From Brachyspira sp. (lineage in GTDB: Bacteria; Spirochaetota; Brachyspiria; Brachyspirales; Brachyspiraceae): a DNA stretch of 43,445 nt. The DNA is taken from assembly GCF_029258575.1 (NCBI RefSeq), contig NZ_JARHYI010000042.1, positions 1 to 43,445 on the forward strand, read 5' to 3'. The position numbers and the translations under genes were made by a program. The first letter of the stretch is position 1, and the number at the start of each line of letters is the position of its first letter. The notes beneath the pieces were generated by a model that was given only the letters and a program-made list of their open reading frames with translations, did no database searches and was not told where the DNA came from. This document shows, in pieces, positions 1-43,445 of this stretch.

Positions 1-499
1 ATAATAAGTCAGCAATATTTTTTTGAGTTGATGAGGTTGATTTCAAATCATTAGTATAATTATTTGTAATGTTTTGATTGATAACGGCAGTATTATTTAT
101 AGTTGTAGGGGCATTAAAAAATGATGCATATAAAAGTATAAGAAAAAATATCAAAGCTATGAAAAATGTCTTTTTTATATTATCTTCATTTATATTAAAT
201 AATGCCGTTATAATACCAATGACTATAAATATATATTCATAGGTATTTTCAATGTATTTTATTATAAAAAATCCTGATACTCCAAAAAATGCTATTACTA
301 ATATTATAATTATACCTAGACCTAAACTATTATAACTATAACTATTAACAAAGAACTCATCAAAGCTAAAATCTCCTTTAATCAAAAGTAATATTAAAAA
401 CACTATTATAAAAGAGCATAAAAATAATGCTGACATTCTAAATAAATCATTTTCTGGTATATTGATTTTGTATATTAAATTAAAAATAATCTCTTTCAT
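1..499 (-). CDS. Membrane protein of unknown function, C-terminus cut by window edge
   Basis: The reading frame is open on the minus strand from an ATG at 499 to the left edge, about 166 codons with no stop. The start is supported by AAGGAGAT about 12 nt upstream. The protein begins MKEIIFNLIY. It has about four hydrophobic stretches (roughly residues 22-40, 58-80, 83-97 and 106-122), followed by a polar Asn/Thr/Ser-rich segment as the window ends. I do not recognise the family. The layout suggests an inner-membrane anchor with a soluble C-terminal part that lies outside the window. It may be translationally coupled to the short ORF just upstream, whose stop abuts the ribosome binding site. 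Confidence 0.7.
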   Translation of the reverse strand, partial: MKEIIFNLIYKINIPENDLFRMSALFLCSFIIVFLILLLIKGDFSFDEFFVNSYSYNSLGLGIIIILVIAFFGVSGFFIIKYIENTYEYIFIVIGIITALFNINEDNIKKTFFIALIFFLILLYASFFNAPTTINNTAVINQNITNNYTNDLKSTSSTQKNIADLL

Positions 500-518
500 A
501 AATATTTCTTATATCTCC

Positions 519-614
519 TTAATGTTTGAACATATTTGCAAGTAGTAAACTGACTATGATTCCTTCTGCTATACTCAAATATTCTTTGGCAGTTATAATA
601 TTATATTTTAACAT
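519..614 (-). CDS. Possible 31-residue small ORF ahead of the membrane protein
   Basis: A minus-strand ATG at 614 opens a 31-codon frame, beginning MLKYNIITAK and ending LLLANMFKH. Its TAA is fused to the AAGGAG ribosome binding site of the downstream membrane-protein gene, a pattern typical of coupled operon genes. The peptide could form one short hydrophobic helix. No Shine-Dalgarno sequence precedes it, but a TATAAT lies 8 nt before the ATG on the minus strand. In such AT-rich DNA a frame of this length can occur by chance, so this is tentative. It could also be the remnant of a longer gene. Confidence 0.3.
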   Translation of the reverse strand: MLKYNIITAKEYLSIAEGIIVSLLLANMFKH

Positions 615-644
615 AAGGTTTGATTATATTTTGAATTTTATTAA

Positions 645-681
645 AAAATACAATCACTTTTTATTCAAGTGATTGTATTTT
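645..681 (-). terminator. Intrinsic terminator of the DUF4234 gene
   Basis: A perfect 15-bp stem (645-659 with 667-681, containing CAATCACTT / AAGTGATTG) with a 7-nt loop is followed on the minus strand by a run of six T. It lies about 160 nt downstream of the minus-strand gene ending at 840 and separates it from the next minus-strand genes. The rest of 500-839 holds only the possible small ORF and AT-rich sequence. Confidence 0.75.
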
Positions 682-839
682 GGGTATTGTTTTATTTTTT
701 ATTATATATTATCTTGATATATTTGTATTATATTATATTAAGAGTTTTTTGTCAATACCCTGTATACCTTTATTTGTTTTTTAGTTTTGTAATAATTTTA
801 AGATAAAAAAATAGTTTATATGAAATTAAACAAGATTAA

Positions 840-1202
840 TTATTTTTTATCAAAAATTATATTTAACTTATATTGTAAAGTTACAAGAGAATAAATATAT
901 CCGAATGGTATAAAAAGAAGTATAGCTAATACAATTGCATTTTCTCCGTAACTATCCAAATCTGCCTTTTTACTCATATCATTGAAAACTATAGTAGCAT
1001 ATTTATAAAACCAATATACTGTAAATAATCCGCAGGTTAAAACTGATAAAATAGCTGCTAATGAAGGATTTAAATATTCCTTCTCCATATATTTATTAAT
1101 ATCATTTGAAGTGATATAAATCCAATATATATTGTATATTCCGAATGTTATTAATGATAATATAGATATTAATAATAAAGATTTAGGTTTAAAGTTTTCC
1201 AT
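840..1202 (-). CDS. DUF4234-type small membrane protein
   Basis: A 120-residue membrane protein with two similar halves. Each half carries a hydrophobic segment followed by a Gly-aromatic-Trp motif: TFGIYNIYWIY near residue 19 and TCGLFTVYWFYK near residue 56. This pattern, with a third hydrophobic stretch near the C-terminus, is characteristic of the DUF4234 family, whose function is unknown. A plausible minus-strand promoter lies at 1232-1260 (TTGATT, 17-nt spacer, TAAAAT) and a strong terminator at 645-681, so it is probably a single-gene unit divergent from the penicillin-binding protein gene. The family call is by motif only. Confidence 0.7.
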   Translation of the reverse strand: MENFKPKSLLLISILSLITFGIYNIYWIYITSNDINKYMEKEYLNPSLAAILSVLTCGLFTVYWFYKYATIVFNDMSKKADLDSYGENAIVLAILLFIPFGYIYSLVTLQYKLNIIFDKK

Positions 1203-1286
1203 TAAGTTTCCCTAATAAAGATATTTTATATATTTTAATATAAAAAAATATATAAATCAATTATAAATTTTCAGTATAAATTCCGC

Positions 1287-1315
1287 TTGCAATGTTATAT
1301 ATATTATAGTATCAT
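1287..1315 (+). promoter_or_regulatory. Predicted promoter of the penicillin-binding protein gene
   Basis: TTGCAA, a 17-nt spacer, then TATCAT. This would give a leader of about 35 nt before the ATG at 1357. Confidence 0.45.
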
Positions 1316-1356
1316 ATAGAATATAATAATTATGTTAATGTGGTGTTTAATAATAA

Positions 1357-3756
1357 ATGTTTAATAAGAAAAAGAATCAAGAAAATAATAATACCGTGAA
1401 GAAGAAAAAGTCCAAATTAAAGAAACTTATATTAACTATTCTTATAATATTCTTATTTATTTCTGCAGCAGTTAGTATAGTAGGAATATACTTTGTTGGA
1501 GGGGTATATAAAGATTGGGTTGCTAGAAGAGATCAAAGTATGTCCATGCTTGAAGAATATTATGATATAATAGTTATTAGAGGCAATGAAAAAAGGATAA
1601 GATATTTTAATCCTTTAAATCCTTTCGGAGATTCTCCGCCTACAAAGATATACGATAGGAATAATATATTGATAGGAGAGTATATGCCTCCTTCTTATGA
1701 GGTTGTTAATGTTGATGATATCAATCCTTTATTGGAGCAGACTTTACTCTTAATGGAAGATCAAAAATTTTATTCACATAAAGGTATAAACTATTTTAGA
1801 ACAGCCTATCTTGGAATAAGAACTATTTTGACAAGAAAGATAATAGGCGGAGGTTCAACTCTCACTCAGCAATTAGCCAAACTTCTATTTACTAAGAGTG
1901 AAAGAACTATAGAGAGAAAACTTTTTGAAATGTTCGCTGCAAGAGAAATAGAAGAAAAATACACTAAAAAAGAAATTTTGGCTATGTATTTTAATACGGT
2001 TTATTTAGGAGATGGAAATTACGGATTTGAAGCAGCCGCTAATCATTACTTTAATAAACCATTAAGACAATGCAGATTATTAGAATATGCTATACTTGTA
2101 GGAATGCTTCCTAATCCTTCATACTATTCAATAGTTAATAATCCAGATAATAGCAGAAGAAAGGTAGAGCAGATACTTTCTAGATTGGTAAAAAACAATA
2201 TAATAGATAAAAAAACTATGCAGGAGGAGCTTGAATTATTTGATAAGGAATATACAAATATCAGCAAGCAGGTAAAAGGTGCTCAATGGAAAATGACAGT
2301 TAATAGAGCACCTTATGTAAATGAATATGTAAGACAGGAATTATTAAATTATTTTAATAAAGATGAACTTGCATTATCAGGTTTAAAAATATACACAACA
2401 ATAAATGAGAGATATTATAGAGTTGCCGATTCTGTTATGAAACAAAATATAAGAAATTTACAGGCAAGTTCTTCCAATAGAAGTTATCAAGGAGCAATGG
2501 TATCAATAGACCCAAAAACAGGCGGTATACTCGTGATGATAGGAGGAGACGGATACACATTGCAAAATCAATTCAATAGGGCAGTTCAGGCAAAAAGACA
2601 AATAGGAAGTGTAATTAAGCCTTTTATTTATTTATATGCATTTGAAGGTGGAGCACAGCCTTTTACTGCTATGCTTGATACTAATTATACTTATCCTCAG
2701 GGAACAGGAAAACCTGCATACTCACCTAGAAATTTTGACAGAAGGTATAGAGGCGAAATAACTTTAGAAACAGCATTATCAAAATCTGTTAATACAATAG
2801 CTGTGAAATTATTAAATGATATAGGACTTTCTTATTTTATAGAACATTCAAGGGAATTTTTTGGAGAAAATGCTTATATACCTAATGCTTTATCTATAGG
2901 TTTGGGTACTATGGAGATGAGTCCTCTTGATTTGGCATCTGCTTATAGTGCTTTGGCTAATGGTGGTATTAAATATGAACCTCATATAGTAGATAAAATT
3001 ATAGATATGGATGGTAATGAACTTAGTGTTACTGCTTTAGTGGATAGAACTCCTCATAAAATAAGTGCTACATCTCCTTCTTCATATTATTTTTTGAATA
3101 CTACTTTACAAAAGGTAATAGCGCCAGGAGGAACTGCTTATAGAAGTGCCAATACTTATGGTTTTAATTATCCTTCATATTCGGCAAAAACAGGTACTAC
3201 AAGCGAGCATAGAGATAATTGGTTTGCCGCCTATAATGATGAAATAGTTACGATTACTTGGATAGGAAGCGATAGAAATGATTTACTTCCAAATAATGTT
3301 ACAGGTGGAGCTACTACTGCTTTGGCTACATTTCAATATCTTGATGCTGTAACACCTTCATCTAAAAGAAAATTTAATTGGCCTGTACCTGATGATATTT
3401 TAATAGTTGAGATTTGTCAGGATTCAGGACTTCCTAGAAATCATACTTGTGTAAATATAGCACCTCTTACATTTGGAGGTAATGTTGATTTATCTACTCA
3501 ATGTCCTATAGATCATATAAGAAGCGGTACTAAGAGAAATAATATTACTACTAATGATGATATGTTAGAAGATGAAGGGGAGTTATATTATACTCCTTTA
3601 GATGCTAATACTAATAGTTATGAGAATAATCAAAAAACTAATGATGTAAATAATAATAATTATCAAAACAATAATTATTATCAAAATAACAATAATATAT
3701 ACATGCTTCCAGAAGATAATATAGAAGATCCTAGTCTTGGAAATATAAGAAGTTAA
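1357..3756 (+). CDS. Class A penicillin-binding protein (bifunctional PBP1A type)
   Basis: This inner-membrane enzyme polymerises and cross-links peptidoglycan in the periplasm. A basic cytoplasmic N-terminus and one membrane helix (about residues 23-48) come first. The glycosyltransferase 51 domain follows, with EDQKF at 134-138 (catalytic Glu) and GGSTLTQQ at 165-172. The transpeptidase domain has all three active-site motifs: SVIK at 418-421 (nucleophile Ser418), SVN at 477-479 and KTG at 611-613. The last ~65 residues form a low-complexity Asn/Tyr-rich tail, unlike the catalytic parts. At 799 residues the length is normal for the family. The ATG follows a TAA directly and no clear Shine-Dalgarno sequence is visible, which is unusual for this window. 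It has its own predicted promoter. Confidence 0.95.
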   Translation: MFNKKKNQENNNTVKKKKSKLKKLILTILIIFLFISAAVSIVGIYFVGGVYKDWVARRDQSMSMLEEYYDIIVIRGNEKRIRYFNPLNPFGDSPPTKIYDRNNILIGEYMPPSYEVVNVDDINPLLEQTLLLMEDQKFYSHKGINYFRTAYLGIRTILTRKIIGGGSTLTQQLAKLLFTKSERTIERKLFEMFAAREIEEKYTKKEILAMYFNTVYLGDGNYGFEAAANHYFNKPLRQCRLLEYAILVGMLPNPSYYSIVNNPDNSRRKVEQILSRLVKNNIIDKKTMQEELELFDKEYTNISKQVKGAQWKMTVNRAPYVNEYVRQELLNYFNKDELALSGLKIYTTINERYYRVADSVMKQNIRNLQASSSNRSYQGAMVSIDPKTGGILVMIGGDGYTLQNQFNRAVQAKRQIGSVIKPFIYLYAFEGGAQPFTAMLDTNYTYPQGTGKPAYSPRNFDRRYRGEITLETALSKSVNTIAVKLLNDIGLSYFIEHSREFFGENAYIPNALSIGLGTMEMSPLDLASAYSALANGGIKYEPHIVDKIIDMDGNELSVTALVDRTPHKISATSPSSYYFLNTTLQKVIAPGGTAYRSANTYGFNYPSYSAKTGTTSEHRDNWFAAYNDEIVTITWIGSDRNDLLPNNVTGGATTALATFQYLDAVTPSSKRKFNWPVPDDILIVEICQDSGLPRNHTCVNIAPLTFGGNVDLSTQCPIDHIRSGTKRNNITTNDDMLEDEGELYYTPLDANTNSYENNQKTNDVNNNNYQNNNYYQNNNNIYMLPEDNIEDPSLGNIRS

Positions 3757-3921
3757 TTTATTATCATATAATTAAAACTTTATTATCATTTACATAATAA
3801 AATACTTACTTGTATATGAAAAAACAAAAAAAATATAATTTTTTTATTTTTATTTATGAAAAATTTTTGTTTTAATATAAAATATATAATATAAATTTGC
3901 GTTATAGTTTTAAGGAGAGAT

Positions 3922-5766
3922 ATGGTTAGTTTTTTTAAAAGTAAGTCCACAGAAGCCAGAAGAGATTTAATTCTTCATGGACCTATTACTAATACATTAA
4001 TAATGTTATCAATACCAACTTTGATTATGAGTTTGGTTCAATCTTTAATTCCATTAATGGACGGACTTTTTCTTAATAATATTGCGGGAACTATTGTAGC
4101 AAGCAGTGTTCATTTTGCCGAGCCTATAATCAATATGATGACAGCATTATCTCAAGGTTTAGGCGTTGCGGCTATGGCTATAGTTGGACAGTATAATGGC
4201 TTGGGTGATTTAAAAAATGCTAAGAGAATATCTACACAAATAGTTGTTATAGGAGTATTATTTGGTATTGCTATGGGACCTACACTTTATATTGTAAGTA
4301 TATTGGTATCGGCTAATCTTCTTCCTGATATTAAAGAAAATGTATTTAGATATTTATCTTTATATAGTTTTGTTATGCCTATGACATTTTTGGCTGCTTT
4401 GTATAATGGTATAAAAAATGCTAATGGTAAGCCTGAAGCTACTCTTATAAGAAGTATTATATTATTGCTTTTAAAAGTATTATTTAATTTTGTATATATT
4501 TATTTATTTCGTTTGGGTATAGTTGGAAGTGTATTAGCTTCATTTTCTACTTATGCTATAGTTACAATTTGGATGTATTATGATTTATTTTTAAAGAAGG
4601 GTGATGATACTTTATCTTTGAAAGATTTTAAATTTGATGCTTCAGTATTAAAAGAGCTTATGATTATAGGTATACCTTCTATGCTTACAACTTTTTTAAC
4701 TAATTTAGGTTTTTTCTTGATTAATACAGAAGTTGAAAGATATGGTGCTGCTGTATTAAATGGACAGGGTATATCCAATAATATTGTTAATATATGTTTT
4801 AATATGCCCGCTGCTTTCGGTTCTGCTGTTACAACTATGGTTAGTATGAATATAGGTGCTAAATATACTGATAAAGCTAGAAAGTCATGTTATACTGGAA
4901 TTATAATGTCTGTTATTACGGCGATTGTACTTATTAGTATTGTTATACCTCTTACGCCTTATCTTACTGGACTTTTTACTAAGGAGGCTAAAGATTTATA
5001 TGTTGCTAATAGGTCGCTTCCTATATATGCTTTTGGTGTATTGGGCTTTGGTGTTGCTATGGTTGCTAATGGGGCTATGATTGGGCTTGGAAGAACTAGA
5101 ATACCTCTTATAATTAGTATATTAAGAATATGGCTTTTAAGATTTATATTTATACTGTTAACTACTAAGTATTTATCATATTGGTCAGTATTTTGGGGCA
5201 ATTTATTTTCTAACACTGTGGCTGGAATTATAGCATTGATTATAATACTTAGAGTTCCTTGGGTATCTGTTATTAATTTGAAGACTCAAAATAGTGCTGT
5301 TCTTAGGGCTAGGCTTTTTATAGATTCTTTGGGGGCTAAATTATTTCCTAGAAATATTGGTATGAGAAAAGATTATGTTATCAAAATGAGAGAGAAATTA
5401 AGTAAAATTAAAGATCCTGTAAAATTGGTATTATTCCAAGAGAAAGAGATGGAAAAAATAGAGAGAATGCAAGAAATTGAGGAAAAGGCTAAAAAACGCG
5501 AAGAGATGAAAAAATTAGAGAGAGCTGAGTGGAGAATGCAATTAGAGGAGATGAAAGAGATAAGAAATAAGATGAATGAAGAGCGTCAAAAATATAATGA
5601 AGATCGTAAGAGAGAAAAAGAAGTTAAAAAAATGCAGATGAAGCAGGATTTGCAGGCTAGAAGGGAAGTGAGACATAAATTAAGAGAAGAAAGAAATATT
5701 GAAAGAGAAAAAAGAAGAGAAGAGAGAAAGAATTTAAGAAATAAAAACGGAGGTAGTAGTAATTAA
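3922..5766 (+). CDS. MATE family efflux transporter with long charged C-terminal tail
   Basis: The first ~460 residues are a MATE-type multidrug or metabolite exporter: about 12 hydrophobic segments in two similar halves, beginning LILHGPITNTLIMLSIPTL. Members normally end near residue 450. Here residues ~500-614 are almost entirely Lys, Glu, Arg and Met with heptad-like spacing, predicting a long cytoplasmic helix or coiled coil. The frame is continuous, so this is not a frameshift artefact. An AAGGAGAG ribosome binding site lies 6 nt before the ATG. A possible promoter sits at 3867-3895 (TTGTTT, 17-nt spacer, TATAAA). ispD follows after 6 nt and is probably co-transcribed. The substrate cannot be told from sequence. 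Confidence 0.9.
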   Translation: MVSFFKSKSTEARRDLILHGPITNTLIMLSIPTLIMSLVQSLIPLMDGLFLNNIAGTIVASSVHFAEPIINMMTALSQGLGVAAMAIVGQYNGLGDLKNAKRISTQIVVIGVLFGIAMGPTLYIVSILVSANLLPDIKENVFRYLSLYSFVMPMTFLAALYNGIKNANGKPEATLIRSIILLLLKVLFNFVYIYLFRLGIVGSVLASFSTYAIVTIWMYYDLFLKKGDDTLSLKDFKFDASVLKELMIIGIPSMLTTFLTNLGFFLINTEVERYGAAVLNGQGISNNIVNICFNMPAAFGSAVTTMVSMNIGAKYTDKARKSCYTGIIMSVITAIVLISIVIPLTPYLTGLFTKEAKDLYVANRSLPIYAFGVLGFGVAMVANGAMIGLGRTRIPLIISILRIWLLRFIFILLTTKYLSYWSVFWGNLFSNTVAGIIALIIILRVPWVSVINLKTQNSAVLRARLFIDSLGAKLFPRNIGMRKDYVIKMREKLSKIKDPVKLVLFQEKEMEKIERMQEIEEKAKKREEMKKLERAEWRMQLEEMKEIRNKMNEERQKYNEDRKREKEVKKMQMKQDLQARREVRHKLREERNIEREKRREERKNLRNKNGGSSN

Positions 5767-5772
5767 AAGCTG

Positions 5773-6495
5773 ATGGAAATTATCATGAATAATACAACTT
5801 TAATTATATTAATAGCAGGAAGTTCAAAAAGATTTGGCGGTAAAATAAAAAAGCAATTTATTAAAGTAGATAATAGACCTATATTTATACATAGTTTAAT
5901 AAGTATGCTGAAATTTAATTTTAATAATGTTATTTTGGTAAGTGCTGAAGAAGAGATAAATAATATAAAAAAATATATAGAAAAAGAACCTTTAATAAAA
6001 GAAAAAATAAAAAAAAATATGCATTTTATTAAAGGTGGAGATGAGAGAGTTTATTCCGTATATAATGCTATGACTTTTTTGAATAATCATAGAGATGATA
6101 TTAAAACTGATTATGTATTTATTCATGATGGGGTTAGACCTTTAGTTAGTAAAAATGAAATTAAATCTCTTTGTGAAATGGTTTTTGAATATGATGCTGC
6201 AATATTGGCTTCTAAAGTTGTTGATACTATAAAAAAAGTTGATAAAAATAATAATATAATAGAAACTATTGACAGAACTTATCTTTATAGAGCTGCTACT
6301 CCTCAAGGATTCAAATTTGATAATTACATGCTTGCAATTGATAAGTATATTAATGATAAAAATGCCAATTTGGTTACTGATGATGCTGAGATATACAGCA
6401 GATATTTTGGGGAAGTAAAGGTATTGGAATGTTCGGCTAATAATATAAAAATTACCAATAAAGAAGATTTAAATATTTTTATTAAAATGAAATAA
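5773..6495 (+). CDS. ispD: 2-C-methyl-D-erythritol 4-phosphate cytidylyltransferase
   Basis: Third enzyme of the MEP isoprenoid pathway: it joins CTP and methylerythritol 4-phosphate. Visible features are the nucleotide-binding N-terminus (AGSSKRFGGKIKKQF), FIHDGVRPLV in the middle, the ATPQGF motif, and VTDDAEIYSRYFGEVKVLE near the C-terminus, all in family order. The length of 240 residues is normal. It follows the MATE gene by 6 nt. The start is uncertain: the ATG at 5773 has GGAGG about 19 nt upstream, and an in-frame ATG at 5785 would give a more typical N-terminus. No ispF is adjacent. Confidence 0.92.
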   Translation: MEIIMNNTTLIILIAGSSKRFGGKIKKQFIKVDNRPIFIHSLISMLKFNFNNVILVSAEEEINNIKKYIEKEPLIKEKIKKNMHFIKGGDERVYSVYNAMTFLNNHRDDIKTDYVFIHDGVRPLVSKNEIKSLCEMVFEYDAAILASKVVDTIKKVDKNNNIIETIDRTYLYRAATPQGFKFDNYMLAIDKYINDKNANLVTDDAEIYSRYFGEVKVLECSANNIKITNKEDLNIFIKMK

Positions 6496-6513
6496 AATTA
6501 TATATATTAATAT

Positions 6514-6542
6514 TTGCTTTTTTTTTTATTAAATGGTAAAAT
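6514..6542 (+). promoter_or_regulatory. Predicted promoter of mcsA-mcsB
   Basis: TTGCTT, a 17-nt spacer, then TAAAAT, placing the transcript start roughly 24 nt before the TTG start codon at 6573. Confidence 0.45.
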
Positions 6543-6572
6543 TTCCAAATCAAGTTATTAGGGGATATCCAT

Positions 6573-7121
6573 TTGAAGTGTAGCATTTGTGGTAAAGAAA
6601 AAGCGGTATTGCATATTCAAGAAATTATAGGTAATGAACGCAGACAAATTAATATATGCAAAGAGTGTGAAAGAAACGGAAATATTATAGAGAAATGTTT
6701 AGAATTAGAATTTAATAACATTGATACTATATTTCCTAATTATAAATCATTGCCTTCTAAAAAGAAAAAAAAGAATAAGTCTGATTCTAATAAAGTGTGT
6801 AAAGTTTGCGGATATTCTTTAGATGATTTTATTAGAACAGGAATTGTATCATGTCCTAAATGTTATGAATATTTTAAATCAGATCTTAATAAATCTATTA
6901 AAAAAATACATAGAGAAAATAACCATATAGGTAAAATATCTAGGAAAAATTTAACTAATATAGATATAGAAACTAAAATAAATAAATATAAAGAAGAAAT
7001 AGAACTTTTAATCAAAATAGAGAAGTATGAAGAAGCTGCTTTGATAAGAGATAAATTAGAGCATTTGAAGAAGGATTTAATATCTAAAAAAACTAAGAGC
7101 GAAAAAAAAGATGTCCGTTAA
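6573..7121 (+). CDS. mcsA: McsA-like zinc-binding activator protein with UVR motif
   Basis: In Firmicutes McsA binds zinc and activates the protein-arginine kinase McsB in the CtsR/ClpC quality-control system. Four CxxC pairs are present (Cys3/6, 29/32, 76/79, 94/97), enough for two zinc sites. A basic linker lies at about 62-70 and a UVR helix at about 135-170 (EAALIRDKLEHLKKDL). The length of 182 residues is normal. The start is a TTG: AGGGGAT lies about 7 nt upstream and the first CxxC begins at residue 3, so no later start is possible. It overlaps the next gene by 11 nt, implying translational coupling. No ctsR or clpC is nearby. Confidence 0.85.
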   Translation: MKCSICGKEKAVLHIQEIIGNERRQINICKECERNGNIIEKCLELEFNNIDTIFPNYKSLPSKKKKKNKSDSNKVCKVCGYSLDDFIRTGIVSCPKCYEYFKSDLNKSIKKIHRENNHIGKISRKNLTNIDIETKINKYKEEIELLIKIEKYEEAALIRDKLEHLKKDLISKKTKSEKKDVR

Positions 7122-8118
7122 TAATATAGCAAATTGGATATATAAAAAAGGCGAAGATGATAATATAGTATTATATTCTAAAATATCCATTTATAGAAAT
7201 TTAGATAATATTAGATTTTTTCACCATATGGATAAATATGATTTTAATAAAACATACTCTATGTTAAAAACTAATATAGAAGAATTAAATCTTAATTTAT
7301 CATATATGAAACTCATCGATATGCCTCCTATTAGCATTAGAATGCTTATAGAAAATCTTACATTACCTAGTAATAAAAATATAGTTCATGCTTCATTGTT
7401 TACAGATGATGATGAAGAATTATCATTATTAATTAATTCAAATGAGCATTTAGAAATTCAAACTATAGCAAGAGGATTAGAATTAGAAAGTTGTTTTAAT
7501 AAAGCATATTCTATAGAAAATTCTTTAGATCAACATTTAGATTTTGCCTACGATAAAAAATTTGGATTTTTAACAAGTTCTCCAAATATAGTAGGTACTG
7601 CTTTAAAGGCGGAGGTTTGTATAGCTGTTCCATGTCTTGTTTGGAAGACTCCTGATAATATTGATTATATTATTAATGAATGTAGTAAGAAGGGATTGGA
7701 TGTTAATCTAAAAAATGGAGTTTTGAGTATAAGTAATGGCTTTATAATAGGAGTTACTGAAAAGTTTATAATTGATAATGTGATTGAAAAGGTTAAAGAG
7801 ATATCTGAAAAAGAAAAAAAGATTAGAAATAGAATAAAAAAATTAGATAGAGTTAAAGTTGAAGATAGAATATTTAGAAGCTATGCTATATTATCATCTG
7901 CGAGATCTTTAAAATATAGAGAACTTGTTAATTATAGTTTATGGTTAAGATTGGGTATTTATTATGATATGATTGATAATATAAGTTTGGATACACTATA
8001 TTATATGACATCGGTTGGAAAATCAAGCCATTTAAAGCAATTATATGAAAACAGAGAGTACTATAGAAATATAGATGAAATAAGGGCAAATGTTATAAGA
8101 GATATATTACAAAAATAA
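7111..8118 (+). CDS. mcsB: McsB-like protein, apparently a degenerate (pseudo) arginine kinase
   Basis: Comparison by eye, from memory, with Bacillus McsB shows clear homology along the whole chain: KGEDDNIVL at the start, DFAYDKKFGFLTSSP in the middle, VEDRIFRSYAILSS near the end. The kinase residues are lost. SSRIRLARN has become YSKISIYRN (residues 22-30), NEEDHIRIQ has become NSNEHLEIQ (109-117), TSCP is TSSP (155-158), GLRAS is ALKAE (164-168), and the RGIYGEG loop region is shortened to NLKNGVL. All phosphate-contacting arginines and the catalytic Glu therefore appear replaced. The C-terminal domain is better kept, with the phosphoarginine-site motif RDxxRA partly preserved as IDEIRA. 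The length is 335 residues against ~360. The frame is intact and coupled to mcsA, so a non-catalytic role is more likely than decay. Confidence 0.85.
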   Translation: MSVNNIANWIYKKGEDDNIVLYSKISIYRNLDNIRFFHHMDKYDFNKTYSMLKTNIEELNLNLSYMKLIDMPPISIRMLIENLTLPSNKNIVHASLFTDDDEELSLLINSNEHLEIQTIARGLELESCFNKAYSIENSLDQHLDFAYDKKFGFLTSSPNIVGTALKAEVCIAVPCLVWKTPDNIDYIINECSKKGLDVNLKNGVLSISNGFIIGVTEKFIIDNVIEKVKEISEKEKKIRNRIKKLDRVKVEDRIFRSYAILSSARSLKYRELVNYSLWLRLGIYYDMIDNISLDTLYYMTSVGKSSHLKQLYENREYYRNIDEIRANVIRDILQK

Positions 8119-8125
8119 ATGTTTT

Positions 8126-8602
8126 TTATTTCAGTAAATTTATTTCTGTATTATAGTTAAATTTAAATTTCATTTTACTTACTGAAAATGTTAAAGTTAT
8201 ATCTCCATTGCATTTCAAACTTTCTGATTTTATAGCATCAATTGCCGTTTCAAATATATCTGCATATTTTGCATTAAATTTTATATTAATATCTTTATAA
8301 GAATTGGAAGGTATTTTTATAATTTCGCCATTTTCCTCTGAATTAGAATTGGCAAATACTTTACCAGAATTATTTATTAAATTGATTTCTATTTTTTCTA
8401 TAGGAAGTTCAAACGGCAGATTATTTTTTATTTCTATCAATACATTCAAAGTAATATCTTTAAGGCTAATATTATCTATGGAGCCACTTTTTATTGTTAT
8501 ATCAGGTTTATATTTTTCTATATACTCTCTTGTATATGTTTTTACCCTGCTGCATGATATTAAAAGAATCATTAAAAAAATAGATATTTTAATTATTTTC
8601 AT
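8126..8602 (-). CDS. LEA type 2 (WHy/LEA14-like) lipoprotein, copy 2
   Basis: A probable lipoprotein: a hydrophobic signal peptide ends LLISC, giving a lipid-modified Cys17. The mature part resembles LEA14-like domains, with a sequence of the type DITLNVLIEIKNNLPFELPI, the family's strand-Asn-Pro/Leu-Phe pattern. About half its positions match the neighbour just upstream (8637-9128), so the two come from tandem duplication. The function of this bacterial family is unclear; such domains form a small beta-sandwich, here probably membrane-anchored. AAAGGAAA precedes the ATG. It ends 8 nt from the convergent McsB gene. Confidence 0.75.
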   Translation of the reverse strand: MKIIKISIFLMILLISCSRVKTYTREYIEKYKPDITIKSGSIDNISLKDITLNVLIEIKNNLPFELPIEKIEINLINNSGKVFANSNSEENGEIIKIPSNSYKDINIKFNAKYADIFETAIDAIKSESLKCNGDITLTFSVSKMKFKFNYNTEINLLK

Positions 8603-8636
8603 AATTTCCTTTGATTATAAACTGCCGTTATAATTG

Positions 8637-9128
8637 TTATTCTTTAAATGTTAATTCTTTAGTATAAGGGAATTCAAATCTCATACCATATACTGTAAAT
8701 GTTAAAGTGATTTTTGCTTTGCATTTAAAGCTTTTTGTTTTTATGGCATCGAATGCTGTTGTAAATATATCTACATATTTAGCTTTAAAATTTACATTAA
8801 TATCTCTTGCCTGATTAGCAGGTATTTTCAATGTTTCTACAGATTCTGCTGTTGTGAATGTTTTTCCAGAAGTATTAATGAGATCTATTTTTAATTTATC
8901 TACTGGAATTTCAAAATCTAAATTATTTTTTACTTCAAGTAATGTAGTTAAAGTAATATCTTTAAAAGTGATATTTGATATAGATGCTTTTTTGATTTTT
9001 ATATCAGGTTTATGCTGTTCTATATAATTTCTTGTTATTTTTATTGCTGATGACTGCAATGTTTCGCATGAAGTTACTACTATCATTATAATGGATATTG
9101 ATATTAAAGCGATAATTTTTTTTATCAT
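8637..9128 (-). CDS. LEA type 2 (WHy/LEA14-like) lipoprotein, copy 1
   Basis: A paralogue of the next gene downstream. The signal peptide ends VVTSC with Cys21 as the lipidation site. The mature protein contains FKDITLTTLLEVKNNLDFEI and a second conserved block, ARDINVNFKAKYVDIFTTAF, matched in the paralogue by KDINIKFNAKYADIFETAI. Both fit the LEA_2/WHy beta-sandwich pattern. The two genes are separated by 34 nt, and only the first has room for a promoter, so they form an operon. The role is unknown. Confidence 0.75.
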   Translation of the reverse strand: MIKKIIALISISIIMIVVTSCETLQSSAIKITRNYIEQHKPDIKIKKASISNITFKDITLTTLLEVKNNLDFEIPVDKLKIDLINTSGKTFTTAESVETLKIPANQARDINVNFKAKYVDIFTTAFDAIKTKSFKCKAKITLTFTVYGMRFEFPYTKELTFKE

Positions 9129-9163
9129 AATATTTTACCTTTTATAGTTATTTGTTTTATAAG

Positions 9164-9200
9164 AAAAAAGTTACAACCTAATCGATTAGATTGTAACTTT
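9164..9200 (-). terminator. Intrinsic terminator of the nfnA-like gene
   Basis: A long palindrome of 17-bp arms with one mismatch (AAAGTTACAA ... TTGTAACTTT, centred on TAATCGATTA) is followed on the minus strand by TTTTTTCTT. It lies 24 nt after the stop of the minus-strand gene at 9225. Confidence 0.8.
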
Positions 9201-9224
9201 ATATAAGAATTATTCAAATATTAA

Positions 9225-10049
9225 TTATCCCAATCTTAAATTACATTCATGTTCTTCTTTTTTGTACATAGCCTGTCTTTTCATAAGAAGATCAAAATCT
9301 ATTAAATGTCCGTCAAATTCAGGACCTTCAACGCATGCAAATTTAGTTTCTTCTCCAACTTTTACTCTGCAGCATCCGCACATTCCTGTACCATCTATCA
9401 TAATAGGGTTTAAACTAACTGTAGTAGGAATATTATATTTTTTAGTTAGTAAAGATACAAATTTCATCATAATAGCAGGACCTATTGCTATAACTTCAGA
9501 GATTTTTTCACCTCTTTCGTATATTCTAGTAATCATATCAGTAACAAGTCCTTTTTCTCCATAGCTTCCATTATCAGTACATATTAGCACTTCATTAGAT
9601 ATTTTTCTCATCATATCTTCCATAATGATAAGTGATTTATCTCTAGCACCTAATATAGATATAGTTTTATTTCCAGCCTTGTGATGAGCTTCCATAATAG
9701 GATGTAAAGGAGCAATACCAACACCTCCTCCAACACCTAATACTATTCCATCTTTCTTTTCTATATGAGTAGGCTGTCCTAAAGGTCCTATAACATCCAT
9801 TATTTCATCGCCTTCTTTGAGTTCCATAAGTTTGGCAGTGGAATATCCTACATTTTGAGTTACTATCATAATAGTACCTTCTTTTTCATTTGCATCTGCT
9901 ATAGTAAGTGGAACTCTTTCGCCTATTTCATCTAGTCTGAATATCATGAAATTACCAGCTTTACGATGTTTAGCTATATCTGGAGCTAATACCTGCATCA
10001 TAAAAACTTTTTCTGACCATTGTTCTCTAGCTACTATTTTATATCCCAT
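9225..10049 (-). CDS. Ferredoxin-NADP reductase subunit alpha family flavoprotein (NfnA/SudB-like)
   Basis: A 274-residue FAD/NAD(P)-binding electron-transfer protein of the dihydroorotate dehydrogenase K / NfnA family. The FAD site motif RVPLTIA is at 45-51, the nucleotide-binding loop GVGGGVGIAP at 105-114, and the [2Fe-2S] cysteines are Cys224, 226, 227 and 239 in a TGMCGCCRVK ... FACVEGPEF context. NfnA normally works with the large subunit NfnB in NADH-dependent reduced ferredoxin:NADP oxidoreduction, but no NfnB/GltD-like gene is adjacent. A partner elsewhere, or another reductase role, is possible. It follows rplS by 30 nt with an AAGGAGAG site, so it is probably co-transcribed with it, and a strong terminator ends the unit. 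Confidence 0.88.
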   Translation of the reverse strand: MGYKIVAREQWSEKVFMMQVLAPDIAKHRKAGNFMIFRLDEIGERVPLTIADANEKEGTIMIVTQNVGYSTAKLMELKEGDEIMDVIGPLGQPTHIEKKDGIVLGVGGGVGIAPLHPIMEAHHKAGNKTISILGARDKSLIIMEDMMRKISNEVLICTDNGSYGEKGLVTDMITRIYERGEKISEVIAIGPAIMMKFVSLLTKKYNIPTTVSLNPIMIDGTGMCGCCRVKVGEETKFACVEGPEFDGHLIDFDLLMKRQAMYKKEEHECNLRLG

Positions 10050-10079
10050 AATTAACTCTCCTTAAAAAATACAAAATTA

Positions 10080-10514
10080 TTATTCAGCAGATGAAGAAGT
10101 ATTTTCTTCTGCTGTTTTAGCTTCATCAGCAGTATTTTTAATTAAATCAGAATGTTTAGGTATTTTTACGCCCAATCTCTCAACCAAACGAGCTTTTTTA
10201 CCAACTTTCTTTCTAAGGTAGTATAATTTAGCTCTTCTTACTTTAGCTTTTCTTATAATATCAACATGATCTATTCTAGGAGAGTTTAAAAGGAATATTC
10301 TCTCAACACCTACACCATAAGAAATTTTTCTAACGATAAAACTTTTATTGATACCTTTACCGCGAATAGAAATTACAGTGCCTTCATAAGCCTGTAATCT
10401 TTCTCTGTCGCCTTCTATGATTTTTACCCATACTTTTACTGTGTCTCCTATTTCAAAGGGTAAAATAGCTTCTTTTTTATATTTTGCTTCTACTAATCTT
10501 AACTGTTGATCCAT
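10080..10514 (-). CDS. rplS: 50S ribosomal protein L19
   Basis: L19 sits at the subunit interface of the ribosome. The family core is clear: FEIGDTVKVWVKIIEGDRER, YEGTVISIRGKG, SFIVRKISYGVGVERIF and KAKVRRAKLYYLR. At 144 residues it is about 30 longer than usual, from an acidic Ala/Glu/Ser-rich C-terminal tail after residue ~118. AGGAGAT precedes the ATG. In many bacteria rplS ends the rpsP-rimM-trmD operon; here it stands apart and leads into the NfnA-like gene. Confidence 0.96.
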   Translation of the reverse strand: MDQQLRLVEAKYKKEAILPFEIGDTVKVWVKIIEGDRERLQAYEGTVISIRGKGINKSFIVRKISYGVGVERIFLLNSPRIDHVDIIRKAKVRRAKLYYLRKKVGKKARLVERLGVKIPKHSDLIKNTADEAKTAEENTSSSAE

Positions 10515-10604
10515 TTAATATCTCCTAAATATTTTATTTATATTAATTTTTTATTTGCAATTTTCAAAATAAACAAATTTAACATTGTAAAATACATCTT
10601 TTAT

Positions 10605-10633
10605 ATTCTATCATAATATATTAATTTTATCAA
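10605..10633 (-). promoter_or_regulatory. Predicted promoter of rplS
   Basis: On the minus strand: TTGATA, a 17-nt spacer, TAGAAT. This leaves a leader of about 85 nt before the rplS ATG, in which I see no strong hairpin. Confidence 0.55.
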
Positions 10634-10658
10634 GTTAAATTAATAAATAAATTTTATA

Positions 10659-11717
10659 TTAATCTTGGAGATTTTCTAAAAATATTATTTTAGAACCAGA
10701 TACCGACCAATTTATGCTGTTATTTTTTTTGTATATCATTTCAAACATAATTTTGCCAGCATTATAACCTTCCAAAAATATCTCTTCCATTACGGTGAAA
10801 GATATTATACCAGATTTTATTAAATTTTTTATACTATTTGCCATACCATGAGTTACTATTTTTTTACCTTCCAATATGCTTTTATCTATTATATCATAAA
10901 TTTCCTGTGCATATCTATTTATATATATACCTTTTATATCATTTTTTGAGCAAACTTCTTTTATAGTATGTATGCTGTCTTCTATATTACCACAATAAAT
11001 AGGACCTACAATATCTATATATGTATTTCTTATTCTTTTCAAAAAGCCTTTTAAATACATACCTGAAGAAATTTGATCATCTCCATTATCTATTATAAGA
11101 AGTTTTTCATCTTTCCTCAAAATATTCGATACTATACCTGCAACTATAGAACCCTGCACTATATGATTAGGACCTACATGAGGTATGTTTTCTGATAATC
11201 TAGTTCCTATGGATATTATATTAATTTTACCGAAATACGGCTGTAAAATTTTATATACAGTATCTTTATTTAATGGAGTGATTATTAATCCACTTACATT
11301 ATCCGCATCATCTAAAATATTTTTTAAAATTTCTATTTGTTTATCAGGAGAATGTATTTCTGTAGCTGTAATTTTGACATTATAATTATACATAGAATAT
11401 TCTTTATGAATAGTATTAAGTCCTCTTATAATCTCACTTGTATAAAATTCATTAAAAGAATCTGCTATTAAACAATGAACTATATTTTCTTTTTGATTTG
11501 CTAAAGAACTTCCTATGTAATTTTTTTCATAATTTAATTCAGATGCTAATTCTAATATTTTTAATTTAGTTTCTTCTTTGATGAATTCGCTTCCGTTTAT
11601 AGCCCTAGCCACAGTAGTTCTGCTTATACCCAATATTTTTGCTATTTCTTTCTGTGTAACTCTTTTCAAATTCTTCAATTCTTTAAAATCATTTTTATTT
11701 TTTATTCCATCACTCAT
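10659..11717 (-). CDS. LacI family transcriptional regulator
   Basis: A DNA-binding repressor of the LacI/GalR type. The helix-turn-helix VTQKEIAKILGISRTTVAR is at about residues 20-38, followed by the hinge region and a periplasmic-binding-protein-like effector domain (about 75-350). The N-terminus carries about 18 extra residues before the HTH, and there is no later Met to start from. The family's usual TVSR recognition motif reads TVAR. No sugar or nucleoside genes adjoin it, so the ligand and target genes are unknown; it may act at a distance or on itself. No classical CG-centred LacI operator is seen close by. Confidence 0.9.
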   Translation of the reverse strand: MSDGIKNKNDFKELKNLKRVTQKEIAKILGISRTTVARAINGSEFIKEETKLKILELASELNYEKNYIGSSLANQKENIVHCLIADSFNEFYTSEIIRGLNTIHKEYSMYNYNVKITATEIHSPDKQIEILKNILDDADNVSGLIITPLNKDTVYKILQPYFGKINIISIGTRLSENIPHVGPNHIVQGSIVAGIVSNILRKDEKLLIIDNGDDQISSGMYLKGFLKRIRNTYIDIVGPIYCGNIEDSIHTIKEVCSKNDIKGIYINRYAQEIYDIIDKSILEGKKIVTHGMANSIKNLIKSGIISFTVMEEIFLEGYNAGKIMFEMIYKKNNSINWSVSGSKIIFLENLQD

Positions 11718-11824
11718 AATACTTTATACTATCCAAATATTTAATAAAATTTTCCATTTCAATTATAAAAAAAGTTATAATTTTTGCAAATATAATTAAT
11801 GAATTATATTAATTTATTTAAATA

Positions 11825-12433
11825 TTATTGGAAAATATGACTAGTTTGTGCTATGATATTGGTGCCTGTTTCAAATTTTAAGAATGGAAATTTTCCCATT
11901 ATACCAGCTATTATACTAGAAGGCGGAGTAGTAGTGAGTTTATTATATTCCAATACATGATCATTATACAAAGATATAGATTTTTTTTCATCTTCTATTA
12001 TAGGTTTCATCTCATTCAAGGCTGTTATATAGTTTTGATTAGTTCTTAATACAGGATAATTTCTTGCTGTATAATTGATTTTATTTATATTTTCAGTGAT
12101 TCTTGCCTGTATATACTGATATTCTTGAAAAGTTAATGGTTTTTCTATCAAAGTAGAATCAGCTTCTATTAGCTTTATTCTTTCTATATAATTACTTAAT
12201 GCATACAATGTGTATATATCTATTTTTGGTATAACCGATACGGCATTATAATAATTTTCTGTTGCTGTATTTTTTCTATAATATATTTCAATTATTGAAT
12301 TTAGAGACTCTCTTGATAGTCTTTCTTCTGTGAGAATAGATTCTTTTATTGATGTAGTGGATACTATCATAAATATGCTTATAGCTATAATGTTTACTAT
12401 AATAAATATTATGGCTACTGCTGAGCCTCTCAT
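11825..12433 (-). CDS. Divergent LemA family protein
   Basis: A 202-residue protein with one N-terminal membrane helix (about 6-24) and a helical extracytoplasmic part. The family hallmarks are the YPVLRTNQNYITALNEM block near residue 124 and the YNDHVLEYN motif near 156, followed by a Pro-rich stretch and FPFLKFE. These match the LemA pattern (ENYPxLKAN, YNxxVxxYN, PFxxFE), although the first half is poorly conserved. LemA function is not established. AAGGAGATAT precedes the ATG. Downstream, an imperfect palindrome at 11790-11809 (ATATAATT/AATTATAT) may be a weak terminator. Confidence 0.75.
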   Translation of the reverse strand: MRGSAVAIIFIIVNIIAISIFMIVSTTSIKESILTEERLSRESLNSIIEIYYRKNTATENYYNAVSVIPKIDIYTLYALSNYIERIKLIEADSTLIEKPLTFQEYQYIQARITENINKINYTARNYPVLRTNQNYITALNEMKPIIEDEKKSISLYNDHVLEYNKLTTTPPSSIIAGIMGKFPFLKFETGTNIIAQTSHIFQ

Positions 12434-12556
12434 CTTATTATATATCTCCTTTTGTTTATAAAAATTATATATTATAAATTTCGTTAATTCAAATTTATAA
12501 AACAGTAAAATATATAATTATGTGATAAATATAGACTTAAACATAAATGTTTTACC

Positions 12557-12585
12557 TTGACTTTTTTGCATTATTATTATAAAAT
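12557..12585 (+). promoter_or_regulatory. Predicted promoter of the amino-acid ABC transporter operon
   Basis: TTGACT, a 17-nt spacer, TAAAAT. A short palindrome AAACAT-AA-ATGTTT (12539-12552) lies immediately upstream of the -35 box and could be an operator. Confidence 0.6.
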
Positions 12586-12607
12586 TATCCGAAAAAAATA
12601 GTATAAC

Positions 12608-12635
12608 TTTACATAATATAATGTTTTTATGTAAA
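12608..12635 (+). promoter_or_regulatory. Inverted repeat in the leader of the amino-acid transporter operon
   Basis: Nine-bp perfect arms (TTTACATAA at 12608-12616 and TTATGTAAA at 12627-12635) lie between the promoter and the ribosome binding site at ~12639-12644. It could be an operator or an RNA hairpin controlling ribosome access. No regulator is identified. Confidence 0.35.
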
Positions 12636-12652
12636 TATTAGGGGATTTCACT

Positions 12653-13396
12653 ATGTTTAAAAATAATATTTTGAAAGTGATTATAGCTTTATCAGTTGTT
12701 TTATTTGTATTTGTAGGCTGTCAAAAGAAGGCTGATAAGAATAAGTTATATGTTGGTACTAATGCAGAATTTGAACCCTTTGAATACAGAGAGGGAGATA
12801 AAATAGTTGGTTTTGATATGGATTTAATAGCAGAAGTGGCTAAATTACTTGGAAAGGAAATAGAAATAATAGATATGCAGTTTGACGGACTTCTTCCTGC
12901 TTTAGAGGCAAAAAAGATTGATATAATTGCTGCAGGAATGACAGCTACAGAAGAGAGAAAACAATTCCTTAATTTTACAGATCCTTATTACAATTCTAGA
13001 CAGTCTATAGTAGTTCAGTCAAATAATACTGAAATAACTTCTTTTGATAATTTCACTGGTAAAAAGATTGGTGTTGTATTAGGATATACAGGAGATATTT
13101 TAGTAAGTGAAATGGCTAATGTTGAAGTTCAGAAATTCAATACTACTTCTGAAACTATATTAGCTTTAAAATCTCAGAAAGTTGATGCTATAGTATTGGA
13201 TTATGAGCCTGCTAAAAATTATGTTGCTCAAAATCCTGAATTAAAATTAGTAGAAACTGATGCTGCTGTTGAGGAATATTCTATAGCTATGAGAAAAGAA
13301 GATACAGAACTTCTTGCTCAAATAAATGATGCTTTAAAAACACTTAAAGAAAACGGAACTTATGATACTTTAAAAATCAAGTATTTTGGAAAATAA
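12653..13396 (+). CDS. Polar amino-acid ABC transporter, substrate-binding lipoprotein
   Basis: An extracytoplasmic solute-binding protein of family 3 (HisJ/GlnH type). The signal peptide ends VFVGC, with Cys23 for lipid anchoring. The mature domain starts LYVGTNAEFEPFEYREG, followed by GFDMDLIAEVAKLLG, the family signature. Later come TATEERKQFLNFTDPYY and the hinge segment GKKIGVVLGYTGD. The length of 247 residues is normal. AGGGGAT precedes the ATG. Permease and ATPase genes follow. The exact amino acid cannot be assigned from sequence. Confidence 0.93.
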   Translation: MFKNNILKVIIALSVVLFVFVGCQKKADKNKLYVGTNAEFEPFEYREGDKIVGFDMDLIAEVAKLLGKEIEIIDMQFDGLLPALEAKKIDIIAAGMTATEERKQFLNFTDPYYNSRQSIVVQSNNTEITSFDNFTGKKIGVVLGYTGDILVSEMANVEVQKFNTTSETILALKSQKVDAIVLDYEPAKNYVAQNPELKLVETDAAVEEYSIAMRKEDTELLAQINDALKTLKENGTYDTLKIKYFGK

Positions 13397-13405
13397 TATA
13401 TATTT

Positions 13406-13472
13406 TATATCTTCTTCTTATTTTTCTTAATTTATCATAAATTAGGATTATATGGAGAAGATATATTTTTTT
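13406..13472 (+). terminator. Terminator-like hairpin between binding protein and permease
   Basis: Twelve-bp arms with one G.U pair (13406-13417 and 13454-13465, core TATATCTTCT / AGAAGATATA) are followed directly by seven T. A smaller perfect hairpin sits in the loop (TAATTTAT-C-ATAAATTA, about 13428-13444). A partial terminator here would make the binding protein more abundant than the permease and ATPase. Confidence 0.5.
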
Positions 13473-13488
13473 ATAAAGGTTTATATAT

Positions 13489-14202
13489 ATGCTGGAATAT
13501 TTAGAACTGCTTAAATTAATCTTTATTACAAATGATAGATATATTTATATTTTAAAAGGATTAATATTTTCTGTAGGTACTACAGCATGTGCTACTATAC
13601 TAGGTGTTATATTAGGTATATTCGTAGCTTTACTTCAGCTTTCTGAATTTTACCCATTCAAAAATTTTAATAAATTAGCTAATTTTAATCCTCTTTCAAA
13701 GATAGCATTTTGGTATGTTAATATTTTAAGAGGAACTCCTGTGGTTGTTCAGCTTATGATATGGGCTAATGTTATTTTTGTTGATAGTTTAAGGAATACC
13801 CCTATACTTATTATAGCGGCTATTGCTTTTGGAATTAACTCTGGGGCTTATGTTGCTGAGATTATAAGGGCAGGTATACAGAGTTTAGATAAAGGACAGA
13901 TGGAAGCAGCTAGAGCATTAGGAATGAATTATTCTTTATCTATGAGAGAGATTATAATACCGCAGGCTATCAGAAGAATACTTCCTCCTCTTGTAAGCGA
14001 GTTTATAGCATTATTAAAAGAAACTTCAGTAGTTGGATTTATAGGGGGTGTTGATTTATTAAGATCCGCAAATATTATTACAAGTCAGACATATAGAGGT
14101 GTTGAGCCTTTGATTGCTGTTGGAATAATATATTTTATACTTACTTCGGTATTTGCTATGATTATGAAGAAAGTAGAGGAGGGTTTAAGAGAAAGTGATT
14201 AA
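13489..14202 (+). CDS. Polar amino-acid ABC transporter, permease
   Basis: An inner-membrane channel subunit of the HisM/GlnP family. The first helix carries [19 protein letters not shown], and [19 protein letters not shown] follows. The cytoplasmic coupling loop is [20 protein letters not shown], the EAA motif. The length of 237 residues is normal and about five membrane segments are visible. A single permease gene suggests a homodimer. AAAGG lies 9 nt before the ATG. It overlaps the ATPase gene by 8 nt. Confidence 0.93.
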
Positions 14203-14923
14203 GATTAGGAATTTACATAAGAAATTTGGTAAATTAGAGGTACTTAAAGGTATAGATGTTGATATTTCCAAAGGAGAGATTATTGCTGTTATAGGACCCT
14301 CTGGAAGCGGTAAATCTACTTTTTTGAGATGCATAAATAGATTAGAAGAACCTTCCGAAGGAGATATTATTATCAATGGTAAAAATATCATGGATAAAAA
14401 TACTGATATTAATTTTATGAGACAGGAGCTTGGAATGGTATTTCAGCATTTCAATTTATTTCCTCATAAAACAGTTATGGAAAATATTACTTTATCTCCT
14501 ATGAAAGTAAAAAAAATATCAAAAGATAATTCTGAGAAAAAGGCGATAAAGCTTCTTGAAAAGGTAGGTTTGGTTGATAAAAAAGATGTATACCCTAATA
14601 AACTTTCAGGCGGACAGAAACAGAGAATAGCTATAGCAAGAGCTTTGGCTATGGAGCCTGATATTATGCTTTTTGATGAGCCTACTTCTGCTTTGGATCC
14701 TGAAATGATTAAAGAGGTTTTAGATGTTATGGTTGAGCTTGCCAAAGAAGGCATGACTATGATTATTGTTACCCATGAAATGGGTTTTGCTAAGAATGTT
14801 GCTACTAGAATACTTTTTATGAATGATGGAAAAATACTTGAAGATGAAGAGCCTAATGAGTTTTTCACTAATCCTAAACATGATAGAGTTAAAGAATTCC
14901 TATATAAGGTATTAAATCATTGA
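14195..14923 (+). CDS. Polar amino-acid ABC transporter, ATP-binding protein
   Basis: The ATPase that drives the transporter (GlnQ/HisP family). Walker A is GPSGSGKST (about 32-40), the Q-loop is [11 protein letters not shown], the signature is [15 protein letters not shown], Walker B is [13 protein letters not shown], and the switch is VTHEMGFA. The start is a GTG inside the end of the permease gene, chosen because GAGGAGGG lies about 11 nt upstream; the coding frame before it belongs to the permease. The length of 242 residues is normal. Confidence 0.95.
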
Positions 14924-14957
14924 TAATTATCTTATTTGATTTGATTAAAGTTAAAAG

Positions 14958-14986
14958 TTGACAATAGTTATCTTTTAATATATAAT
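14958..14986 (+). promoter_or_regulatory. Consensus promoter of yebC-ruvC
   Basis: TTGACA, a 17-nt spacer, TATAAT: a perfect match to the vegetative sigma consensus at both boxes. The ATG follows about 50 nt later. Confidence 0.8.
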
Positions 14987-15038
14987 TACAGCGAAATAAA
15001 TAATATACAAATAAAAAATTAATAAATAGAGGTGTAAT

Positions 15039-15782
15039 ATGTCAGGACACTCCAAGTGGGCTAGTATTAAACATAAAAAAGCTGCAAATGATTCAAAAAA
15101 AGGTAAAATTTGGTCAAAAATAGCGAAAGAAATAACAATCGCAGTAAAAGAAGGGGGAAGCCCAGACCCAGATCAGAATGCTAGATTAAGAATGGTTATA
15201 GTTAAAGCTAAAGGTACTAATATGCCTAATGATAATATAGACAGGGCTATAAAAAGAGGGACAGGTGCAGGCGAAGGTGTTAATATTGAAGAAATGTCTT
15301 ATGAGGGTTATGCTCCTGGAGGAGTTGCTATCATAGTGGATGTAGCTACAGATAATAAAAATAGAACTGCTGCTGAAATAAGATCTATATTTAGTAAGAA
15401 CGGCGGAAACTTAGCTGAAAATGGTGCGGTTTCTTGGCAGTTCAAGAAGAAAGCAATTGTAATGATTCCTGCTGCTGGAAATACTGAAGAGAGTTTAATG
15501 GATATAGTGCTTGATGCAGGTGCTGAGGATATAGAACAAGATGATGAAGTATTTACTATTACAGGACCTATGGAAACTTTATCTTCTATAGTTGATGCTT
15601 TGAAAAGTAAAGGTATTGAACCTGAAAGTGCTGAAATAGTTCGTGTGGCTGATAATACTATGACTATAGCTGAAAATGATGCTAAAAAAGTTATAAAAAT
15701 CATAGGATTATTTGAAGATCATGATGATGTTTCTGCTGTAGCTACTAATTTAGAAATCACTGATAACTTAATCGAAGAATAA
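15039..15782 (+). CDS. yebC: YebC/PmpR family protein (TACO1-like translation factor or regulator)
   Basis: A 247-residue cytoplasmic protein with the family N-terminus SGHSKWASIKHKKAANDSKKG and blocks MPNDNIDRAIKRGTG, YEGYAPGGVAI and KNGGNLAENGAVSWQFKKK. Members have been described as DNA-binding regulators and, more recently, as factors that help translation of difficult peptide stretches. It sits under a perfect consensus promoter with an AGAGGTG ribosome binding site, suggesting strong expression. ruvC follows after 19 nt, a common pairing in bacteria. Confidence 0.95.
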   Translation: MSGHSKWASIKHKKAANDSKKGKIWSKIAKEITIAVKEGGSPDPDQNARLRMVIVKAKGTNMPNDNIDRAIKRGTGAGEGVNIEEMSYEGYAPGGVAIIVDVATDNKNRTAAEIRSIFSKNGGNLAENGAVSWQFKKKAIVMIPAAGNTEESLMDIVLDAGAEDIEQDDEVFTITGPMETLSSIVDALKSKGIEPESAEIVRVADNTMTIAENDAKKVIKIIGLFEDHDDVSAVATNLEITDNLIEE

Positions 15783-15801
15783 TAATTATTTGTCATAATA
15801 A

Positions 15802-16275
15802 ATGATAACTTTAGGAATAGACCCGGGATTTGCTAGATGCGGATATGCTTTTATAGAAGCTAAAAATTCTGAATATAAAATAGTACATTCCGGGCTTATT
15901 GAAACTTTTTCCAATCAAAATTATAATCAAAGACTTACATTTATATTCACTCAATTAGATGAGCTTATAAAAAAATACAAGCCTGATAATGCTTCTATAG
16001 AGGAGCTTTTCTTTTCAAAAAATACAAAAACTGCTATAAAGGTTGCTGAGGCACGTGGCATTATAATATTAGCTCTCACTCTAAATCAAATAGAGTTTGA
16101 GGAATATAAGCCAAAGGAAGTAAAATCACAAATAACAGGTAATGGAAATGCCAATAAAGATGCTATGATGAAAATGGTTAATCTCTTCACTGGTTCCAAT
16201 ATTATTCAAGATGATACTGCCGATGCGGTGGCAATAGCTTTGGCTCATGCATCAAGAAACAGAATTCTCAAATAA
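15802..16275 (+). CDS. ruvC: Crossover junction endodeoxyribonuclease RuvC
   Basis: Resolves Holliday junctions in recombinational repair. All four metal-binding acidic residues are in place: Asp7 in LGIDPG, Glu67 in SIEELFFSKN, and Asp138 and Asp141 in DDTADAVAIALAH. The length of 157 residues is normal. No clear ribosome binding site is seen in the 19 nt after yebC, so translation may depend on coupling. ruvA and ruvB are not adjacent. The last 8 nt overlap the end of the convergent gene on the minus strand. Confidence 0.95.
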   Translation: MITLGIDPGFARCGYAFIEAKNSEYKIVHSGLIETFSNQNYNQRLTFIFTQLDELIKKYKPDNASIEELFFSKNTKTAIKVAEARGIIILALTLNQIEFEEYKPKEVKSQITGNGNANKDAMMKMVNLFTGSNIIQDDTADAVAIALAHASRNRILK

Positions 16276-16957
16276 CAGGCTTTTGATAATTTATATCATC
16301 TATCAAATAAATATTTTCTTTATGATTGGTTTTAGGTAATTCTGTATCATTAGTTTCAGAACTTTCATTTTTATTTGATTCATTTTTCTGAAGTATTATA
16401 GAATCAAATTCTGATTTATAATTTTCTAATATTGTATCATTGAAGTTGGCATTCAATAAAATTTCACTTAATTGATTCAAATCATAAACATATGTATAAG
16501 TATATTTTGTATTATTAATATTTTCTACTGCTCTTAGAGCTAAGGTATTGTATGATAGCATTTCTTTTAAAAATACTATGCTTTTTTGACTTGAGCTTTG
16601 TGAATTAGTTAATGAATAAAATTTGCCTTCTCCGTATTTATTTAATGTTGTATTTCTAGGTTCATTTTTATCTAATCTATAAATTATGTCTATATTATCA
16701 TTAGTCATACTAAAATTTTTTTTGTATATGATAGATGGGGTATATAAATTTATATTGATAGAATTGCTATTTATTTTTATCATAAATGTATTAAAATTTA
16801 AACTTCTTTCTTCTTGTTTTTTGATGAAAATAGAAATTTCTTTATCGTCTGTTATAGGATCTATTTTTTCAACTATATGCCATTTATCCAATGCATAGTA
16901 CTCTGAATATAACATAGAACAGCTTATAAATATTATAGTCATTATCATTTTTTTCAT
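16268..16957 (-). CDS. Secreted protein or lipoprotein of unknown function, weakly TagO/VasI-like
   Basis: I chose the ATG at 16957 rather than the one at 16969 because GGAG lies 9 nt before it and the protein then starts with a clean signal peptide, MKKMIMTIIFISCSMLYS. Cys13 in this stretch could be a lax spirochaetal lipobox. The mature part starts near DKWHIVEKIDPITDDKEI and later has IIYRLDKNEP, SIVFLKEMLSYNTLALRAV and VYDLNQLSEIL. This order recalls the TagO/VasI-type family, but the match is weak and no secretion-system genes are near. The last ~50 residues are polar and Asn/Glu-rich. Function unknown. Confidence 0.65.
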   Translation of the reverse strand: MKKMIMTIIFISCSMLYSEYYALDKWHIVEKIDPITDDKEISIFIKKQEERSLNFNTFMIKINSNSININLYTPSIIYKKNFSMTNDNIDIIYRLDKNEPRNTTLNKYGEGKFYSLTNSQSSSQKSIVFLKEMLSYNTLALRAVENINNTKYTYTYVYDLNQLSEILLNANFNDTILENYKSEFDSIILQKNESNKNESSETNDTELPKTNHKENIYLIDDINYQKPVI

Positions 16958-17075
16958 AATCGACTCCATTGGTTTCTATGTATATATTATGATAGTTTTA
17001 TGAATTTAAATCAATAAAAAATATATAAATAAAAAATTTTTTTAAGATTTTAGTTTACATATTGAAATAAAAACA

Positions 17076-17103
17076 GCAAGAAATCTAAAATTAGACTTCT
17101 TGC
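17076..17103 (-). terminator. Intrinsic terminator of fruK
   Basis: GCAAGAAATCTAA (17076-17088) pairs with TTAGACTTCTTGC (17091-17103) with one mismatch. On the minus strand the hairpin is followed by a T-rich tract, 12 nt after the fruK stop. Confidence 0.65.
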
Positions 17104-17115
17104 TTAAATAAAAAT

Positions 17116-18042
17116 TTATTTTACATTAATTTTTTTCACTTCTATTTTATCTAAAAAACTATTCATCTTTTCAAATGATGTAAGTCCTTCACTAAATGCT
17201 GTAGCAGTTGCTGATGCTATTGCATATTTATAAGCATCTAATATATTTAAATCTTTACTTATTCCATATACAATACCTGCCACCATAGCATCTCCAGAAC
17301 CTACAGAACTTACTAATTGTCCATTTGGAGCATTGCCTATATACGCTTCATCTTTATTAACTAAAGCAGAACCTTCTTTTCCTAATGATACTAAAACATT
17401 TTCACTTCCGTCTTTTACTAATTCTTTAGCATAAGTGATAATATCATAAACAGAACGTATATCATTTCCAAAATACTCTGATAATTCCTTTCTATTAGGT
17501 TTTGTAAGAAAGACTTTTTCTTTTACTGCAATTTTAAAAGCATTTTCTCTGGAGTCCAATATTATTTTTACATTATTTTTAGATTTTGTTTTTTGTATTA
17601 TATCTTTATAAATATCATCTTTCACAGAGATAGGAACACTTCCAGAAAGTATAAGTATATCATTATCTTTAATACTATCTATAATAGAAAGTAAAACATC
17701 TATATTTTCTTGAGATATATTAGGAGATTTACCCATTATTTCTGTTTCATTTTTTGTAGTTTTTATTTTTACATTTATTCGGCTATTTTCTGATAATGTA
17801 ATAAAATTATCCTTGATTCCATATTTATTTAAATCTGATTTTATATATTCTCCTGTAAAACCTCCGCAAAAACCCAAAGCTATTGATTCTACACCAAAAT
17901 TTTTTAATACCTTAGAAACATTTATCCCCTTACCTCCAGCTAAAGTATAGGAATTATTAACTTTATTTAGTTCCCCTTCATCAAGTTTATTCATATCCAT
18001 ATAATAGTCTATTGCTGGATTTAATGTTAAAGTATAAATCAT
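17116..18042 (-). CDS. fruK: 1-phosphofructokinase (PfkB family)
   Basis: Phosphorylates fructose 1-phosphate to fructose 1,6-bisphosphate in the cytoplasm. The N-terminus MIYTLTLNPAIDYYM and the GGKGINVSKVLKNFG block (signature 1) identify the fructose-1-phosphate/tagatose-6-phosphate kinase branch of PfkB. Signature 2, with the catalytic base, is SSVGSGDAMVAG. The length of 308 residues is normal. AGGAG precedes the ATG, and a TATAAT is present at 18072-18077 on the minus strand without a clear -35. No fructose PTS gene or FruR is adjacent. Tagatose-6-phosphate kinase is the main alternative. Confidence 0.88.
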   Translation of the reverse strand: MIYTLTLNPAIDYYMDMNKLDEGELNKVNNSYTLAGGKGINVSKVLKNFGVESIALGFCGGFTGEYIKSDLNKYGIKDNFITLSENSRINVKIKTTKNETEIMGKSPNISQENIDVLLSIIDSIKDNDILILSGSVPISVKDDIYKDIIQKTKSKNNVKIILDSRENAFKIAVKEKVFLTKPNRKELSEYFGNDIRSVYDIITYAKELVKDGSENVLVSLGKEGSALVNKDEAYIGNAPNGQLVSSVGSGDAMVAGIVYGISKDLNILDAYKYAIASATATAFSEGLTSFEKMNSFLDKIEVKKINVK

Positions 18043-18125
18043 AAAAAACTCCTATAAAAATATCTGTATTAATTATACATCAAAAATAAAAAAATAATAC
18101 TCAATAATAACTTTTTATACTGAAC

Positions 18126-18421
18126 TCAATATATATCAATTATATTTTCACTTTTAAAAACTATTTCATCACCGCATTTTTAACTTTTTAAATAATATGG
18201 ATTATTATATAATATTCCCTTAAAATTATCTCTATTTATTTCTGTAATTTTAACCCACATTCTCTCAGGAATTATTTCAGGGGTATCATTTTCTTCAGTA
18301 AAAATTAATTTTACTAAATCATTAATTTTAAAGAATCAATTTCTTCTTTAGAAGGTATTTCAAAAGTACATGTATACTCTTTATTTAATTTCAATGCATT
18401 TTCTAAAAAATATTTAGTCAT
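18126..18421 (-). pseudogene. Decayed DUF2314-like gene (frameshift plus internal stop)
   Basis: An ATG at 18421 with GGAGG upstream opens a frame starting MTKYFLENALKLNKEYTC that stops at 18314 after 35 codons. One frame over, consistent with loss of one base near 18320-18335, the protein continues as INDLVKLIFTEEND, ERMWVKITEINRDNFKGILY and NNPYYLKS. It then meets a TAA at 18180-18182 and goes on as KCGDEIVFKSENIIDIY to a TGA at 18126. The pattern MWVK-x-F-x-G-x-L-x-N-x-P ... GDEIVF ... I-D is that of DUF2314-type domains, found in YegJ-like and some immunity proteins. The parts join into one coherent ~98-residue protein, so this is a broken gene rather than random sequence. The family name is tentative. 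Confidence 0.65.
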
Positions 18422-18492
18422 AAAAAATTATCCTCCAATTATATTATTAAAAACATAATAAAATTTTAACAATAAAATAAAAAAATAATTCT

Positions 18493-18520
18493 TTGACTTT
18501 TTTTTCAATTTATTTATACT
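18493..18520 (+). promoter_or_regulatory. Predicted promoter of galE
   Basis: TTGACT, a 16-nt spacer, TATACT, about 40 nt before the ATG. Confidence 0.55.
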
Positions 18521-18560
18521 TTAGTTATAAATTAAACTTTTTTTATTTGGAGTATTTAAT

Positions 18561-19553
18561 ATGGCTGTTTTAGTATGTGGAGGAGCTGGATATATAGGCT
18601 CTCATGTAGTTAATGAACTTTTAAAGCAGAATATAGAAACTGTTGTAATAGATTCATTAGAGTATGGACATAAAGAAGCTATTAAAGATTGTAAGAATTT
18701 TTATCATGGTAATATTGGAGATAGTGCATTACTTGATAAAATATTCAGCAGTCATAATATAGATTCAGTTATGCATTTATGTGCTTATATAGAAGTTGGG
18801 GAAAGCGTACAAAATCCTGCTAAATATTATCATAATAATGTATCTAATTCTATAAATCTTCTTAATGCTATGCTTGAAGCTAAAGTTAAGAATTTTATCT
18901 TTTCTTCTACAGCGGCAGTTTATGGAGAGCCCGAATCTATACCTTTAAAAGAAGACTGCAGAAAAGAGCCTACAAATCCATATGGGGACAGCAAATTGGC
19001 ATTAGAAAAAATACTTTCTTGGTATACAAAAGCTTATGATTTTAATTATGTAGCTTTAAGATATTTTAATGCTTCAGGAGCTCATCCAAACGGACATATA
19101 GGAGAAGATCATAATCCTGAATCTCATTTAATACCATTAATACTTCAAGTGCCTCTTGGTAAGAGAGAATCTATAAAAATATTTGGAGATGATTATCCTA
19201 CACCAGATGGTACTTGTCTTAGAGATTATATACATGTATGTGATTTGGCTTTAGCACATATTGCTGCTATGAATTATTTAAAAAACGGAGGAAATAGTGT
19301 GGCATGCAATTTAGGAAATGGCAATGGATTCAGTGTAAAAGAAGTTATTGAAGTAGCTAGAAAAGTTACAGGACATCCTATACCTGCAGAAATTTGTCCT
19401 AGAAGGGCAGGGGATTCCTCTGAACTTATTGCAAGCAGCGACAGAGCAAAAGAAGTTTTAGGCTGGACACCTACTATAGATTCATTAGAGATAATAGTTC
19501 AAACAGCTTGGAATTGGCATAAGAATCATCCTAATGGATTTAATGACAGATAA
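18561..19553 (+). CDS. galE: UDP-glucose 4-epimerase
   Basis: Interconverts UDP-glucose and UDP-galactose with bound NAD, supplying galactose units for surface glycans or galactose catabolism. The Rossmann motif is GGAGYIGSH (7-15). The short-chain dehydrogenase active site has Ser in FSSTAAVYG and Tyr141/Lys145 in YGDSK. The C-terminal blocks LRYFNASGAHPNGHIGEDH and TPDGTCLRDYIHVCDLA are typical of GalE. The length of 330 residues is normal. TTTGGAG precedes the ATG. It is a single-gene unit with its own promoter and terminator. Confidence 0.95.
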   Translation: MAVLVCGGAGYIGSHVVNELLKQNIETVVIDSLEYGHKEAIKDCKNFYHGNIGDSALLDKIFSSHNIDSVMHLCAYIEVGESVQNPAKYYHNNVSNSINLLNAMLEAKVKNFIFSSTAAVYGEPESIPLKEDCRKEPTNPYGDSKLALEKILSWYTKAYDFNYVALRYFNASGAHPNGHIGEDHNPESHLIPLILQVPLGKRESIKIFGDDYPTPDGTCLRDYIHVCDLALAHIAAMNYLKNGGNSVACNLGNGNGFSVKEVIEVARKVTGHPIPAEICPRRAGDSSELIASSDRAKEVLGWTPTIDSLEIIVQTAWNWHKNHPNGFNDR

Positions 19554-19579
19554 ATTTTTATAAACAATAAAAAATAATT

Positions 19580-19615
19580 AAAGAGGCTTCAATATATAAT
19601 TAGAGCCTCTTTTTT
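19580..19615 (+). terminator. Intrinsic terminator of galE
   Basis: AAAGAGGCT (19580-19588) pairs with AGCCTCTTT (19604-19612), followed by a T run, 27 nt after the galE stop. Confidence 0.85.
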
Positions 19616-19621
19616 ATAAAT

Positions 19622-19930
19622 CCCGCCCTATAAGTTTTCTGTTTCAATTTGTATTAGAGAATTATCTTTTCTTTTTCTGTCAATTAAGAAAATATTACTG
19701 CCCGCCCAAGTGAGGATTAAATTTTTTGCTTTCTTTACCGCACGGTGAGCAGATTCTTATATATAATTAAAATAGAAATGATTAATGAAGTGATAGATTT
19801 AGTATCATTTAGCGTGCGTTGTGTATATTGCAAATTTAAAAAACACTTGGGTGGGGATGCTTTTTTTATTTAGTATTAAATTTTATTAATTTGCTTTTTT
19901 AATATGAATTTTTATATATAAAGGGTGGGG
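19622..19930 (+). repeat. Modular G/C-boxed inverted repeat, copy 1 (order A-B-C-C'-B'-A')
   Basis: In an otherwise AT-only stretch, six G/C-rich boxes form a nested palindrome: A CCCGCCC (19622-19628), B GCCCGCCCAAGTG (19700-19712), C ACCGCACGG (19737-19745), C' GCGTGCG (19812-19818), B' CACTTGGGTGGGG (19844-19856) and A' AAGGGTGGGG (19921-19930). Paired boxes lie about 70-80 nt apart (A-B, C-C', B'-A'). The stretch TCAATTAAGAAAATATTA precedes B and GCAAATTTAAAAAA precedes B'; both recur in the copy at 25804-26115. No ORF is supported. It fills most of the gap between galE and jag and may be a non-autonomous element or a structured intergenic repeat. Confidence 0.7.
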
Positions 19931-19963
19931 TGTGTAATATAGATTTAAAAGAAAAAGATATAA

Positions 19964-19990
19964 AAAAGGGACTTTTTAAAGCCCCCTTTT
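19964..19990 (-). terminator. Intrinsic terminator of the rpmH-jag operon
   Basis: AAAAGGG and CCCTTTT arms, with an inner CTTT/AAAG pairing, are followed on the minus strand by six T, 24 nt beyond the jag stop. Confidence 0.7.
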
Positions 19991-20014
19991 ATTATTTTTA
20001 TTTATATAATTGTA

Positions 20015-20716
20015 TTATCTATTTCTATAATAAGATTTATTATATCCGCCTCTGTCATTATATCTTTTATTGTATCCGCCTTTTCTTTTAGAATAAATTT
20101 TCACGCTTCTATATGGCGGCTCTCCATCACTTTTAGTTTCAACATCTTGATCATTTTGTAATTCTAAATGTATGATTCTCCTTTCATAAGGGGACATAGG
20201 ATCTAAAGCTACAACTCTCCTAGTTTTTTTAGCCTGCTGAGCAGCCTGACGAGCTATATGTTTTAAAGTTTCTTCTCTTCTTTCTCTATATCCATCAACA
20301 TCTAATATTATATGTCTTTCAGTATCATCATTAAATTTTTTAGATGCTATTAATGAAATTATAAATTGTAAAGATTCTAATGTAGCACCTTTTTTTCCTA
20401 TTAAAACTCCTGAATCATCTGTTGAAATATTGATATAAATTCTTTTTTGGCTTTCTTCCTTAGCAGTAACTTCAGCTTCAATCCCCATATATTTTAGTAT
20501 ATTAGATACTATAGATTGAAACTCACCTAAATTAGTAGAAATTTCTTCATAATAAACTCTTATGATTGTAGGAGACTCTTCTCCAAACCCTAATAATGTA
20601 CGCTTTCCTTTATCTATTACCTCAATTCTAACCTGATCTTCTGTAAGATTAAGTTCTTCCAGTGCCTTATTAACGGCTTCCTTTTCTGATTTACCACTAA
20701 ACTCTTTTACTAACAT
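20015..20716 (-). CDS. jag: Jag/KhpB RNA-binding protein (Jag-N, KH, R3H)
   Basis: A cytoplasmic RNA-binding protein encoded with YidC in many bacteria. The Jag-N domain covers residues 1-55 (VKEFSGKSEKEAVNKALEEL ... LLGFGEESP). A KH domain follows, with the GKKGATLESLQ loop (VLIGKKGATL) near residue 92. The R3H domain has the RRETLKHIARQAAQQA helix and PMSPYERRIIHLEL. The last 25 residues are rich in Arg, Gly, Tyr and Asn, an RGG-like tail that could add RNA affinity. AAAGGAGG precedes the ATG. It is the last gene of the rpmH-rnpA-yidD-yidC-jag cluster. Confidence 0.93.
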   Translation of the reverse strand: MLVKEFSGKSEKEAVNKALEELNLTEDQVRIEVIDKGKRTLLGFGEESPTIIRVYYEEISTNLGEFQSIVSNILKYMGIEAEVTAKEESQKRIYINISTDDSGVLIGKKGATLESLQFIISLIASKKFNDDTERHIILDVDGYRERREETLKHIARQAAQQAKKTRRVVALDPMSPYERRIIHLELQNDQDVETKSDGEPPYRSVKIYSKRKGGYNKRYNDRGGYNKSYYRNR

Positions 20717-20781
20717 AATGTAGTATCCTCCTTTCTATATGATAAAGTAATAATTTTTTATTACTTTTAGTTTGCTAACAA

Positions 20782-22635
20782 TTATCTCTTTTTTCTCTTT
20801 TTCTTCTTCATATTTTGTTTACTTTCTTCTTCGATAATCACTTCATTAGAGCTAGATTTATCTATTTTTGAAGTTATAAATTGCTGAATAACTCCAAATA
20901 CATTCTGAGCAGTCCAATATAATGCAAGTCCACTTGCAAAGTTATAAAACATAAAAAGCATCATAAGCGGAAAAATAGTTGTCATCATTTTCATCTGATT
21001 AGCTGCTGCACCGCTACCTGCAGTAGAACTAGTAGGTTGTAGTTTCATACTTAAATAACTAGTTACTGCCATCACTATAGGGAATAAATTGAAATTAAAT
21101 CCTCCCAATATAGGTATGCCAGCAGGAAATACAAATAATTTATCAGGTGAAGAAAGGTCGGATATCCATAAAAACGGAGTATTCCTTAATTCTACCATTG
21201 ACTGCATAAGATAGAAAAATGCTATTAATAATGGAAATGGAAGAAGCATAGGAAGACATCCACCCAAAGGATTAATTTTTTCCTTTTTATAAATAGCCAT
21301 TATCTCAGCATTTAATTTATCAGGGCTATCTTTATATTGTTCTCTTATACGCTCTATTTTAGGATTAACTAATTGCATCTTTTTCATAGATTTATATGAA
21401 GCATGATTAAGTGGGAAAGTTACAATTTTAAATAATAATGTAAATAGTAATATAGCCCAAGCATAATTGTTGGTAACTTTATATAAAGCATTAAGTATAA
21501 TATCTAATATATAAGTTAAAGGTCTTAAATTAAGTCCTAAGAAAGATTCTTGGAATATAGATTCATAAGATTCTTCAAGATAATATTTAGAGAAAATACT
21601 TCTTACTTTAGGACCTATAAATACTGAATAATCATCAGTAATAGAACTACCACTTTTAATAGTATGTTTAGATACTAAATTTGCTAAATGGAAGTCATTT
21701 CTATATTCATTAGTTGAAGGCTTAGAAAAAGTCATAGTTTCAAAAACAGTATTATTTGATTGAGCTGGAGAAGATATAATAGCAAAATATCTATTATTCA
21801 AAGCAACCCATTTATCTTGCCCCTCATATATATTGTATTTCATTTGATTTGTTTTTATTCCTTTAGAATAAGAACCAAATAATCTTGAGAAAATATTTTC
21901 TTTTACTATATCTCCAGTTAATAGTATTTTAGATTTTCCATTTCCCTTTATTAGATACTGAGCTTTTGTAGCATCTTCTCTAACGGAGTTTTTATCAGTT
22001 CTATAAGGACCTATTCCAGTACCTAAGAAATATGAATAAAATAATGACATATCTTTTTCACTCATATTTTCTATTGTAACTGAATTTTTCAATTGATAAG
22101 GATCTTCACCGAAAGTAAATGTTTTTGTTATTTTTACTTCAGAATTATCAATAATAACATTTGCAGTATATGTAACTTTATCTCCATTTTCTTCTAATAG
22201 CTGATAATTTAAATTTTCAGGTATAGCAATAGAATTTGAAAGATTTTGGAAAGTTACAGTGAATGGGTATATTCCCTCATAAACCTGTTCTACCATATCA
22301 ATAGTTTCATTTGTATAATTGCTTCCTAAATCTTGTGGATAATAATTTTTTAATTTATATGAGTATAAAGCCCCATTTTTAAAAACTGCTATAACATGTT
22401 CATTTTCAATTGTTTTTTCATTATTAAGTGCTACATTTGTATTTTCTATTTTCTGCATTTGAGCAGTATTTAACATAGGGTTTTCAGTTGTTATATTATT
22501 GCTAGTTACAGTAGAATTTGTATTTATGTTAGAATTATAAACAGGTTTTACTGTTTTAGCTTGATAGAACATATATAGAAACATTATTATAGCTGAAAGT
22601 CCTATAGCTATAACCATTCTTTTATTATTGCTCAT
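20782..22635 (-). CDS. yidC: Membrane protein insertase YidC
   Basis: Inserts proteins into the inner membrane, alone or with Sec. An N-terminal membrane helix (about 8-25) is followed by a Ser/Thr/Asn-rich linker and a large periplasmic beta-domain (about 60-360). The conserved insertase core has five hydrophobic segments, including YAWAILLFTLLFKIVTFPLN, the MQLVNPKIERIREQYKDSP coiled loop, and LGGCLPMLLPFPLLIAFFYL. The C-terminus is strongly basic (KKKKRKKR), as in other YidC proteins that contact the ribosome. The length of 617 residues is that of the long, Gram-negative type. AAGGAG precedes the ATG. A 92-nt gap without features separates it from yidD. Confidence 0.96.
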   Translation of the reverse strand: MSNNKRMVIAIGLSAIIMFLYMFYQAKTVKPVYNSNINTNSTVTSNNITTENPMLNTAQMQKIENTNVALNNEKTIENEHVIAVFKNGALYSYKLKNYYPQDLGSNYTNETIDMVEQVYEGIYPFTVTFQNLSNSIAIPENLNYQLLEENGDKVTYTANVIIDNSEVKITKTFTFGEDPYQLKNSVTIENMSEKDMSLFYSYFLGTGIGPYRTDKNSVREDATKAQYLIKGNGKSKILLTGDIVKENIFSRLFGSYSKGIKTNQMKYNIYEGQDKWVALNNRYFAIISSPAQSNNTVFETMTFSKPSTNEYRNDFHLANLVSKHTIKSGSSITDDYSVFIGPKVRSIFSKYYLEESYESIFQESFLGLNLRPLTYILDIILNALYKVTNNYAWAILLFTLLFKIVTFPLNHASYKSMKKMQLVNPKIERIREQYKDSPDKLNAEIMAIYKKEKINPLGGCLPMLLPFPLLIAFFYLMQSMVELRNTPFLWISDLSSPDKLFVFPAGIPILGGFNFNLFPIVMAVTSYLSMKLQPTSSTAGSGAAANQMKMMTTIFPLMMLFMFYNFASGLALYWTAQNVFGVIQQFITSKIDKSSSNEVIIEEESKQNMKKKKRKKR

Positions 22636-22727
22636 AAACTATTAAAGCTCCTTCAATCAATTATTAAACAAATGAGAATTTTATTTAAGCAATTAGAAAA
22701 GGACGATGGTCTAGCGTATAAAAAATA

Positions 22728-22937
22728 TTATGGCAAAGGGTCATATATTTTTTTTGCTAGAGGATTACATCTCAGCACTCTATAAATTGCAAGAAAACTT
22801 CCTTTAATAGCTCCATATTTAATGACAGCTTGTTTAGCATATTCAGAACATGAAGGTATATATCTGCAAGAAGGTTTTAAATAAGGTGAAATAGCCTTTT
22901 GATACAAAAAAATCAATAATAGAAGAATTTTTTTCAT
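22728..22937 (-). CDS. yidD: Membrane protein insertion efficiency factor YidD
   Basis: A 69-residue protein with the family core YQKAISPYLKPSCRYIPSCS and EYAKQAVIKYGAIKGSFLAI, ending RCNPLAKKIYDPLP. It assists YidC-dependent insertion and is thought to associate with the membrane through an amphipathic helix. Its ATG overlaps the rnpA stop by 4 nt (ATGA), so it is translationally coupled. It lies in the standard position between rnpA and yidC. Confidence 0.95.
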   Translation of the reverse strand: MKKILLLLIFLYQKAISPYLKPSCRYIPSCSEYAKQAVIKYGAIKGSFLAIYRVLRCNPLAKKIYDPLP

Positions 22938-23314
22938 AAATAATAAACCTTCTGGAATAATTTTAATAAGTCTCTTTTACAATCACTAAATGAAGGGAAT
23001 TTATAACTATCAAATCTATTAACTATAATAAAGTAATCATATCCCACAGGAATTTTATCTTTTTGAGTTCGGTATATTTCTTTAATTATTCTTTTGGCTT
23101 TATTTCTGCCTACAGAATTAGTTTTATTTTTTTTAATAGTTACACCAAATCTGGAATATGAGCGATTATTTTTCAATATTAGTATTGTATATTTAGAATT
23201 ATAAATTCTTTTAACTTCGCTATGATTATTGAAAAATGCTGATATATCGTTTCTTTGCTTCAGTCGCTCTTTTATATATAATTTCGATGAGCGTTCCCTC
23301 CAACAGTTTTCCAT
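22934..23314 (-). CDS. rnpA: Ribonuclease P protein component
   Basis: The protein subunit that helps RNase P RNA bind precursor tRNAs. The RNR motif SVGRNKAKRIIKEIYR lies near residues 83-98, and the domain ends DYFIIVNRF ... DLLKLFQKV. The length of 126 residues is normal, but the first ~15 residues (MENCWRERSSKLYIK) form an unusual extension before the typical ERLKQRND start. The annotated ATG has no obvious Shine-Dalgarno, while a GGAGGG lies just inside the frame without a standard start codon at the right distance. The true start is therefore uncertain. Confidence 0.92.
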   Translation of the reverse strand: MENCWRERSSKLYIKERLKQRNDISAFFNNHSEVKRIYNSKYTILILKNNRSYSRFGVTIKKNKTNSVGRNKAKRIIKEIYRTQKDKIPVGYDYFIIVNRFDSYKFPSFSDCKRDLLKLFQKVYYL

Positions 23315-23344
23315 AAGTACTGCTTAAATAATTGCTTAATATTT

Positions 23345-23488
23345 TTACTCATCTGCAGCAGTTAAGCGGTATCTGCCTTTTCTTCTTCTGCGTTTTAAAA
23401 CATCTCGTCCATGCTTAGTTGCCATACGTTTAAAAAATCCAAATTTTCTAGCACGGCGCAACTTACTTGGCTGATAAGTTCGTTTCAT
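23345..23488 (-). CDS. rpmH: 50S ribosomal protein L34
   Basis: A 47-residue basic ribosomal protein, [18 protein letters not shown] at the start and [15 protein letters not shown] at the end, matching L34 throughout. An AAGGAGACAT ribosome binding site precedes the ATG at 23488. It leads the rpmH-rnpA-yidD-yidC-jag cluster and has a near-consensus promoter. In many bacteria dnaA and oriC lie next to this gene; neither is visible here. Confidence 0.97.
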
Positions 23489-23566
23489 GTATGTCTCCTT
23501 ATAAAGATTATATATTTCTTTATTAAATATTTTCTATAGAAAAAAATTACATAAGTATACTGAAGT

Positions 23567-23595
23567 ATTGTACTATATAATACTCATTTTGTCAA
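23567..23595 (-). promoter_or_regulatory. Promoter of the rpmH-rnpA-yidD-yidC-jag operon
   Basis: On the minus strand: TTGACA, a 17-nt spacer, TACAAT, about 80 nt before the rpmH ATG. Confidence 0.75.
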
Positions 23596-23667
23596 GTACA
23601 TAAAAAACCGCATAATAACTGTTATTATATATATTGTATTTTTATTTTGTTATAATTATTTACGAAT

Positions 23668-23695
23668 TTGATATTATATTATTTAATGATATAAT
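23668..23695 (+). promoter_or_regulatory. Promoter giving a probable leaderless mRNA for the GHKL ATPase gene
   Basis: TTGATA, a 16-nt spacer, TATAAT ending at 23695. Only 6 nt separate the -10 box from the ATG at 23702, so transcription would begin at or within a base or two of the start codon. Confidence 0.6.
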
Positions 23696-23701
23696 ATTAA
23701 A

Positions 23702-24193
23702 ATGAAAAAATATTTACTTGAGAATAAATTAGAAGATATTACTCCGTTAATAGAAAATTTATCGAATGATGTGAAGAAATATATACCAAATAGTGAAATA
23801 GATTTATTTAACGCAGCATTATATGAAGTGATTATGAATGCTATAGAGCATGGAAATCTTAATATACTATATGAAACAAAAAAAGAATGGCTCAAGAAAA
23901 ATATTTATCATAAAAAATTAAAAGAACTTTTAAAAACGGAAAAAGCTAAAAATACAAATGTTGAAATAAAATTAGAATTACCAGAAGAAAAAGAAGATAA
24001 GATTATTATTATGGTTAAGGATCAAGGTCTTGGATTTAAACCAAAGCAGGAAGCAAAAAAAATAAATAATGATGGTTTCGCACGTGAAAACGGAAGGGGA
24101 ATTATGATGATTAAGTCGTATTTTGATGAGGTTAAATTCAATAAAAAAGGCAATGCCATAACTTTAATAAAGATAATAAAAAAAGAACAATAA
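23702..24193 (+). CDS. RsbW-like GHKL ATPase (HATPase_c_2 family)
   Basis: A small ATP-binding protein of the anti-sigma-factor/serine-kinase type. The N-box is YEVIMNAIEHGN (Asn46), the G1 box VKDQGLGF (Asp107) and the G2 box ENGRGIMMIKSYFDEV (130-143). A charged insertion of about 40 residues (57-97) between the N and G1 boxes is not usual in RsbW. Relatives phosphorylate STAS-domain antagonists or bind sigma factors, but no STAS or sigma gene is nearby. It has no ribosome binding site and is probably read from a leaderless transcript. The NUDIX-histidine kinase gene follows after 34 nt, and a second RsbW-like gene lies beyond that. Confidence 0.82.
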   Translation: MKKYLLENKLEDITPLIENLSNDVKKYIPNSEIDLFNAALYEVIMNAIEHGNLNILYETKKEWLKKNIYHKKLKELLKTEKAKNTNVEIKLELPEEKEDKIIIMVKDQGLGFKPKQEAKKINNDGFARENGRGIMMIKSYFDEVKFNKKGNAITLIKIIKKEQ

Positions 24194-24227
24194 AAAATAA
24201 AAAAATAATTCAAAGAGATTTTAGATT

Positions 24228-25775
24228 ATGTCTAATGATAAAAAAAAGAAAAAAGTAAAAAATACAAAATATTTTCGTAAATCTCCTCCTATACAATTGG
24301 ATACTGGATTTGTCAGTTTAGAGAGATTCATAGCTATAAATGAATATGATGATGGATCTTTTTCTAGAGAATATAATTGTGATATAATAAATAGAAAAGG
24401 AAGAGATGCGGTTATTATAGTACCTTATGCTTATATAGATAATCAAATACATGTTCTTATGATAAGCACATTCAGACCTGTAGTATATTATAGGGAGAAG
24501 GTTATGACGGGAAAAAGTCATGAAGAGATTGATGAGCATATTATGAATTTTTTAGAGTTTCCTGCTGGAATGCTTGAGGAAGATGAGATAAATGAAAAAA
24601 ATCCTAATCAGGGAATAAAAAAGTGTGCTAAGAGAGAGCTTGAAGAAGAGACTGGATATAATGTAGATTTAAAAAATATAAATGTACTTGGATATAGATA
24701 TTATAGTTCTTCAGGTATAATAACTGAGAGAATTAATATTGCCACTTGCGATATAACAGGATTAACTCCTAAAAAAGAGATTAAAACAGACGGATCTGTT
24801 ATGGAGGAAACTATAGAGGCTTTTTTTGTACCTTTTGATAAAGCTATGAGATGGTGTAAAGATGGAGTTATAAAAAATGCTGGTACAGAAATAGGGCTTC
24901 ATAGGCTTTATTTTTCTATACTATATGAGCATCAGAAGAATCATAATATTATACTTCAAAAAAGACTTCATATTCTGCTGAACGAAATAAATTCTCTTAA
25001 AAAAAGTGCTGAGCATTATAATAAATTGATAAGAGAGTTTAAAGCTACTGTTTCCCATGAATTAAGGCATCCTTTTACAGAGATTATGGGGTATCTTAAT
25101 TTACTCAAAAAAAATAATATGTCAGAAGAAAAAAGAGAAGAGTTCTTTAATATAGTTTCAAGAAGCATTAAGAAACTTTATGATACTAATAACAATCTTA
25201 TACAAATAGCTTTAAAAGATGATGAAAGTTCAAAATATGTATCTGAATTCAATATAGAAGAAGAGCTGAACATCATTATAGATGGTTATAAATTCATTTA
25301 TCCAAAAGATATAAATGTAGAAATGAATATAGAAAAAAACTGCATTACATTAATAGGATATCATGAAAGATTCAAATTAATCATGGAAGGAATAATATCG
25401 AATGCATTCAAATTTACTAAGTCTGGAACTATATCAATAAATGTAAGAACTTTAGATACAATAGAGAAAAAAGAATTAGATTTTTCGCCTGATTTATTTA
25501 ATTATCATACAATGAAAAATATAATACCTAATGAAATAGAGATAATAGTAAAAGATACTGGAAAAGGTATAAAGCAAAGTAAATTAAAAAAAATATTTAT
25601 ACCATTTTATCAGGCAGATTCAAGATTTGAAAGAGAGTATGGAGGAATGGGAATTGGTTTATCTGTTGTAAAGGATTTGCTTTATACTATGCAGGGGATT
25701 ATTAATATAGATAGTTCTGAAGGAGCTGGAACTATAGTAAAATTGAGAATGCCTTTTGGAATACCTGCTAAATAG
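24228..25775 (+). CDS. NUDIX hydrolase-histidine kinase fusion protein
   Basis: A 515-residue soluble protein with two full catalytic modules. Residues ~55-235 are a NUDIX domain. The box reads G114-x5-E120, an insertion, then RELEEETGY at 136-144, all key residues of GX5EX7REUXEEXGU being present with 8 extra residues. FRPVVYYREKV and LEFPAGML before it resemble ADP-sugar pyrophosphatases. Residues ~240-270 are a helical linker. The histidine kinase has VSHELRHPFTEIMGY (His277), N-box EGIISNAFKFT (Asn392), G1 VKDTGKGI (Asp443), FIPFYQ, and G2 YGGMGIGLSVV. There is no membrane segment, no receiver domain and no adjacent response regulator. AAAGAGA precedes the ATG. By inference, NUDIX substrate or turnover could set kinase activity. 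Confidence 0.88.
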   Translation: MSNDKKKKKVKNTKYFRKSPPIQLDTGFVSLERFIAINEYDDGSFSREYNCDIINRKGRDAVIIVPYAYIDNQIHVLMISTFRPVVYYREKVMTGKSHEEIDEHIMNFLEFPAGMLEEDEINEKNPNQGIKKCAKRELEEETGYNVDLKNINVLGYRYYSSSGIITERINIATCDITGLTPKKEIKTDGSVMEETIEAFFVPFDKAMRWCKDGVIKNAGTEIGLHRLYFSILYEHQKNHNIILQKRLHILLNEINSLKKSAEHYNKLIREFKATVSHELRHPFTEIMGYLNLLKKNNMSEEKREEFFNIVSRSIKKLYDTNNNLIQIALKDDESSKYVSEFNIEEELNIIIDGYKFIYPKDINVEMNIEKNCITLIGYHERFKLIMEGIISNAFKFTKSGTISINVRTLDTIEKKELDFSPDLFNYHTMKNIIPNEIEIIVKDTGKGIKQSKLKKIFIPFYQADSRFEREYGGMGIGLSVVKDLLYTMQGIINIDSSEGAGTIVKLRMPFGIPAK

Positions 25776-25803
25776 TCTTATTTATACTTAATTAAATAAA
25801 TTA

Positions 25804-26115
25804 ACGCACGGTAAAAAAAATTTTATTTATTACTAATATTATTATCATTAATTAACATATATTTTTAATTTCGTTTTGCGTGCGGTTATAGATCAGCAAA
25901 TTTAAGAAAAGCTTGGGCGGGTGCTGAAAATTCTAATTAGGGCAGAAAAGTGGTATAAGATTAAATTATATATTAGGATGATAAACATAAAGGGTGGGCG
26001 TATGTATATGAAATTTTATTTACATACCCCTCCCTTTATTTTTTACTGCCTTTATAAAAGATTACGATGCATTTTTTCTTATTATCAATTAAGAAATATT
26101 AACACCCACCCTAGC
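25804..26115 (+). repeat. Modular G/C-boxed inverted repeat, copy 2 (order C-C'-B'-A'-A-B)
   Basis: The same boxes as at 19622-19930, but permuted: C ACGCACGG (25804-25811), C' GCGTGCGG (25878-25885), B' GCTTGGGCGGGTGC (25911-25924), A' ATAAAGGGTGGGCG (25987-26000), A CCCCTCCCTTTAT (26027-26039) and B CACCCACCCTAGC (26103-26115). The linkers are also shared: GCAAATTTAAGAAAA before B' and TCAATTAAGAAATATTA before B. A' and A form a hairpin extended by TATGTA/TACATA. The element occupies most of the 433-nt gap between the fusion kinase gene and the next gene. It contains a 67-codon open frame that I do not consider a gene. Confidence 0.7.
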
Positions 26116-26208
26116 TTTTTTTAAATAAAAAAGTAAGTATGTATTAAAAATGTTGATAAAATTGACTTTTTAATAAAATTTTATTATGAATTAATATTAA
26201 AATGAATT

Positions 26209-26640
26209 TTAATTTCTATATTTAATCATTATTATTTTTCTTCCATTATTTTCAAAATAGAAATCATCTGTGTATAGAGAGATTAGAAATATTCCTCTTC
26301 CGCTATCTTTATAAATATTTTCTTGTGATTCTGTGAGCCCTATCATAGTCATAGTATAATCAAAGCCGTCTCCTTCATCTTCTATAATAACTTTTACCAT
26401 TTCATCATCAATATGAAAATATATATTTACATTTTTATTATAATCGCTTTTATTTCCATGAACTATTGAATTAGTTAAAGCTTCTTCAAAGGCTATTTGA
26501 AATGCATCGCATTCTTTGATACCATTTGTATGTAAAAAATCTAAAAAGTCATTAGATGCTTTAGGTATTAATAATTTATCACTAGGAATTTTCATAAACA
26601 ATCTTTTATCTATTTTGTTTTTATAGTACTCCATTTCCAT
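26209..26640 (-). CDS. RsbW/SpoIIAB-like ATP-binding protein (anti-sigma factor type)
   Basis: A 143-residue GHKL ATPase. The N-box is FEEALTNSIVHGN (Asn57), the G1 box EDEGDGFD (Asp88), and the G2 box DSGRGIFLISLYTDDF (112-127), the standard order and spacing of RsbW-type kinases. Such proteins hold sigma factors or phosphorylate STAS-domain partners, neither of which is visible nearby. It is on the opposite strand to the other two GHKL genes and has its own promoter. Either of two close ATGs (26640, 26634) may be used; no clear ribosome binding site decides. Confidence 0.85.
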   Translation of the reverse strand: MEMEYYKNKIDKRLFMKIPSDKLLIPKASNDFLDFLHTNGIKECDAFQIAFEEALTNSIVHGNKSDYNKNVNIYFHIDDEMVKVIIEDEGDGFDYTMTMIGLTESQENIYKDSGRGIFLISLYTDDFYFENNGRKIIMIKYRN

Positions 26641-26703
26641 AATTCAGTTCTACTTATCGGCAAAATTTTATTACTATAATCAGTTATATTATTTTACTTA
26701 TAA

Positions 26704-26731
26704 AGTATAGTAAAATAACTTTCATTGTCAA
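26704..26731 (-). promoter_or_regulatory. Promoter of the minus-strand RsbW-like gene
   Basis: On the minus strand: TTGACA, a 16-nt spacer, TATACT, about 60 nt before the ATG. Confidence 0.65.
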
Positions 26732-26752
26732 GTTTTTAACTATACAAAAATA

Positions 26753-26781
26753 TTGACATTAATTATAATTTTGAATACAAT
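26753..26781 (+). promoter_or_regulatory. Promoter of the DegT-type aminotransferase gene
   Basis: TTGACA, a 17-nt spacer, TACAAT, 27 nt before the ATG. It is divergent from the promoter at 26704-26731, with the two -35 boxes about 20 nt apart. Confidence 0.75.
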
Positions 26782-26808
26782 TTAACCATATTAATATAAG
26801 GATTTTTT

Positions 26809-27927
26809 ATGAAATATATGAACCTTTACAGAGGATATGAAAAGAGAAAAGGATCCATAGATAAAAAGATATCTTCTATTATAGAGAGAAGCCAATTTAT
26901 ATTTGGAGAAGAATTAGAAAGTTTGGAAATAGAATTATCAAATTATACAGGTGTTAAATATGCTGTAGGAGTGTCATCAGGACATGTTGGATTAGTATTG
27001 TCCCTTTTGGCATTGGGGTTTAATGCTGGGGAAAATCATTCAAATAAAGAAGTGATAGTACCCGCTATGACATTCTTTTCTACTGCTGAGGCTCCTGCTT
27101 TTTTAGGAATGAAAGTAAGAGTTTGCGATATTGACGAATATTTTAATATGGATATAAAAAAACTTGAAAGCTTAATAAATAAAAATACCGTTGCAATTAT
27201 ACCTGTTAATTTATTTGGACAATGTGCTAATTATGATGCTATACTTGATATTGCTAAAAAAAATAATATTTTCGTTATAGAGGATGCATGCCAGTCATTC
27301 GGAGCTAGTTATAAAGATATAAAATCATGTTCAGGAAAATTAGGCGATATTGCAGTAACTTCGTTTTTCCCTGCAAAACCTTTAGGCTGTTTCGGGGACG
27401 GCGGAATGGTATTTACTAACAATGAAGAATTGTACAAAAATTTAAAGCAGCTTCGTCATCATGGAGATGAAGGCACAATGATACATGTTAAATTAGGTAC
27501 TACAGGAAGGCTTGATAATTTACAGGCTGGAATACTACTTGAAAAATTTAAAGGCTTTGATGAAGATATGGAACATAGAAGAAAAGCTGGAGAATATTAT
27601 AGTGATCAATTAAAGAATATAGTAAAAGTTCCAAAAATAGCAGAATATAATAAAAGCGTTTATGCACAGTATGTTATACAGGTAGAAGATAATAGAGATG
27701 AAATAAGAAATAAATTAAATGAGCTTGGAGTACCTACTGCACTTTATTATCCTCATCCTATACATTTAGCACCAGTACTTGCTGAAAAATTAGGATATAA
27801 AGAAGGAGATATGCCTGTATCTGAATATGCTTCAAAACATAATATAGCTTTGCCTATAGATAATGATATTTTGAAAGAAGAACAGGATATAGTTATAGAT
27901 GCCATTAAGAAAGTTTTAGGTAAATAA
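26809..27927 (+). CDS. DegT/DnrJ/EryC1/StrS family PLP-dependent aminotransferase
   Basis: Makes amino sugars on nucleotide-sugar precursors for surface polysaccharides or related glycans. The PLP-binding residues are visible: Asp159 in VIEDACQSFGA, and the Schiff-base Lys190 in SFFPAKPLGCFGDGGM. The substrate loop RHHGDEG and the GRLDNLQAGILLEKF block are typical. The length of 372 residues is normal. AAGGA lies before the ATG at 26809 (an ATG at 26818 is an alternative). The gene stands alone between its promoter and terminator, without other glycan genes, so the sugar cannot be named. Confidence 0.92.
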   Translation: MKYMNLYRGYEKRKGSIDKKISSIIERSQFIFGEELESLEIELSNYTGVKYAVGVSSGHVGLVLSLLALGFNAGENHSNKEVIVPAMTFFSTAEAPAFLGMKVRVCDIDEYFNMDIKKLESLINKNTVAIIPVNLFGQCANYDAILDIAKKNNIFVIEDACQSFGASYKDIKSCSGKLGDIAVTSFFPAKPLGCFGDGGMVFTNNEELYKNLKQLRHHGDEGTMIHVKLGTTGRLDNLQAGILLEKFKGFDEDMEHRRKAGEYYSDQLKNIVKVPKIAEYNKSVYAQYVIQVEDNRDEIRNKLNELGVPTALYYPHPIHLAPVLAEKLGYKEGDMPVSEYASKHNIALPIDNDILKEEQDIVIDAIKKVLGK

Positions 27928-27953
27928 TTAATTCAATTAATGCTATAAAAATA

Positions 27954-27996
27954 AAAAGTAGGTTTTTTAGTATTAAATGTACTTACTTTTTTATTT
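27954..27996 (+). terminator. Intrinsic terminator of the aminotransferase gene
   Basis: AAAAGTAGGT (27954-27963) pairs with ACTTACTTTT (27981-27990), one mismatch, followed by a T-rich tract. Confidence 0.65.
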
Positions 27997-28033
27997 TTTA
28001 AGTAATTTTCACACAGTATAAATTACAACATAT

Positions 28034-28086
28034 ATACTATTTAAAATAAATAGTATTATATTATTAATTATGATATAATACTATTT
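28034..28086 (+). promoter_or_regulatory. Three-part inverted repeat upstream of the hsd operon
   Basis: Segment 1 ATACTATTT (28034-28042), segment 2 AAATAGTATTATAT (28048-28061), segment 3 ATATAATACTATTT (28073-28086). Segment 2 is perfectly complementary to segment 1 over 9 nt and to segment 3 over 14 nt, so only one hairpin can form at a time. It lies 68 nt before the hsdR ATG. It could be a protein operator or an RNA switch; no T run follows, so a simple terminator is unlikely. Confidence 0.5.
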
Positions 28087-28154
28087 CAATAAATTATTAT
28101 TATAATAACTTTAATGATTATCAATAATATTTACTGAAACTAAAGGTATATAAA

Positions 28155-31100
28155 ATGGAATATAAAATTATATATGAAAATGAAATAGAATTGGATTTTA
28201 TTAATAAACTTATAGATTTAAAATACACATATAGAGGTGATATAAGCGACAGAATGTCTCTTGATGCTAATTTTAGAAATCATTTTGAAAATCTTAATAA
28301 AGTTAAATTAAGTGATAATGAATTTTCTAGATTGAAAGAAGATATTATAACTCCAAATGTATTTTCAGCATCAAAAATATTAAGAGAAAAAAATAATTTA
28401 AAAAGAGATGATGATACCGTTTTGGACTACACTCTTGTAAATACAACCGATTGGTGCAAAAACGAGTATGAAGTAACTAATCAGCTTCGTATGAATACAG
28501 AAAATAGTTATCATCGTTATGATGTTATAATACTTATTAACGGCATACCTCTTGTACAAATAGAATTGAAAACACTTCATATTTCAGCTAAAAAAGCTAT
28601 GGAGCAAATAGTACAATATAAAAAAGATGTAGGCAATGGATTTACTAATTCTTTATTATGTTTTATGCAGATTTTTATTGTAAGTAATAGAAGTAATACT
28701 TATTATTTTGCAAATAACAATAACGAACATTTTAATTTCAATGCTAAAGAAGAATTTACAGATATACATTATCTTGCTGACAAAGATAATAAAAAAATCA
28801 CATATTTACATGACTTTGCTGAGGTTTTTTTATCAAAATGTACATTAGGCGAATTTATAAGTAAATATATAGTTTTGATGGAAACAGATAAAAAATTACT
28901 TCTTATGCGTTATTATCAAATACATGCCGTAAAAGCTATAATAGACTGCATAGAACAAAACAGAGGAAACGGATATATTTGGCATGCCACAGGAAGCGGA
29001 AAAACATTAACATCTTTCAAGGCTTCAACTTTATTAAAAGATAATAGGAATATAGCAAAATGCCTTTTTGTTGTAGATAGAAAAGATTTAGATAAACAAA
29101 CAAGAGATGAATTTAATAAATTTCAAGAGAATTGTGTAGAAGAAAATACAAACACAAAAAAATTAGTAGAAAGACTTATTTCTAATGATATAAAAGACAA
29201 AGTTATAGTAACTACAATACAAAAATTAGTATTAGCACTTGATGAAAATAGTAAAAGAAATAAAAATAAGAAGAAAAATGGAATTCCTACATACAAAGAA
29301 CTTTTATTACCGCTTTCTAATAAAAGAGTTGTTATAATATTTGATGAATGTCATCGTTCACAATTTGGAGAAAATCATAAAACTATTAAAAACTTCTTTC
29401 CAAAAGCACAATTTTTTGGATTTACAGGAACACCTATTTTTGCACAAAATTCTAATTATAAAAAGATAGACGGAACAGAAGGCACTTATGCCACAACAAA
29501 GGATATTTTTGAAAAAGAACTTCATTCATACACAATCACAAATGCTATTGATGATAATAATGTTTTGCGTTTTAATATACAATACTTTGGCCCTAATTAT
29601 GGCAAAGCAGCAAATAAAGATCAGAATAAAACTGCTATTGTAAACAAAATTTTAGAAAGTCATGATAAAGTAACTGTTTATAGAAAATATAATGCCCTAT
29701 TTGCAGTATCATCTATTAATGAAGCTATTGAATACTATGATATTTTTAAATCTCAGCAAAAAGAATATACAGAAAATAATGATGAGTTCAAACCTTTAAA
29801 TATATTCTGTGTATTTTCTCCGCCTGCTGAAGGTAATAAAGATGTTAAACAGCTTCAAGAAGACCTTTGGCAGGAAAAAGAAGATAATAAAAAAGAACCT
29901 GAAAAAAAGAAAGAAGCATTAAGCAATATTATAGATGATTATAATAAACAGTATAATACTAATTATGATATCAATAATTTTGACGGATATTATAAAGATG
30001 TACAGGAGAGAATAAAAAGTCAAAAATACAGCAATGCCGATCTTCCTCATAATAAAAAAATAGATATAACAATAGTAGTTGATATGCTATTAACTGGCTT
30101 TGATTCAAAATATCTAAATACAATATATGTTGATAAGAATTTAAAACATCATGGATTAATACAAGCATTTTCAAGAACCAATAGAATTTTAAATGGATTA
30201 AAACCTTATGGAAATATACTTGATTTTAGATATCAAAAGGATGCTGTTGATGAGGCTATATCACTTTTCTCTGGAGAAGAAAATAGTGAAATGGTAAGAG
30301 AAATATGGATTACACCTGATGCATTTGAAATGACAGAAAAATATCGTAATGCTGTCAATGAATTAAAAAAGTTTATGGAGTCAAAGAACCTTGAATTTAA
30401 GCCAGAAGAAATAAGTAATTTAAAAGGCGATGATGCCAGATATGAATTTATTAATAAGTTTAAAGAGATAAGAAGAATAAGAAATTATATTGAGCAGTAT
30501 GTGAATATAGAAGAAAAAGATGCTGAAAAAATAGAAGAATGTATGTCTAAAGAGATTTTTAGCTCATTTTCTGGTATATATAGAGATGTGGCAGAAAGGC
30601 TAAAAAAACAAAATAAAGCTTATTATGATGAAAATGGAAGGAATGATGAAAGATTTGAACAAACAGATTTTGAATATATACTTTTTGCCAATGATATTAT
30701 AGATTATGATTATATAATGTCGCTCATATCGAAAATGACAGGTCAAACTGTAGAAAAAGTGAAAGCAGCCAAAGAAGATATAATAAAATTATTATCCTCT
30801 ACAACAAGTATGCTTGATGAACAGGAAGATCTCAAAGAATATATAAATCTCCTTCCTGTGAATAAACCTTTAAGCGAAAAAGAATTAAAAGAAAATTATA
30901 ATGAGTTTAAAAAAGAAAAGAATAATGTAGAAATAAATATTATAGCTCAAAGACATAAGATAGATAATGAAAAACTTAAAGCATTTGTATATCACACTTC
31001 AGAGATGCTTATTCTCAACGAGGATTCATTAACGGAACTTGTGGCTCCATTAAATTTAGGCTGGATTGATAGAACAAATAAAGAGAAAGCCATAATGAAA

Positions 31101-31175
31101 GATATTTTGCCATTATTGAAAAAACTTTCTAAAGACAAAATTATCAAAGGATTAAGTGCTTATGAAGAAGAATAA
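28155..31175 (+). CDS. hsdR: Type I restriction enzyme, R (motor/nuclease) subunit
   Basis: Translocates and cuts unmodified DNA as part of the R2M2S complex. The PD-(D/E)xK nuclease has Asp123 in YDVIIL, Glu137-x-Lys139 in QIELK, and the QxxxY motif at 151-155. The SF2 helicase motor has Walker A ATGSGKT (278-284), DECH (397-400) and FTGTP (423-427). Later motor motifs include VDMLLTGFDSKYLNTIYVDK and AFSRTNR. The C-terminal helical part contacts the methylase. At 1006 residues it is full length and intact. Only a weak AAAGG precedes the ATG. It overlaps hsdS slightly. Confidence 0.96.
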   Translation: MEYKIIYENEIELDFINKLIDLKYTYRGDISDRMSLDANFRNHFENLNKVKLSDNEFSRLKEDIITPNVFSASKILREKNNLKRDDDTVLDYTLVNTTDWCKNEYEVTNQLRMNTENSYHRYDVIILINGIPLVQIELKTLHISAKKAMEQIVQYKKDVGNGFTNSLLCFMQIFIVSNRSNTYYFANNNNEHFNFNAKEEFTDIHYLADKDNKKITYLHDFAEVFLSKCTLGEFISKYIVLMETDKKLLLMRYYQIHAVKAIIDCIEQNRGNGYIWHATGSGKTLTSFKASTLLKDNRNIAKCLFVVDRKDLDKQTRDEFNKFQENCVEENTNTKKLVERLISNDIKDKVIVTTIQKLVLALDENSKRNKNKKKNGIPTYKELLLPLSNKRVVIIFDECHRSQFGENHKTIKNFFPKAQFFGFTGTPIFAQNSNYKKIDGTEGTYATTKDIFEKELHSYTITNAIDDNNVLRFNIQYFGPNYGKAANKDQNKTAIVNKILESHDKVTVYRKYNALFAVSSINEAIEYYDIFKSQQKEYTENNDEFKPLNIFCVFSPPAEGNKDVKQLQEDLWQEKEDNKKEPEKKKEALSNIIDDYNKQYNTNYDINNFDGYYKDVQERIKSQKYSNADLPHNKKIDITIVVDMLLTGFDSKYLNTIYVDKNLKHHGLIQAFSRTNRILNGLKPYGNILDFRYQKDAVDEAISLFSGEENSEMVREIWITPDAFEMTEKYRNAVNELKKFMESKNLEFKPEEISNLKGDDARYEFINKFKEIRRIRNYIEQYVNIEEKDAEKIEECMSKEIFSSFSGIYRDVAERLKKQNKAYYDENGRNDERFEQTDFEYILFANDIIDYDYIMSLISKMTGQTVEKVKAAKEDIIKLLSSTTSMLDEQEDLKEYINLLPVNKPLSEKELKENYNEFKKEKNNVEINIIAQRHKIDNEKLKAFVYHTSEMLILNEDSLTELVAPLNLGWIDRTNKEKAIMKDILPLLKKLSKDKIIKGLSAYEEE

Positions 31176-32439
31176 ATTAGTTCCAAAACTTAGATTTCCA
31201 GAATTTAAAAATTCTCCTAGTTGGGATATAAAAAAATTTGATTTTCAATTTTTGCCTACAAATACTTTTTCAAGGTCAGAAATGAATAATAATAAAGGTA
31301 TTGTTAAAAATATTCATTATGGTGATATATTAACAAAATATAATTATATTGTAGATAAAACTTCATTAATACCATTTATTAATGATGATATAAATTTAAA
31401 CAAATTTACTAGAGAAAGTTATTTAAAAAGTGGTGATATTATCATTGCTGATACAGCAGAAGATTTTAGTGCGGGTAAGTCTATAGAAGTTCAAAACATA
31501 AATTGTAAAGTTTTATCTGGGCAACATACTTTTTTATGCCGACCTCAAATAAAATATGCCCCTAAATTTTTAGGATATTACTTAAATTCACCACTATATC
31601 ATAATCATTTAACAAAATTTTTAACAGGTACAAAGGTATACTCGATAACCAAAACAAATATAAAGAATACATTTATTATATATCCTGATAATTTAGAAGA
31701 ACAGCAGAAAATTGCTGATTGTCTAGCTTCTATTGATGAGCTTGTAGATGCAGAGAAAAGAAAATTAGAGGCTTTAAAAAAATATAAAAAAGCCTTAATG
31801 CAGAAACTTTTTCCATCTGAAGATGCTTCAATTCCAGAATTGAGATTTGCAGAATTTAGAATTAATATAGATTTTTTTAATGGTAATTTATTATTTGAAC
31901 AAATTTCAAATAAAAATAATAATTCAGATTTACCTATTCTTGCAATTACTCAAAATAAGGGAGCTATTCCAAGAAATGAAATTAATTACAATGTTGTTGC
32001 TACAGAAAAAAGTATATCTACTTATAAAGTAGTTGAAGTTGGTGATTTTATAATAAGTTTAAGATCTTTTCAAGGAGGGATAGAGTACTCAAATTATAAA
32101 GGGATTTGTAGCCCAGCATACATAATTTTGAGAAAAAAAAATAATAATATATACGAGCCATATTATAAATACTATTTCAAAACGGATAGATATATTATAA
32201 ATTTAAATGCTAACATTGAAGGTATAAGAGATGGTAAAATGATTTCATATAGTCAATTTTCAGATATAAAAATACCATGTCCTACATTAGAAGAACAACA
32301 AAAAATAGCTGATTGTTTGGCTTCTATTGATAGCATTATTGACAGTCAGGTTAAAAGAATAGACAATTTAATTAAACATAAAAAGGCTTTGATGCAGGGG
32401 CTTTTTCCTGATATGGAGAGTATTGAGGATTATGAATAA
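31162..32439 (+). CDS. hsdS: Type I restriction enzyme, S (specificity) subunit
   Basis: Determines the DNA target. Two target-recognition domains (about residues 1-170 and 215-370) are each followed by a conserved helical spacer that begins with the same 15 residues, LEEQQKIADCLASID. The matching DNA, 31693-31737 and 32287-32331, agrees at 40 of 45 positions. The second TRD is followed by KHKKALMQGLFPD, matching KYKKALMQKLFPS after the first. Starts at 31156 (GTG) and 31162 (ATG) both lie inside the end of hsdR; I chose the ATG because AAAGGA is then 10 nt upstream. The protein is ~425 residues and intact. The recognition sequence cannot be read from the protein. Confidence 0.93.
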   Translation: MKKNKLVPKLRFPEFKNSPSWDIKKFDFQFLPTNTFSRSEMNNNKGIVKNIHYGDILTKYNYIVDKTSLIPFINDDINLNKFTRESYLKSGDIIIADTAEDFSAGKSIEVQNINCKVLSGQHTFLCRPQIKYAPKFLGYYLNSPLYHNHLTKFLTGTKVYSITKTNIKNTFIIYPDNLEEQQKIADCLASIDELVDAEKRKLEALKKYKKALMQKLFPSEDASIPELRFAEFRINIDFFNGNLLFEQISNKNNNSDLPILAITQNKGAIPRNEINYNVVATEKSISTYKVVEVGDFIISLRSFQGGIEYSNYKGICSPAYIILRKKNNNIYEPYYKYYFKTDRYIINLNANIEGIRDGKMISYSQFSDIKIPCPTLEEQQKIADCLASIDSIIDSQVKRIDNLIKHKKALMQGLFPDMESIEDYE

Positions 32440-32474
32440 TCAATTCAATAAAAATGTAATTGAGGAGAAAAAAG

Positions 32475-34259
32475 ATGAGTGATGATCAAAAAAAACAGCT
32501 AGGGGCTATTTTATGGGCTATAGCGGATAAATTAAGGGGAGCAATGGACGCTGATGATTTTAAAGATTATATGCTTTCTTTTTTGTTCTTAAAATATTTG
32601 TCTGATAGATATGAAGAAGCTGTAAAATTGATGCTTGGAAAAGATTATAATGAAATTGAAAATGAAGCTATAAAAAATAATACTGACAGCTATATAGAAG
32701 AGTTAAAAAAAATTATAGTTAAACATTCTAAAACTGTAGCATTATCAAAATTGAATTTAAATGAGTATGAAAAAGATAAAGAAAAAATAAAAAAAGCTAG
32801 AGAAAATTGGATTGATGATTATACTAAAATGCTTTCATCAAATACTTTACAGCCTCTTATTTTATGGTATATTAAAAATTTAGATAATATAGATTTATTT
32901 GAAAAAGGAATCAGAAGAAAAATACATTATGTGATAAAGCCTCAATATTTATGGAGAAATATATATGAATTAGCAAAAACTCAAAATGAAGAGCTTTTAA
33001 ATACATTGGTAAGCGGTTTTAAACATATTGAAAACGAATCTTTTGAAAGTACATTCAGCGGATTATTTTCTGAAATAAATCTATATTCTGAAAAACTAGG
33101 AAGAAGTTATACAGAAAGAAATAAACTCATAAGTTCTATTATAACAGAAATTGCAGAAGGTATTTCACAATTTTCAAATGATACTGATATTTTGGGAGAT
33201 GCTTATGAATATTTGATATCTCAATTTGCTGCAGGTTCTGGAAAAAAGGCAGGCGAGTTCTATACACCTCAGCCTGTTTCTACAATTCTATCCCGTATTG
33301 TGGTGCTTGATTGTCAGGATCCAAGTAAAGGAAATAAAAGTAAAATAAATAATATTTTTGATTTTGCATGCGGTTCTGGCTCTTTGCTTATAAATGTTAG
33401 AAAACAGTTTGGAAAAGATAATTTCGGACAGATATACGGACAAGAAAAAAATATAACTACTTATAACCTTGCAAGAATGAATATGATTTTGCATGGTGTA
33501 AAAGATTCCGAGTTTACAATTTTTCATGGTGATTCATTATTAAATGAATGGAATATTTTAAGTGAGATGAATCCTGCCAAAAAAATGTTATTTGATGTAA
33601 TAGTAGCAAATCCTCCTTTCAGTTATAGATGGCAGCCTAAAGAGGATATGGAAAATGATTTTAGATTTAAAGATTATGGATTAGCCCCTAAATCAGCAGC
33701 AGATTTTGCTTTTTTACTTCATGGATTTCATTTTTTAAGTAATGAAGGTACTATGGCAATTATTCTTCCTCATGGAGTATTATTTAGAGGAGGCTCTGAA
33801 GAAAAAATTAGGACTAAACTTCTGCAAGATGGAAATATTGATGCTGTTATAGGTTTGCCTTCCAATCTTTTTGCTTTTACAGGAATACCAGTTTGCATAT
33901 TGGTTCTTAAAAAATGTAAAAAATTTGATGATGTGCTTATCATAAATGCAAGCAATGAATTTGAAAAAGGAAAACGCCAGAATATACTTTTAGATAAGCA
34001 TATTAATAAAATAGTTGACACATATCAGTACAGAAAAGAAGATGATAAAAAATATTCACGCAGAGTATCTATGAAAGAAATAGAAAAAAATGGATATAAT
34101 CTTAATATTTCAAGATATGTAAATACTTCAGATGAAGAAGAAATAATAAATATAGATGAAGTTATGAAAGAGCTTCAAGATATAGAAACCGAAATAAAAA
34201 GTGCAAAGTCTAAACATAATAGTTTTTTAAAAGAATTGGGACTTAAAGAACTTCCATAA
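32475..34259 (+). CDS. hsdM: Type I restriction enzyme, M (adenine methyltransferase) subunit
   Basis: Methylates adenine in the target with S-adenosylmethionine. The N-terminal helical domain starts KKQLGAILWAIADKLRGAMD. The conserved AAGSGKKAGEFYTPQPVS block precedes the catalytic domain. Motif I is FDFACGSGSLL (Cys-Gly-Ser-Gly near residue 297) and motif IV is NPPF at 379-382. The frame is open further upstream from a TTG at 32460, but the ATG at 32475 has GAGGAGAAA directly before it and is clearly the start, giving 594 residues. It follows hsdS by 35 nt. The gene order R-S-M is less common than R-M-S. Confidence 0.96.
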   Translation: MSDDQKKQLGAILWAIADKLRGAMDADDFKDYMLSFLFLKYLSDRYEEAVKLMLGKDYNEIENEAIKNNTDSYIEELKKIIVKHSKTVALSKLNLNEYEKDKEKIKKARENWIDDYTKMLSSNTLQPLILWYIKNLDNIDLFEKGIRRKIHYVIKPQYLWRNIYELAKTQNEELLNTLVSGFKHIENESFESTFSGLFSEINLYSEKLGRSYTERNKLISSIITEIAEGISQFSNDTDILGDAYEYLISQFAAGSGKKAGEFYTPQPVSTILSRIVVLDCQDPSKGNKSKINNIFDFACGSGSLLINVRKQFGKDNFGQIYGQEKNITTYNLARMNMILHGVKDSEFTIFHGDSLLNEWNILSEMNPAKKMLFDVIVANPPFSYRWQPKEDMENDFRFKDYGLAPKSAADFAFLLHGFHFLSNEGTMAIILPHGVLFRGGSEEKIRTKLLQDGNIDAVIGLPSNLFAFTGIPVCILVLKKCKKFDDVLIINASNEFEKGKRQNILLDKHINKIVDTYQYRKEDDKKYSRRVSMKEIEKNGYNLNISRYVNTSDEEEIINIDEVMKELQDIETEIKSAKSKHNSFLKELGLKELP

Positions 34260-34388
34260 TTTTACTTATTTTAATATGAAATTATGTGCCTTGAAATAAG
34301 AATTTATCATAAAAAATTTAAACTATTTTCAATTTTTGGTGATTTTAAGAAATTAATTTATTATACTAATAGTATATAGAATATAAAT

Positions 34389-34417
34389 TTGACAAATAGA
34401 CCAATGTTTTATATCAT
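34389..34417 (+). promoter_or_regulatory. Promoter of the nucleoside salvage and uptake operon
   Basis: TTGACA, a 17-nt spacer, TATCAT, 18 nt before the deoC ATG, leaving a leader of about 12 nt with AAGGAG. A small palindrome TATACT-AAT-AGTATA (34362-34376) lies just upstream of the -35 box and might be an operator. Confidence 0.65.
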
Positions 34418-34435
34418 ATTATCGAAGGAGAAATC

Positions 34436-35086
34436 ATGAATAATCTTAATAAATTAATAGACCATACCATTTTAAAGCCAGAAGCATCAATAGATAATAT
34501 AAGAAAATTATGTATAGAAGCTAAAGAATATGGATTTTATTCAGTATGCGTAAACTCAGCCTATGTAAATGCCGCTTATAATTTTTTACTTCATTCTGAT
34601 GTTAAAGTATGTTCTGTTATTGGATTTCCTCTTGGAGCTATGATGAAAGAAGCAAAAGCCTATGAAACAAAGGTTGCTGTAGATAGCGGAGCAGATGAAA
34701 TAGATATGGTTATAAATGTTGGTTTTTTAAAAAGTAAAAAAATAGATTTATTTGAAAGAGATATAAAAAAGGTAAGAGATGCATGCAGTGCTAGTGTTTT
34801 GAAAGTAATTATAGAAACCTGCCTTTTAACAGATGAAGAGAAAGTTCTTGCCTGTAAAATAGCAAAAGAATGCGGAGCAGATTTTGTTAAAACCTCTACA
34901 GGATTTTCATCATGCGGAGCAACAGAGCATGATGTAAAACTTATGCGTGAGTCAGTTGGAAATGATATGGGAGTTAAAGCTTCAGGTGGAATAAAAACTT
35001 ATGAAGATGCGTTAAAAATGGTTGAAGCAGGTGCAAACAGACTCGGTACAAGCAATGGAATAACAATAGTAAAAGCTATGCAATAA
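34436..35086 (+). CDS. deoC: Deoxyribose-phosphate aldolase
   Basis: Splits 2-deoxyribose 5-phosphate into glyceraldehyde 3-phosphate and acetaldehyde, the last step of deoxynucleoside catabolism. The Schiff-base lysine is Lys152 in DFVKTSTGF. The second active-site lysine is Lys181 in GVKASGGIKT, and the conserved acid lies in DEIDMVINVG (88-97). The length of 216 residues is normal for the short bacterial form. It is the first gene of a long plus-strand operon with two nucleoside phosphorylases, which make the pentose 1-phosphates. The phosphopentomutase that should link them is not in the window. Confidence 0.95.
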   Translation: MNNLNKLIDHTILKPEASIDNIRKLCIEAKEYGFYSVCVNSAYVNAAYNFLLHSDVKVCSVIGFPLGAMMKEAKAYETKVAVDSGADEIDMVINVGFLKSKKIDLFERDIKKVRDACSASVLKVIIETCLLTDEEKVLACKIAKECGADFVKTSTGFSSCGATEHDVKLMRESVGNDMGVKASGGIKTYEDALKMVEAGANRLGTSNGITIVKAMQ

Positions 35087-35103
35087 TATTAGGAGCGGTA
35101 TTT

Positions 35104-35925
35104 ATGGAATATGAAGAGCCTAAAGCATTTTATGATGAAGAGGCTTTTAAAAATAATCTTCTTCAGTATCATATAAAATTACAAAAAGGCGATGTTGCAA
35201 GATATGTACTTCTTCCAGGAGATCCTAAAAGGGTAGGATATATTGCAAGTTTTTTGGATAATGCAGAGCTTAAAGCAGATTATAGAGAATATGTTACAGT
35301 AACAGGTAAATATAAAGGTGTTGATATTTCAGTAACTTCTACGGGGATAGGAGGTCCTTCTGCTTCAATAGCTATGGAAGAACTTATAAAAATAGGAGCT
35401 GATACCTTTATAAGAGTAGGCACTGCAGGCGGATTAAGTTTAAAGGTTAAACCTAATGATTTGGCAATAGCTCAGGCAGCGATAAGAGATGAAGGTACTA
35501 CAAGAGAATATATACCTATGGAATATCCTGCAATAGCTGATACTGAAGTTATATTTGCTTTAAGGGATGCGGCAAAGAAAAGAAATGCTGATTATCATAT
35601 AGGTGTTGTTCATAGTAAAGATTGTTTCTATGGAGAATTAGAACCTCAAAATTCTTTTTTCAGAGAAAAGTTTGAAAATAATCTTAAATATTATACATTA
35701 TGCGGTGCTATAGCCTCAGAGATGGAATGTGCTGCTCTTTTTGCTTGTGCTTCTTTGAGGAAGGTAAGGGCTGGTGGAATAATGCATATAGTAGAAAATA
35801 CTATGATTGAAAGAATGGGTACTCATTTTGAATATAGTGATAATATAGAAAATATGATATTAACTGCATTAGATGCTATAGTATTATTAGATGAGAAAGA
35901 GAAAAAAGAAAAAAGAGGTAATTAA
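35104..35925 (+). CDS. udp: Nucleoside phosphorylase, uridine phosphorylase type, copy 1
   Basis: Cleaves nucleosides with phosphate to base and (deoxy)ribose 1-phosphate. Motifs of the NP-I family are clear: phosphate-binding LLPGDPKR near residue 38, TGIGGPSASIAMEEL, FIRVGTAGG and ASEMECAALFACASL near the ribose site. The length of 273 residues is normal. AGGAGCGG precedes the ATG, 17 nt after deoC. It is followed after 2 nt by a paralogue of similar length. Uridine phosphorylase is the best guess, but base preference is not secure by eye; a uridine/thymidine or purine nucleoside activity is possible. Confidence 0.85.
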   Translation: MEYEEPKAFYDEEAFKNNLLQYHIKLQKGDVARYVLLPGDPKRVGYIASFLDNAELKADYREYVTVTGKYKGVDISVTSTGIGGPSASIAMEELIKIGADTFIRVGTAGGLSLKVKPNDLAIAQAAIRDEGTTREYIPMEYPAIADTEVIFALRDAAKKRNADYHIGVVHSKDCFYGELEPQNSFFREKFENNLKYYTLCGAIASEMECAALFACASLRKVRAGGIMHIVENTMIERMGTHFEYSDNIENMILTALDAIVLLDEKEKKEKRGN

Positions 35926-35927
35926 AT

Positions 35928-36734
35928 ATGTTTCCAAAAGCCTATTATCAGAATAATGAAAATCTAGTTCATCATTTAAAATTAAAAAAAGGCGATGTAG
36001 GAAGATATATTATCATGCCTGGCGATCCTAAAAGATGCGTAAAAATAGCTAAAAGATTTGATAATGCAAAATTAATAGCAGATTATAGAGAATATGTTAC
36101 CTATACAGGATATATAAACAGAGTAAAAGTTTCGGCAGTTTCTCATGGTATAGGAGGACCTTCTACTGCTATAGCTTTGGAAGAGCTTATAAAAATAGGA
36201 GCTGATACTTTTTTGCGTGTCGGCACTTGTGGCGGTATGAATATGGAAGTATTGCCTGGCGATGTTGTAATAGTTAATGGTGCTATTAAAGGCGGTGGTA
36301 CTATGGATAATTATATTCCTAAAGAGTTTCCATGCATACCTAATATAGATGTTCTTGAATCTATGATAGAAGGATCAAGCAAAGTAAAAACAAGAACTCA
36401 TGTAGGTGTTGTTCAGTGTAAAGATGCTTTTTATGCCCAGCATGCACCTGAAAACATGGCGGTTGATAAGGAATTATTATATAAATGGGAAAGCTATATA
36501 AAAGCAGGCTGTTTGGCTTCAGAAATGGAGTCTGCTGTTTTATTTGCAGTTGGTGCTGCTAAAAATGTACGTACGGGAGCTGCTATGCTTGTACTTCATA
36601 ATCAAGAGAGAGTGAGAAATAATATTAATGACAAAAAATATTATACAGGTGAAGAGGCTATTGATTTAGTAATAGAGTCTATAAAAATTTTAATAGATAA
36701 AGATAAAAACTATCAAAAAATAATAAAATATTAG
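35928..36734 (+). CDS. Nucleoside phosphorylase, uridine phosphorylase type, copy 2
   Basis: A tandem paralogue of the preceding gene, 268 residues, with the same landmarks: IMPGDPKR, HGIGGPSTAIALEEL, FLRVGTCGG and ASEMESAVLFAVGAA. The conserved blocks are close to identical while the substrate-side segments differ, for example KDAFYAQHAPENMA against KDCFYGELEPQNSF. Two enzymes with different base preferences are therefore likely. AAGAGG precedes the ATG, and the 2-nt gap to the previous gene implies coupled translation. The C-terminus ends with a Lys-rich helix. Confidence 0.85.
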   Translation: MFPKAYYQNNENLVHHLKLKKGDVGRYIIMPGDPKRCVKIAKRFDNAKLIADYREYVTYTGYINRVKVSAVSHGIGGPSTAIALEELIKIGADTFLRVGTCGGMNMEVLPGDVVIVNGAIKGGGTMDNYIPKEFPCIPNIDVLESMIEGSSKVKTRTHVGVVQCKDAFYAQHAPENMAVDKELLYKWESYIKAGCLASEMESAVLFAVGAAKNVRTGAAMLVLHNQERVRNNINDKKYYTGEEAIDLVIESIKILIDKDKNYQKIIKY

Positions 36735-36743
36735 GATGAAATT

Positions 36744-37826
36744 ATGAACAAAAAAATAATATTATGTTTTTTATTTATTGTTTCTATATTTGTGTTTTCA
36801 TGCAATAAAAATACAAATACTGATGCAAACTCTTTTGAAATAGCTATATTAATAGATTTAGGTCCTATTGATGATAAATCTTTTAATCAGGGTTCTTGGG
36901 AAGGTGCTAAGCAATATGCGGAGAATCATAATGTGAGTTATAAATATTATAGAGTACCTGATAAAGATATAGATTCTTATTTGAATACAATAGATCTTGC
37001 AGTTAAAGGCGGTGCCAAACTTATAGTAACACCAGGCTATATGTTTGAACCTGCTATTTATAAAGCACAGGATATATATACAAATGTTCATTTTATATTG
37101 ATAGACGGAGAGCCTCAGGACGGTACTGGTAGCAACTATAAAACATCTCCGAATACTTCTGCTATTCTTTATGCTGAAGAGGAAGCTGGATTTTTGGCAG
37201 GTTATTCTATAGTAAAAGAAGGTTATACTAATTTGGGATTTATTGGAGGAGTGGCTCATCCTGCAGTAGTGAGATTTGGATATGGTTTTGTGCAGGGAGC
37301 AGATTATGCTGCAGTTGAATTAAGACTTCCTAAAAATTCCATTAATATGAAATATACTTATATAGGAAATTATGATCCTACTCCTGAAAATCAAACTCTT
37401 GCAGCTTCTTGGTATCAAAGTGGGGTGCAGGTAATATTTGCTGCTGCTGGTGCTGCTGGTAATTCTGTTATGAGTGCTGCTGGAAGTAATAACGGTTTAG
37501 TTATAGGTGTAGATGTTGATCAGAGCTTTGAATCCCCTACTGTTATAACTTCTGCTATTAAGATGATAAGAGAATCAGTTTATAATTCTGTTGCTTCTTT
37601 CTATAATGGTACTTTTAATGGTGGAAAAACTATTATATTAGATGCTCAAGTTAATGGAATCGGACTTCCTATGTCTGCTTCAAAGTTTAAAGTTTTTAAT
37701 AAAGATGATTATGATTTTATATATAACACTCTGATAAATAAAACTATTAAAATTTATAAAGATACTGATGCTGCATCTGTAGAGAATCTTTCTTTAAAAG
37801 TAGTAAAAATTGATTATGTTAAGTAA
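36744..37826 (+). CDS. BMP/PnrA-type nucleoside-binding lipoprotein, copy 1
   Basis: A solute-binding lipoprotein of the Bmp/Med/PnrA family, whose characterised members (for example Treponema PnrA) bind purine nucleosides. The lipobox FVFSC has Cys20. The mature part starts FEIAILIDLGPIDDKSFNQG, the family signature. The GFLAGYSIVKEGYTNLGFIG and GVQVIFAAAGAAGNSV blocks follow, then IGVDVDQS and TVITSAIKM. The length of 360 residues is normal. TTAGGATG precedes the ATG. It is the first of three tandem copies feeding the downstream ATPase and permeases. Confidence 0.92.
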   Translation: MNKKIILCFLFIVSIFVFSCNKNTNTDANSFEIAILIDLGPIDDKSFNQGSWEGAKQYAENHNVSYKYYRVPDKDIDSYLNTIDLAVKGGAKLIVTPGYMFEPAIYKAQDIYTNVHFILIDGEPQDGTGSNYKTSPNTSAILYAEEEAGFLAGYSIVKEGYTNLGFIGGVAHPAVVRFGYGFVQGADYAAVELRLPKNSINMKYTYIGNYDPTPENQTLAASWYQSGVQVIFAAAGAAGNSVMSAAGSNNGLVIGVDVDQSFESPTVITSAIKMIRESVYNSVASFYNGTFNGGKTIILDAQVNGIGLPMSASKFKVFNKDDYDFIYNTLINKTIKIYKDTDAASVENLSLKVVKIDYVK

Positions 37827-37858
37827 ATATATATTAATTTAATTTATAGAGGATAATA

Positions 37859-38932
37859 ATGAAAAAATATTTAATATTTATAATGGTTATATTTTCTTTT
37901 GTTTTTGCAGTATCATGTTCGTTTAGAAAAAAAGGTGAAGTTTATGAAATAGCTTTAATTACAGAAGGTGAAATAGATGATAAATCATATAATCAGGGAG
38001 CTTGGGAAGGTTTACTTCAATATGCTGATAATAATGATAAAACATATAAATATTATCGGGCTTCAGCTAAAACTACAGAATCTTATATTGAAGTTATAGA
38101 TTTAGCTGTTTATAATGGAGCTAAATTGATAATAACACCTAATTATTTATTTGAAACAGCAGTATACAAAGCTCAAGATAAATATCCTAAAGTAACTTTT
38201 ATAATTATAGATGGCATACCTCAGGACGGAACTTATTCTGATTCAAGAATAGAAAATAATACATATTCTATTTTATATGCAGAAGAGCAGGCTGGATTTT
38301 TGGCTGGATATGCTATAACTAAAGAAGGATATACCAATTTGGGAGTTATGGGCGGTATGGAAGTTCCTCCTGTTTTAAGATTTGGATATGGTTTTTTGCA
38401 GGGTGTTAATTATGCTGCTAAAGAAATGAATTTATCTCCTAGAGATGTAGAAGTTAATTATACATATGTAAATAGTTTTGAAGCTTCTTATAAAAGTAAA
38501 GTACTTGCCGATTCTTGGTATAAAAGCGGAGTTCAGGTAATATTTGCTCCTGCTGGAGGTGTAGTAAATTCTGTTATAGATTCTGCTGAAGAAAATAATG
38601 GCTGGGTTATAGGCGTTGATGTGGATCAAAGTTTTGAATCTCCTACTGTTATTACTTCTGCTATAAAAAAAATAAAAGAGTCAGTTTATAATGCTGTTGA
38701 TTCTTTTTATAATGGAAGTTTTGTAGGAGGAAAAAAGATAGTTTTAGATGTTAAAGTTAATGGGGTAGGTCTTACTATTAGGACTTCTCATTTTCAGCAA
38801 TTTACAGAGAATGATTATAATATTGTATATCAAAAACTTGTAGACGGAAGTATTACGGTTTTGAAAGATACCGATGTCAGATCTTTAGGGGATCTTCCTT
38901 TAGATATAGTAAAAGTTAATTATATAAAATAA
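37859..38932 (+). CDS. BMP/PnrA-type nucleoside-binding lipoprotein, copy 2
   Basis: 357 residues with a lipobox ending FAVSC (Cys20) and the family blocks ITEGEIDDKSYNQGAWEG, GFLAGYAITKEGYTNLGVMG, GVQVIFAPAGGVVNSV and IGVDVDQSFESPTVITSA. It is the most divergent of the three: the segment YVNSFEASYKSKVLADSWYK replaces the PTPENQTLAASWYQ / ATPENQTLATSWYQ form of copies 1 and 3. The ligand pocket may therefore differ. AGAGGA precedes the ATG, 32 nt after copy 1. Confidence 0.92.
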   Translation: MKKYLIFIMVIFSFVFAVSCSFRKKGEVYEIALITEGEIDDKSYNQGAWEGLLQYADNNDKTYKYYRASAKTTESYIEVIDLAVYNGAKLIITPNYLFETAVYKAQDKYPKVTFIIIDGIPQDGTYSDSRIENNTYSILYAEEQAGFLAGYAITKEGYTNLGVMGGMEVPPVLRFGYGFLQGVNYAAKEMNLSPRDVEVNYTYVNSFEASYKSKVLADSWYKSGVQVIFAPAGGVVNSVIDSAEENNGWVIGVDVDQSFESPTVITSAIKKIKESVYNAVDSFYNGSFVGGKKIVLDVKVNGVGLTIRTSHFQQFTENDYNIVYQKLVDGSITVLKDTDVRSLGDLPLDIVKVNYIK

Positions 38933-38961
38933 ATTGTAAATAAAAAATAGGAGAAAACAAT

Positions 38962-40038
38962 ATGAAAAAAATTATTATTTCGATTATCTCTATAGTCAGT
39001 ATTATTATGATGATTTCATGCGGCGGAATGAAAAAATCTAGCGGATATGAATTAGCATTAATTACAGATGTTGGTACTATAGATGACAGATCTTTCAATC
39101 AGGGTTCTTGGGAAGGATTAACTAAATATGCTGAGGAGAATGGTATATCCCATAAATATTATCAGCCTGCTCAAAAAACTACAGATGCATATGTGGATGC
39201 TATAGATTTAGCTGTATCTGCAGGAGCTAAATTGATAGTAACTCCGGGATTTTTATTTGAACCTGCTGTTTATAAATCTCAGGACATTCACACTAATGTA
39301 AGTTTTGTACTTTTAGACGGAATTCCTCAAGACGGAAATTATACTAATTCTAAAATAGAAAAAAATGTTTATTCTGCACTTTATGCTGAAGAACAGGCTG
39401 GATTTTTGGCTGGTTATGCTATAGTAAAAGAAGGTTATACTAATTTAGGAGTTATGGGTGGTATAGCTGTGCCTCCAGTTATAAGATTCGGATATGGATT
39501 TATACAGGGAGCAGAATATGCTGCTGAAGAAATTGGATTAGAAGTTGGAACAATTAAAATAAATTATACTTATGTAGGCAATTTTAATGCTACTCCTGAA
39601 AATCAAACACTTGCTACTTCTTGGTATCAAAGTGGAGTACAAGTAATATTTGCTCCTGCAGGAGGTGCTGGAAACTCTGCTATGAGTGCTGCTGAACAGA
39701 ATAATGGTTGGGTTATAGGAGTTGATATAGATCAAAGTTCTGAATCTCCTACTGTTATTACTTCTGCTATGAAAATGCTTGGAGAATCAGTTTATAATGC
39801 AATAGATAATTTTTATAATAATAGATTTCCAGGAGGACAGTCTGTAATACTTGATGCTAAAGTTAATGGTATAGGACTTCCTATGAAAACTTCTAAATTC
39901 AAAGTATTCACTCAAAGTGATTATGATGCCATATATAAAAAATTAGTAGATGATCAGGTAAAAGTTCTTACTGATAAAGAAGTTAATGGTATTAATCAAT
40001 TACCTATGAATATAGTTAAAGTTAATTTTATACAATAA
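38962..40038 (+). CDS. BMP/PnrA-type nucleoside-binding lipoprotein, copy 3
   Basis: 358 residues; the lipobox ends MMISC (Cys20). Landmarks are ITDVGTIDDRSFNQGSWEG, GFLAGYAIVKEGYTNLGVMG, GVQVIFAPAGGAGNSAMSAA and IGVDIDQSSESPTVITSAM. It shares with copy 1 the ATPENQTLATSWYQ segment and with copy 2 several N-terminal features. A strong TAGGAGAA ribosome binding site precedes the ATG. A terminator-like hairpin directly follows the gene, so the three binding-protein genes may be expressed above the transporter core. Confidence 0.92.
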   Translation: MKKIIISIISIVSIIMMISCGGMKKSSGYELALITDVGTIDDRSFNQGSWEGLTKYAEENGISHKYYQPAQKTTDAYVDAIDLAVSAGAKLIVTPGFLFEPAVYKSQDIHTNVSFVLLDGIPQDGNYTNSKIEKNVYSALYAEEQAGFLAGYAIVKEGYTNLGVMGGIAVPPVIRFGYGFIQGAEYAAEEIGLEVGTIKINYTYVGNFNATPENQTLATSWYQSGVQVIFAPAGGAGNSAMSAAEQNNGWVIGVDIDQSSESPTVITSAMKMLGESVYNAIDNFYNNRFPGGQSVILDAKVNGIGLPMKTSKFKVFTQSDYDAIYKKLVDDQVKVLTDKEVNGINQLPMNIVKVNFIQ

Positions 40039-40055
40039 TAATTATGAAATTAAAG

Positions 40056-40091
40056 GAAATACTAGATTAATATCTAGTATTTCTATTTTTT
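40056..40091 (+). terminator. Intrinsic terminator or attenuator after the third binding-protein gene
   Basis: A perfect 12-bp stem GAAATACTAGAT / ATCTAGTATTTC (40056-40067 and 40072-40083) with a 4-nt loop is followed by TATTTTTT. It ends 15 nt before the ATPase ATG, inside the operon. No second promoter is obvious, so partial read-through is the simplest reading. Confidence 0.7.
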
Positions 40092-40105
40092 AGGGAAATA
40101 TATAA

Positions 40106-41641
40106 ATGGAAAATTCAGAATATGTAGTTGAAATGCTTAATATTACAAAGCGTTTTAAAGGTATAATAGCTAATGATAATATTACAATACAATTAAAACG
40201 AGGTGAGATTCATGCATTACTTGGAGAAAATGGTGCTGGTAAATCAACTCTTATGAGCGTGCTTTTTGGTCTTTATAAGCAAGAAGAAGGAATTATTAAA
40301 GTTAATGGAAAAGAGGTAAATATTGATAATCCTAATACGGCTAATGCTTTGGGTATTGGTATGGTGCATCAGCATTTCAAACTTGTTCATAATTTTACTG
40401 CATTAGAAAATATTATGCTTGGAGTTGAAACTGTAAAAAATGGTATACTTCAAGTTGATGATGCTAGAAAAAGGGTAATGGAATTAAGTAAAACTTACGG
40501 ACTTGAGATTTATCCTGATTTTTTAATAAGTGATTTAACTGTAGGTATGCAGCAGAGAGTAGAAATTTTGAAAATGCTTTATAAGAATAATGATATACTT
40601 ATATTTGATGAGCCTACTGCTGTTCTTACTCCTAATGAAATTGAAGAGCTTATTAAAATTATGAAATCTTTAGCAAAAGAGGGTAAGTCTATACTTTTTA
40701 TCACTCATAAATTGAATGAAATAAAAGAGGCGGCCGATAGATGTTCTGTACTTCGTAAGGGTAAATATATAGGTACTATTGATGTAAAAAGTACTACCAA
40801 AGAAGAAATGTCTGAAATGATGGTCGGAAGAAAGGTGGCTTTAGTTGTAGAAAAAACGCAAGCTAAACCTAAGGATATTATACTTTCTGTGAAAAATTTG
40901 AATGTTAAATCTTTCAATAATAAAAGCGAAAAAAATATAGTTAAGAATGTTTCTTTCGATGTGCATTCAGGTGAGATAGTATGTATTGCAGGTATTGACG
41001 GAAACGGACAAAGTGAGCTTATATATGCACTTACAGGTTTGATAGAGATGTCAAGCGGAAATATTACTTTGAATGGAAAAGACATTACTAATTTATCTAT
41101 AAGAAATAGAACTTTAAGCGGTATAGGTCATATTCCAGAAGACAGGCATAAGCATGGACTTGTACTTGATTATACTTTGGGTGAAAATACTGTACTTCAG
41201 AGTTATTTTACGGATAGATTTCAGAAAAACGGATTTTTAAAATTTAAAGAAATAGAAAATTATGCAAATGAATTAATAAAAAGATTTGATATAAGAAGTG
41301 CTGAAGGGGTTAAAACTATAACAAGAAGTATGTCTGGAGGAAATCAGCAGAAGGCTATTATTGCAAGGGAGATAGATAGAAATCCAGACTTACTTATAGC
41401 AGTTCAGCCTACTAGGGGGTTAGATGTCGGAGCTATAGAGTATATACATAAGGAGTTAATAGCTCAAAGAGATAGTGGAAAGGCTGTTTTACTTGTTTCT
41501 TTGGAGCTTGATGAAGTTATGAATTTAAGCGATAGAATACTTGTTATGTATGAGGGTGAGATAGTGGCTAATGTTTTGAATAAAGATTTAGCCATTAATG
41601 AATTAGGTCTTTATATGGCAGGTTCTAAAAGAAGTGCATAG
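40106..41641 (+). CDS. Nucleoside ABC transporter, double ATP-binding protein (NupA/YufO type)
   Basis: A 511-residue ATPase with two ABC domains in one chain, as in sugar and nucleoside importers with BPD_transp_2 permeases. Domain 1 has Walker A GENGAGKST near residue 38, MVHQHFKLV, and Walker B DILIFDEPTAVLTP; its signature is degenerate (LTVGMQQR). Domain 2 has an altered Walker A region, GIDGNGQSE, a good signature MSGGNQQKAIIARE, and Walker B DLLIAVQPTRGLD. This asymmetry is usual for the family. AGGGAAA precedes the ATG. The downstream permeases complete the transporter. Confidence 0.93.
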   Translation: MENSEYVVEMLNITKRFKGIIANDNITIQLKRGEIHALLGENGAGKSTLMSVLFGLYKQEEGIIKVNGKEVNIDNPNTANALGIGMVHQHFKLVHNFTALENIMLGVETVKNGILQVDDARKRVMELSKTYGLEIYPDFLISDLTVGMQQRVEILKMLYKNNDILIFDEPTAVLTPNEIEELIKIMKSLAKEGKSILFITHKLNEIKEAADRCSVLRKGKYIGTIDVKSTTKEEMSEMMVGRKVALVVEKTQAKPKDIILSVKNLNVKSFNNKSEKNIVKNVSFDVHSGEIVCIAGIDGNGQSELIYALTGLIEMSSGNITLNGKDITNLSIRNRTLSGIGHIPEDRHKHGLVLDYTLGENTVLQSYFTDRFQKNGFLKFKEIENYANELIKRFDIRSAEGVKTITRSMSGGNQQKAIIAREIDRNPDLLIAVQPTRGLDVGAIEYIHKELIAQRDSGKAVLLVSLELDEVMNLSDRILVMYEGEIVANVLNKDLAINELGLYMAGSKRSA

Positions 41642-41665
41642 AATTATTAATAATATTTTATGACA

Positions 41666-41693
41666 TTTACTTTTATATTCTTTTTGTTATAAT
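41666..41693 (+). promoter_or_regulatory. Promoter-like sequence giving a possible leaderless mRNA for the Rpn fragment
   Basis: TTTACT, a 16-nt spacer, TATAAT ending at 41693, then six T and the ATG at 41700. The geometry is the same as at 23668-23702. Confidence 0.45.
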
Positions 41694-41699
41694 TTTTTT

Positions 41700-41972
41700 A
41701 TGAGAAATATTAATAGAATGAATGACTACTTTGTGCGTTATCTATTAGGCTCTATTATAAATGAAGATGTAGTTAATTGTTTTAATGAAGTTCATAATTT
41801 CGAAATTATTAATCTATATAATCTGCATAAAAATATTAATCTTAAAGAGTCGGTTTTTGATATTAAAGGAATAACTAAAGATAATAAAAAAATTATTATA
41901 AAAATATTAAATAATTTAAATGTTGATAATATTAAAAAAAATAAAATATTATCTTTTATAAAAGCTGTATGA
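41700..41972 (+). CDS. Degenerate N-terminal fragment of an Rpn/PDDEXK_2 family nuclease
   Basis: A 90-residue ORF lodged between the ATPase and permease genes of the nucleoside operon. The start INRMNDYFVRYLLGSIINED, the FEIINLYNL segment, and ESVFDIKGITKDNKKIIIKI fit the N-terminal part of Rpn (recombination-promoting nuclease, PDDEXK_2) proteins, normally ~300 residues. The segment between the first two blocks is short, suggesting an internal deletion. The expected catalytic E-x-Q/K after the DIKGITKDNKK strand reads KIL, so it is surely inactive. One frame over, after the stop, a short open stretch to 42018 (LYDIKAERDTAYNILKL) might be further remnant. No Shine-Dalgarno is present. Confidence 0.6.
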   Translation: MRNINRMNDYFVRYLLGSIINEDVVNCFNEVHNFEIINLYNLHKNINLKESVFDIKGITKDNKKIIIKILNNLNVDNIKKNKILSFIKAV

Positions 41973-42043
41973 TATTAAAGCTGAAAGAGATACGGCATAT
42001 AACATTTTAAAACTTTAATGCATTGTTATAAAAGGAGTGCTTA

Positions 42044-43156
42044 ATGGATTTCAAAAAGAGATTAGCTGGTATTTTAGAGAAGGAAGGATTTATTAATATA
42101 TTTTCTTCTTTTCTTGCTATTATTATAGGATTGCTTTTAGGGCTTATAATACTTCTTATAAGTAATGTTTATGAAGCATTTCCAGCTTTTATGACAATAC
42201 TTTCAGGTGGTTTTTCTGGAGGCAGCAGAGGAATTGGGCAGGTAATATATACTGCTACACCTTTGATACTTACAGGTCTTTCTGTTGGATTTGCTTTTAA
42301 GAATGGGCTTTTCAATATAGGGGCACCAGGACAATTTATAGTAGGAGCTTATGCAGCAGTACTTATTGCTATTAAATGCACATTTCTTCCACCAGTTCTT
42401 CATTGGGTTATAGCTTTATTTGCTGCATTCATAGCTGGAGGGCTTTGGGCTTTTTTACCAGGTTTTCTTAAGGCTCATTTTAATGTTAATGAAGTTATTT
42501 CAAGTATTATGATGAATTATATTGGTATGTATTTAGTTAATTATTTGGTTACTCTTACAGTTTATGATATGCTAAAAAATCAGTCACAGAATATTCCGCC
42601 TTCTTCTATGATTCCAACTATGGGACTTAATACTATATTTAAAGGATCTAGTGCTAATGGAGGTTTTTTCATTACCGTAATAGTAGTAGTAATAGTATAT
42701 ATAATACTTTCAAAAACTACATTTGGTTTTGAACTTAAAGCATGCGGACTTAATAAGGATGCAAGCAAATATGCAGGTATAAACGAAAAAAGAAATATTG
42801 TTCTTTCTATGGTTATAGCTGGAGCTTTGGCTGGACTTGGAGGCGGGCTTTTATATCTTTCTGGAGTAGGTAAACATATAGAGGTAGTTGATATACTTGC
42901 TGATGAAGGTTTTATGGGAATACCTATTGCATTGCTTGGACTATCTCATCCTATAGGAATATTGATTGCAGGACTTTTCATTGCTCATATTACGGTAGGA
43001 GGATTTTATATGCAGATATATGATTTCACTCCTGAGGTTATAGAGATGATTATATCGGCTATTATATATTTTAGTGCTTTTGCTTTGCTTTTTAAATCTA
43101 TTGTGGGTTTTATATCTAAAAAGATTAATAAAGAAGATAATAATGCTGCAAAATAA
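42044..43156 (+). CDS. Nucleoside ABC transporter permease 1 (NupP/YufP type)
   Basis: A 370-residue inner-membrane permease of the BPD_transp_2 group. About nine or ten hydrophobic segments are visible. The family motifs are LTGLSVGFAFKNGLFNIGAPGQFIVGAYAA (residues ~78-107), HFNVNEVISSIMMNYI, GLNKDASKYAGI in the coupling loop, and GFMGIPIALLGLSHPIGI near the C-terminus. AAAGGAG precedes the ATG. It pairs with the next permease and the double ATPase upstream to form a nucleoside importer. Confidence 0.92.
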   Translation: MDFKKRLAGILEKEGFINIFSSFLAIIIGLLLGLIILLISNVYEAFPAFMTILSGGFSGGSRGIGQVIYTATPLILTGLSVGFAFKNGLFNIGAPGQFIVGAYAAVLIAIKCTFLPPVLHWVIALFAAFIAGGLWAFLPGFLKAHFNVNEVISSIMMNYIGMYLVNYLVTLTVYDMLKNQSQNIPPSSMIPTMGLNTIFKGSSANGGFFITVIVVVIVYIILSKTTFGFELKACGLNKDASKYAGINEKRNIVLSMVIAGALAGLGGGLLYLSGVGKHIEVVDILADEGFMGIPIALLGLSHPIGILIAGLFIAHITVGGFYMQIYDFTPEVIEMIISAIIYFSAFALLFKSIVGFISKKINKEDNNAAK

Positions 43157-43190
43157 AAGTGAGAATGAATAATAAAAGGAGATTTTTGTA

Positions 43191-43445
43191 ATGGATACAA
43201 TTTATTTTTTAGTACAGCAAACTATGTTTTTTTCTATTCCTCTTTTACTTGTGGCATTAGGAGGAATGTTTTCCGAGAGAAGCGGAGTTGTTAATATTGC
43301 ACTTGAAGGCATAATGATAATAGGGGCTTTTACTGGTATATTTTTCATAAGCAAATTAGGAGCTAATTTCAATCCTATTATCACATTATTTTTAGCTATG
43401 ATTATATCTGCTTTATCAGGACTTATATTTTCTTTGCTTAATGAT
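43191..43445 (+). CDS. Nucleoside ABC transporter permease 2 (NupQ/YufQ type), cut by window edge
   Basis: The first 85 codons of the second permease. It starts MDTIYFLVQQTMFFSIPLL, followed by LGGMFSERSGVVNIALEGIM, the signature of this permease group, and two further hydrophobic segments before the window ends. AAAGGAG precedes the ATG at 43191, 34 nt after the first permease. The C-terminal ~220 residues lie outside the window. Confidence 0.9.
   Translation, partial: MDTIYFLVQQTMFFSIPLLLVALGGMFSERSGVVNIALEGIMIIGAFTGIFFISKLGANFNPIITLFLAMIISALSGLIFSLLND

Follow-up and report, generated by a model that had tools for sequence, protein, structure and literature searches.

A Nudix–histidine kinase fusion conserved across the Brachyspirales, a candidate metabolite-sensing two-component kinase

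The window analyzed here, a contiguous stretch of 43,445 nucleotides from a Brachyspira genome, carries a gene that joins a Nudix domain to a histidine kinase (Table 1). As the preliminary description had proposed, one intact frame encodes both halves, and all three Pfam domains score above their cut-offs: NUDIX (PF00293, residues 109–206) with 27.4 bits against 21.1, HisKA (residues 269–330) with 35.5 against 26.9, and HATPase_c (residues 380–510) with 66.9 against 26.4, in the order Nudix (approximately residues 26–225), helical linker, HisKA and HATPase_c. The residues singled out in that description (G114, E120, R136–G143, H277, N392, D443 and G472–G477) were all found, and a stop-free frame of 515 codons has a chance probability of about 3e-20 at this base composition. 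We describe the protein as soluble and cytosolic because no 19-residue segment reaches membrane-like hydrophobicity (the highest Kyte–Doolittle mean is 1.39), in agreement with the earlier statement that it has no membrane segment. It had also been stated that there is no PAS or other usual sensor and no receiver gene nearby, and indeed Pfam shows no sensor domain besides Nudix, and no receiver domain was detected anywhere on the 43-kb contig. Promoter and terminator scans gave results no better than chance.

Table 1. Features of the fusion gene and its surroundings; positions are those of the window, residue numbers those of the fusion protein
Feature	Position	Strand	Basis
NUDIX-HisKA-HATPase_c fusion protein, 515 aa from ATG	24228..25775	+	Intact ORF; orthologues in 31/31 Brachyspirales genomes
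ADPRase-type Nudix region, residues 26–225, including N-terminal beta region	24303..24902	+	TIGR00052; 1viq alignment
Nudix box, G114–G143, GMLEEDE + 8-residue insertion + RELEEETG	24567..24656	+	Key residues invariant in 15 fusions
DGSVMEE, residues 188–194, inferred equivalent of loop L9 with catalytic-base/metal glutamate	24789..24809	+	Invariance
Helical linker, residues 226–265, last Nudix helix to DHp domain	24903..25022	+	Least conserved part
HisKA/DHp, residues 269–330, phospho-acceptor H277 in HELRHP	25032..25217	+	Pfam; H277, E278, H281 and P282 invariant
HATPase_c, residues 380–510, N box N392, G1 D443, G2 GGMGIG	25365..25757	+	Pfam; invariance
PDLFNYH insert, residues 421–427, between N and G1 boxes	25488..25508	+	Invariant
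RsbW-like HATPase_c_2 protein, 163 aa	23702..24193	+	PF13581, E 5.9e-14; ends 34 bases before kinase
Second RsbW-like HATPase_c_2 gene	26209..26640	-	
Type I restriction-modification island (HsdR, specificity subunit, HsdM)	28155..34259	+	
Three tandem Bmp/PnrA-like nucleoside-binding lipoprotein-type genes	36744..40038	+	

Of the 31 Brachyspirales genomes in our set, 26 belong to the same genus, three to sister genera and two to a second family, and all carry the full-length fusion, at identities from 95% down to 41%. It was found in none of 362 other sampled Spirochaetota, 17 of which match the Nudix part, always in short frames no longer than 254 residues, and in none of 395 genomes of a Bacteroidota-centered sample, whose 101 matches were Nudix proteins with frame lengths up to 306 residues; these counts cover the two samples, and Nudix–kinase fusions in other phyla are possible. 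A scan of genome contigs returned only Brachyspira fusions plus one Bacteroidales match to the kinase part alone, and searches of plasmid and viral collections, which detect fairly close relatives only, gave no relatives of the Nudix part. The same full-length frame, never split and without an internal stop, recurs in the 31 genomes, several of them single-contig assemblies, and a frameshift or misassembly joining two genes, the error that the preliminary description had considered, is thereby refuted. Identity declines in step in the two halves of the protein, as expected of a single inherited unit, and the simplest reading is a single fusion event at or before the base of the Brachyspirales, retained since. 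Between close species, dN is approximately 0.02–0.07 and dS approximately 0.9–1.5 in every domain, which indicates strong purifying selection on both halves. The conservation counts given below refer to 15 diverse fusions, down to 41% identity.

The Nudix half resembles the ADP-ribose pyrophosphatases. The TIGR00052 model (YffH/AdpP) spans residues 26–225 with an E value of 3.8e-17, covering model positions 13–184 of 188, at a score of 62.5 bits that lies below the curated cut-off of 79.55. Among solved structures, the matches are to ADP-ribose pyrophosphatases and to NudK. When a profile built from the fused Nudix domains is aligned with the ADP-ribose pyrophosphatase chain 1viq, the alignment covers residues 24–203, N-terminal beta region included, and the last-helix element GxIxNA of the fusions falls on GKIDNAAS of 1viq. 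The fusion therefore shares with the YffH–AdpP/ADPRase family (E. coli ADPRase, NudK, Bd-NDPSase) the whole-domain alignment, the GX5E and REx2EEx-G elements of the box, the loop-L9 glutamates and GxIxNA at the last helix, but differs from it in carrying a histidine kinase, in a box insertion of 5–9 residues, in Ser162 (genus Brachyspira) and in the sub-cut-off score. Unlike NudK, it also lacks the Asp-X-Lys motif that NudK and NDPSase have at the start of helix alpha3, the position being N217-A-G here, DGK in NudK, and NAV, NAA or NGA in the outgroups. Because this motif is absent, we assign the Nudix part to the ADPRase type rather than to the GDP-mannose/NDP-sugar (NudK) type, which narrows the nucleotide-sugar or ADP-ribose-like class proposed earlier to its ADP-ribose side. 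The proline of the SPG element after the box, a marker of ADPRases, is replaced by Ser162 in the genus Brachyspira and is a proline in five outgroup proteins. Despite this substitution, the missing Asp-X-Lys motif and the ADPRase-like GxIxNA favor, though not with certainty, ADP-ribose or a related ADP-sugar as the ligand. For the three other Nudix proteins detected in the genome, the best-scoring models are those of NAD diphosphatase or IPP isomerase, with scores that fall far short of the cut-off in every case; the fusion thus appears to carry the only ADPRase-type Nudix domain detected there, although a divergent one could be missed.

All eight of the positions G114, R136, E137, E140, E141, G143, E193 and E194 are invariant, against a background of 41 of 200; because the sequences are related, the probability computed for this, 2e-6, serves as a description only. 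The metal-binding glutamates of ADPRases and their loop-L9 glutamate are present (E137, E140, E141, E193 and E194), and around the latter D188, G189, S190 and M192 are likewise invariant. In Bd-NDPSase, the box glutamates and one loop-L9 glutamate bind magnesium (PMC4629899). The invariance of these metal residues and of the loop-L9 glutamates suggests that catalysis has been selected for, and that the domain is probably catalytically competent. Every signature residue of the GX5EX7REUXEEXGU box is there, with eight extra residues between E120 and R136 and with the first glutamate replaced by aspartate in three outgroup proteins. Of the catalytic residues listed in the preliminary description, those of the metal site are intact; E120 is set apart by this replacement from the invariant glutamates and was rejected as a key catalytic residue. 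The insertion makes the distance from G114 to R136 22 residues versus 14 in the canonical box. The preliminary description had suggested that sensing and catalysis might be uncoupled at this site. We reject this idea, as the insertion varies in length (most genera have 8 residues, one has 9, and the second family has 5) and drifts in sequence while the catalytic residues are all invariant; it behaves like a tolerated loop. A role in antiphage defense was considered and dropped, the single PADLOC match, located at the Nudix box, being to an unnamed candidate at E 0.001.

These observations bear on whether the Nudix fold might serve as an NrtR-like receptor that hardly turns over its ligand, or that binds another one, such that hydrolysis is incidental or absent. 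Nudix receptors do exist, the known Nudix sensors being DNA-binding regulators such as NrtR, for which ADP-ribose is an established ligand (PMC9503650), and both the serine in place of the marker proline in Brachyspira and the insertion in the box would fit such a role. Yet neither the catalytic residues of the box nor the loop-L9 glutamates vary across two families, which is unlikely if binding alone had been selected, and we consider a pure receptor a serious but minority possibility. The fusion would share with NrtR the use of a Nudix fold as regulatory input, but unlike these Nudix–HTH one-component regulators it has a histidine kinase as its output and an intact box, and its C-terminus is a HATPase_c domain, with no Pfam match to a DNA-binding HTH like that at the C-terminus of NrtR.

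In the kinase half, H277, N392, D443 and the residues of the glycine boxes are invariant across the 15 fusions. With HisKA kinases in general (closest solved chain 7z8n; PnpS, WalK and PhoR models) the protein shares the H, N, G1 and G2 boxes and above-cut-off HisKA and HATPase_c matches, but unlike 7z8n and the PnpS-, WalK- and PhoR-type kinases it is cytosolic, has a Nudix input, carries an ExxH motif and contains the PDLFNYH insert. Phosphatase motifs of HisKA kinases have threonine or asparagine four residues after the phospho-acceptor histidine. The fusions instead read E278-L-R/K/N-H281 (HELxHP), with H281 invariant in all 15, and a histidine at the ExxT/N position points to a weak phosphatase, so that the protein is probably kinase-biased and poor at dephosphorylating its partner. 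The PDLFNYH insert is absent from aligned solved kinases, and a degenerate DNA search of 387 Spirochaetota found it in all 31 Brachyspirales and in three places elsewhere; two of these hits have PDFFNYH instead, and the remaining one falls in a non-kinase frame of roughly 50 residues. The insert could be used as an order-specific fingerprint of the Brachyspirales.

Between the two halves, only two of the 40 linker positions are invariant, and the length of the linker is nearly constant across the fusions. An AlphaFold2 model built from 11 close Brachyspira sequences (pLDDT 44.7, pTM 0.30) is too poor for structural claims; the linker is helical in this low-confidence model, with a pLDDT of about 65 at best. 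The poor conservation of the linker would be expected if an enzyme detoxifying ADP-ribose and an ordinary kinase had been joined in cis mainly to aid dimerization or expression, without exchanging any signal, but the two have never been split in 31 genomes and the spacing between them hardly changes, which makes such a fusion of convenience very improbable.

The RsbW-like gene that precedes the kinase gene (Table 1) is likely co-transcribed with it. In 28 of 29 Brachyspiraceae genomes this gene is the one directly preceding the fusion, at identities of 40–93%, unlike most other genes around the fusion, which differ between clades, and it was undetected in the 29th, the 2.0-Mb genome G010. In the second family, the nearest RsbW-like homologue is the C-terminal domain of an unlinked 7TMR-DISM-PAS protein. 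Proteins of this kind (L099, 3199–5508, minus strand; L100, 1193–3415, plus strand) may be a membrane-sensor version of an RsbW-type kinase. The second RsbW-like gene of the window, just downstream of the kinase, is present there only in close relatives of the window's genome. Three convergent genes follow the kinase in one sister genus and in part of Brachyspira and are missing there in the clade of the window; at L076 (10150–11180, minus strand) one of them encodes an ECF sigma factor and another a protein that weakly matches zf-HC2 (anti-sigma-type), and L039–L044 and L079 have the same three-gene neighborhood by size and strand.

The genome encodes 14 receiver domains. One of these belongs to a REC-SpoIIE protein that is unlinked to the kinase and has orthologues in all 31 Brachyspirales genomes. 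There are also five matches to STAS, which include at least two short proteins that stand alone and contain DSSG or SSSG. With the RsbW-like gene added, all the components of a partner-switching circuit are represented. In Bacillus cereus, such a circuit runs from the kinase RsbK via the REC-PP2C protein RsbY to RsbV and RsbW, RsbK itself being a hybrid kinase that sits in the membrane and includes a receiver domain (PMC4574943). The likeness to this sigma-B circuit lies in the genes present, in that a histidine kinase, a REC-PP2C protein, STAS proteins and an RsbW-like protein are all encoded; here, the kinase is a soluble Nudix kinase, its gene is adjacent to that of the RsbW-like protein, and REC-SpoIIE is unlinked. 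This analogy, the conserved RsbW-like neighbor and the presence of REC-SpoIIE in all genomes make REC-SpoIIE our tentative candidate for the phosphotransfer partner, an assignment that we put forward with low confidence. Other orphan receivers are also encoded, and one of them could be the partner instead. Against an RsbW-type output stand the absence of the RsbW-like gene from G010 and the situation in the second family, where the closest homologue forms part of a 7TM protein encoded elsewhere. We note that the REC-SpoIIE gene follows an FtsW/RodA-like gene (identified by eye) in both families (L091, 146–2625, plus strand; L101, 2776–5287, minus strand; L102, 2836–5542, minus strand), which possibly links it to cell-wall growth or division.

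The lack of a receiver gene linked to the fusion also fits a reversed logic, in which the kinase half senses something else, such as the energy state or a partner protein, and by its phosphorylation or conformation turns the Nudix hydrolase on or off, so that the protein would be a regulated ADP-ribose pyrophosphatase. The full Nudix catalytic set is retained, the domain is the only one of its type detected in the genome, and the ExxH motif suggests atypical dealings with a receiver. On the other hand, the Nudix domain stands N-terminal to the DHp domain, which is the usual input position, with a helical linker between the two; the kinase has no further sensor domain that could supply its input, and the DHp and ATPase motifs are fully retained. 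Weighing these points, we regard control of the hydrolase by the kinase as improbable.

A metabolite-sensing role is then the most economical reading of the fusion. Ser162 in place of the marker proline, the missed TIGR00052 cut-off and the want of a linked receiver gene count against it, and we hold it an even call whether the Nudix domain is an input that both binds an ADP-ribose-like ligand and is hydrolytically competent. In the mechanism that we propose, the protein would be a cytosolic sensor histidine kinase whose input is a dimeric ADPRase-type Nudix domain, the dimerization being taken from homologues. ADPRase-type Nudix enzymes, including Bd-NDPSase, form a domain-swapped dimer whose two subunits both contribute to every ligand site (PMC4629899), and with this usual dimer the kinase dimer would have two ligand sites at the subunit interface. 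Binding of the ligand at these two sites (ADP-ribose in the first place, other ADP- or NDP-sugars in the second) would shift the last Nudix helix, which, with a helix continuity likewise taken from homologues, would continue through the 40-residue linker into the DHp helices, and their movement would switch autophosphorylation at H277. Hydrolysis of the ligand would end the signal, making this a self-terminating sensor. The phosphoryl group would pass to a receiver encoded elsewhere, with the orphan REC-SpoIIE regulator as the best candidate. By removing phosphate from a STAS protein, this regulator would in turn control the RsbW-like protein encoded next to the kinase. Taken as a whole, namely that an active ADP-ribose pyrophosphatase serves as the receptor and also ends the signal, so that NAD/ADP-ribose turnover is coupled to serine partner switching in a new sensor class fixed across the Brachyspirales, this scheme is a speculative proposal that we consider possible but rather unlikely to hold in every part.

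The preliminary description did not recognize the fusion as a described signaling class, and in the open-access literature (subscription papers and preprints being outside the scope of the search) we likewise found no description of a Nudix–histidine kinase fusion, which we therefore present as a two-component kinase with a new input domain. To our knowledge, no bacterial histidine kinase that directly senses ADP-ribose or nucleotide sugars has been described. The order-wide distribution, the RsbW-like partner gene, the ExxH motif and the PDLFNYH insert were not part of that earlier account. If the proposed mechanism is correct, NAD turnover would be tied to signaling by a receptor that destroys its own ligand, and our data suggest that in these gut bacteria of the order Brachyspirales a nucleotide metabolite acts as the direct input of a phosphorylation pathway. 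The genus Brachyspira includes gut pathogens of swine and poultry, whose signaling has been little studied; the fusion is universal in this genus and is one of only five HisKA kinases encoded in the genome, and, as it is a single soluble protein, the question of sensing can be addressed with purified material.

Further along the window lie two other groups of genes. The type I restriction-modification island (Table 1) is absent at the same place in several relatives (L026, L030 and L080); R and S genes stand there in L035, and other genes in L025. Two of the three tandem Bmp/PnrA-like genes are 61% identical, and the trio is preceded by two nucleoside phosphorylase genes and a DeoC-type aldolase gene, the whole forming a nucleoside uptake and breakdown cluster.
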